The notes under the pieces are model-generated. The model had not been told where the DNA came from. It worked only from the letters and a program-made list of their open reading frames with translations, and made no database searches. 36,170 nucleotides of DNA from a virus. The stretch lies in the IMG/VR virus record IMGVR_UViG_3300034010_000433, positions 1 to 36,170 of that record. The stretch is one strand, 5' to 3'. Numbering within the stretch: the first letter of the stretch is position 1; the number at the start of each line of letters is the position of its first letter. A program made the position numbers and the translations under genes. Shown here one piece after another: positions 1 through 36,170 of the stretch.

Positions 1-71
1 AACTCTACATTTTGAGTAAATTTATAAGCTTTATCTCCATTTGTATCAATTTCTATTAATCTTATTTTCAT
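1..71 (-). CDS. N-terminal fragment of an unidentified protein
   Basis: An ATG at 69-71 on the minus strand opens a frame (MKIRLIEIDTNGDKAY...) that stays open for 23 codons to the window edge. It sits about 20 bp downstream of a well-formed Bacteroidota-type promoter (90-120), which supports it being the first gene of a leftward unit. Only the N-terminus is visible and no family can be assigned. Confidence 0.6.
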   Translation of the reverse strand, partial: MKIRLIEIDTNGDKAYKFTQNVE

Positions 72-89
72 AGTTTCTATATTTCTTCT

Positions 90-120
90 GCAAAGATACA
101 ACTATTTTTCATACTACAAA
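90..120 (-). promoter_or_regulatory. Bacteroidota-type promoter (leftward)
   Basis: On the minus strand a TATCTTTGC element (90-98) fits the Bacteroidota -7 consensus TAnnTTTG, with a TTG-containing -33 region at 117-119. It lies between the terminator of the chaperonin gene and the ATG at 71, as expected for a promoter of the gene leaving the window. Confidence 0.6.
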
Positions 121-122
121 AC

Positions 123-152
123 AAAAAAGGCAGAAATTTTACTTCCTGCCTT
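123..152 (-). terminator. Intrinsic terminator after the groEL-like gene
   Basis: On the minus strand a 7-bp stem (146-152 pairing with 127-133, AAGGCAG/CTGCCTT) with a 12-nt loop is followed by six T residues. It starts just after the stop codon at 158 and should end the leftward transcript carrying the chaperonin gene. Confidence 0.8.
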
Positions 153-157
153 CTTTT

Positions 158-1723
158 TTAATTATTGTATGTTACTACCACCCCGACATTTAATAGTTTT
201 GATGCCATTGACTTTGCGTTATCTAGTGCCACCCTAATAGATTTTGCACTATCAATCACTCCATCTTCAATCAAATTACTAATTTCGTCTGTCTTTGCGT
301 TGTAGCCGTAGCCGTAACGTTTTTTCGATGGTGTTAAGTAGTCTTTTCCTTGTTTTAGGAATGAAGTGGTGTGTTTTCTATTTGCGTTTTTTACAATTTG
401 TAATAGCGGAGCTGTAACTACTCTCTTTACTAAATCGTATCCGTATTGTTCGTCTTTATTTAAAAACTGTTTTTTCATTCTGCCCGAAATAAACGCTAAA
501 GTAGAGCCACCCCCAGCAATCCATCCTTCCATCTTAGCACTTCTAATAGCGTGAATAGCATCATCCACCCTATCAAAACGCTCTTTAGATTCACTCTCTG
601 TATATCCGCCGACATTAATTAAACAAGAAGCCCCATTGAACAGTTTAATACGTTTTGAAATAAACTCCTTATCTTTAACTGTTTCAAGTTGCGACTTTAA
701 TTCACTTACGCGTTTTTTAATAGCCTCTGTTTCTATGTTATCAATTACAATGGAAGTGGAATCTTCTCTTACAATCACTTGTTTTGCAACCCCAGCTTTA
801 ATAACTTCACTCTCTCCTTTCACATACACTTCTCCGCCCGTATAAATTGCAATATCTTCTAACAATGCGCGACGTTTGTGGTCAAATTCAGGAGCTTGTA
901 CTAAACAACAGTTGATTACACCCCTATGAGCCAACTGTTCCAACTTTTGTACAAAGTTTTCATCAGCAATCTGCTCCATAATAATCAAAATAGGACATAA
1001 CTTATTCCCCTCTTTAAATCTGTTCTCTGTTAAAAAGTTGTCTAAGGCTTGGTCGGCAGAATAGGCTTCCATACTCACCACTAAAACATCCTCCCCTTCC
1101 CAAGTAGCTTTGTTTTGATTATTAATAAACCAGGGAGATTTCCACCCTTTGCTCACCATCATCCCTGAGTTAACTGTTAGAGTGGTGTTTGGAGAAGAAA
1201 TGTTTTCTTTCACTTCAATAAGTCCATCCACTCCCACTTTAGAATAAGCTTCCATAATAATGTCAGCAATTTCTTGGTCGTTGTTTGCGGAAATGTAGGC
1301 AATTTTAGAAAGCGTTTGGTCGTTAACAGGTGTAGCTAATTCTTTAATTTGTTCCAAAACTTCTTTATATCCTGCGTCCATCCCGCGTTCAACAGCTTTG
1401 TTAAAATACCCATTAGCCTCTAACAAAAATGCCTTGCTTAAAACTAAAGAGGTTGTTGTAGAATCTCCACTCTTAACTAATGTGTTTACAGCCACTTGTT
1501 TAGCCAAGAAAGCTCCAATGTTATTAAATTTGTCTGGAAAAAATATTTGTTTTGCTACGGAAATTCCGTCTTTTGTAATAATTGGTTGCCCGTATGGGTC
1601 ACTGTTTTCCATTACAGCGTATTTCCCTTCTGCTCCTAATGTCTGAGAAACAGCTTCACATACAGCTAAAAAACCATCATGCAAATCTTCTACGTCTTTA
1701 ATCTTCAGGTTCTTCATATTCAA
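158..1723 (-). CDS. GroEL-type group I chaperonin (Cpn60 homologue)
   Basis: Predicted ATP-driven folding chamber subunit, cytoplasmic. The 521-residue product is a little shorter than cellular GroEL (about 548). Family signatures sit at the expected places: the nucleotide-binding ITKDGISVA segment at residues 49-57, GDSTTTS at 86-92 (GroEL GDGTTTA), RVDDAIHAIRSA at 385-396 (containing the equivalent of GroEL Asp398), and AGGGS at 403-407. The three catalytic aspartates (about 52, 87 and 388) are present, so it should be an active ATPase. It lacks the C-terminal Gly-Gly-Met repeat of cellular GroEL. The start is either codon 1 or Met3; both overlap the upstream small gene. A GroES-like gene lies on the other arm at 15124. 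Likely role is folding of phage virion proteins; the family call is firm, the client is inferred. Confidence 0.93.
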   Translation of the reverse strand: MNMKNLKIKDVEDLHDGFLAVCEAVSQTLGAEGKYAVMENSDPYGQPIITKDGISVAKQIFFPDKFNNIGAFLAKQVAVNTLVKSGDSTTTSLVLSKAFLLEANGYFNKAVERGMDAGYKEVLEQIKELATPVNDQTLSKIAYISANNDQEIADIIMEAYSKVGVDGLIEVKENISSPNTTLTVNSGMMVSKGWKSPWFINNQNKATWEGEDVLVVSMEAYSADQALDNFLTENRFKEGNKLCPILIIMEQIADENFVQKLEQLAHRGVINCCLVQAPEFDHKRRALLEDIAIYTGGEVYVKGESEVIKAGVAKQVIVREDSTSIVIDNIETEAIKKRVSELKSQLETVKDKEFISKRIKLFNGASCLINVGGYTESESKERFDRVDDAIHAIRSAKMEGWIAGGGSTLAFISGRMKKQFLNKDEQYGYDLVKRVVTAPLLQIVKNANRKHTTSFLKQGKDYLTPSKKRYGYGYNAKTDEISNLIEDGVIDSAKSIRVALDNAKSMASKLLNVGVVVTYNN

Positions 1724-1877
1724 CTTCTAAGTTTAACACTTCTTTTTCCATTGTTTGTTGGAAAGTTATAAATCTGTCTTTATCTTCTTCCCACGTACCT
1801 TTAAAACTTTTGGGGAGAAGGTGAATCTCCCCATTTTTTAAAAGTGCTTCATATAATTTTTTATAACTATTTCCCAT
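1698..1877 (-). CDS. Small protein of unknown function (59 aa)
   Basis: The frame is longer upstream, but the ATG at 1877 is preferred because it overlaps the end of the preceding gene by only 11 nt, whereas the longer version would overlap by more than 60 nt. The product is acidic towards its C-terminus (EVEYEEPED) and has no recognisable domain. Its end overlaps the start of the chaperonin gene by 26 nt, so the two are probably translationally coupled. Function unknown. Confidence 0.6.
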   Translation of the reverse strand: MGNSYKKLYEALLKNGEIHLLPKSFKGTWEEDKDRFITFQQTMEKEVLNLEVEYEEPED

Positions 1878-2082
1878 GTTTCTCTTGAATATAGCTAATA
1901 ACTTCCATATACCTATCAGGTGTAACGTCATTAGGAGTTCCTTCTAAAGTGAATGTTTCATTAAACTTGTCGCCTCTCACTTCTAAAATATAGTTGTTTT
2001 TATAGCGCACAAAAGAAACAAATTTAGCTTTAGAGGACTTCCTAATTAGGTTGAGGAAGTAGTTATGATAATTTAACTTCAT
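1867..2082 (-). CDS. Small protein of unknown function (71 aa)
   Basis: Basic-to-neutral 71-residue protein with alternating hydrophobic and charged residues (KFVSFVRYKNNYILEVRG), suggesting a small beta-rich fold. It overlaps the gene on either side (20 nt with the 135-aa gene upstream, 11 nt with the 59-aa gene downstream), the normal packing of this operon. I do not recognise a family. Confidence 0.65.
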   Translation of the reverse strand: MKLNYHNYFLNLIRKSSKAKFVSFVRYKNNYILEVRGDKFNETFTLEGTPNDVTPDRYMEVISYIQEKHGK

Positions 2083-2470
2083 CTGTTGTTTCTTGTGGTG
2101 TTAATTTTCCCATTTCAACTGTTAGTCCTTTTTCAATGTTTAATTTATGTAAGGACGCCACTTTTAAATACAAATCTTCTGCTCCTGCTCCTAACATACT
2201 AACAAATGATTTTGGTTCTTGCGCGAAGAAAGCCTCGGCAGAAGAATAAGGAACTAATTCCTCTTTCACTTCAGACACGTGTGTTTCTCCGTTCTCCAAT
2301 TTAACTTTCACCTCACTTGACTGTTTTGAAAACTGATAAGCAAGTCCTGTTCGTTGTTCGTTCTGCAATACAGCGTTTGAAAACATAAGAAGCTCAGTTA
2401 AAAGTTTCCCTGGAACTTCAATCATTGTTTCATTAGCGTATTGGTGTTTTAATAATTGTTCGTTATTCAT
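2063..2470 (-). CDS. Conserved-looking hypothetical protein (135 aa)
   Basis: An acidic 135-residue protein directly downstream of the SSB-like gene and ahead of the chaperonin gene. A hydrophobic helix (LLTELLMFSNAVLQNEQRTG, about residues 23-42) precedes a lysine/glutamate-rich middle and an Ala-rich segment. No catalytic motif or membrane segment is visible. Position beside SSB suggests a replication/recombination accessory role, but that is inference only. Confidence 0.7.
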   Translation of the reverse strand: MNNEQLLKHQYANETMIEVPGKLLTELLMFSNAVLQNEQRTGLAYQFSKQSSEVKVKLENGETHVSEVKEELVPYSSAEAFFAQEPKSFVSMLGAGAEDLYLKVASLHKLNIEKGLTVEMGKLTPQETTDEVKLS

Positions 2471-2489
2471 ATACTATGTTAATTTTATG

Positions 2490-3191
2490 TTAAAAGGGGA
2501 GTCCATCGTCGTCTGAAGCCACAGAAGCTGGTTGTTGATTAGGTGTAGTAGGTGGTGGGGCAATAGTTCCACTATTCTTAAACTCCTTAAATCGCTCAAT
2601 AAGCTCGTTCATTTTATCAAAATACCACAAGTCATTGTCTGTATAATCCCATTCTCCTTTACGATTTTTTACAGGTGGTGGAACTTCTCCTCCTTTTTCT
2701 GTTGAATCTGTATTAAGCCATGCGGGATAAACTTTCTTTCCATCTTCGTTCACTTCTCCTTCATAAGAAACTGAGCATTGTTGATACACTTTTCCGTTTT
2801 CTGCGGGAGCTCCTTTATAAAACCCAACTACTAATGATTTACTAAAATCTACATTAAACGCATTTTTAATAAACAGTTTCCATTCTGTCGAATATGTTTT
2901 TAAGGAAAGTGCTTGTGTATTTTGCCCGTCGTTTAAAAAGATTTTTAAATTGTCAAGTTTTAATTTCTTTCCGTCGTTCCCTTGAATTTCTTTTACGTCA
3001 TGCGCCATATAAGTGAGGCGTCCACTCAATCCATTTACATATTTGTGATAAGTGATTTGTCCGTTTTGCATTTCAACGCGCGTGTACCCAGGTTCTTCCA
3101 CTTTTGAAGAGCGATAGATTTTACCTTCTCGTCCAGATACTTGATAGTTAATAATTGGTGTACTTGTTCCACCTCCTGTTACTTCTGCCAT
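2490..3191 (-). CDS. Single-stranded DNA-binding protein (SSB-like)
   Basis: Predicted ssDNA-binding protein used in phage replication and recombination. The 233-residue product has a beta-rich central part (about residues 55-150) compatible with an OB fold, a flexible Pro/Gln-rich linker (about 205-225) and an acidic tail ending DDDGLPF, the C-terminal signature by which SSBs recruit partner proteins (E. coli SSB ends DDDIPF). The first residues are Gly/Thr-rich and look disordered. It overlaps the upstream gene by 13 nt and shares the leftward operon that also carries the RecA-like, PhoH-like and NinG-like genes. The tail is seen directly; the OB fold is inferred because the core sequence is divergent. 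Confidence 0.75.
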   Translation of the reverse strand: MAEVTGGGTSTPIINYQVSGREGKIYRSSKVEEPGYTRVEMQNGQITYHKYVNGLSGRLTYMAHDVKEIQGNDGKKLKLDNLKIFLNDGQNTQALSLKTYSTEWKLFIKNAFNVDFSKSLVVGFYKGAPAENGKVYQQCSVSYEGEVNEDGKKVYPAWLNTDSTEKGGEVPPPVKNRKGEWDYTDNDLWYFDKMNELIERFKEFKNSGTIAPPPTTPNQQPASVASDDDGLPF

Positions 3192-3547
3192 AATTGTTTA
3201 AAAAATTTAATTAATTTATTCTTATTTAATTCATCTATTTGTTCATCTATTTCAAAAACCGTTTCATGTACGTCGAATTTAACTCCTGACTTTGTGTAAA
3301 CGTGCGTGTATTCTTCATCATCCACCGCCGAAGAAAAATCATCAAGATTTATTAATAACAAAGACATTGTTACATCCAAATCATCTTCTTCTAATTCTTT
3401 AGGGACTGGGAGATTTAAATCTCTATACCACTCTGCATCATGTCCATGTTCGTCAGTGATAGGTTTACTTGAATTTGCTTTATTAATTTTAGCAATTCCT
3501 TTTTCGTTTGGAACTTTGCTGAATAGTGTTAGTTGTAGTTTTTTCAT
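3179..3547 (-). CDS. Acidic hypothetical protein (122 aa)
   Basis: A 122-residue acidic protein (many Asp/Glu between residues 30 and 105) with a Lys-rich end. No motif of a known family. It overlaps the upstream DUF5664-like gene by 59 nt and the SSB gene by 13 nt; the long upstream overlap may mean that the real start is internal, but there is no in-frame Met near the N-terminus that would remove it without cutting into the body of the protein. Confidence 0.65.
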   Translation of the reverse strand: MKKLQLTLFSKVPNEKGIAKINKANSSKPITDEHGHDAEWYRDLNLPVPKELEEDDLDVTMSLLLINLDDFSSAVDDEEYTHVYTKSGVKFDVHETVFEIDEQIDELNKNKLIKFFKQLWQK

Positions 3548-3839
3548 TTTCTTCTAAAATTTTTAATTCTAATTCTGCTAAAGCGTTCCAAGCAACATGA
3601 TAGCTATGTGGTAATCCACTCTCGTCATTTCCTTCTTCAATTCTGTGTCTAAGTCCAGCATCAGCATAATTCTTACTCCCTCCCTCTACACGTTGGTAGT
3701 TTTTATAGTCTTGGTCGTATTCCTTATACTCTTCATGCCCGTATTCAGAGCAAAGTGCTATTGCTTTTAAGGCGTTTGGAAACTGTTTAAATAATAATGA
3801 TAGTTGTGGTTTTCCTTTGTTGTTTTTTTGTCCTTTCAT
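3489..3839 (-). CDS. DUF5664 / dATP-dGTP diphosphohydrolase-like protein
   Basis: The 116-residue product shows the layout of the DUF5664 family (dATP/dGTP diphosphohydrolase N-terminal domain, MazG-like all-alpha nucleotide hydrolases): KPQLSLL near residue 10, an EYGHEEYKEYD segment (about 32-42), LRHRIEEGNDESGLPH (about 63-78) and HVAWNALAELELKIL (about 80-94). Such proteins cleave dNTPs to dNMP and pyrophosphate and can skew the nucleotide pool in favour of phage DNA. Residues after 95 (Thr/Lys-rich) are probably a tail created by overlap with the next gene. Its start abuts the stop of the upstream 52-aa gene (TAAATG). Family call from motif pattern; activity inferred. Confidence 0.7.
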   Translation of the reverse strand: MKGQKNNKGKPQLSLLFKQFPNALKAIALCSEYGHEEYKEYDQDYKNYQRVEGGSKNYADAGLRHRIEEGNDESGLPHSYHVAWNALAELELKILEENEKTTTNTIQQSSKRKRNC

Positions 3840-3998
3840 TTATAGATTAATTATTCCTGCTTTTATTCTTGTTGAGTATCCTATTCTGACATCAATGTTT
3901 GTGTAGTCTTTTGTTTCTGTTATTGCGGCGGCAAAAGGAAGAAATTTATCAAAAGTTTCTTGGTCTACTTCCTTACCGTTTATCAATAACTTTCGCAT
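3840..3998 (-). CDS. Small protein of unknown function (52 aa)
   Basis: Short frame beginning MRKLLINGKEVDQETFDKF and ending ...IKAGIINL. Start and stop fit the operon: the ATG lies inside the end of the 48-aa gene (26-nt overlap) and the stop is followed directly by the ATG of the DUF5664-like gene. The MRKLLINGKEVD opening resembles the upstream 48-aa product (FKYFLDGKQLKDFDEF), so the two small genes may be diverged duplicates. No function assigned. Confidence 0.6.
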   Translation of the reverse strand: MRKLLINGKEVDQETFDKFLPFAAAITETKDYTNIDVRIGYSTRIKAGIINL

Positions 3999-4119
3999 AT
4001 ATCTCCAATCCAATCACATTAATACTAACATCTACATTCTTAGTTTTCTTTTCAAACTCGTCAAAATCTTTTAGCTGTTTCCCGTCTAAAAAATATTTAA
4101 AATTTCCTTCTGTTTTCAT
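3973..4119 (-). CDS. Small protein of unknown function (48 aa)
   Basis: Begins MKTEGNFKYFLDGKQLKD and ends EIYAKVIDKR. The ATG at 4119 is only 4 nt downstream of a TAACTTTGC promoter element (4123-4131), so this is the first gene of the unit that runs through DUF5664, SSB and GroEL to the terminator at 123. The leader would be extremely short, a pattern seen at several promoters here. Function unknown. Confidence 0.65.
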   Translation of the reverse strand: MKTEGNFKYFLDGKQLKDFDEFEKKTKNVDVSINVIGLEIYAKVIDKR

Positions 4120-4122
4120 AGT

Positions 4123-4154
4123 GCAAAGTTACAACTAATTTTTTAATCTTGCAA
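4123..4154 (-). promoter_or_regulatory. Bacteroidota-type promoter for the SSB-GroEL unit
   Basis: Minus-strand TTG (4152-4154), exactly 20 bp, then TAACTTTGC (4123-4131). It sits at the very end of the PhoH-like gene and just before the ATG at 4119, so it starts a leftward transcript of about 4 kb that ends at the terminator after the chaperonin gene. Confidence 0.75.
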
Positions 4155-4817
4155 GTTTTTGTTGTATTTATTTTCTTTATCTTTTTCTTCTATGTAGTTT
4201 ATGATTTTCATAATATCATCATCTCTATGCTGGCTTTTTAATGTATGGTAATTCACAACATCAAAATCCTTCAAATACTTTATTTTAGGGATACAACTGT
4301 TTTTAACGTCTATTTGTTCTTCCGAGCCTGTAAAAATTAGCTTTGAACCTTTACCAAGTCTTGTTAATATCAGTTTAAAATCTTCATAATCTATATCTTC
4401 AAATTCATCTACTATTGTACAACTATTAGAAAAAGTCATACCCTTCATATAGTCAATAGGCACAATTTGTATAGAACCCTCCTTAAATAATTCATCTATT
4501 TTTTGCTTGTTGTAAGCGGCATACATATTTTGTTTTATAGGAAATATGTGGAATGAAAGCTTTTCATCAGCCGTTCCTTTTAAATAACCAGTAGCATTAA
4601 AGTCAATTGGTCTTGTAATAAATATTGTATCGATGTGTTTTTTAAACAATAAATCTAAAGCACATAACACTGCGCAAGCCGTTTTTCCGCTACCAAAATT
4701 TCCTAAAATAATAGTGACATTTTTTTGATATACACCTTCTTTTACAGCTTTTTGTTCTTCTGTTAATTGAATATTATATTTAATTTCGTTTTTTCTAACT
4801 CTGTTAGTTTCTTTCAT
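4143..4817 (-). CDS. PhoH-like P-loop ATPase
   Basis: A 224-residue cytoplasmic P-loop NTPase of the PhoH family (helicase superfamily-1-like core, common in phages). Visible motifs in order: Q-type opening LTEEQKAV (18-25), Walker A GNFGSGKT (39-46), FITRP (66-70, matching PhoH ITRP), PIDYMKGMTF (120-129, matching PLAFMRGRTL), Walker B TIVDEFE (134-140) and TRLGKGSKLIFTG (152-164, matching TRLGFGSK..VTG). All are intact, so ATPase activity is likely. Its physiological substrate is not settled; RNA or nucleic-acid remodelling is the usual suggestion. It overlaps the upstream gene by 14 nt. Confidence 0.9.
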   Translation of the reverse strand: MKETNRVRKNEIKYNIQLTEEQKAVKEGVYQKNVTIILGNFGSGKTACAVLCALDLLFKKHIDTIFITRPIDFNATGYLKGTADEKLSFHIFPIKQNMYAAYNKQKIDELFKEGSIQIVPIDYMKGMTFSNSCTIVDEFEDIDYEDFKLILTRLGKGSKLIFTGSEEQIDVKNSCIPKIKYLKDFDVVNYHTLKSQHRDDDIMKIINYIEEKDKENKYNKNLQD

Positions 4818-5205
4818 ATTTACACGTTGTTTGCAAAAGTTTTTTAATTTGTTGTAATTCTTCTATGTCCTCAACAAGTGTCATGGCATGTAAGGAGAAG
4901 TAAGGCATAACAGGCATAGTGATTCTAATGTTATAATTCTTTACAAAACAATTTCTTATTTCTATATCTACTTTATTGCTTGATTTATTATGTCTTATAA
5001 AATCTCCTAAAATACAGTCCTCTGTTACTTCTGTTATTTTAAAATACATAGAATATTCTTTTAAAACATCCTCAAATTCTGCATCTTCAAAAATATTATT
5101 AACATCTAAAAAGAAATTAAACAATTTATACTTATCGAATATTTCCTTTGTACTACACTCTGTAAATCCGTAGTTTAATAAAAACTGTCTTACTATGTCT
5201 TCCAT
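4804..5205 (-). CDS. Hypothetical protein (133 aa)
   Basis: A 133-residue acidic protein lying immediately upstream of, and overlapping by 14 nt, the PhoH-like gene. It has an N-terminal helical region (MEDIVRQFLLNYGF) and a later beta-looking segment (IEIRNCFVKNYNIRITMPV, about 81-99). No catalytic motif, signal peptide or membrane helix is visible and I do not recognise the family. Confidence 0.7.
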   Translation of the reverse strand: MEDIVRQFLLNYGFTECSTKEIFDKYKLFNFFLDVNNIFEDAEFEDVLKEYSMYFKITEVTEDCILGDFIRHNKSSNKVDIEIRNCFVKNYNIRITMPVMPYFSLHAMTLVEDIEELQQIKKLLQTTCKYERN

Positions 5206-5322
5206 TTACTACTATTTCTTACGTTCACTCATTGTTTTTACATGTGGTGGTATTTTATCTGCGGTCATATTCCTAATGATATTTTGTTACTCTTTTATCG
5301 GACATGTCCGTTATTATGTCCA
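5206..5322. other. Short intergenic gap with a 12-bp palindrome
   Basis: Contains the perfect palindrome CGGACATGTCCG (5299-5310), a candidate operator, with a related half (GGACAT on the minus strand) about 5 bp away. Two tiny minus-strand frames (18 codons at 5212-5268, 15 codons near 5280) are present but are too short to call. No promoter of the TAnnTTTG type is seen. Confidence 0.3.
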
Positions 5323-5745
5323 TTAACTGTTCTCTTTTAAATGTTTTGAATAGATTGTTGCTTTAACCCAATAGTTTAGACAATTTGGGTCTGTTAAAGC
5401 TTGTGAGCAAAGTATTTCTTGAGTTTCTTTATAAGTTGTTTCTGCTTTAGAATAAGTAAAATAAAGAATCTCTTTTTTATAATTAATACCTGATTTTATT
5501 AAATCTTTTAATTCTATTGAACTGCTTATATAAGTTTGCCAAGGATATGTACCTTTATACTGACCTTTTTTTGCACCACTTGTGTATTTTGGTTTGTACA
5601 TATACTTTTTTCCTATATAATATCTTCCATCTTCTAAAGTAATCTTATATATGAAAGCAAAAGAATTTTCTGGAGTTTTCTCTATTGTGTCGATAATTTC
5701 TCCTTTATATGTCCAATGATTAACTGTTTTCTTTTTTGGCGGCAT
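5323..5745 (-). CDS. GIY-YIG-type nuclease domain protein
   Basis: A 140-residue protein with FIYKITLEDGRYYIGKKYM (about residues 31-49), the GIY-YIG core in which the two tyrosine-containing strands and the conserved Gly-Lys are present, followed by a basic region and GTYPWQTYISSS (about 68-79). This layout matches short phage GIY-YIG proteins related to seg/homing enzymes. It lies between a 133-aa gene and a 125-aa gene, overlapping the latter by 26 nt. It could be a stand-alone homing nuclease or a DNA-processing enzyme; nothing decides between these. Confidence 0.65.
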   Translation of the reverse strand: MPPKKKTVNHWTYKGEIIDTIEKTPENSFAFIYKITLEDGRYYIGKKYMYKPKYTSGAKKGQYKGTYPWQTYISSSIELKDLIKSGINYKKEILYFTYSKAETTYKETQEILCSQALTDPNCLNYWVKATIYSKHLKENS

Positions 5746-6097
5746 CTTCTTCTAACTTTGGAAACTCTAAAGTTTCGTTATACAAATCCTCTATTTTTAA
5801 ATTTTCAAGCCACTCTTTAACTTCCATTCCTTTAGGAAGCCCTTTTTCTTTTAACATATCGCGAATAGACATTTCAGCCATTTTTAAAGTTGCTAAAATA
5901 TCAACCACCCTTACGTCTTGAGGGAAAGAACATGAAACACTGTTCCCTCCCTCACTATCGTTTTCTCTAATTATTGAAATTTGCATGTCCGTTTTTGTTT
6001 TCTTGCGTTGGATAGGGGATTCCTTGTTTTGTATATTCCACGTGAAAAAATTTCCAACCCTCTGTTGTTCTAACCCACATTTACTACTAATTTCCAT
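5720..6097 (-). CDS. Hypothetical protein (up to 125 aa; start uncertain)
   Basis: The C-terminal two thirds (from MQISIIRENDSEGG, internal Met38 at 5986) is an acidic, helical protein ending KLEEDAAKKENS. The frame extends upstream to an ATG at 6097, inside the 60-aa gene (28-nt overlap). The extension (…VGNFFTWNIQNKESP…) also looks protein-like. Either the long start is right, or the segment is the frameshifted end of the 60-aa gene. No known domain; one candidate helix-rich region around residues 65-95 (VVDILATLKMAEMSIRDML). Confidence 0.6.
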   Translation of the reverse strand: MEISSKCGLEQQRVGNFFTWNIQNKESPIQRKKTKTDMQISIIRENDSEGGNSVSCSFPQDVRVVDILATLKMAEMSIRDMLKEKGLPKGMEVKEWLENLKIEDLYNETLEFPKLEEDAAKKENS

Positions 6098-6252
6098 CCT
6101 CCTGTGAAACTTGGAGGAAACCGTTCTTCTTTTGTTAGTGCGATGTATTCTTTCCCGCTTCTAAATAATCCGCTATACGGAGCTTTTTGTCCTGATTTGA
6201 ATGTTACGTCTTCTGCGAACAATTCTAACAATTTTAATAATAGTTTTGTCAT
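6070..6252 (-). CDS. Small GxxAPxSGxF...ERFPP protein (YjzC-like)
   Basis: A 60-residue protein. After a hydrophobic helix (LLLKLLELF, residues 4-12) it contains FKSGQKAPYSGLFRSGKEY (about 18-36) and EERFPPSFTGGWKLV (about 42-56). This spacing matches the small YjzC-like family (G-K-AP-SG-Y ... G-RFPP ... W), whose function is unknown. It starts 5 bp after the RecA-like gene ends and ends within the next gene. Confidence 0.55.
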   Translation of the reverse strand: MTKLLLKLLELFAEDVTFKSGQKAPYSGLFRSGKEYIALTKEERFPPSFTGGWKLVVNVG

Positions 6253-6256
6253 AATT

Positions 6257-7252
6257 TTATTCTTCTGTTTGTTGATTTTTCTTTTCTTCTATTGCCGATT
6301 TTAATTCTTCTAAAAGTTCTGGGTTATCAAATAATACAGGAACTAAGTTATCAATACCTTGTGCTATGCTTGCGCCTTTATACTTAATCCAACTGCCCGA
6401 TTTTTCTAAAATTCCAAGTCTTAACGCCGCAGAAGCAATATCAGCTTCTATTGTATACCCCATTCCGTATGAAAACTCCAATTCAACAGTTCTAAAAGGT
6501 TTTCCAACTTTATTTTTAGTACAAGTCATTTTAACCATTCTACCTGTAACTGTTTCATATAGTTCTAATTCATCAGATTCTTTTGATTTTTTCTTTGTGG
6601 CGGGCTTTAGCTCAATAGTCATAGAACTGTTGTGGTGTAATGACTTTCCACCAGGGATAATTGTATCAGGTGAATACATATTAGCTTTATTCATGTTATC
6701 CCTAATCTGCGACAGTACAATTAATGTAGTGTTATACTGATTACACAAGCTAATTAAAATAGGAAGCTGACTTGCTAATGTAATAGCCCTATTTGCCATT
6801 GTTCTTTCCCCTGCTGATTTTTGAACTTGCTCATTTGAAGCACTGTTGTTTATAGAGTCTACAACAATCACATTATAATTAGGAATTTCTTTTCTAATTA
6901 TATCACACATTTGCTCTGTTGTTTCAGGAATACAATGTCCAAACTTACTTGGGTCAGCTCCTAAATCCTCTAAGTAGTCCGTTGTTAATGTAGCCTCTGT
7001 GTCAATATACAATATTTTTTCACCAATTAAATTAGCTATCTGTATTGTTAAACTTGACTTACCTGCGCTTGGCTCTCCCGCTATAAGAACTAATCTACCT
7101 TTTGGAATACCTCCATCTGTCAAGTGGTCAAAACTTGGTCTACCAGTAAGCACTTTTTCAACATACCTCGGTGTTTCCCCTAAATTTACAATATTTCCTT
7201 TTGCGTATAAAAACTCTAATTTTTCAATAGCTTTATTTACTGATTTTGTCAT
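6257..7252 (-). CDS. RecA/UvsX-type recombinase
   Basis: A 331-residue ATP-dependent strand-exchange protein, near the usual RecA size (about 350). Motifs: Walker A GEPSAGKS (59-66), the catalytic glutamate in IDTEAT (about 83-88), Walker B VIVVDSI (about 128-134), SQIRDN (about 186-191), and the L2-type DNA-binding stretch containing IPGGKSLHH. The C-terminus is acidic/glutamine-rich as in RecA. It should polymerise on ssDNA coated by the SSB-like protein encoded at 2490 and drive recombination-dependent replication or repair. The upstream 138-aa gene stops 1 bp before its start, so they are coupled. Confidence 0.92.
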   Translation of the reverse strand: MTKSVNKAIEKLEFLYAKGNIVNLGETPRYVEKVLTGRPSFDHLTDGGIPKGRLVLIAGEPSAGKSSLTIQIANLIGEKILYIDTEATLTTDYLEDLGADPSKFGHCIPETTEQMCDIIRKEIPNYNVIVVDSINNSASNEQVQKSAGERTMANRAITLASQLPILISLCNQYNTTLIVLSQIRDNMNKANMYSPDTIIPGGKSLHHNSSMTIELKPATKKKSKESDELELYETVTGRMVKMTCTKNKVGKPFRTVELEFSYGMGYTIEADIASAALRLGILEKSGSWIKYKGASIAQGIDNLVPVLFDNPELLEELKSAIEEKKNQQTEE

Positions 7253-7253
7253 T

Positions 7254-7670
7254 TTATTTTGATAATTGATTAATTCTACTACTAATTGAATTTAGAATCT
7301 GTTGAACTGCTGTGAGAATAATTCTAACTCTTTCTTTTTGTCTTAATGCTTCCACTTCTTCTGTTTCAACTGTTTTTAATTCTATTCTTGCTAAACGTTC
7401 CGAATCAGCTACTGTGTGTACTTTATTTGTTCTACTGTCTATTGCATTTCTAAAACTTTCTTCTTTTTCCGCTTGAAGTCTTTTTCTCTCATAGGCTTTA
7501 GCATCGTAATTTGATATTGCTTTTGCCGCGTCGTCTGAAATATAAAAAAGATTTAAGCTGATATTCTCCCTTAATTCTTGAAGTTCGTCTACATTCATAT
7601 TATTCCTTTCTTTGTTGAATTTATCAATCAACTCAGATAGTACGAAAAAGGGGTGTGTATTAACAGCCAT
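7254..7670 (-). CDS. Helical (coiled-coil) hypothetical protein (138 aa)
   Basis: Predicted almost entirely helical: long stretches of Glu/Lys/Arg/Leu (residues 15-40 and 58-138) with heptad-like spacing. It sits between the NinG-like and RecA-like genes, overlapping the former by 11 nt, so a recombination-accessory role such as a mediator is conceivable, but no sequence motif shows it. Confidence 0.65.
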   Translation of the reverse strand: MAVNTHPFFVLSELIDKFNKERNNMNVDELQELRENISLNLFYISDDAAKAISNYDAKAYERKRLQAEKEESFRNAIDSRTNKVHTVADSERLARIELKTVETEEVEALRQKERVRIILTAVQQILNSISSRINQLSK

Positions 7671-8181
7671 TTTTTAATTCATTTATTACGTTTATATAAT
7701 CGTTTTTTGTAAAAACATCTTTTTTATTTGATAAGTATGTAAGTTCATCAATTACATCATCACTATATAATGATTTTAAATATATTTCATATTCAAAATG
7801 ATGTTTAGATTTGTAGCCTTCATAAGGTATTTGAGCATCCCAAGTATTTGATTCTGCGGATAGTAAATGACAGTTTTTTAAATCATATCTTGTCCACATT
7901 GACTTCCCCCTATCTATATAATGACACACGTGCATTTTATCTTCTGAATACCATTTATTTTTAATTGGACAATATATCTTTCCATTTATTTTTTCTGCAC
8001 TTTTTAATAAGTATTGTCTTAACCAATAGTCTGCTGTTCTTTTTAATTCACTTAGTGACAAGCTTTCTAAATCTTCTGTGTTAAAGTCTGTCTTTTTTTG
8101 TTTTTTGTGTGGCGCGTGAAATTTACAAAAGCCCTTACTAAAAACGATATTATTACAATTTTCCTTGTTGTATTTTTTCAT
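7660..8181 (-). CDS. NinG/Rap-like recombination endonuclease
   Basis: The 173-residue product follows the lambda NinG (Rap) plan: an LSLSELKRTADYWLRQYL helix (about 42-59), a zinc/HNH-like core with YCPIKNKWYSEDKMHVCHYIDR (about 70-91, including the HVCHYIDR histidines), TRYDLKNCHLLSAESN (about 97-112), and a C-terminal helical domain with YLKSLYSDDVIDELTYLS. In lambda, Rap is a structure-specific endonuclease that cleaves branched recombination intermediates. A small Cys/His cluster at the N-terminus (CNN..FCKFHAPH) is probably another zinc site. Genomic pairing with the RecA-like gene fits. Its ATG overlaps the preceding 44-aa gene as ATGA. Confidence 0.8.
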   Translation of the reverse strand: MKKYNKENCNNIVFSKGFCKFHAPHKKQKKTDFNTEDLESLSLSELKRTADYWLRQYLLKSAEKINGKIYCPIKNKWYSEDKMHVCHYIDRGKSMWTRYDLKNCHLLSAESNTWDAQIPYEGYKSKHHFEYEIYLKSLYSDDVIDELTYLSNKKDVFTKNDYINVINELKNGC

Positions 8182-8312
8182 TTCAAAATTTCAAAAACTT
8201 CTTCTTTTAATTTTTCTTCGCCCGCTTTAAAATTGTATTTCTCTTTTATCCACTTCAATTGACAACTCCATGAGCTAAAAGCAACAGGGATTCTTTTTGA
8301 ACTATTTTCCAT
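8178..8312 (-). CDS. Small protein of unknown function (44 aa)
   Basis: Begins MENSSKRIPVAFSSWSCQLK and ends EEVFEILK. It ends in the ATGA overlap with the NinG-like gene and begins inside the last codons of tnpB (11-nt overlap). Those overlaps on both sides support translation, but the start codon being supplied by the end of tnpB suggests the gene may have been truncated or re-started when the TnpB unit arrived. No function assigned. Confidence 0.55.
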   Translation of the reverse strand: MENSSKRIPVAFSSWSCQLKWIKEKYNFKAGEEKLKEEVFEILK

Positions 8313-9405
8313 ATTTCTCCAATAGCGTTTGTCCACGCTTTTTAATTGTTAGTGATGCTTCAAAATCCGCATTCCCAGAGTGACCGCATTTTACACACTT
8401 AAAAGTTTCTTGATTAGGTCTGTTTTCTTTTGATGTGTGTCCACAATTATTACACTCTTGAGATGTATATTTAGCATCTACTTTTATTAATTCTGTTTTG
8501 TACTCTAAATATTGAAAAAATTTACTCCAACTAACGTCTGAAATAGCTTTAGAAAAATTCTTGTCTTGTACCATTTCAGATACATCTAAATCTTCAACAA
8601 AAACAGTTTGATAATTATTTGCCAACTCTCTTGAAATCTTATGAAGATAGTCTTCTCTAACTCTTGAAATTTTTAAATATATTCTTTTTACTTTTTCAAC
8701 TTCTCTATAAAAGTTATTTGACCCTTTCTTTTTCAAAGATAATTTTCTTTGAGCTTCAGCTAATTTGTTTTCGTATTTCTTAGTTGTTTTAATATTTTCA
8801 AAAAATTGACCATCTGATGTTACAAAATTATACTTAATACCCGAATCAACGCCTACTTGTGCTTGGTTATTACACTTCGGTAGTTCATAATCAGTTACTA
8901 TTTGTAAATACCATCCATCAACTTTTTTAACTATTCTTGCTAATTTTATGTTTCCATTTACTTTCCTACTTTTAAAAATTCTTACTTTTCCTATTTTTGG
9001 TAAATTAAATCTACCATCTTCTTCAAATCTTAAATTTGGTTTAGTGTTTTTTAAATTCCCTTGCTTAAATTCAACAGAGTTCCAATTTTTCTTTTTAGCC
9101 CATTTAGGTTTAGATGCGCTCTTTCCTCTTTTCAAATCTGAAAAGAATTTATCATATCCTTTGTAAAGCCTTTCTATCACACCTTGTAACGTAGCACCAT
9201 TTACATTATAAATCCATTGAAATTCTTTTTTAAGTTCTGGAAGTTGATTTATTAAATCAAATTTAGTTAATTTTACACCTTTAGAATAAGCGTAGTCCTT
9301 TGTTTCTTTTGCTAAATTATAGAGCATACGAGTTGTGTTCAAATGTTCTTCAAACAATTGAATTTGTTTATTAGATGCTTTTATTTTAAAGGTGTAAGTT
9401 AACAT
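8302..9405 (-). CDS. tnpB: TnpB-family RNA-guided nuclease (IS200/IS605 type)
   Basis: A 367-residue TnpB, a normal size for the family. Seen in order: N-terminal YTFKIKAS..Q (3-16) and LYNLAKE (28-34) typical of the helix-turn-helix/WED part; RuvC-I GVDSGIKYNF with Asp187; RuvC-II FVEDLDV with Glu271; zinc ribbon C318-x2-C321...C337-x2-C340; RuvC-III NADFEAS with Asp347. All three catalytic acidic residues and four zinc cysteines are kept, so it is predicted to be a live, guide-RNA-dependent DNA endonuclease rather than a dead repressor. The guide (omega) RNA would be expected around its 3' end. No TnpA transposase is present nearby. Start overlaps the stop of the RHH gene (TAATG). Confidence 0.93.
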   Translation of the reverse strand: MLTYTFKIKASNKQIQLFEEHLNTTRMLYNLAKETKDYAYSKGVKLTKFDLINQLPELKKEFQWIYNVNGATLQGVIERLYKGYDKFFSDLKRGKSASKPKWAKKKNWNSVEFKQGNLKNTKPNLRFEEDGRFNLPKIGKVRIFKSRKVNGNIKLARIVKKVDGWYLQIVTDYELPKCNNQAQVGVDSGIKYNFVTSDGQFFENIKTTKKYENKLAEAQRKLSLKKKGSNNFYREVEKVKRIYLKISRVREDYLHKISRELANNYQTVFVEDLDVSEMVQDKNFSKAISDVSWSKFFQYLEYKTELIKVDAKYTSQECNNCGHTSKENRPNQETFKCVKCGHSGNADFEASLTIKKRGQTLLEKYGK

Positions 9406-9539
9406 TATTCTTTTAACTCTTTAACAATTAATGTCCTAATCCAAGAAGATAATGAAAGCCCAATAGACTTTGCTTTTTCACTGGCTTTATTTTTTGTTTC
9501 TTCGTCTATTCTTATCAATATATCTTTTGATTTTATCAT
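9405..9539 (-). CDS. Ribbon-helix-helix (Arc/antitoxin-like) small protein
   Basis: A 44-residue protein: MIKSKDILIRIDEETKNKA... then GLSLSSWIRTLIVKELKE. The pattern (beta strand KDILIRID, helix, Gly-Leu-Ser turn, SSWIRTLIVKEL helix) is that of an RHH DNA-binding dimer such as Arc or RelB/DinJ-type antitoxins. Its stop codon shares bases with the tnpB start (TAATG), so the two are translationally coupled, and a strong promoter lies 19 bp upstream of its ATG. It may autoregulate the RHH-tnpB transcript; this is inferred. Confidence 0.75.
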   Translation of the reverse strand: MIKSKDILIRIDEETKNKASEKAKSIGLSLSSWIRTLIVKELKE

Positions 9540-9557
9540 TGTATCTTATTTTATTGT

Positions 9558-9600
9558 GCAAATGTACTACATTTATTTTAAACCACCAAATTCATTAAGA
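9558..9600 (-). promoter_or_regulatory. Promoter with TCTTAATG upstream box, drives RHH-tnpB
   Basis: Minus strand: TCTTAATG box (9593-9600), TTG (9587-9589), 20 bp, TACATTTGC (9558-9566). The box begins exactly 34 bp upstream of the TA of the -7 element, as in three other promoters of this window (13498, 14405, 24103). The -35 to -15 portion is almost identical to the promoter at 13498. Confidence 0.8.
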
Positions 9601-9626
9601 CCATTTGTAATGAAACTAATTCATCC

Positions 9627-9644
9627 CTTGGTTAAAGCCCCAAG
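9627..9644. repeat. Hairpin after the 84-aa gene
   Basis: A 5-bp stem (CTTGG/CCAAG) with an 8-nt loop lies immediately after the stop of the leftward gene at 9645. There is no T run on the minus strand, so it is a weak terminator at best. It may mark the boundary between the tRNA-proximal unit and the TnpB unit, or be a terminal hairpin of an IS605-type element. Confidence 0.35.
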
Positions 9645-9899
9645 TTAAAGGGTGTTTTTGGTTTTGGTTATAATTTGGTTGTATTGTTTTTCTTCAACTG
9701 TCTTTTCTCTTGGCGCGAATACAACTTTGTTTCTTTTAATGAAGTCTTTTAATAGCTGTCTTCTTTCTTCATTATCTATTCCGCCCGCACAAAACATTAT
9801 TTCCCCCGATTCTAAAAGCGCATAATGTAACCCATCCACCCAAAAATTACTTGATTTGTCTTTGAATCTCTTGATTACTATTTCTTGTTTCTTTGACAT
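9645..9899 (-). CDS. Hypothetical protein (84 aa)
   Basis: An 84-residue basic protein (many Lys/Arg; EIVIKRFKDKSSNFWVDG near the start). No recognised domain. Translationally coupled to the upstream 73-aa gene through a TAATG overlap at 9897-9901. It is the last gene of the unit that follows the tRNA cluster. Confidence 0.65.
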   Translation of the reverse strand: MSKKQEIVIKRFKDKSSNFWVDGLHYALLESGEIMFCAGGIDNEERRQLLKDFIKRNKVVFAPREKTVEEKQYNQIITKTKNTL

Positions 9900-10120
9900 T
9901 ATCTGTTTATATGCGCACGATTTATAAGGCTATGTTCAATTTTTTCTATGTCTTCAACACTTATTACACTATTAAGAAATTGACGTTCAATTGTATTTAA
10001 TTTTTGAAAAAGTACCCATTCATCGATTGCACTTTTTTTGGTGTAGTGAACAAATGGAACTACTTCTACACCATCTTCTATAACTCCAAAATAGTTGTTT
10101 TTTAAAACTACTTCTACCAT
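9899..10120 (-). CDS. Hypothetical protein (73 aa)
   Basis: A 73-residue protein beginning with a beta-like segment (MVEVVLKNNYFGVIEDGVEVV) followed by helices. The N-terminal part resembles small phage proteins that report a residue-by-residue display of an attribute, but no family is recognised. Coupled to the next gene by TAATG and 3 bp downstream of the 97-aa gene. Confidence 0.65.
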   Translation of the reverse strand: MVEVVLKNNYFGVIEDGVEVVPFVHYTKKSAIDEWVLFQKLNTIERQFLNSVISVEDIEKIEHSLINRAHINR

Positions 10121-10123
10121 TAT

Positions 10124-10417
10124 CTACTCTTTAGGTTCGTTCTGATTCACAAAATACCCGCAATAAAAAAACTGTTTTCTATGATGATTCAAATACCACA
10201 CACGCCCATTATCACATACATATAAACATCTTTTTCTTCGTAGTTTATTTGTTCTTTTTATTACTCCCTGGCGGAAAAGAAAATCAAACTGTTCAAAAGA
10301 CATATATTCATAATTCTCTCTCACTTGTTTTACAGCTTCCATTTCTTCTTCTGTATAACCAATTCTAATAAGCCTTTCTTTATATTTTTCCCACGGCTCT
10401 CTTACAAATGTTTCCAT
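10124..10417 (-). CDS. Hypothetical protein (97 aa)
   Basis: A 97-residue protein: helical N-terminal half (EKYKERLIRIGYTEEEMEAV) and a basic C-terminal half with KLRRKRCLYVC and aromatic-rich YLNHHRKQFFYCGYF. Three cysteines and two adjacent histidines could form a metal site, but spacing is not that of a known finger. It is the first protein gene downstream of the tRNA cluster and is probably on the same leftward transcript. Confidence 0.65.
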   Translation of the reverse strand: METFVREPWEKYKERLIRIGYTEEEMEAVKQVRENYEYMSFEQFDFLFRQGVIKRTNKLRRKRCLYVCDNGRVWYLNHHRKQFFYCGYFVNQNEPKE

Positions 10418-10440
10418 TAATTTAAATTAAAATTTTTAGT

Positions 10441-10517
10441 GTCCGCAGAGGGATTTGAACCCACGTGTGACCAAACTACGGTTTCAACTGGTTATGAGCC
10501 AGAGCCGATATGCGGAC
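10441..10517 (-). tRNA. tRNA-like gene with CAU anticodon hairpin (Met-type), no normal D arm
   Basis: On the minus strand the 7-bp acceptor stem is perfect (GTCCGCA with TGCGGAC) and the T arm has the TTCAAAT loop with one mismatch in the stem. Total length is 77 nt, normal for tRNA. A Met-type anticodon hairpin, CTGG-CTCATAA-CCAG, is present, but it starts only 8 nt after the acceptor stem, leaving no room for a D arm, while 23 nt (with an AAAC/GTTT mini-stem) separate it from the T arm. Either this is a tRNA with a degenerate D arm and large variable region, or a tRNA-like/processed pseudogene. Anticodon CAU is the best reading. Confidence 0.6.
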
Positions 10518-10721
10518 TAAAATTAAACAACACATCCACCAAGATTGGGATTTTTTAAATATATAGTGTCGGGACATACCGTCTTTTATATTATATATTA
10601 AATCATACTCGACAAACGTAACACTTTCTTGGTAGTGTTGATAATAGCATCCAGACTGCGTTTTCACTGAATTAGATTAGCGCCTCCTACTACTTGTTTG
10701 CCTTTCTATGTGTTGTTTTGT
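10518..10721 (-). other. Spacer between the two tRNA-like genes
   Basis: About 200 bp without a credible protein gene; a GTG-started frame across it runs into the tRNA and is rejected. It holds one hairpin (AACACT/AGTGTT, 10620-10639, 8-nt loop). No T-loop motif of a further tRNA is seen. It is probably part of the tRNA precursor transcript. Confidence 0.35.
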
Positions 10722-10823
10722 GGAGAGGACAGGACTCGAACCTGTAAGTGGAGTAACTTCTGTGTAGCTGTACCACCATGCTACTAATTAGAAATTACGC
10801 GTCTATCATTCCGCCACCTCCCC
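10722..10823 (-). tRNA. Class II (Leu/Ser-like) tRNA-like gene with an extra hairpin
   Basis: On the minus strand: acceptor GGGGAGG/CCTCTCC (one G-U), a Leu-type D arm GGCGGAATGATAGACGC, a perfect T arm ACAGG-TTCGAGT-CCTGT and a class II variable stem AAGT-TACTCC-ACTT. Between D arm and variable arm there are about 39 nt instead of about 18; they fold as a short AT stem plus a separate GTAGC/GCTAC hairpin. The total is 102 nt, some 17-20 nt above a normal tRNA-Leu. The anticodon cannot be assigned with confidence (a TTTCTAA loop would read UCU). It may contain an insertion or be a decayed tRNA. Confidence 0.6.
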
Positions 10824-10831
10824 TAAAATTA

Positions 10832-10907
10832 ACAACCCCGTTTAACTCACGGTTTTACAAGTGTAAGGGTTGTAGTTACTCGATACTATCAAACAAGATG
10901 AAACCGT
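10832..10907 (-). ncRNA. Structured RNA with interleaved complementary segments
   Basis: Between the promoter (10919) and the first tRNA-like gene the transcript contains two 7-nt segments whose partners are interleaved: ACGGTTT (10901-10907) with AAACCGT (10849-10855), and ACAACCC (10867-10873) with GGGTTGT (10832-10838). Order a-b-a'-b' is pseudoknot topology. Additional local hairpins TTACA/TGTAA (10855-10866) and CCGT/ACGG (10838-10852, 7-nt loop) compete with them. No known RNA family recognised. Confidence 0.45.
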
Positions 10908-10918
10908 ATAATTCCAAT

Positions 10919-10950
10919 GCAAAGGTATAGCTTTTATTTTACTTGTGCAA
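10919..10950 (-). promoter_or_regulatory. Bacteroidota-type promoter of the tRNA cluster
   Basis: Minus strand: TTG (10948-10950), 20 bp, TACCTTTGC (10919-10927). Transcription would start about 10 bp before the structured RNA and run through both tRNA-like genes into the small genes at 10417-9645. A TTAA sits at the place occupied by the TCTTAATG box in other promoters, so the box is at most partial here. Confidence 0.75.
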
Positions 10951-10992
10951 ATTTTTTAACTGTTTTTTTATTCTTTTTGCGCGGAAAATTGT

Positions 10993-11130
10993 TTATTTTT
11001 TCTTCTTTTTAATTTTCTTTTCTTGTTCTAACATTTCTTTTGTTGGTTTCTTTCCGCTTCCTTTATTTTCGCGGATGTTGTTCCAGAGATTGTTCTCCAC
11101 TCCTAATTTGTTTAGTTTCTTTTTCTTCAT
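10993..11130 (-). CDS. Small Lys-rich phage protein (45 aa, LWxNIR...GKKPTKEM)
   Basis: Frame: MKKKKLNKLGVENNLWNNIR, then a GSGKKPTKEML motif and a poly-Lys end. Small proteins with LW-x-N-I-R/K followed by a Gly-x-(K/R)-(K/A)-P motif recur in many tailed phages, usually near structural or host-takeover genes; their function is not established. The strong basic charge suggests nucleic-acid contact. It is too short to be found by length alone, but the motif makes it credible. Confidence 0.65.
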   Translation of the reverse strand: MKKKKLNKLGVENNLWNNIRENKGSGKKPTKEMLEQEKKIKKKKK

Positions 11131-11155
11131 GTCTGTTTTTTATTTTTGCGCAGTT

Positions 11156-11314
11156 TTATTCAATTAAAATTCCTAACTTCTTATACTTTTCTCTACACTT
11201 CTCACAAACTACTGCATAAACTATTGTAGTTTCGTTGTCTTTGTATTTTATGAAGCTTTTTGGATTACTATCCCATTCGATTGTTATCTCGTGCCCGCAA
11301 CTTGCTGTTATCAT
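11156..11314 (-). CDS. Small zinc-ribbon-like protein (52 aa)
   Basis: Frame starting MITASCGHEITIEWDSNPKS and ending with VVCEKCREKYKKLGILIE. C-x-H near the N-terminus and C-x2-C near the C-terminus form a plausible four-ligand zinc site, typical of tiny phage proteins. It starts 4 bp after the stop of the 71-aa gene (11318), so the two are one unit. Function unknown. Confidence 0.6.
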   Translation of the reverse strand: MITASCGHEITIEWDSNPKSFIKYKDNETTIVYAVVCEKCREKYKKLGILIE

Positions 11315-11317
11315 AAT

Positions 11318-11533
11318 TTACATTGTTTTAATAAAATATTTAACTTCTTCCCAATCTTCCGCAAACATTTCTCTATCTGTATCAATAATAACTGTTCCCA
11401 TATCCTGATACATCAGTCTAATCTGAGTGTCTACTAAAGCTTTTCCATGTTTTTTAGCCATTTCTTTGTTATTATCGCCCGTAACTTCAAAATAGCTGTT
11501 ATATATTTTTTCTGCAATTTCTTTGTTTGTCAT
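11318..11533 (-). CDS. Hypothetical protein (71 aa)
   Basis: A 71-residue soluble, mostly helical protein (KEIAEKIYNSYFEVTG ... EDWEEVKYFIKTM). The first gene of a small leftward unit under the promoter at 11605-11636, followed by the zinc-ribbon and Lys-rich small proteins. No family recognised. Confidence 0.65.
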   Translation of the reverse strand: MTNKEIAEKIYNSYFEVTGDNNKEMAKKHGKALVDTQIRLMYQDMGTVIIDTDREMFAEDWEEVKYFIKTM

Positions 11534-11604
11534 ACCTTGATTTTAAAAGTATTTTTAAAAAACCGTGCCACATAATAGGGAGGTGGAGCACATAAATTAA
11601 TTAT

Positions 11605-11636
11605 GCAAAGTTACGAATTATAATTTTAATACACAA
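11605..11636 (-). promoter_or_regulatory. Bacteroidota-type promoter for three small genes
   Basis: Minus strand: TTG (11634-11636), 20 bp, TAACTTTGC (11605-11613). It lies directly after the GIY-YIG/HTH gene (stop 11649) and about 70 bp upstream of the ATG at 11533. No TCTTAATG box at the -34 offset. Confidence 0.75.
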
Positions 11637-11648
11637 GAAAAAAGTAAA

Positions 11649-12206
11649 TTATTTACTATTCACATAATCTTTATTTATCTCCTGAATAATTGTTTTAAAC
11701 TGTTTTGCTCTGCGTTTCACTGTCGCTATACCAAACCCAGTTTCTTTGGCTAATTTAGATTGAGATATTACACCATTCTTTTCAAAATCCCAATTATTTA
11801 TAGTATTCAATATTATTTTATCATTTTTTTCTCTTAATGCTTTTCTAAGCCTCCTAGCGGAATCAGCTCTATCGCTATTCTCTTTTCTAATATATTTTTT
11901 ATAATATTTTTGTTTTATATATTTTTTACAAAATTCCTCTAATTCATTACTTATACCATTAGATAGCATATCTATACATCTATTTAAATCATCATTATCT
12001 AGTTGAAACCATTCTCTTTTTATTCTATTATCTTTAAAAATTACATGTAAATGAGACTCCTTCACTTTATCACTATAACAAATCAATTCAGCAAAAGGGT
12101 TTGCATTTTGAATAGCACTAAGTCTTGTTTTAATATCCTTAGTTTTACCTATTTTATATATACCATTTGCTTCTATTAAATAAGTATATTCTATATTCTT
12201 GTTCAT
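11649..12206 (-). CDS. GIY-YIG (T5orf172/MUG113-type) nuclease with C-terminal HTH
   Basis: A 185-residue protein with an N-terminal GIY-YIG domain of the T5orf172/Mug113 type: YTYLIEANGIYKIGKTKDIKTR (part of residues 7-28), in which the YLI and YKIGKT strands and the following Arg are seen. A basic linker (RADSARRLRKALREK) leads to a C-terminal helix-turn-helix, SQSKLAKETGFGIATVKRRA (about 148-167). This architecture is common among stand-alone phage homing endonucleases, with the HTH giving DNA specificity. It sits between a winged-helix gene and small genes that have their own promoter, consistent with an inserted homing gene. Confidence 0.75.
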   Translation of the reverse strand: MNKNIEYTYLIEANGIYKIGKTKDIKTRLSAIQNANPFAELICYSDKVKESHLHVIFKDNRIKREWFQLDNDDLNRCIDMLSNGISNELEEFCKKYIKQKYYKKYIRKENSDRADSARRLRKALREKNDKIILNTINNWDFEKNGVISQSKLAKETGFGIATVKRRAKQFKTIIQEINKDYVNSK

Positions 12207-12253
12207 TTAATTATTTATCAGTGTAAATTTTTACCACCTACTACACAAATCAA

Positions 12254-13177
12254 TTAACAGTTCTCTCCATTTAACCAAAAATCAATCATATCAAATTGTA
12301 AATAGGTTTTCTTTTTATATTCTACAATAGGTTTACTCTTACTTTGAGGTATTGTAACGGGTTTTTCTTCGTTTACAGAAGAAACTAATGAAAAAGAAGA
12401 AACTGTTTCAATCATAAGCCATCCGTTTCTATAAACGTTTCTATTTGACAGAATCCCCGCTTCTTTTCTATTTAAATACTCTCCATAAGAAATTTGTTCG
12501 ATTTTCTCGAACTCTCTTTTTGTCTTAATGATGTTTTTGTTTTTCAGCTTCTTTTTATAATATGCGCCGTTAGACTTCACATCCTTAATAATCTTATTCC
12601 CATTTTGCTTTAGAACGCTAAACCCTTGCAAAGATAAAACAGTTTTCTCAAGTACTGAACCATCGAAGCCTTCTCTTTCAAGACGTTTTGCCGCCTTGTA
12701 TTCTTTTAAAGACCTCGGATTGGTGATTTGTGCTAATTGTTCTCTTTGAGTTAATTTTTTTGCAATTTGTTTTTTCTGTTCTTTGTGTTTTGAGAATACA
12801 CGAACAGCCAACGAACTGTCGGCTGTATTATTTAAATTTTTACCCACTAAAATAGGGAGTAATTTTGTATTATATGTTTTTTTAAGTTTGTCGTTTCCTA
12901 TAAGGACAAAATCCCCATTAAAATCTATGTAACACAATCCCATTTTTATAAGCATTGGTACATATTTTTCAATAGCGTGTAATGATAACGAGGTTTGCTT
13001 TCTTAATAAATTATACCCCGAAACTTTTTTATTATTCTTTGACGTATGAGCGTAGTACTTCACCTCCCCATTACGAGAAGCCTTCAAAATAGAATATACA
13101 GCAATAAGTTTGTCGCCACCAAGTGCGAACAACTTTGCGTATAATTTTGATGGTATTCTTACTACTTTATCACTCAT
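12254..13177 (-). CDS. Winged-helix DNA-binding protein (regulator or replication initiator)
   Basis: A 307-residue basic protein. The N-terminal ~100 residues (RIPSKLYAKLFALGGDKLIA ... SLSLHAIEKYVPMLIKMGLC) form a probable winged helix: helix, HTH with SLHAIEKYVPML as recognition helix, then a beta wing GLCYIDFNGDFVLIG. The rest is Lys-rich and helical with no enzymatic motif. Such proteins in phages act as transcription regulators or replication initiators. Its 170-bp leader carries three long hairpins and a terminator 10 bp before the start codon, so expression is probably attenuated. The role is inferred. Confidence 0.6.
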   Translation of the reverse strand: MSDKVVRIPSKLYAKLFALGGDKLIAVYSILKASRNGEVKYYAHTSKNNKKVSGYNLLRKQTSLSLHAIEKYVPMLIKMGLCYIDFNGDFVLIGNDKLKKTYNTKLLPILVGKNLNNTADSSLAVRVFSKHKEQKKQIAKKLTQREQLAQITNPRSLKEYKAAKRLEREGFDGSVLEKTVLSLQGFSVLKQNGNKIIKDVKSNGAYYKKKLKNKNIIKTKREFEKIEQISYGEYLNRKEAGILSNRNVYRNGWLMIETVSSFSLVSSVNEEKPVTIPQSKSKPIVEYKKKTYLQFDMIDFWLNGENC

Positions 13178-13187
13178 GTTGCTATAT

Positions 13188-13247
13188 AAAAAAGCCCCTT
13201 ATTAAGGTATAAACTCTTACAGCGATGTTTATAACAATAATAAGGGG
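13188..13247 (-). terminator. Terminator-like stem just before the winged-helix gene
   Basis: Minus strand: a perfect 10-bp outer stem (CCCCTTATTA/TAATAAGGGG, 13195-13204 with 13238-13247), a 7-bp inner stem (TATAAAC/GTTTATA, 13208-13214 with 13227-13233) and a following T6 run (13188-13193). This is a textbook intrinsic terminator, yet it lies 10 bp upstream of the ATG at 13177. With no promoter between, it would act as an attenuator of the winged-helix gene. Confidence 0.75.
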
Positions 13248-13267
13248 GTATCTTATGTATTATTAGT

Positions 13268-13342
13268 TTTGTACTTAGCTGTAATCGTACAAACTTCTAT
13301 GTATGTTTAAAACTTATACTAGCTAGAAATCATATAAGTTTT
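13268..13342. repeat. Two tandem hairpins with matching loops
   Basis: Hairpin A: 10-bp perfect stem AAAACTTATA/TATAAGTTTT (13309-13318 with 13333-13342), 14-nt loop. Hairpin B: 7-bp perfect stem TTTGTAC/GTACAAA (13268-13274 with 13287-13293), 12-nt loop. On the plus strand the loops read CTAGCTAGAAATCA and TTAGCTGTAATC, sharing TAGCT..AATC. The terminator-like stem at 13188-13247 carries GCTGTAA in its loop on the other strand. They could be protein-binding sites, part of an origin, or RNA structures of the leader. Confidence 0.5.
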
Positions 13343-13350
13343 ACTATGTC

Positions 13351-13493
13351 TTTTAAAAAACCCCAGAACTGCCTAACTGGGAAAATTAAAAATGCACAGT
13401 TTTTAAAAATTTACTTTCGACCGCGGACACCGCAATCCCATATCAGACATTCAGTTACGTTTCCACTAAGGAAAGAGGCTTTTCTGAATCTAA
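13351..13493 (-). ncRNA. Stand-alone small RNA gene (about 140 nt)
   Basis: A TCTTAATG-box promoter (13498-13540) is followed about 120 bp later by an intrinsic terminator (13353-13382), with no protein frame in between. The predicted RNA contains TTCAG/CTGAA (long-range), a TTCC-TTAGT-GGAA hairpin and an 8-bp hairpin GATTGCGG-TGT-CCGCGGTC with two G-U pairs, so it is well structured. A CTGATA...GAAA arrangement around that hairpin is reminiscent of a hammerhead core but lacks the required CTGATGA. No known family. It may be a phage regulatory RNA. Confidence 0.55.
13353..13382 (-). terminator. Intrinsic terminator of the small RNA
   Basis: Minus strand: CCCAG (13377-13381) and CTGGG (13362-13366) form a 5-bp GC-rich stem with a 10-nt loop, followed by a G and six T residues (13355-13360). 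Confidence 0.75.
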
Positions 13494-13497
13494 CGGT

Positions 13498-13540
13498 GCA
13501 AAATTACAACTTTATTTTTAAACCACCAAATACATTAAGA
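13498..13540 (-). promoter_or_regulatory. Promoter with TCTTAATG upstream box, drives the small RNA
   Basis: Minus strand: TCTTAATG (13533-13540), TTG (13527-13529), 20 bp, TAATTTTGC (13498-13506). The upstream part is nearly identical over 20+ bp to the promoter at 9558-9600. It overlaps the gap after the tail-type gene (stop 13545). Confidence 0.8.
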
Positions 13541-13544
13541 AATT

Positions 13545-14393
13545 TTAAACAAAAAATATGTTTATTATTAAATCATTTAATCCTACTGCCGTAGTATCAC
13601 TCAATGCTGCCCCAGTGACAGTTGTTAAACCAATTCCTATACTAAACCCTATTCCACCTTCTAAATTATAACTAACTGTACTGTTTGGTGGCACACCTAT
13701 AGTTACTACTACCCCCGAACCCGCTGTTGGAGATGTAACTTGATTATGAAATTTTACATAGCGCCAAACAGCGTTTGTATTACTTATACTCCAACCTACT
13801 AATTTTCCTGCTGACCCTTTAATTACAGTGGCATTTGTAGAAGCAGTACTTATAATTTGACTTCGAGAGGCTGACCCAGTTGCACTTGCTCTATATTGTA
13901 CTCCTACATCTCCTATAAGATTAGTACCAGATGCAATAGAACCAGTACCTATATTTGCAGTTACTGTACCTGAAACAGGTATAGCAGACTGGTTAGAAGC
14001 TATAACAACTGGAGAAGACGATGCCATTGTTGTTTGTCCAACAGATGGTATTTTTGTATTTAAGGATTGTAGTGTTGTTTCTAAAACTGTATTAGAAATA
14101 GGTAATGGGGTCGCTCTTATTTCAGAATTAGTGAGTGGCTGTGTTATTCCTATTTTATTAGTGTAAAATTCATCAAACTCCGACTCCGTATATAAAGTTC
14201 CATTACTTTTAACTAATTTACCTATTTCTAATATAAATTCGTTTTCTAATCCCTCTACATTATAAACTTTGTACAAAGGTCTGCCATTACTGTTCTTATT
14301 AATAGTAAAAATACCTTTTATTCCGTAGAACTTCTTATTAGTCTGTAAATCTTCAATAATAATTACATTATTAAACTCATAAATTTTTATCAT
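13545..14393 (-). CDS. Tail/virion-type protein (SPVVIASNQSAIPV motif)
   Basis: The ATG at 14393 is chosen because the longer frame would begin at a TTG inside the promoter. The 282-residue product has an N-terminal globular part (to about 100), then Gly/Ser/Thr-rich, low-charge sequence. It contains SSSPVVIASNQSAIPVSGTV (about 125-144), a motif recurring in phage tail and baseplate-associated proteins. The C-terminal part (about 185-282) is beta-like with GVPPNSTVSYNLEGGIGFS, resembling small virion decoration or tail domains. It is odd in lying on the leftward arm, away from the structural genes, next to the divergent promoters. Exact location in the particle unknown. Confidence 0.65.
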   Translation of the reverse strand: MIKIYEFNNVIIIEDLQTNKKFYGIKGIFTINKNSNGRPLYKVYNVEGLENEFILEIGKLVKSNGTLYTESEFDEFYTNKIGITQPLTNSEIRATPLPISNTVLETTLQSLNTKIPSVGQTTMASSSPVVIASNQSAIPVSGTVTANIGTGSIASGTNLIGDVGVQYRASATGSASRSQIISTASTNATVIKGSAGKLVGWSISNTNAVWRYVKFHNQVTSPTAGSGVVVTIGVPPNSTVSYNLEGGIGFSIGIGLTTVTGAALSDTTAVGLNDLIINIFFV

Positions 14394-14404
14394 AATTTTT
14401 TTCT

Positions 14405-14447
14405 GCAAATTTAATGAATGTAATTGGAAAAAAAAAATACATTAAGA
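14405..14447 (-). promoter_or_regulatory. Promoter with TCTTAATG upstream box, drives the tail-type gene
   Basis: Minus strand: TCTTAATG (14440-14447), T-rich -33 (no TTG), TAAATTTGC (14405-14413), ATG 12 bp further on. The box lies at the same 34-bp offset as in the other copies, even though the -33 TTG is lost, which suggests that the box rather than -33 is the key element. Confidence 0.75.
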
Positions 14448-14702
14448 AATTTTTAATGTATCTTCGGGCATATTAAAAGATGGCTTGATATTAAGCATTG
14501 TTCCAACAAAGATTTCAAAGTATTTTACTTGTTTTCTAATTGACACTTCTTCTGGCGAATACGTATAGTCTTCAAACAGTTTAAATATCACTTCATCAAA
14601 AAACCGTTCATTTTCTGCGATGTAGTTATTGTTAAACACCATCATTGATAAACAGTCGTAAAACACTTCTTCGTATTCTGAGTAGCCTAGTTTTTGGTTC
14701 AT
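14442..14702 (-). CDS. Acidic hypothetical protein (86 aa)
   Basis: An 86-residue acidic, aromatic-rich protein (EYEEVFYDCLSMMVF ... ENERFFDEVIFKLFEDYTY), predicted helical. It is the first leftward gene from the divergent promoter region, with its own promoter at 14725-14756. First-transcribed small acidic phage proteins are often host-takeover factors, but nothing specific shows it here. Confidence 0.65.
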   Translation of the reverse strand: MNQKLGYSEYEEVFYDCLSMMVFNNNYIAENERFFDEVIFKLFEDYTYSPEEVSIRKQVKYFEIFVGTMLNIKPSFNMPEDTLKIS

Positions 14703-14724
14703 TTTTTTTTTTTAATTTTTATGC

Positions 14725-14756
14725 GCAAAAATACAACAATTATTTTATATATGCAA
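14725..14756 (-). promoter_or_regulatory. Leftward promoter of the divergent region
   Basis: Minus strand: TTG (14754-14756), 20 bp, TATTTTTGC (14725-14733), upstream of the ATG at 14702. Together with the rightward promoter at 14786 it forms the divergent control region between the two arms. Confidence 0.7.
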
Positions 14757-14785
14757 ACATTTAACTAAACTTTAACTAAAAATAT

Positions 14786-14817
14786 TTGGTAGTTTAATAT
14801 ATATGTTATACCTTTGC
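14786..14817 (+). promoter_or_regulatory. Rightward promoter of the right arm
   Basis: Plus strand: TTG (14786-14788), 20 bp, TACCTTTGC (14809-14817). It is the only promoter seen before 21208, so it probably transcribes the genes from 14821 through the terminase, with partial stopping at 17275. Confidence 0.75.
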
Positions 14818-14820
14818 ACT

Positions 14821-15120
14821 GTGAAAACGAGATATGAGTATAAAAGAGAACTTTTTATTTATGTTTGTGAAAAATTCAAAGAGATGTTTGCTTATGACAT
14901 TCAATTTGAAAGACAAACTAAAAGGATTCTTTCGCTAAAAACAAAAGATTATTATATTATTGTAATAAATAGACTTGTAAAAACCTACATACTTTTATAT
15001 CCTATTGATAATATAGAGAAAAAGAAAATAGTTGTTTTAGGCGGGCACACAAATAAAATATTAATAACGAAATTTGACAAACTTTGTAGAAAAGGATTTT
15101 TTCACGGCAAAATAGAATAA
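14821..15120 (+). CDS. Hypothetical protein (about 99 aa, probable GTG start)
   Basis: The frame is open from an ATG at 14803, but that ATG lies upstream of the -7 promoter element and cannot be on the transcript. A GTG at 14821 is the first usable in-frame codon and would be at or very near the transcription start, i.e. a nearly leaderless message; the next in-frame ATG is 14884. The basic product (VKTRYEYKRELFIYVCEKF ... TKDYYIIVINRLVKTYILLY) alternates helix and beta segments. No family recognised. Confidence 0.5.
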   Translation: MKTRYEYKRELFIYVCEKFKEMFAYDIQFERQTKRILSLKTKDYYIIVINRLVKTYILLYPIDNIEKKKIVVLGGHTNKILITKFDKLCRKGFFHGKIE

Positions 15121-15123
15121 GAA

Positions 15124-15411
15124 ATGTATAAAAGAGAATTAAAACAAAAACAGTTGATTTTACGTGAAGTGGATGATGAAATTTCCTTATTAGGAGATAG
15201 TACTTCAAAGAAAGAATACACTGTTGCAGAAGTTGTATTAACAGGTAATCAGTGTGAATATTACAAACAGGGTGATAAAGTTTTAGTAAAAACGGCGGCG
15301 ATTGAAAGAATAAACCACCCTACATTCCACAAGAAAGAGTTCTTGATACAATCAGAAGACAGACTTGGTGGAATAGTTTGTTTACTAAATAAAGAAGAAG
15401 ATGTCAGTTAA
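15124..15411 (+). CDS. GroES-like co-chaperonin (candidate)
   Basis: A 95-residue protein of GroES size. Pattern: an N-terminal strand QLILREVDDE (about 10-19), a flexible Ser/Thr segment where the GroES mobile loop lies, then YTVAEVVLTGN (about 32-42, GroES GEVLAVGNG), YKQGDKVLVKT (about 47-57, GroES VKVGDIVIFND), and EFLIQSEDRLGGIV (about 73-86, GroES EVLIMSESDILAIV). Together with the GroEL-type gene at 158 it would complete a phage chaperonin, like T4 gp31 for host GroEL. The call rests on motif order and length; identity is low. Confidence 0.55.
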   Translation: MYKRELKQKQLILREVDDEISLLGDSTSKKEYTVAEVVLTGNQCEYYKQGDKVLVKTAAIERINHPTFHKKEFLIQSEDRLGGIVCLLNKEEDVS

Positions 15412-15769
15412 AGAAGCGTGTTTAATTAATAAAGAAGCCACAAACGAATTAGAAATAATTCACACCGCTTTAAAAGTCTATGCCGCAGTAACATTAAAAA
15501 CCCCTCTCTCACCAAGAGAACTGACAGTTTTAACCCAATATATTTTAAAAGGGTATTCTAAAAAAACCAAAAAAACCATTGAAATAGATTTAAATATCGA
15601 CGAAAGGAATTTAAACACTTTAAACCATTCTTTACAAAAAAAGAACTTCCTACTCCCTCACCCAACAAACCAAAGAAATAAAGTGTTAAATCCTGATTTG
15701 ATAAATATAAAAAGTACGCTATGCAACGAGCAAAACCAGATGAAGTGCATAATAGTGAAGTTCAATTAA
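15401..15769 (+). CDS. Hypothetical protein with HTH-like region (122 aa)
   Basis: A 122-residue basic protein. The middle (LSPRELTVLTQYILKGYSKK then DLNIDERNLNTLNHSLQKKN) reads as two helices, a turn and a recognition-like helix, similar to LuxR-type or phage HTH proteins. It overlaps the previous gene by 11 nt and the next by 49 nt. It may be a regulator of late genes; not proven by sequence. Confidence 0.6.
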   Translation: MSVKEACLINKEATNELEIIHTALKVYAAVTLKTPLSPRELTVLTQYILKGYSKKTKKTIEIDLNIDERNLNTLNHSLQKKNFLLPHPTNQRNKVLNPDLINIKSTLCNEQNQMKCIIVKFN

Positions 15770-16068
15770 TGTTTATTGAGGACATTATCGACGCAAATAA
15801 AAACAAAAGACAAGGAGTTACACGTAACGATTCTTTAGATGTTTATAGATGTATGGTGGAATACCTGCACAAGAAATTAAATAAAGAATCAACTATTGCA
15901 CTTGAAATTCCACAATTAGGAACTTTTTATAGGACGATAGACAAAACATGTTTATTAGACTATGGATTAAAAGGTGTTAAAGGGCTGACACAAGATAAGA
16001 TATTATTAGACAGAATGTTTAAGAAACAGTTTTTTAGGAATGTGTCGAATAGTAAAATCGAGGTTTAA
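15721..16068 (+). CDS. Possible HU/IHF-like DNA-binding protein (115 aa)
   Basis: A 115-residue basic protein. The segment VYRCMVEYLHKKLNKESTIA then LEIPQLGTFYRTIDK (about residues 40-75) resembles the helix pair and the LPGFGTF-type beta turn of HU/IHF proteins. The C-terminus is basic (DRMFKKQFFRN). HU-like proteins bend DNA and are found in several Bacteroidota phages. The DNA-binding arm motif is not clear, so the call is tentative; a long N-terminal overlap (49 nt) with the preceding gene leaves the exact start open. Confidence 0.45.
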   Translation: MQRAKPDEVHNSEVQLMFIEDIIDANKNKRQGVTRNDSLDVYRCMVEYLHKKLNKESTIALEIPQLGTFYRTIDKTCLLDYGLKGVKGLTQDKILLDRMFKKQFFRNVSNSKIEV

Positions 16069-16336
16069 AAAAGACAATACAGAGCCTTTTGTAATTGAAA
16101 GGAGAAAAGAGTGCGCTAAGTGTGAATATAACTCTTTAAACGCTCAAAAAATACCTTATTTTAAACGTGTATTAATAATGCTGTCTGATTTTTATTCGTT
16201 TATTACAGGTAACAAAGAAGAAGACAGTTTAGGAAATTGTTTAGCATGTGAAGCATGTTCAATTTATTATAAATCCGCAGAAGAATTAGAAGATTGTAAA
16301 TTAGGAAAATGGAAATCAAGACAAAAAAACCAATAA
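16040..16336 (+). CDS. Cysteine-rich zinc-binding small protein (98 aa)
   Basis: Has ECAKCEYNS (about 24-32) and a second cluster CLACEACSIYYKSAEELEDC followed by KLGKWKS (about 67-93). The CxxC plus CxxCxxC plus C-x-x-GKW pattern is a zinc-site layout often seen in small phage proteins of Bacteroidota. The segment between clusters (PYFKRVLIMLSDFYSFITG) is hydrophobic. It overlaps both neighbours by about 28 nt, so it is part of the same operon. Function unknown. Confidence 0.6.
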   Translation: MCRIVKSRFKKDNTEPFVIERRKECAKCEYNSLNAQKIPYFKRVLIMLSDFYSFITGNKEEDSLGNCLACEACSIYYKSAEELEDCKLGKWKSRQKNQ

Positions 16337-16605
16337 CAGTTGGGAGTGACGGAACATATAAATATGATTTTGGAAAGTTCACTCCAGGAGATAAATTAGA
16401 AGCAGACTTTGAATTTATAGGAATTGATAGTAATAATTTCACTGTTAGTCCTAAATGCGGGTGTACAGTGCCAGAGATGGTGATTGAAGAAAACTCCGCA
16501 AAAGTAAAATTTAAAGTGAGTAGGACAGAAGATTTTGCAGTGATAGTTGTTGTACAAAACGGCAAAAAAGAAACAGTTAAATTAAAGTTGACAGGGCATA
16601 AATAA
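16309..16605 (+). CDS. DUF1573-like Ig-fold protein (98 aa)
   Basis: A 98-residue beta-rich protein with the DUF1573 hallmark: FEFIGIDSNNFTVSPKCGCT (about 35-54, the conserved CGCT with following Pro), then KVKFKVSRTEDFAVIVVV and a final VKLKLTGHK strand. In cellular genomes DUF1573 proteins are exported Ig-like modules with a CGCTxP motif; no signal peptide is visible here, so it is either cytoplasmic or a virion component. It is coupled to the Cys-rich gene by 28 nt. Confidence 0.6.
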   Translation: MEIKTKKPITVGSDGTYKYDFGKFTPGDKLEADFEFIGIDSNNFTVSPKCGCTVPEMVIEENSAKVKFKVSRTEDFAVIVVVQNGKKETVKLKLTGHK

Positions 16606-16611
16606 AACAAA

Positions 16612-16869
16612 ATGGGAAATATGAGTTATAAAGGAAGCATTTATGAATCTTTATTAGATGCTTTTATGAAAAAAGACGGGCTTACAGTAGGAGAAAAATT
16701 CTTGTCTATATTTAAAGAAATAAAAAAAGACGGTTCTGTTGCTGAAAAACTATTAAAATGCGAAGACAAGGATATTTACGATGCCACATTAAAATACCTA
16801 TCATTCCCATTTGAAGAAGATGAATTACTAACCGAAGAAGAATTTGAAGAATGGATGTCGCAAAAATAA
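16612..16869 (+). CDS. Acidic hypothetical protein (85 aa)
   Basis: An 85-residue protein with a basic-acidic mixture and a very acidic end (FEEDELLTEEEFEEWMSQK). A start at the second Met (MSYKGSIYESLLDAFMKK) is equally possible. The next gene starts within its last codons. Together with the following gene it lies in the terminase small-subunit position, but no DNA-binding motif is visible. Confidence 0.6.
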   Translation: MGNMSYKGSIYESLLDAFMKKDGLTVGEKFLSIFKEIKKDGSVAEKLLKCEDKDIYDATLKYLSFPFEEDELLTEEEFEEWMSQK

Positions 16870-17285
16870 GGCTTGAAAATATTTACAGTGAGTATATTGA
16901 TTTTAAAAACTACTTACAAAAGAATATCAAAACGCCAAAAGAAATACAAGAAGAAGTCGCGCAAAAGATAAAAGAAAACCCAAATCTATCCCCGCAAGAA
17001 TTATCAGAAACAGTTTTCAACATCTCAGAAAAACAAACAATCTACAAATACGACTTCAACGAACTACACAAACAACTGTTTTATACAGTTATAGCATACA
17101 AAGACGTAATAGAAATCCCCGAAGAAGTAGAATTAGAAGCATACACATACAAGCCAAACAGAGTATTTAGAATTAAAAATGGTGTTGAAGAAGTTATTGA
17201 CGAGCAAGTAAAAAAAGACATTCTAAACAGCCTTCAAGAAAACTACAACAACATCATAAGCTTTTTTCAAAACCAAGCCTCCTAG
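16851..17285 (+). CDS. Hypothetical protein (144 aa), possible small terminase by position
   Basis: A 144-residue helical protein: coiled-coil-like N-terminal region (LENIYSEYIDFKNYLQKN then KEIQEEVAQKIKENPNLSPQ) and a beta-like C-terminal part (EIPEEVELEAYTYKPNRVFR). Its stop codon lies within the loop of an intrinsic terminator and it is the last gene before the homing endonuclease and TerL. A small terminase subunit is plausible from position alone; the sequence does not show a recognisable HTH. Confidence 0.55.
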   Translation: MDVAKIRLENIYSEYIDFKNYLQKNIKTPKEIQEEVAQKIKENPNLSPQELSETVFNISEKQTIYKYDFNELHKQLFYTVIAYKDVIEIPEEVELEAYTYKPNRVFRIKNGVEEVIDEQVKKDILNSLQENYNNIISFFQNQAS

Positions 17286-17296
17286 AGAGGCTTTTT
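17275..17296 (+). terminator. Intrinsic terminator between 144-aa gene and homing endonuclease
   Basis: A 7-bp stem AAGCCTC/GAGGCTT (17275-17281 with 17287-17293) with a 5-nt loop, followed by a T run to 17296. It includes the stop codon of the preceding gene (17283-17285). It would lower read-through into the homing endonuclease and terminase. Confidence 0.75.
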
Positions 17297-17301
17297 GAGT
17301 T

Positions 17302-18510
17302 ATGAGAGGTGGACACAACAGACTTGATTTAAACGGATTTTTAGAGCGCGCTAAAAGAAAGCATGGGGATAAGTTTGATTATAGTAAGGTAGAGTATGTT
17401 AGTAATACAACACCAGTGACTATAATTTGCCCTGTACACGGGGAATTTCAACAAACCCCTAAATACCATTTTAAGTGCGACTGTCCAAAATGCGCCGTAG
17501 AAAAACTATCAAAATATGCGCAAAAAGAAAAAGAACAGTTGATAAAAGAAATCCAGCAAAAATTCAACGACCAATACAACACAAGTTTAATAGAATACAA
17601 AAACAACAAAACACCTATTAAACTAATTTGTAAAGAGCATGGTGAGTTTGAGGTTAGACCTGACTTACTATTGCACCTTGGTAGAGGATGTAGAGAGTGT
17701 TTAAACAAAAAGACAAAATCAACACACAAGGAAGTTTTTGTTGAAGAAGCTACTAAAATTTATGGGGATTTACATGACTACTCCGAAACTATAATAATTT
17801 CATCTAGGATAAAACCTGCAATAAGATGTAAGAAACATGATATTGTTTTCGAGAAAAGTATTAGCAGTTATTTAGCAGGAAGTGGTTGTCCTATGTGTAG
17901 CGCGGAAAACTACTCAAAAATTAGAACAAAAACAACAGAGGATTTTATTGAAAAAGCAAGGAAAGTACACGGAGATAGATTTGACTATTCTAAAGCAGAA
18001 TATAAAAACGCCAGAGAAAAATTAACAATAATTTGCGAAAAACACGGGGAGTTTGAACAATATCCTGGAAACCATTTAATACATAATGGATGCCCATCTT
18101 GTTCTTGGGAGGAAATGACAAACCAAGGAAATAATTATATTAGAGATGAATATATTAAAAAATCTAAGGGAAGAACAACTTATTTGTATATAATTAAATG
18201 TTGGGATGAAAATGAGGAGTTTTTAAAAATAGGAAAAACATTTTTAAGTGTTGATAAAAGATACACTAAAAATAATCTTCCTTACAACAGAGAAACTTTA
18301 TATTTAATACATGGTGAGGCGGGGGAAATATACGATTTAGAAGCTGAAATACATAGTACCCTCAAAGAGTATAGATATTTTGTAAAAAATAAATTTCAAG
18401 GACACACGGAATGCTATATAATTAACTTTCCTTTAGATAAAATATTTAACAATGAGCGAGTTTATAACAGACTTTATATCGAAAAACAAACCACAATTCC
18501 TGAAATATAA
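17302..18510 (+). CDS. GIY-YIG homing endonuclease with four DUF723-type zinc repeats
   Basis: A 402-residue protein. Four repeats of about 55-60 residues (about 12-64, 85-133, 147-199 and 215-267) each follow the plan F/HG-D-x-DYS...Y....P..I.C..HGEF.Q.P..HL...GCP.C, with two cysteines plus a CxxC or histidine set to hold zinc; the second and third are more diverged. A C-terminal GIY-YIG domain follows (TTYLYIIKCWDE...FLKIGKT, about 292-312). DUF723 repeats plus GIY-YIG are typical of phage homing endonucleases, the repeats giving DNA contacts. It lies between a terminator and terL and overlaps terL by 59 nt, so terL may be read from inside this gene. Confidence 0.85.
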   Translation: MRGGHNRLDLNGFLERAKRKHGDKFDYSKVEYVSNTTPVTIICPVHGEFQQTPKYHFKCDCPKCAVEKLSKYAQKEKEQLIKEIQQKFNDQYNTSLIEYKNNKTPIKLICKEHGEFEVRPDLLLHLGRGCRECLNKKTKSTHKEVFVEEATKIYGDLHDYSETIIISSRIKPAIRCKKHDIVFEKSISSYLAGSGCPMCSAENYSKIRTKTTEDFIEKARKVHGDRFDYSKAEYKNAREKLTIICEKHGEFEQYPGNHLIHNGCPSCSWEEMTNQGNNYIRDEYIKKSKGRTTYLYIIKCWDENEEFLKIGKTFLSVDKRYTKNNLPYNRETLYLIHGEAGEIYDLEAEIHSTLKEYRYFVKNKFQGHTECYIINFPLDKIFNNERVYNRLYIEKQTTIPEI

Positions 18511-21184
18511 AAGTTATATTGAAAGTAATGATTGGACAGAGCAAACAATTGATTCAATATTAAACGATGAATATTTCAATGATGTATTTTCGGACGATAA
18601 AAACAGACAAAAAGAAGCTGAAAAGAAAAAACTAATTGCAGAATTTGTAAAAAAGCAAAAAGACACAGTAAAAGCAAAAACAGACGAATATAAACTTCAA
18701 AACGATTTAGTTCTGTATGTTTTAAACAGACTTTCTATGTTTGTTAAAAAAACTTCAGGGGAGCACCATACGGTTAAATTTAAGAAGTTTGTAAAATTCT
18801 GTTTAGATATTGTGGAAATCCATACAAGTCGAATAGAACTTTACTTATATTCTATTGATATAACTAAAATCGAAAACCAAGAAGTCCGCGCAGAAGAAAT
18901 AAAACTAACAAAAGACTGCCACGCGGATGAAAATAAAATACAAGAACTAATAACTTCTTTAAATATAAAAGAAGAACAAGCAACAGAAGGAATAGAGTGG
19001 TTAACTGGAATGAAAGCTACAATTCCAATGCACAAAAAACTTTCTGTACAATACCCAGAGATAAATGTAAAATTAAAATCAATGGGTATAGATTTTGAAA
19101 ACTGTATAGACAATTCAATACATATACTAAACCCAAACCCACCTGTATACAACCCAGATAAAAACTATTGGGAACAAGATGTAGAAACGTTAAAATACTA
19201 TATATCTGAATACAATAAAATTGACAGAGGGGTAGAAGTTGACGGATACTATTTCGATGGGTGGCTGTATTTTCACTTCAACCATTTTGTAACAAATATA
19301 CCAACAACAGTTGTAAAGGGCGGCATAGAAGAAAACGAGGATAAAATATTAGTACCAACCTTACGTGATAATGAGATATTAATGACAGACTATTTCATTA
19401 AAAGTAAGAAAGAACAGACTATGAGTTTAATTGTAGCTACAAGACGTTTAGCTAAAACAACATTAAATTCTTCTCGTATATATAGAGCCATGATATTAAG
19501 TAAGAATCAAATATTATGTGCTGGTGGTTCGGCGGAAGACTTAGGACACATTAGAAATAACATAGACACATGTAGACAAAATATAAACGAAGCTTTTAAA
19601 ATACATTATTTATCGCCAACTGATGATAAAAGAGGAGATGTTTATGGGATAAAAACTAAAATGAATAAGTCCAAAGAAACTACAAAACTCTACATCATAA
19701 ATTTGGAAGGAGGTACTAAAAAAGACAAGAAAGAAACACTGGCTGGGTTCACACCAGATGAGTTTATCTTGGACGAATTTGTCAAATTCTCGTTTTCAAA
19801 ACCTTTAGATGCCTTAAAACCAGCACTTTGGGGAGACGGTATTTTAAGGTGTAATGTGTTGTTGACAGGGACAGGAGGTGACGACGCTCTTGGAGCAGAC
19901 GCTATAAAAATGTTAGCAAACCCCTCAGTAAATAAAGTTACACTAATGGATTGGGATGCTCTTGAAAGAAATGTCCCACCAGAAGAAATAACATGGAAAA
20001 GAAAAGATTTTGGACTTTTTCTCCCCACACAAATGTGTATTAAGCACAGAAAAATAAAAAGTAATTTAGCTGATTATTTAGGAATAGAATCTGAAACACT
20101 TAAAAAAATACCTCTTTTCGTAACTAATTGGGCTAAAGCTAGAATAGACGAACAGAAAGAAAGAGATGATGTAGAAAAACAAGGCAGAGAAAAACTTATA
20201 AAACTCTTAGCATACCACCCATTTGACCCCTCTGAAATTTTCTTGTCAGGAAAAGCTTCACGCTTCATAGATATTTTAGACGTAGCAAAAGCACATAGAG
20301 ACTATTTATTACAAACAGGGCTTTGGGACGCAAGAAAGAATTTATTTAAAGATTCTAATGGAGTTTACAGAACAGCAAAGTCCACAAAAGAATTAGCTCC
20401 ATTCCCCCACAAAGGAGGGACTGTTGATGCTCCGTTTTTAATATTTGAAGACCCCCCAATTGTAAAGCCTAAGTTTGGAACATATACAGGAGGGTTTGAC
20501 GACTATGCTACGGATGATTCTGATACAGATTCTGTGGCTACGTTTTATGTTGTTAAGAATGAGATTTTTGGAGACCCTTTTTCAAATAAAATTGTTGCTT
20601 CTCTTTCTTTCCGCCCTGAAAAACATAAAGAGGTTTGGCAGAAATGGCATGAATTAATGGATGCTTATAATTTAGACAGAACAGCTTTTGGAGAGAATTT
20701 TAACTATGGAATTAAAGACTATTTAGACAAGTTTCATTTAGCTGATAAGTATTTAGCTCCATCTGTTGATTTTTCTGTTGCTTTTTCTATCCCGAACAAC
20801 GGGAAAAGAAAGACAGGGTGGAATCCTACAACATCAAAACGGTTTTTATTTGATATTTTTGTTGACTATTGCACGGAAACTTTTGAAAGAGAGCGCGAAG
20901 ATGGAACAGTTGAAATAATAAGAGGTGTACAAAGAATTGACGATATAGGACTCTTAGATGAAATTATAGGATGGAGTGAGAATGCTAACGTCGATAGAAT
21001 TACAGCCGCTATGGGAGCATTTGCTTATGGACATTATTTAAGAAGTTCTTATTTATGGAAACCCTTTAATTACAAAAACCCCAACCTGCAAGAAGAAACA
21101 GTTGAAAAACCAAAAGAAAGAAAAGCATACAGTCCATATTCTTCCTCAAAAAGAAGAAGTTTTTATGGTAGTGGAAGACGCTAA
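18452..21184 (+). CDS. Terminase large subunit (TerL)
   Basis: A 910-residue packaging motor/nuclease; long compared with most TerL (450-750), with an extra N-terminal helical region of about 250 residues. ATPase: deviant Walker A VATRRLAKTT (about 328-337) and Walker B FILDEF (about 435-440), with a coupling-type TGTGG (about 472-476). Nuclease (RNase H fold): GFDDYATDDSDTDSVATFYV (about 682-701) gives the first acidic cluster, AFGENFNYGIKDYL (about 747-760) the second, and DEIIGWSENANVDRITAAM (about 840-858) the third. The C-terminus is basic and Ser/Tyr-rich. The start overlaps the homing endonuclease by 59 nt. Confidence 0.9.
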   Translation: MSEFITDFISKNKPQFLKYKSYIESNDWTEQTIDSILNDEYFNDVFSDDKNRQKEAEKKKLIAEFVKKQKDTVKAKTDEYKLQNDLVLYVLNRLSMFVKKTSGEHHTVKFKKFVKFCLDIVEIHTSRIELYLYSIDITKIENQEVRAEEIKLTKDCHADENKIQELITSLNIKEEQATEGIEWLTGMKATIPMHKKLSVQYPEINVKLKSMGIDFENCIDNSIHILNPNPPVYNPDKNYWEQDVETLKYYISEYNKIDRGVEVDGYYFDGWLYFHFNHFVTNIPTTVVKGGIEENEDKILVPTLRDNEILMTDYFIKSKKEQTMSLIVATRRLAKTTLNSSRIYRAMILSKNQILCAGGSAEDLGHIRNNIDTCRQNINEAFKIHYLSPTDDKRGDVYGIKTKMNKSKETTKLYIINLEGGTKKDKKETLAGFTPDEFILDEFVKFSFSKPLDALKPALWGDGILRCNVLLTGTGGDDALGADAIKMLANPSVNKVTLMDWDALERNVPPEEITWKRKDFGLFLPTQMCIKHRKIKSNLADYLGIESETLKKIPLFVTNWAKARIDEQKERDDVEKQGREKLIKLLAYHPFDPSEIFLSGKASRFIDILDVAKAHRDYLLQTGLWDARKNLFKDSNGVYRTAKSTKELAPFPHKGGTVDAPFLIFEDPPIVKPKFGTYTGGFDDYATDDSDTDSVATFYVVKNEIFGDPFSNKIVASLSFRPEKHKEVWQKWHELMDAYNLDRTAFGENFNYGIKDYLDKFHLADKYLAPSVDFSVAFSIPNNGKRKTGWNPTTSKRFLFDIFVDYCTETFEREREDGTVEIIRGVQRIDDIGLLDEIIGWSENANVDRITAAMGAFAYGHYLRSSYLWKPFNYKNPNLQEETVEKPKERKAYSPYSSSKRRSFYGSGRR

Positions 21185-21207
21185 TCTTACAAGAGCCTTT
21201 AAGGTTT

Positions 21208-21239
21208 TTGGACTTGATTTTTAATTGTTGTAAATTTGC
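21208..21239 (+). promoter_or_regulatory. Bacteroidota-type promoter for the portal gene
   Basis: TTG (21208-21210), 20 bp, TAAATTTGC (21231-21239), 18 bp upstream of the portal ATG at 21257. At the box position (21197-21204) it has CTTTAAGG, a partial match to TCTTAATG (TTAA and last G conserved). Confidence 0.75.
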
Positions 21240-21256
21240 AAATTATTTTTGAATAA

Positions 21257-24064
21257 ATGCACAATTATCACTACGATTACCAAATATTTAACGGAATAGG
21301 AAATACATCGGAGTCAAAAACGATGCCTATACAAACACTTCCTACTTCTAAAAAGAAGGACAAGTGGAAGAAAAATATGATGGACTTTCTTGAAAGAGAG
21401 GGTCTTGAACAAGTGTATAAAAACGCTATGTTTCGAGAAGCCCGTAAAATGATAGAAGGAACATTCACTTATTCTGCTGTCGATGTAGAATCTAATTTGG
21501 AATTGGCTACATTTAAAAGGGAGATGCAAAAGCTTAGAAAAGATGGAGATGTTCCTCTTTACCTAAAGCATTTTGATTTTATGGGAATTATTGTCAATGC
21601 TATTGTAGGTATTTTTGACGGGTATGACGATAGATATAAGGTGGAGAGTATTGATGAATATTCCACTAATGAATTTATTCGCGCTAAAACTGAAAAATTA
21701 CATGAATACGCTCGTTCTGTTTTTAAAGAAGAAATAGACAGAATGTTAATGTCGCGAGGTATTGACCCAAATAAAGCAGACTTTCAATCTGAGGAAGAAG
21801 CACAAGCCTATCAAGCTAAAGTGCAAGAAAATGTAAAAGCACTTACACCGCAAGAAATAGAAAAACAGTTGTCAAAAAATTTCAAAGTGTTGGCAACAGA
21901 ATGGGCGCAAAATGTATTAACAGCAGATAAGAAAAGGTTTTATTTAGACGAAGAAGATAGAGAGTCATTAATAGACTTTATATTAACAGGTCGATTCTTT
22001 AGACACTTTAGAATAGGATATGATAGTTATTCGGTGGAGCGTTGGAGTGTAGAGGAAACCTTTTTCTCCCAAGATGTAGATGCCCGTTATCCTCAATTTG
22101 GAGACTATGTAGGAAGAATCACTTCTATGTCTACAAGTAAAGTTTTGCAAAATTTTGGACATATTCTAAGTTTTGAAGACCAAAAGAAATTAGGAAACTA
22201 TTTCAATCAAAGCGAGGAGTACGATGATAATGAAAAATATGGAGGAAGTTTCCAAGACAATATTTTCCCAAAACAACGTATAGTTCCTTTCCACAACTAT
22301 TATGACCACCAAATCAATCTTCAAATGGAGAGTGCTTTAGGTGTTCCCCTTGGAGAAAAACTTGTTATGGATGAAAATGGAAATCAGAAAGTGAAACGAG
22401 TTCCGCTTCCAAGACAAGATAATGACTACGCTGGATTCAATACAGGGGTGTTTTCTAAATACATGCGGGATGATATTGATGTGCGATTAGACACAGTTAG
22501 AGTTACAGAGGCTTACTTCCGCTCACAAAAAAGACTTTCAATCCTTGTATATGAGAACAAATTAGGAACAGTTAGTGTAGATATTGTAACAGAAGAATTA
22601 CTCCCCGACTTTTTAAAAGAAAACGACATCAAACAGTTAAGAAAAACTTCCATAGAAGAACTTCGAGATGCGTTAAGAAAAGGAGATTTTAGTGACTATG
22701 TAAATACAATAACCCACCACTTTGTTCCTGAATGTTGGTACGGCGTAAAAATAAAAGGAAATGCCACAACATTAAAAGAAGACTTGTATATAAAAGTACA
22801 ACCTACCGAGTTACAAATTAAAGGAGACAGTAATTATTTTGATGTTCAACTTCCCGTAGGTGGTATTATTTCAACAGGAATAGTTTCTAAAATACTTCCT
22901 TGGCAACAGCTTTATAATGTTTCTTTAAATCAACTTACAGAATTTTTAGAAAAAGAGCTTGGTGTATTTTTCACTTTTGATATTACAGCTTTAGCAGAAT
23001 CTTATAAAGATGAAGATACAACAGAGGCTTTATTCAATGCAAGAGCAGCTATTAAAGATACAGCTTTGTTTGGTGTTGATATGTCAAGACAAAACACACA
23101 AGGAAACAATCCAAATGTTTTTGCAAGACAAGATTTATCATTGACAGGGCAAATTCAAATGCGACAAGCATTGGCACAGTTCTATCAGCAAAAAGGATAT
23201 GAGCAAGTTGGAATTACGCCTCAAATGTTAGGGCAACCTAATACGTATGTTACGGCGGAGGGAGTGAAACAAAACGCACAAGCAACATATTCTTTGTTAA
23301 ATACAATGTATGAGAAGTTCAACGCCGCTAAAGCACGTTGTATGGAACTACATTTAGCTGTTGCACAATTCTGTGAAATGACAGGGAGAGAGAATAGTAT
23401 GATGTTTAGAAAAGGAGATGGAGAACTTTCTTTTATAAATATAATGAAAGAAGACCCAATCATGCCTTTGAGAAAACTTTCCATTGTTCCACTTACATCA
23501 AATAAAGAATCTAAAATTGTAGAGTCAATTAAGCAAATTGTTATGAATGACAATACAATTGAAAAAGATATTTTTGACGTTGTTGAAATTATGACTAACC
23601 CTGTTCTTTTAGAGCTTAAACAAGCCGCAAAAGATATGAGAGACAGAACAGACAGAAAACAACAAGAAAGACAGCAATTTGAATCAGAGCAATTAGACAA
23701 ACAAATACAAGCACAACAAGAACAACTTGCACAAGAAAGAGAACATGAAACAAACATAGTTGCTCTAAAAGGTGAATACAGTCTTAAAGAGAAGTATTTG
23801 GATAATGTTGCAAGAATGGCAGACAAAAACATAGAACCCGATAGTTTGAACATGTTGGAGGACGCTTCTAAAGAAGTTTTTAATCAAGAAATTCAATCAC
23901 GAAACTTAGATTTAAAAGAACAAGACTTAAATCGCAAAGCTGATAAAGATAATTTTGATAAAAAGATTGCTTTAGAAAATTTAAAGATGCAGACAGAAAA
24001 ACTACGTCAAAGAAACCGAGAAGCCTTGAATGATAGGTATATAGCAACTATCAATGAACCTTAA
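21257..24064 (+). CDS. Portal protein
   Basis: A 935-residue acidic protein in the place expected for the portal: directly after TerL and before scaffold and capsid. Features seen: a helical N-terminal part; DVPLYLKHFDFMGIIVNAIVG (part of about 96-117), a hydrophobic segment typical of large Bacteroidota-phage portals; a central beta-rich region (about 360-560); a conserved helix in MTGRENSMMFRKGDG; and a long Gln/Glu/Lys-rich coiled coil (about 785-935). It would form the dodecameric DNA gate at the capsid vertex. Called mainly from order, size and overall plan. Confidence 0.75.
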   Translation: MHNYHYDYQIFNGIGNTSESKTMPIQTLPTSKKKDKWKKNMMDFLEREGLEQVYKNAMFREARKMIEGTFTYSAVDVESNLELATFKREMQKLRKDGDVPLYLKHFDFMGIIVNAIVGIFDGYDDRYKVESIDEYSTNEFIRAKTEKLHEYARSVFKEEIDRMLMSRGIDPNKADFQSEEEAQAYQAKVQENVKALTPQEIEKQLSKNFKVLATEWAQNVLTADKKRFYLDEEDRESLIDFILTGRFFRHFRIGYDSYSVERWSVEETFFSQDVDARYPQFGDYVGRITSMSTSKVLQNFGHILSFEDQKKLGNYFNQSEEYDDNEKYGGSFQDNIFPKQRIVPFHNYYDHQINLQMESALGVPLGEKLVMDENGNQKVKRVPLPRQDNDYAGFNTGVFSKYMRDDIDVRLDTVRVTEAYFRSQKRLSILVYENKLGTVSVDIVTEELLPDFLKENDIKQLRKTSIEELRDALRKGDFSDYVNTITHHFVPECWYGVKIKGNATTLKEDLYIKVQPTELQIKGDSNYFDVQLPVGGIISTGIVSKILPWQQLYNVSLNQLTEFLEKELGVFFTFDITALAESYKDEDTTEALFNARAAIKDTALFGVDMSRQNTQGNNPNVFARQDLSLTGQIQMRQALAQFYQQKGYEQVGITPQMLGQPNTYVTAEGVKQNAQATYSLLNTMYEKFNAAKARCMELHLAVAQFCEMTGRENSMMFRKGDGELSFINIMKEDPIMPLRKLSIVPLTSNKESKIVESIKQIVMNDNTIEKDIFDVVEIMTNPVLLELKQAAKDMRDRTDRKQQERQQFESEQLDKQIQAQQEQLAQEREHETNIVALKGEYSLKEKYLDNVARMADKNIEPDSLNMLEDASKEVFNQEIQSRNLDLKEQDLNRKADKDNFDKKIALENLKMQTEKLRQRNREALNDRYIATINEP

Positions 24065-24102
24065 ATAATATATTAATAAATCCTTTAAGATAACACACCA
24101 CG

Positions 24103-24145
24103 TCTTAATGATTTTTGTAAATTAAAATAACCATAGTAATTTTGC
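24103..24145 (+). promoter_or_regulatory. Promoter with TCTTAATG upstream box, drives scaffold-capsid genes
   Basis: Plus strand: TCTTAATG (24103-24110), TTG (24115-24117), 19 bp, TAATTTTGC (24137-24145). The box starts exactly 34 bp before the TA of the -7 element, as in the three leftward copies. It gives the head genes a dedicated promoter. Confidence 0.8.
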
Positions 24146-24153
24146 ACCGAGAA

Positions 24154-25248
24154 ATGAACACAAACCACACAGAAGTAGTTAGCATTGAAAGTTTATTTGC
24201 ACAAGAGCCAACTTCACAACCAGTTGTAAAAGAGGAAGTGTCTATTGAAGACATTTTTGAAGTGAAACCTGTACCAGAGGCAACACCACCTATTCAAGAA
24301 CCACCTACACCGCCAGTCGAACCAACACCCCCTGTACAAGTTACAGAACCTATTGTTGAAAACGACACATACTCTAATAAAATAAAAGAGTGGGTGAGTG
24401 AAGGATTTTTTGAAGATGTAGACGTAGAGATTGACGGAGAGCTTATTCCAATTACAGAATTAAAAAATGTAACAAAGGAAAAATTTGAAGAAATCAAAGC
24501 AGCGCAGAAAGAATACAAAGAGCAACAGTTAAAAGAAAAATATGTCTCTGTTGAAGGACTAGATGAGCGAACAAAAAAACTCATTGATTTAAAGAAAAAA
24601 GGAGGAGACATTTCTCAATTAATTGAACAACAAGTTGTATACGAAAGCCCTCTTTCAAAAATTGATTTAAAAAACGAAGCTGACCAAGAAAATTTGGTTA
24701 GAATGAAGTTACAATCACAAGGGGTAAATCCAAAAGTTATTGAGGCACAAATTGCGGTGATGAAAGAAGATTTCACACTTGACACAGAAGCCGAACAAAT
24801 CTATAACACATTACAAAAACAGTTTGACGATTATGTAGAAGCACAAACACAAGCGCAACTACAAGAAATCGAAAACGAAAAAGAAAAGCAGAAGGAATTT
24901 AGAAAGGGAGTTAGCGGGTCACTAAAAACATTAGGAGTGAACGAAAACTTACAAAAATTATTTTTAGACAACGCCACGAAAACAGACGAAAACGGACTTA
25001 CAAATAACGACATTTTATATTTTGAGTCTAAAAATAATCCTGATTTACACGCCAAACTAACATTCTTTTTAAATAATCCAGAGGAGTTTGAAAACTTTGT
25101 AAAGCAAAAAGTTGAGCAGAAAACAAAAATAGATACAGTTAGAACAGTGCTCAACTTAACCCCCCGCGCAACAAAAACAGCTCCTAAAAAACCAGAAGAA
25201 GAGGATAACGACGAATTAAATAATCTATTTAAAAACAAACAAAAATAA
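24154..25248 (+). CDS. Scaffolding-type head protein
   Basis: ATG at 24154 chosen; the longer frame would start at a TTG inside the -7 element. The 364-residue product is acidic, with a Pro/Glu/Val-rich N-terminal stretch (about 15-65, PxxP repeats) and a long Lys/Gln/Glu helical region (about 100-270), ending in a charged tail (EEEDNDELNNLFKNKQK). Placement between portal and major capsid, high charge and coiled-coil content are those of scaffolding proteins, removed during maturation. A prohead-protease function is not supported by any catalytic motif. Confidence 0.65.
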   Translation: MNTNHTEVVSIESLFAQEPTSQPVVKEEVSIEDIFEVKPVPEATPPIQEPPTPPVEPTPPVQVTEPIVENDTYSNKIKEWVSEGFFEDVDVEIDGELIPITELKNVTKEKFEEIKAAQKEYKEQQLKEKYVSVEGLDERTKKLIDLKKKGGDISQLIEQQVVYESPLSKIDLKNEADQENLVRMKLQSQGVNPKVIEAQIAVMKEDFTLDTEAEQIYNTLQKQFDDYVEAQTQAQLQEIENEKEKQKEFRKGVSGSLKTLGVNENLQKLFLDNATKTDENGLTNNDILYFESKNNPDLHAKLTFFLNNPEEFENFVKQKVEQKTKIDTVRTVLNLTPRATKTAPKKPEEEDNDELNNLFKNKQK

Positions 25249-25251
25249 AAA

Positions 25252-26952
25252 ATGAGTTTTTTTACTAATCAAACCTTACAACGAAATGGCGACCCAGTTA
25301 TTAATTTAACTGCTACATCTATTGATAAAGCCACACAAATCGTAAACCAACGAGGGTATCAGGATTTTTCCACACTATCCACTTGGTTTAATGAAGACCC
25401 TTTGAAGAACAACCTTAAATTACAATCGTTCTTTGGTCAACAACAAATGACTTCTCTCCCTTTATTCCAAGACGTTATTCAACATGACGCCGTATTGGAA
25501 GTGAATGGATGGGATGGACGTTTCTCTTATGATTTGGCAATTGAAACAGACACCTGTATGAAAACAGTTGATGACACTTCTGACCAAATTGACCCAGGAG
25601 CAGACGGTTCAACTTTCCGAATTGTATTAGACCGAGAATTAGCTCCTTTCACAACCATCTCATGTGATGGTACTGATGGAGATGTTCTTATTGTTTCAGA
25701 AGCAGAATCTGTTCGTAATTTAGGATATGGCTACTTACACTTAGTAGAATTAGCTGGCGCAAAAGAAGACCCAGATAAAACTTACCCTGCTTTTTTATTG
25801 AAATCAAACGTTCAATATTTTGAAATCAGTTCTCCAGGTCTTGCTGAATATGGTGAAAAATTAGGACTTGTTCACATGCCTGCTGGAACAAACTACATGA
25901 CTTGTGAATTTCAAATCGGTAGTGGTCAAGGGGTTGAAACTTTCGTAACAGGTAAGGCTGATTCAGTAGACTTACGTATGGGAGAAACCCGCACATTAGA
26001 CTATATTAAAGAAATTGAAAACTTCTACAAATCAGGTCAAGAAGTAGTTTTCGCACAAGAAAAGCTTCCAAACGGTTCTCATAAATATACAGTGGGTACA
26101 ATCATGGAAATGTTAGCTATTCAGAAGTTTAACAGAAACATGAACACCTCTATGATGTTCCAAAAAGGATTTAGCATTTCCACTTCAAAAGGAACTATTC
26201 GTTACAACGAAGGACTTTGGAGACAAATGCGACGAGGATTTATCCACACTTATGCACGTCGAGGTGGAATCACTTTGGAAGACATCAAAATTGTACGTGA
26301 CTACGTATTCAAAATCAACCCACAGAAAGACTTCAAAGATTCAATCTTACGTTTCAAAGCGGGTACAGAAGCATATAACAACATTGACACATTGATTCAA
26401 CGTGAGTTCAATGTACAGCTTCAAAATATTGCTCCTTTGATGGGGTCTAAAATGATTCTTCCAACTAACCCTGTAACTGGTGGATTGTACGACTTGCGTT
26501 TAGACTTAGTTCGCGCTAAAATGGTTAACATTCCTGGTATCGGTTGGACTGAGGTTATCGAGGACAAAACAATGAACTACATCAATGTTACTGATAAGAG
26601 TTTACGTGGTATGAATCCTAACGGAATGGACTACACCACCTACTCTGCAATTATTTGGGACGTAACAGATACAATGTATTCAAACGTAAAACAAGACCTT
26701 CCCGCAGGAACAACCTTAATCGGAGACAACCGTGAAGCTAACATCTACATGGTGACACCAAAAGGTGATAAGGTGTATTGGGGTAGAGAAAACGGACGTT
26801 ACTCTATGAACTCAGCAACAGACATCTTAGCTTCTGCTAAAACAATGCACACTTCGTTCTTCATTTATGGATTTGGAGATATTTGGATGAAAGACCCATC
26901 TAAATTCGTAATGATGGAATTAGAAAAACCAGCACGTAAAGGATACAAATAA
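25252..26952 (+). CDS. Major capsid protein
   Basis: A 566-residue protein directly downstream of the scaffold (3-bp gap). Mixed alpha/beta sequence without low-complexity stretches, the most regular codon usage in the window (frequent CGT Arg and AAC/ACC codons, unlike the AT-rich neighbours), and a hairpin after its stop all fit a highly expressed major capsid gene, presumably of HK97 fold. The segment EGLWRQMRRGFIHTYARRGG (about 323-342) is basic and could line the capsid interior. Assignment is from gene order, size and codon bias, not from a diagnostic motif. Confidence 0.75.
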   Translation: MSFFTNQTLQRNGDPVINLTATSIDKATQIVNQRGYQDFSTLSTWFNEDPLKNNLKLQSFFGQQQMTSLPLFQDVIQHDAVLEVNGWDGRFSYDLAIETDTCMKTVDDTSDQIDPGADGSTFRIVLDRELAPFTTISCDGTDGDVLIVSEAESVRNLGYGYLHLVELAGAKEDPDKTYPAFLLKSNVQYFEISSPGLAEYGEKLGLVHMPAGTNYMTCEFQIGSGQGVETFVTGKADSVDLRMGETRTLDYIKEIENFYKSGQEVVFAQEKLPNGSHKYTVGTIMEMLAIQKFNRNMNTSMMFQKGFSISTSKGTIRYNEGLWRQMRRGFIHTYARRGGITLEDIKIVRDYVFKINPQKDFKDSILRFKAGTEAYNNIDTLIQREFNVQLQNIAPLMGSKMILPTNPVTGGLYDLRLDLVRAKMVNIPGIGWTEVIEDKTMNYINVTDKSLRGMNPNGMDYTTYSAIIWDVTDTMYSNVKQDLPAGTTLIGDNREANIYMVTPKGDKVYWGRENGRYSMNSATDILASAKTMHTSFFIYGFGDIWMKDPSKFVMMELEKPARKGYK

Positions 26953-26961
26953 TAAAAAAAC

Positions 26962-26990
26962 ACCTCCCTCGCCTAACCAACGGGGGAGGT
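26962..26990 (+). terminator. Hairpin after the major capsid gene
   Basis: A 7-bp stem ACCTCCC/GGGAGGT (26962-26968 with 26984-26990) with a 15-nt loop, followed by only TTAATT. It is more likely an mRNA-stabilising or partial terminator than a full stop. An A7 run just before it gives a T run for the opposite strand. Confidence 0.55.
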
Positions 26991-27015
26991 TAATTAAAAA
27001 CACCAAGAAATAGAA

Positions 27016-27969
27016 ATGGCAACTAAAAAAGCAACAGTTACGATAGCTAACACAGAAATAGTTATTCCAGAAGGTATTTATGAAGTTACTCCAAAACTTG
27101 ATAGAAGCGCACCAAATGGAATGGTTAAAGAAGGTACAACAAAGTTCTTACACGTAGGAAATAAAGAAGTTAGAGCAGTACCTTATGATGAATCAAGACG
27201 AGCATTTGATACAGGATTTTATGCACAAAGTGCTTGTAATATTGACATCCCCGAAAACAAATTAAAAGAATACTTAGCTGATTACAATGCTATACGAAGA
27301 AAGTACGAAGCGGCTTTTAATGTAGATTGTTCAGAAACAAATTTAGAATTTTGGGACACGTATAGATATGAAATTTATACAAACAAAACATTTGACACAA
27401 GTGACCCAAAAGATGCTTTCGATTTATTCCACGCCTTAAAACAAGGAAAACTTTGTAATAAAGACGAAAAAGACCCCACATTACAAAAAGCAAACTACAA
27501 CATCACTAACAAGCAAGCAGTAAAAACGCAAGCAGAAGAAAGAGCTAAAGTAAAATCAGACGCTATTGTCACTTTAAATTACTTAGCAACTAAAAAACAA
27601 GACAAACTTACAGATATTATCGAGTATATGGGTCTTGGTTCTACTAAAGGAAGTGAGATAGAAGTTGTACTACCTATGATAACTCAACAGATTTTCAACG
27701 AACAAGTTGGGTATGATTTTTCTAAGAAGTTTATAGAAACCTCTACGTTATACGACACTAAAACAGGACTTGAAAAAATCAAGTTTTTTAACGAACTTCA
27801 AAAATTGTTAGCCAAAGGAAAGATTGAAAGAAAAGCAGGGGCTATCTACCATGAAGGAGAACTTTTAGGAAACAACATTAGAGAGGTTACAGAAAAAATC
27901 ATCAAAGATGTTACAGAAGATGGATTTAGAAATCGAATGGAATCTTTGATTGAAAAATACAACAAATAA
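27016..27969 (+). CDS. Head/connector-region structural protein (317 aa)
   Basis: A 317-residue protein starting with MATKKATVTIANTEIVIPEG, then a beta-rich N-terminal third and a mainly helical remainder with an acidic-basic end (KKIIKDVTEDGFRNRMESL). It follows the capsid gene and ends in a TAATG overlap with the next gene. Placement suggests a minor head or head-completion protein. No diagnostic motif. Confidence 0.6.
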   Translation: MATKKATVTIANTEIVIPEGIYEVTPKLDRSAPNGMVKEGTTKFLHVGNKEVRAVPYDESRRAFDTGFYAQSACNIDIPENKLKEYLADYNAIRRKYEAAFNVDCSETNLEFWDTYRYEIYTNKTFDTSDPKDAFDLFHALKQGKLCNKDEKDPTLQKANYNITNKQAVKTQAEERAKVKSDAIVTLNYLATKKQDKLTDIIEYMGLGSTKGSEIEVVLPMITQQIFNEQVGYDFSKKFIETSTLYDTKTGLEKIKFFNELQKLLAKGKIERKAGAIYHEGELLGNNIREVTEKIIKDVTEDGFRNRMESLIEKYNK

Positions 27970-28622
27970 TGCAAGCAGAAAGAGCCTATCAAAAATACTT
28001 AATTGAAAAGGAAGCAAATGGAGTCAACGACGGAATCAGCACCGATAAAGGGAGATTTGTTGTTGACTTCAACAGGGCTCAAAATAGATACTTAGCTTTA
28101 CTACTACAAGCACCAGGGTCTGACGATATTAGATGGGTGCAGAAATTCCTCGTTACGGGGAAAAAATTAACAGAGAAATCGAAAACAAAATACAAATACG
28201 ATTTCGCTATACCAAAAGACTTCTTCGACTTAGCAAACGCTAAAGCAATCGCCAAAAAAGATTCTTGTAAAGACAGTTTATTTCTCTACGAAATAAAAAT
28301 ACAAAACTTAAATGAAGTGTTACAAGATGAATATTTAAAACCTTCCTTCCCTTGGCGAGAAGCCCCCTTTACAATTTCCTCGGATAATGTAACAGTTTAT
28401 ATTGATGATTTTGAAATCGAGTCCATCTTGTTAGACTATTACCGCTATCCAAAACAGATTAAACTTATAGATGAAACAAACCCAGAATCTAATTTCGCAA
28501 ATATAGAAATAGAATGGGATGAAAAAGCATTAAATGACATCATAACTTTAACTGTTGTAAACACAGACATTAACGAAAACAATAACAGATTTCAAGCAAA
28601 TTTAACAAAAATAAGTAAATAA
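27969..28622 (+). CDS. Head-tail connector candidate (217 aa)
   Basis: A 217-residue protein: helical start (YQKYLIEKEANG), a VDFNRAQNRYLALLL helix (about 33-46), then beta-rich sequence with VTVYIDDFEIESILLDYYRYP (part of about 140-160) and a C-terminal helix EWDEKALNDIITLTVV. NRAQN-type helices followed by a domain with YYRYPxxI are common in connector/adaptor proteins of Bacteroidota phages. Coupled to the upstream gene through TAATG. Function inferred from position and outline. Confidence 0.6.
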   Translation: MQAERAYQKYLIEKEANGVNDGISTDKGRFVVDFNRAQNRYLALLLQAPGSDDIRWVQKFLVTGKKLTEKSKTKYKYDFAIPKDFFDLANAKAIAKKDSCKDSLFLYEIKIQNLNEVLQDEYLKPSFPWREAPFTISSDNVTVYIDDFEIESILLDYYRYPKQIKLIDETNPESNFANIEIEWDEKALNDIITLTVVNTDINENNNRFQANLTKISK

Positions 28623-28628
28623 CAAAAA

Positions 28629-30845
28629 ATGGCAATTCACAATCCAATTTCTAAAGCCTTGTTTACATTAAACGGGGCAGTAAAAACATCAGGAGGTACA
28701 AAAAATCTTGCTAAAGGACAGTTTGCAATTGTAGCAGATGAAATTGTAAAAGGAGAAGGTTTAAGAGCCTTGTCTGATTTCGCAGGTATATCCTCAGACG
28801 CAAATTTAAAGTTACGTTTAGGACTACATAAAGTAGACCAACGTTCTAAGGTGGTAAAAGTAGCTGAGAGTTCTTTCTTCAAACCAAAGGACATCGTAAG
28901 CTTAAAAGCTAACTTCCCTAAAGTACATGTTCAAAAATTTGACGAGTATATTGTAGGGTATGATGGTATTAATGCTAACACAGCTATCGAACTTGAAGAA
29001 GGACAAAACACCGTATTTGACATTGAAATTTCAGGTACACCAGTTGAAATTCACACAGGAAAATCTAAATACGTTGTTAAGCAACAATTTGGACGTTTAG
29101 CGGGCGAAACTAATCAAGAAGCAGTATTGCGTTTAGTAGAGCGTTTGAAAGAGTTTAAACTTCCCTATGGAACTCCTCTTTCTGAACTTTTAGACATTAA
29201 ACCTGTTGACAACTCCAACCCAACTTTGTCAGGAACAGAATATGTTTTCAAAACATTAACTCTTGCTGATTCAGGAAATTCTAACTCTTTAGCAGAAGTG
29301 CAAGCACAATATGCTTTCCCTGTTGTACGTACAGATTTTAATGGAAATGAGTCTACTTATACAGTAGTAGTTCCCGTAACCACTTCTGTTGCTGATTTCT
29401 CTAAAACAACTGTAAAAGCATACATCAAAGGATGTGCCGCTTGTGTTGCAGGATATACAGGAGTTACAGGTGGTGTTGTTTATTCTATTTCTATTGAAGA
29501 TGACGGAACTGATTTGTCAACCACAGTTGATAATCTTCCAGGATTTGTTTCAGGAACAGTTATTCGTCACGGAGTAGTTAATGGAAAAGGACTTTACACT
29601 GTTGTATTGGACGACGAGTTAACTGCCGCTGAAAAAGCAACATTCTTAGCAACTAATGCCACCACTTCAACCGCAGAGTTTAAATTCTTAGGAGCTGTTG
29701 AAGACGCTTGTGAGGACAGTGACACTGTAACAACTGCATGGGTGAATGGAGACACTTGTTTCGCTTCTGTTGAATCTTGGGAAATCCAATTGGCAGATAA
29801 TGAATGTGGACAGTCTCGTTTGACTGAATTACAAGCCGCATACCCCTCATTGACAATCGAAGCAGGAGATTCAGCAGGCACAGCAAGACAAACAGTTACT
29901 TTATCAGGTTCTTCTGGTAATGCTGTTATAACAGTTGCTGGCACTAATTACACCACTGCTTTCGACACTAGTTTAACTGTAACTGCCGCTAACTTTGTAA
30001 CTTCTCATGCCGCTGCTATTTTAGCTGCAACAGGATTAGTAGTAACTTCCAATACCGCTGTAATCACATTTACAGGAAACGCAACAGGATTCCCACTAAT
30101 TGAAGCTAACGCTGGTGGATTAACAGAAACTGTTAGTTCTATTGACTATATCACTACCGCTGTAACAGGAGGTTGTCAACGCAAATATTCTACACAAGTT
30201 CTTACAAATGTAGTTTGCGAAGAGTGTGATAAGATTTTCGTAGATAAATTCAAATCATTAGTTGCTCCCGAACCATTTGAAGGAACACATTGGGAAAAAG
30301 TAGCTTCTGCCGCTGACGCTGATGCTTTAATGGGTATTAAGATTAAAGGAAAACCCTTTATTATGAAACCTACCAAGTCTGATGATTACGATGAATATCC
30401 ATTCTACGAAACATCAACTTGCATTGAATCTATTTCAGGAGGTTATGCTCAGAATCGTAATGAAAACTTTGCGCCTGTATTTGACAATATTTTCAATGTA
30501 AAACGTCTTTCTAAAAAACAAGACCGAGACGCTTTAGGTGCTCACTTTGTAGGAATGGAAGAAGAATCTCGTGTACACTATGCTGGTCACAAACGCCACA
30601 GAGGACATGACTTCGCCATCCGAGTTTATGGTGAGGAGTCTGTTTTGGAGTTGGACAAACAATATGTAACTTACGAACTTACTTGGAAAGACACAAAATT
30701 CTCACAAGGAATGGGGTCTTCTTCAAATATGGCTCACACTGAGATTATTGTAGTTGAATTTGGTTATCACGATGCTATTGAAACATTGTTGAACAAATTA
30801 GCTGCTAAGGCAGGTGTTGACGGAGTTAATCCAACAGCTAACTAA
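28629..30845 (+). CDS. Large tail or virion structural protein with Cys-rich, beta-repeat insert (738 aa)
   Basis: N-terminal ~170 residues and the C-terminal ~190 look like one conserved structural core. The middle (about 190-530) is a Thr/Ser/Ala-rich insert holding most of the cysteines (CAAC near 269, others near 361, 377, 393, 515 and 531-534) and a module NAVITVAGTNYTTAFDTSLT then AANFVTSHAAAILAATG (about 435-475) that recurs in phage structural proteins as a small beta-helix/Ig-like domain. Its place after the connector fits a tail tube, sheath or major tail protein. The insert probably lies on the particle surface. No enzymatic motif. Confidence 0.6.
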   Translation: MAIHNPISKALFTLNGAVKTSGGTKNLAKGQFAIVADEIVKGEGLRALSDFAGISSDANLKLRLGLHKVDQRSKVVKVAESSFFKPKDIVSLKANFPKVHVQKFDEYIVGYDGINANTAIELEEGQNTVFDIEISGTPVEIHTGKSKYVVKQQFGRLAGETNQEAVLRLVERLKEFKLPYGTPLSELLDIKPVDNSNPTLSGTEYVFKTLTLADSGNSNSLAEVQAQYAFPVVRTDFNGNESTYTVVVPVTTSVADFSKTTVKAYIKGCAACVAGYTGVTGGVVYSISIEDDGTDLSTTVDNLPGFVSGTVIRHGVVNGKGLYTVVLDDELTAAEKATFLATNATTSTAEFKFLGAVEDACEDSDTVTTAWVNGDTCFASVESWEIQLADNECGQSRLTELQAAYPSLTIEAGDSAGTARQTVTLSGSSGNAVITVAGTNYTTAFDTSLTVTAANFVTSHAAAILAATGLVVTSNTAVITFTGNATGFPLIEANAGGLTETVSSIDYITTAVTGGCQRKYSTQVLTNVVCEECDKIFVDKFKSLVAPEPFEGTHWEKVASAADADALMGIKIKGKPFIMKPTKSDDYDEYPFYETSTCIESISGGYAQNRNENFAPVFDNIFNVKRLSKKQDRDALGAHFVGMEEESRVHYAGHKRHRGHDFAIRVYGEESVLELDKQYVTYELTWKDTKFSQGMGSSSNMAHTEIIVVEFGYHDAIETLLNKLAAKAGVDGVNPTAN

Positions 30846-30870
30846 CAATAAATAGAGTACAATAGAGGCA

Positions 30871-30897
30871 GAGGGAGTTTTGAGAATAAGCTCCCTC
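30871..30897 (+). terminator. Hairpin before the lysis genes
   Basis: A 7-bp stem GAGGGAG/CTCCCTC (30871-30877 with 30891-30897) with a 13-nt loop. No T run follows, so it is a weak terminator or an RNA-processing or translation-control element just ahead of the lysis cassette. Confidence 0.5.
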
Positions 30898-30922
30898 AAT
30901 GCTTCTAAATTTTCAGTGTTAC

Positions 30923-31225
30923 ATGGAAGAACAAGCTAGTTATGAATTGCGTTCGCGCATAGAGAGAATAGAACACCATATAGAAAAAATCAAAAAAAAC
31001 GCTGAAGATGAGGATATAAGAAAAAGAGACATGGAGAATAAGATTAATCAAATCCACCACGCCTTAATAGATAATCCCCTTAACGCAAACTCAGGGTATC
31101 TGTCACGGCAAGAAAAAGTGGAGCAAGAAGTAAAAAAACACAGTTTATACTTTAATCTAATCTTCACTCTTATTGTTTTATCTGGTGCTTTAGGAGCGTT
31201 TTTCAAATTTGTAGTCCATGCTTAA
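30923..31225 (+). CDS. Membrane-anchored coiled-coil protein (holin/spanin-like candidate)
   Basis: The ATG at 30923 (MEEQASYELRSRIERIEHHI...) is chosen over one at 30899 that directly abuts the hairpin. The N-terminal ~70 residues form a charged coiled coil; one membrane helix near the C-terminus (YFNLIFTLIVLSGALGAFF, about 78-96) is followed by a short tail. This N-in helix-anchored plan, next to a second membrane protein and the endolysin, suggests a holin or anti-holin. It overlaps the next gene by 8 nt. Confidence 0.6.
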   Translation: MEEQASYELRSRIERIEHHIEKIKKNAEDEDIRKRDMENKINQIHHALIDNPLNANSGYLSRQEKVEQEVKKHSLYFNLIFTLIVLSGALGAFFKFVVHA

Positions 31226-31514
31226 AATACTAAGAGACACCTTAATAAAACCGAACGGGAATTTTGATAAACAAGCACTTTCATTTTTTGTATGCTTTGT
31301 TATTTCAATTATATTAGGGGGCACTAACACATATCTTAGTTGGACTATGCGGATATACGACAACAGAATTGCTATGGAAATCTTTGACTCCTTTATGATT
31401 TTAACAGGAGCATTCTCAGGAGTAAACGTAGCAAACAAATATGTTGATATAGTAAAAGCTAAAAACCAAAATAACCAAACTAATGAGTTTAACCAGAGCG
31501 GAGGTTCTTACTAG
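31218..31514 (+). CDS. Holin candidate (98 aa, two membrane segments)
   Basis: A 98-residue protein with two hydrophobic segments (ALSFFVCFVISIILGG, about 20-35; and IFDSFMILTGAFSGVNVA, about 55-72) and a polar Asn/Gln-rich tail (NQNNQTNEFNQSGGSY). Size, topology and position just before the endolysin are those of class II holins, which make membrane lesions for lysis. Its end overlaps the endolysin start by 32 nt. Confidence 0.65.
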   Translation: MLKILRDTLIKPNGNFDKQALSFFVCFVISIILGGTNTYLSWTMRIYDNRIAMEIFDSFMILTGAFSGVNVANKYVDIVKAKNQNNQTNEFNQSGGSY

Positions 31515-32109
31515 AAAGTATAGAACACTACTTAACAGATACGGAATTAACACTCCTTTAAGGCTTGCACATTTTTGGGGAAATTGTTTTCACGAAAGTC
31601 GCTTAGAATTAGTTAGAGAGAATATGAATTATTCCGCAAAAAGACTAATAGAAGTATTTAAGAGACGACTCGACAGAAATAGAGACGGTTTTTTAAGCGA
31701 GCAAGAAAAACAGAAAGTTAGAGAAATAGTAGGAAACCCCATAAAAATAGCCAACTTTGTTTATGGAAACAGAATGGGTAATGGAGGAGAAAACACCAAT
31801 GATGGGTGGAATTTCCGAGCAGGAGGTTTTATGGGACTAACATTCAGAAATAATTACGAAGCTTTATCGAGAGATACTAAAATAGATTTTATATCAAACC
31901 CAGATATTATAAACCAAGAAGCAAATGCAATATTATCTGCCGCATGGTTTTGGCACACAAATAATTTAAACAGATGGGCTGATAGAGATGATACTGATGG
32001 AGTAGCAGACGTTATAAACATCGGGCGAAAAACAAACACAATAGGCGATGCTAATGGGTACGCCGACAGAAAAAAACACGTAGACCACTACAAAAAAATA
32101 TTTAAATAA
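31483..32109 (+). CDS. Endolysin, glycoside hydrolase family 19 type, with EF-hand-like loop
   Basis: A 208-residue peptidoglycan-degrading enzyme of the GH19 (chitinase-like) family: LAHFWGNCFHESRLELVREN (part of about 28-48) carries the catalytic HES glutamate; NYSAKRLIEVF (about 49-59); NPIKIANFVYGNRMGNG (about 86-102); NDGWNFRAGGFMGLTFRNNYE (part of about 106-126), where GH19 enzymes have GDGWRYRGRGxxQLTGRxNY; and an ADRDDTDG..DVINIGR end. An insert DRNRDGFLSEQE (about 64-75) matches the 12-residue EF-hand calcium loop. No signal peptide is seen, so release depends on the holin. Confidence 0.85.
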   Translation: MSLTRAEVLTRKYRTLLNRYGINTPLRLAHFWGNCFHESRLELVRENMNYSAKRLIEVFKRRLDRNRDGFLSEQEKQKVREIVGNPIKIANFVYGNRMGNGGENTNDGWNFRAGGFMGLTFRNNYEALSRDTKIDFISNPDIINQEANAILSAAWFWHTNNLNRWADRDDTDGVADVINIGRKTNTIGDANGYADRKKHVDHYKKIFK

Positions 32110-33507
32110 ATGAATTGTAAACTTATGTGGTATAACTTAAAAAATAAAGTTGTTGAGGATGTAGTAACACCACTTAAATCCTTAATGACTGAACAAGAAT
32201 TTGAAAAGTTCTCAAATATTCAATATTTTGACATGCCTAACAGCGCACAAGAACTTTTTGATTTTCTTAGACAAAAACAACAAACGTTATTAAACGTTCA
32301 AACCCCTTACATTGACATGGAGTGGTTTGACCTACCAAATAAAATAGAAGCTATTTGTCAAATGAGAAACGCACTTTCTCCGTTTGTATCAGCTCCTTTA
32401 ATTAAGAGGTTGGATATTGGAGTATTAGTTTGTGCAGAAAGTGGAGATGAATTTACAATAGAAGGGGAAAACTTCTTAGGAGTTACAGACGTATTAGTTG
32501 ACGGAGAATCTGTTCAAAGTTTTACAATTGTAGATGACAATCACATTGAAGTGGTTAATCACAATTTAATTACAGGAATTGATTCACTCATAAGAGAAGT
32601 TGTAGTAGTAAAAGACACACAACTTTCACCACCTATTAATTTTTCAGTTTTTACAGAGTGGGAAATGCCTCACGAAATAACAGTAAATTTAGATGAATAC
32701 TTACCAGGGTCAACACTAACAATATGTCAAAATAATGTAAGCAATGCAATATCTATTGGTACAGCACAAACATCTTTTAAATCCTCTGATGAAAATATTT
32801 TTACAATAGAAGATTTTTATATAATACCTCAATCAGCAGGAGAGGCTTATTTAATCGTAGATGTTATAGACGGAGATGGATTGAATAATGGATTTTGCGG
32901 AAGAAAATATATAAAAGTAGTTGTTCAACCTGAAATAAACATCACATCCCAACCTAAAAACACTTCAAAAGTAGAAGGTTCTACGGCTCATTTTGGTGTA
33001 GGTGTTGAAAATTACAGTTCTATTCAGTGGAAAGTTTCAACAGATGGTGGATTTAACTTCACTAATGTTACAAATGGCGCGCAATATTCAGGAGCAACCT
33101 CAAGAAACTTATTTATAAACAACGTAACATCGGCATTAGATGGAAATGTATATTATGCTGAGATAACTTCTTTAGGAGAATGTCAAGATGTAGATACCCA
33201 AACTGTACTGTTAGAAGTTAACGATATAGTTGACATAGTAAATCCTATTGAAGATGTGTTTGGCGAAATTGGAGATGTTGTTAATATATCTGTAAATGCA
33301 ACTGGGGCTAACTTAACTTATCAGTGGTTTTATAGCGACGGTATTGATTCTGATTTACAAGTAGTGAATAATGCTACATTTTCAGGAGCGCAGACAGCAA
33401 CACTTTCAATAAATTATAATGAAGAAATGATAGGTTGGTCTTATTATGTAGTAGTTACAAGTGGCTCTGATACAGCAAAATCTAATGAAATAATAATTCA
33501 ATATTAA
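32110..33507 (+). CDS. IPT/TIG and Ig-like domain virion protein (465 aa)
   Basis: Starts immediately after the endolysin stop. The N-terminal ~100 residues are helical. An IPT/TIG-like domain follows (DEFTIEGENFLGVTDVLVDG, about 113-132), a middle beta domain (about 195-280), then two Ig-like domains: one opening ITSQPKNTSKVEGS (about 278-291) with SSIQWKVSTDGGFNF, and one at the end with LTYQWFYSDG and a final AKSNEIIIQY strand. Ig-like modules on phage tails or heads bind carbohydrates at the cell surface or in mucus. A tail adhesin or decoration role is likely. Confidence 0.7.
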   Translation: MNCKLMWYNLKNKVVEDVVTPLKSLMTEQEFEKFSNIQYFDMPNSAQELFDFLRQKQQTLLNVQTPYIDMEWFDLPNKIEAICQMRNALSPFVSAPLIKRLDIGVLVCAESGDEFTIEGENFLGVTDVLVDGESVQSFTIVDDNHIEVVNHNLITGIDSLIREVVVVKDTQLSPPINFSVFTEWEMPHEITVNLDEYLPGSTLTICQNNVSNAISIGTAQTSFKSSDENIFTIEDFYIIPQSAGEAYLIVDVIDGDGLNNGFCGRKYIKVVVQPEINITSQPKNTSKVEGSTAHFGVGVENYSSIQWKVSTDGGFNFTNVTNGAQYSGATSRNLFINNVTSALDGNVYYAEITSLGECQDVDTQTVLLEVNDIVDIVNPIEDVFGEIGDVVNISVNATGANLTYQWFYSDGIDSDLQVVNNATFSGAQTATLSINYNEEMIGWSYYVVVTSGSDTAKSNEIIIQY

Positions 33508-33508
33508 A

Positions 33509-34042
33509 ATGACAGTTAATATAGATTTTCTACTTACTGATTTTGAAGACCCCAAAAGAATTGTCGTATTAGATTCTTCTGTTTGGGGAGTAGCTGAAAA
33601 TCAGCCAGCTTATTTAAAGGTTACACCGCCTGGCGCAAAAAAGTCAATAAACTTGAATTTTAAGAAAAAATCAATAACAGTGTTGAACAGCTTAAACTTA
33701 GGATTAAGCTGTTTAATCGACACTTGTGATGAGCAAAATCTTATAGAACTTCCCGATGGTGTTTGGGAATTTTGTTTATTATCGAGCTTTGAAAACTTAG
33801 ATAAGAAAAGACTGTTTTTAAAAGATACTTCTCTACGTTTAGAACTTGATAAGATATATGTAAAAGCAGGTATTCCTTTTGACACTAAAAAGTCTGTAAT
33901 AGAAGAATTAGAAAAAGCAGAATTAGCATTAAAATATGCTAAAATCAGTATTAAAAAAGGAGACATTGTTGAGAGTAAAAAAGGCTTTGATGAAGCCGTA
34001 AGAATAAAAAACAAATACGCAAATTGTAACAACTGTTTCTAA
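33509..34042 (+). CDS. Hypothetical tail-region protein (177 aa)
   Basis: A 177-residue protein: beta-rich N-terminal 115 residues (VTPPGAKKSINLNF, LPDGVWEFCLLSSFENLD) and a helical hairpin (VIEELEKAELALKYAKISIK then DIVESKKGFDEAVRIKNKY) ending in CNNCF. The LPDGVWEF segment recurs in tail-associated proteins of Bacteroidota phages, always near fibre genes in my recollection. Role in tail or fibre attachment is plausible but unproven. Confidence 0.6.
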   Translation: MTVNIDFLLTDFEDPKRIVVLDSSVWGVAENQPAYLKVTPPGAKKSINLNFKKKSITVLNSLNLGLSCLIDTCDEQNLIELPDGVWEFCLLSSFENLDKKRLFLKDTSLRLELDKIYVKAGIPFDTKKSVIEELEKAELALKYAKISIKKGDIVESKKGFDEAVRIKNKYANCNNCF

Positions 34043-34497
34043 TGGAAAAATATACAAATTACACTTTTGAAAAATTAGTAAAAAACTTAAATTACTTTGA
34101 TTTAATAAATAAATTAAAAGAGTTTTTTAATAGACTCAATAATAGATTTTCTGAAATAGATAGTAGTATTGAAAATGTAACTGAGAGTGTAACAAATCTT
34201 TCTCAAGCAACTCAGTCTGCTATACCTTATAAAGAATATTATTTTAGAGGAGAGGGACAAGGAGTGCAGCCAACAGTGGTTTTTGTAAACACTTTTGACA
34301 ATCCTGTTGTTTTTTCTTCTGCTAGTTCTGGAACATCAAGAATACAAAGTATAGGAGCTTTTCCAAATTTATCTAAGGTAATTATAGATACTGGTTCTAC
34401 TGTTGGTACGCCAAACTTAGCGTTTAATCCAACACAAAACGAGATATTCTTAACGACAGGAACAAACAGTTTTATAAACATTAAAGTTTATGATTAA
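34042..34497 (+). CDS. Small fibre-region protein with coiled coil (151 aa)
   Basis: A 151-residue protein: an N-terminal helical coiled coil (LINKLKEFFNRLNNRFSEID then SIENVTESVTNLSQATQSA) and a C-terminal beta domain (PTVVFVNTFDNPVVFSSASS ... FINIKVYD). This coiled coil plus compact beta head is the plan of small trimeric tail spikes or decoration proteins. Starts within the stop region of the previous gene (shares one base) and ends in a TAATG overlap with the next. Confidence 0.6.
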   Translation: MEKYTNYTFEKLVKNLNYFDLINKLKEFFNRLNNRFSEIDSSIENVTESVTNLSQATQSAIPYKEYYFRGEGQGVQPTVVFVNTFDNPVVFSSASSGTSRIQSIGAFPNLSKVIIDTGSTVGTPNLAFNPTQNEIFLTTGTNSFINIKVYD

Positions 34498-34853
34498 TGT
34501 CACAATACAGTTTAGAAATATTAAACAAGCATAAATATATAAAAGAGTTTGAAGAAACTATTGAATACAATTTTCAAAATATGTTTATGTTTAATCATTT
34601 CAGAGTTTCAAAAGAACCCGATATGCAAGAGGTGAAGAACAGTCTCCTCTATCTTTCTATATTAGAAAAAGACGTTTGCGAATTAGAACAATTCATTAAC
34701 AAAAAACTCGCAGGAGAATTAGAAGGAATGAATTGCAAAATAAAACCAACAGACAGATTTGCGCAATTAATACACGAGTTCAATAGAATAAGTAAAAAAG
34801 AAGAAAGCATTATTTTAAATGCAACTATGAACTGGGAAAATGTAATGTGGTAG
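34497..34853 (+). CDS. Helical hypothetical protein (118 aa), fibre-chaperone candidate
   Basis: A 118-residue helical protein, wholly charged and amphipathic (NKHKYIKEFEETIEYNFQNM ... VCELEQFINKKLAGELEG). It is coupled by TAATG to the previous gene and lies 1 bp before the tail-fibre gene. Small helical proteins here can be tail-fibre assembly chaperones; there is no direct motif for it. Confidence 0.55.
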   Translation: MSQYSLEILNKHKYIKEFEETIEYNFQNMFMFNHFRVSKEPDMQEVKNSLLYLSILEKDVCELEQFINKKLAGELEGMNCKIKPTDRFAQLIHEFNRISKKEESIILNATMNWENVMW

Positions 34854-34854
34854 T

Positions 34855-36170
34855 ATGAAAAAAGAAATAAAACTATATAAGGTTGACAACATACTTTATG
34901 CAACAGAGCCTGATTCTGTTTTCTTTGTAAAGAAGCCGTCCTCTAATGTAGTTGAAACTTACATTACAACAATATCAGGACAAGCTGTTCCTCTTAAAGA
35001 TTTACAAGGAGGTGGAAGCGGAGGTTCTGGAATTACAAGTTTATTAAGTGCAGATGGTAGTGTAGAAATTACAGGAACTTCAACATCAAAAAATTTACAA
35101 GTTTCTTCTGCATTACAAGCATTAATAAATTCAGCCTTACAAGCAAATGACGCTATTTCTTCTTTGTTGAATGATGCTGGATATATAACATTATCAGACG
35201 TTCCTACATTCAATCCCGCAGACTACGACCTAACCGATTTTACAAATAATGATGCTGACCCGTTTGCAAGAATGTCAGACATTCCAGTAGACAGCGGAAT
35301 ACAAAGTGTTGTGGCGGGAGATAGAGTGACAGTTGATGTAACAAACCCTCTCAATCCCGTAGTTAGTGCAGATTTACAAACAGACAACAATTTTACAGAC
35401 GCTTTAAAAACTAAGCTTGATGGAATTGAAGCGGGCGCAGAAGTAAACAATATATCTGACACAAACGTAACAGACTTAACAGACGGAACAGATACAACAC
35501 TTCACACACACGACGGAAGATATTACACAGAAACAGAAGTTGACAGTTTATTAGATGATAAAGTAGACAAGGTGGTGGGAAAACAACTTTCCACAGAAGA
35601 CTACACAACATCTGAAAAAAGTAAATTAGCTGGAATAGAAGCAGGAGCAGAAGTAAATGTAAATGCAGATTGGAGTGCTACAAGTGGAGATGCGCAGATA
35701 TTAAACAAACCAATTATTCCCGATGTATCAGGATTTGTACCCTACACAGGAGCAACACAAAATGCAGACTTAGGGGAATATCAACTTAAAGTAGGACAAT
35801 TAGAATTTGACCAAACGCCAACAGGAACTGCGGGCGTAGGAAAAATGCGTTGGAATAACACAGATGGAACAGTTGATTTAGGGCTTAAAGGAGGAAATGT
35901 TACACTACAATTAGGACAAGAACAAGTAGCGATGGTAGTAAATAAAACTTCTCCACTAATAAATTTATTAGAGGTTAATTATCAAGTTGTAAAAGTTGTA
36001 GGAGCAACAGGACAAAGACTTTCAGTAGTATTAGCACAAGCTGATTCTTCTTTAAACTCTGCCGTTACATTAGGAGTTGTAACAGAAACAATAAACGCCA
36101 ATCAAGAGGGATTTGTAACAACAAACGGACAAGTTAAAGAAATTAATACAACGGGGTCATTACAAGGGGA
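34855..36170 (+). CDS. Tail fibre protein (N-terminal part; runs off the window)
   Basis: Starts at the ATG two bases after the stop of the 118-aa gene and stays open for 438 codons to the window end. The first ~60 residues form a small beta domain, then a Gly/Ser linker (LQGGGSGGSG). The body has collagen-free fibre repeats: KTKLDGIEAGAEVN (about 184-197) and SEKSKLAGIEAGAEVNVN (about 252-269), with TETEVDSLLDDKVDKVVGKQ between, and FVPYTGATQNADLG (about 294-307), all typical of phage tail fibres and baseplate spikes. The receptor-binding tip is beyond the window. Confidence 0.85.
   Translation, partial: MKKEIKLYKVDNILYATEPDSVFFVKKPSSNVVETYITTISGQAVPLKDLQGGGSGGSGITSLLSADGSVEITGTSTSKNLQVSSALQALINSALQANDAISSLLNDAGYITLSDVPTFNPADYDLTDFTNNDADPFARMSDIPVDSGIQSVVAGDRVTVDVTNPLNPVVSADLQTDNNFTDALKTKLDGIEAGAEVNNISDTNVTDLTDGTDTTLHTHDGRYYTETEVDSLLDDKVDKVVGKQLSTEDYTTSEKSKLAGIEAGAEVNVNADWSATSGDAQILNKPIIPDVSGFVPYTGATQNADLGEYQLKVGQLEFDQTPTGTAGVGKMRWNNTDGTVDLGLKGGNVTLQLGQEQVAMVVNKTSPLINLLEVNYQVVKVVGATGQRLSVVLAQADSSLNSAVTLGVVTETINANQEGFVTTNGQVKEINTTGSLQG

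Follow-up and report, generated by a model that had tools for sequence, protein, structure and literature searches.

A predicted promoter-proximal leader with a kissing-loop terminator in a phage related to Cellulophaga phages, and its counterparts in related phages

The window analysed here is a stretch of 36,170 nt (positions 1 to 36,170 of the IMG/VR virus record IMGVR_UViG_3300034010_000433) and stems from a phage related to the Cellulophaga phages phi4:1 and phi17:2 (34% identity of the terminase). The locus of interest lies between two genes on the minus strand. The upstream gene, P0002 (13545–14408), encodes by inference a tail-fibre-like protein; its C-terminal domain is common to many phage contigs. 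The downstream gene, P0001 (12254–13177), encodes a protein of 307 aa that belongs to no known family. Homologues of P0001 are present in the related phages L003 and L004 (52% identity) and L005 and L006 (30%); none was found in phage records or, in a scan of the genome collection, in bacterial genomes, no toxin family matched, and the AlphaFold model (mean pLDDT 49) was too low in confidence for a fold search. Between the two genes, the minus strand carries a promoter, a first non-coding segment of about 140 nt (RNA1) that ends in the terminator T1, and a second segment of about 165 nt (RNA2) that ends in the terminator T2.

The promoter (13540–13498) has the form TCTTAATG-N27-TAATTTTGC and combines the TCTTAATG element with a Bacteroidota −7 box (TAATTTTG, 13506–13499). 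The pattern TCTTAATG-N(24–34)-TAnnTTTGC occurs four times in the window, compared to an expected number of 0.02, and every copy is exactly 43 nt long (N27 spacing); the other copies are at 9600–9558 and 14447–14405 on the minus strand, the latter belonging to P0002, and at 24103–24145 on the plus strand. Thus, the strong promoter that an earlier note on this DNA had described is borne out. That note had also proposed expression together with the head genes, and this holds at the level of a shared promoter class, since one copy precedes gene 24142 in the head-gene cluster. The −7 consensus of the primary sigma factor of Bacteroidota is TAHHTTTG (TTTG/TAnnTTTG), and in F. johnsoniae transcription starts 4–5 nt downstream of it (PMC6847099). 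The −7 box at 13506–13499 fits this consensus, and the start is therefore predicted near 13494. In the other three copies of the class an ATG follows 9–19 nt past the −7 element, whereas the promoter at 13540–13498, as the sole copy without a nearby ATG, is followed by none for 48 nt and then merely by a frame of 15 codons. Because of this difference, a non-coding transcript beginning near 13494 is predicted, and this prediction is well supported at the motif level. A promoter scan of the minus strand revealed no second recognisable promoter between T1 and the ATG at 13177.

Several further observations were made behind promoters in the window and in the other phages. The promoter copy at 9600–9558 precedes a gene for a TnpB-type protein (OrfB_IS605 plus a Cas12f1-like TNB domain; 9405–8302, minus). 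At 11620–11534 (minus), another promoter and, immediately behind it, a hairpin resembling a terminator (GUGCUCCAC...GUGGCACGGUUUUUU) precede the gene at 11533–11318 and possibly form a second attenuator. After a promoter at 10927, a short conserved non-coding element (GGUUUCA...GAUAGUAUC...GUAAAACCGUG) is present at 10918–10830 (minus) as well as at L093:5014–4925 (minus). The crAss001-type phages (L132:623–1000, crAss001; L133) have a promoter that matches that of phi4:1 in sequence (94% over 34 nt), followed by about 300 nt without an annotated gene before a tRNA cluster. In phi4:1 (L098:7066–7135) and in the leader regions of L128 and L113, frames of 22–45 codons with glycine-rich ends (ISGGTGV, LLGGIGV, GGGSTI) follow such promoters and possibly represent a family of tiny phage proteins.

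RNA1 (13494–13354) is the interval between the promoter and T1. T1 (13382–13355) has a UCCCAG/CUGGGG stem, a 10 nt loop, and a U6 tract; its hairpin (13382–13361, −7.5 kcal/mol) was found also by a terminator scan and lies about 110 nt past the predicted start. The longest frame on the transcribed strand has 15 codons (MSDMGLRCPRSKVNF, 13450–13403) and is probably no gene. Although the 15-codon frame (MSDMGLRCPRSK) resembles the beginning of P0001 (MSDKVVRIPSK), we attribute this to chance, because the codons differ and the ATG is absent from the corresponding slot of L003; a frame of 82 aa on the opposite strand (13346–13594) is unsupported. RNA1 thus has its own promoter and terminator and lacks a frame, as would be expected of a stand-alone small RNA gene, which is how the earlier note had read it. 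The terminator and the absence of a protein frame stand as described there. The hairpin of 8 bp with a UGU loop is indeed present (13437–13419), but it carries little weight as a signal of structure, as an 8-bp hairpin with a 3 nt loop arises in 11% of shuffled sequences with the same base composition. T1 could release a transcript of about 140 nt; the fold of RNA1 (140–150 nt) is within chance (z −1.36; 21 of 200 shuffles were as good).

The sequence of RNA1 did not lead to relatives either. No conserved sequence or structure of RNA1 was found in the phage DNA or in the fetched loci of related phages, the region 13200–13700 gave only weak promoter-region or AT-rich matches against phage DNA, and a blastn comparison of the leader with the fetched loci of relatives revealed no homologous sequence. 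In Rfam 15, no family reached the gathering threshold over the locus, where the best sub-threshold matches had E values of 0.9–5.8, and the scan of the whole window yielded only two tRNA matches, both elsewhere. The statement of the earlier note that no family is recognised thus survived the search it had proposed, at gathering as well as at relaxed thresholds, with nothing beyond tRNAs above threshold. The stand-alone gene itself fared less well: no recognisable promoter separates RNA1 from the structured leader of about 170 nt and the co-directional gene 13177–12254 behind it, the fold is no better than those of shuffles, and the search of Rfam, phages, and fetched loci yielded no relative. 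What is conserved in related phages is an architecture just outside 13351–13540. Taken together, the observation is confirmed in part, and the stand-alone reading, although partly supported, is probably too narrow; RNA1 probably constitutes the 5' half of a long untranslated leader before a phage gene.

Elsewhere in the window, two tRNA-like genes on the minus strand, 10823–10721 (103 nt) and 10517–10440, were found with the Rfam covariance model and missed by ARAGORN, and are unusual or degenerate tRNAs. A conserved non-coding sequence, UUUGUCGAGUAUG...AUCCCAAUCU, lies between tRNA-like genes at 10720–10525 (minus) and at L093:5800–5600 (minus); folded alone, the element of the window is within the range of shuffles (z −0.8).

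Beyond T1, the minus strand is non-coding for about 170 nt, up to the ATG at 13177. The second part of the leader, RNA2 (13350–13187), has a strong fold (z −3.87), which was equalled by none of 200 shuffles. Hairpin A (13342–13309; AAAACUUAUA/UAUAAGUUUU) has pair probabilities of 0.95–1.0. It is followed by the kissing hairpin (13293–13268), which has the stem UUUGUAC/GUACAAA and the loop GAUUACAGCUAA, and by T2 (13247–13188), a two-tier hairpin with the outer stem CCCCUUAUUA/UAAUAAGGGG, the inner stem UAUAAAC/GUUUAUA, and a U6 tract (13193–13188). The T2 hairpin proper (13247–13195) has a folding energy of −20.3 kcal/mol (z −4.0), and T2 ends about 10 nt upstream of the ATG. The stems of RNA2 have pair probabilities near 1; lower values are confined to the outer pairs of the kissing hairpin (0.34–0.78) and, in the inner stem of T2, to the outermost pair (0.57). 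The apical loop of T2, AUCGCUGUAAGA, contains the bases GCUGUAA (13223–13217), which are perfectly complementary over 7 bp to UUACAGC (13284–13278) in the loop of the upstream hairpin, both loops being 12 nt long. A match of at least 7 bp between them occurs in 0.25% of shuffles (p 0.0025), a value that is conditional on the two hairpin loops and refers to one sequence. When the hairpin is ignored and the whole 102 nt upstream are searched, the same match is not significant (p 0.32), and thus the kiss in the window is tied to the context of the hairpin. A pairing of RNA1 with RNA2 reached p 0.09.

As in an attenuator, intrinsic terminators (T1 and T2) stand between the promoter and the co-directional gene at 13177. 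However, no mutually exclusive antiterminator fold is predicted; the T2 stem has probabilities of about 1.0 in RNA2, and T2 persists when the full leader is folded. Therefore, any switch would have to use kinetics, a bound factor, or the kiss itself. The leader contains no tandem repeat and P0001 resembles no toxin family, which speaks against a type III toxin-antitoxin (ToxIN-like) locus, where a pseudoknot RNA in tandem repeats would precede a gene for a ToxN-type nuclease. By the 7-bp match between its loops, the window leader would qualify as a kissing leader, for which the covariation comes from relatives.

The closest relative among the genomes compared is L084/L093 (terminase 59% identity, synteny); in phi4:1, the region that corresponds to the window locus is occupied by a tRNA array. 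Upstream of their P0001 homologues, L003 and L004 have the same plan as the window, namely a promoter, a hairpin with an 11 nt loop, a terminator hairpin with a complementary loop, a U-tract, and the ATG. In these two phages, the hairpin loop is complementary to the terminator loop over 10 bp, and in their alignment 29 of 29 proposed pairs are kept, four of them changed on both sides, three of which are in the kissing helix. In L108 and L110, the leaders of which are otherwise largely identical, five of nine pairs of the corresponding helix are compensated and one is broken. Altogether, the kissing pairing of these two pairs of phages shows eight compensated changes and one break, and a slide of the partners by 1–3 columns abolishes the pairing in both. 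Substitutions are concentrated in the kissing arms of the two close pairs (12 of 18 versus 14 of 109 columns, p 4e-6, and 6 of 20 versus 9 of 155 columns, p 0.003). By this covariation, the leaders of these relatives belong to the kissing or pseudoknot type.

Leaders in which the loop of the terminator complements an element further upstream were found in about ten related phages, among them the cultured Cellulophaga phage phi4:1 (7 bp). The complementarity comprises 8 bp in L093 and L136, 9 bp in L100 and L119, 10 bp in L113, and 12 bp in L123; the L006 leader showed none that was significant. Fisher's combined p over 12 leaders, a set that includes the failures L006, L128, and the window, is 4e-10, for hairpins and leader limits of the relatives that were picked by eye. 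Blind scans for U-tract hairpins did not show a clear enrichment of the leaders at fixed thresholds: at p<=0.05, 2 of 19 leader hairpins and 10 of 209 other hairpins scored, in a scan of low power that missed several leaders. Complementarity alone is unspecific, since a pattern scan for pseudoknotted terminators gave 9 matches in 121 kb and 13 in 279 kb of shuffled DNA. Because the hairpins were chosen by eye and the underpowered blind scan did not separate the leaders, the covariation in the close pairs outweighs the combined p. Two candidates from the collection scan, L137 and L138, were rejected as chance matches within coding genes.

RNA1 and T1 have no counterpart in most relatives. L003 also has a separate promoter and a non-coding RNA of about 100 nt before its kissing leader. 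This arrangement, together with the frame-free interval between promoter and T1, would fit a stand-alone gene for a trans-acting small RNA (13494–13354) that ends at T1, with RNA2 as the separate leader of P0001. We regard this as unlikely, as the fold of RNA1 and the search for similar sequences speak against it, and RNA2 would be left without a recognisable promoter of its own in the window.

The genes behind the leaders are of unlike kinds. The leader is followed by P0001 in the window, L003, and L004, by primase-type genes in L119 (BT4734-like_N) and L093 (PriCT_1), and in L136 by a small acetyltransferase-like gene and then Prim-Pol and DUF3987. In phi4:1, L100, L108, and L110, it is followed by another structured or non-coding stretch before the gene at the helicase position; in L108, L110, and phi4:1, the leader unit thus precedes another non-coding RNA and not a start codon. 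A pairing that is kept while the letters are not, located after a promoter and before unlike transcripts, looks like a cis-acting transcription gate, as judged from sequence comparison. Because the loops diverge while the pairing persists, a cis element is the better fit; an RNA acting in trans would be expected to conserve its seed.

The stretches before the helicase-position gene are of two kinds. The first, a structured and conserved RNA of about 300 nt, is present in L105, L106, L107, L111, L114, L115, L117, L118, and L100; it lies, for example, at L105:7100–7420 (minus) and reads CGUGNGGCUA...UUCACGUUGCGGU...GGAAGAGG...GACCGCC. In this RNA, 15 base pairs are maintained although both of their bases have changed. 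The two loci scanned, L100 and L105, gave no Rfam match. The other large non-coding stretch, AUCGUAACGGA...GUUUAGUAACUG...UUUGAAG, is common to phi4:1 (L098:11760–12300) and two uncultured phages (L108 and L110); Rfam scans of phi4:1 and L108 gave no match to it.

We propose that the region 13494–13178 (minus, about 317 nt) is a promoter-proximal, non-coding attenuator leader of P0001 that depends on the kiss, and assign a probability of about 50% to this reading. It builds on the promoter class, both terminator hairpins, the fold of RNA2, the complementarity of the loops, and the covariation in relatives; from these we infer transcription, its ending at T1 and T2, and an effect of the kiss on termination and the direction of that effect. 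RNA polymerase would initiate at the TCTTAATG/TAnnTTTG promoter, at about 13494. Some transcripts would end at T1 and yield an RNA of about 140 nt, and the rest would run on into RNA2, where the loop of the hairpin would kiss the apical loop of T2 within the same transcript. The kissing complex would set the frequency of stops at T2 and, thereby, the amount of P0001, and the short RNAs released at T1 and T2 may be by-products or secondary regulators.

The U-tracts might also terminate little, in which case the leader could act on the stability or translation of the mRNA or, close to the promoter, as a polymerase-modifying RNA similar to put of phage HK022. The structure stops about 10 nt before the ATG, and the plan is common to leaders of unlike genes, both of which would be in accord with such a role. 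However, the hairpins do end in U-tracts of 5–7, and the unit of L108, L110, and phi4:1, with a non-coding RNA and no start codon behind it, does not fit, so that we hold this possibility to be improbable. Another possibility is feedback by self-sensing, whereby the terminated leader RNA with both loops would kiss nascent leaders in trans, and termination would rise with phage copy number, comparable to the way in which replication genes of some plasmids are limited by antisense RNAs. In leaders that are conserved otherwise, the kissing arms change fastest, and a divergence of the kissing sequences would avoid cross-talk between phages and explain the fast turnover; several leaders also stand before primase-type genes. 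However, an intramolecular kiss should outcompete pairing in trans, and the promoter scan revealed no TAnnTTTG-type antisense promoter on the plus strand over the leader, as would be present in the plasmid type of antisense control; feedback of this kind appears distinctly improbable. A functionless, incidental structure in an AT-rich intergenic gap would agree with the fold of RNA1 alone, which is no better than shuffles, but it is very improbable in view of the fold of RNA2 and the covariation in relatives, which for RNA2 argue strongly against it.

The more interesting object at this locus is thus the kissing-loop terminator leader at 13350–13187, together with its counterparts in related phages, rather than RNA1. 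Tentatively, these leaders might represent a new class of RNA switches in Bacteroidota phages, in which the loops of a 5' hairpin and of the leader's own intrinsic terminator kiss each other, the kissing sequences diverge fast and stay complementary, and a replication operon or a large non-coding RNA is gated, possibly with sensing of the copy number in trans; we consider this generalisation possible but doubtful. A search of the literature, restricted to open-access papers, found no description of such kissing-terminator leaders, and RNA-based regulation in Bacteroidota phages is, to our knowledge, little described. Because the pairing is conserved and the letters are not, RNA searches based on sequence would miss such leaders. 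The leader plan heads early or replication clusters in unlike phages and is present in the culturable phage phi4:1, so that timing control by RNA in this phage group could be tested directly at the bench. If the feedback possibility were true, the leader might sense phage copy number through trans kissing of the terminated RNA.

Among known systems, the attenuator in the 5'-UTR that yields the small RNA Rli51 of Listeria monocytogenes has a promoter, an RNA of about 120 nt, a premature terminator, and a gene behind it, and a single promoter serves both the short RNA and the read-through mRNA (PMC11394854). The window leader likewise has a promoter, a short RNA that would be terminated, and a gene behind the terminator. 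In contrast to Rli51, it has two serial terminators, the loop of the second of which would kiss an upstream hairpin, it is borne by a phage, it lacks a predicted antiterminator fold, and its sequence is unrelated. In the plasmids pT181 and pIP501, a leader RNA capable of kissing and a terminator are located before the replication gene, and an antisense RNA transcribed from the other strand serves as the partner. The phage leaders resemble these attenuators in having kissing loops and a terminator ahead of a gene, which in several cases is of the primase type; they differ in that both partners belong to one transcript and that the promoter scan revealed no antisense promoter. No antiterminator fold, antisense promoter, or Rfam match was found that would place the leader among the 5'-UTR attenuators of the Rli51 kind or the pT181/pIP501 type. 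The put RNA of phage HK022 suppresses downstream terminators and does not itself end in one. As with put, a structured RNA lies right behind a phage promoter, in cis and before unlike genes; unlike put, the window leader ends in a terminator, and the searches revealed no relation in sequence or fold, the Rfam scans having given only tRNAs. GOLLD and ROOL are structured phage non-coding RNAs of hundreds of nt that often lie beside tRNA arrays. The leader is short in comparison and has no Rfam match, but like GOLLD and ROOL it is a structured non-coding RNA of phages, and phi4:1 and its relatives also have a tRNA array.
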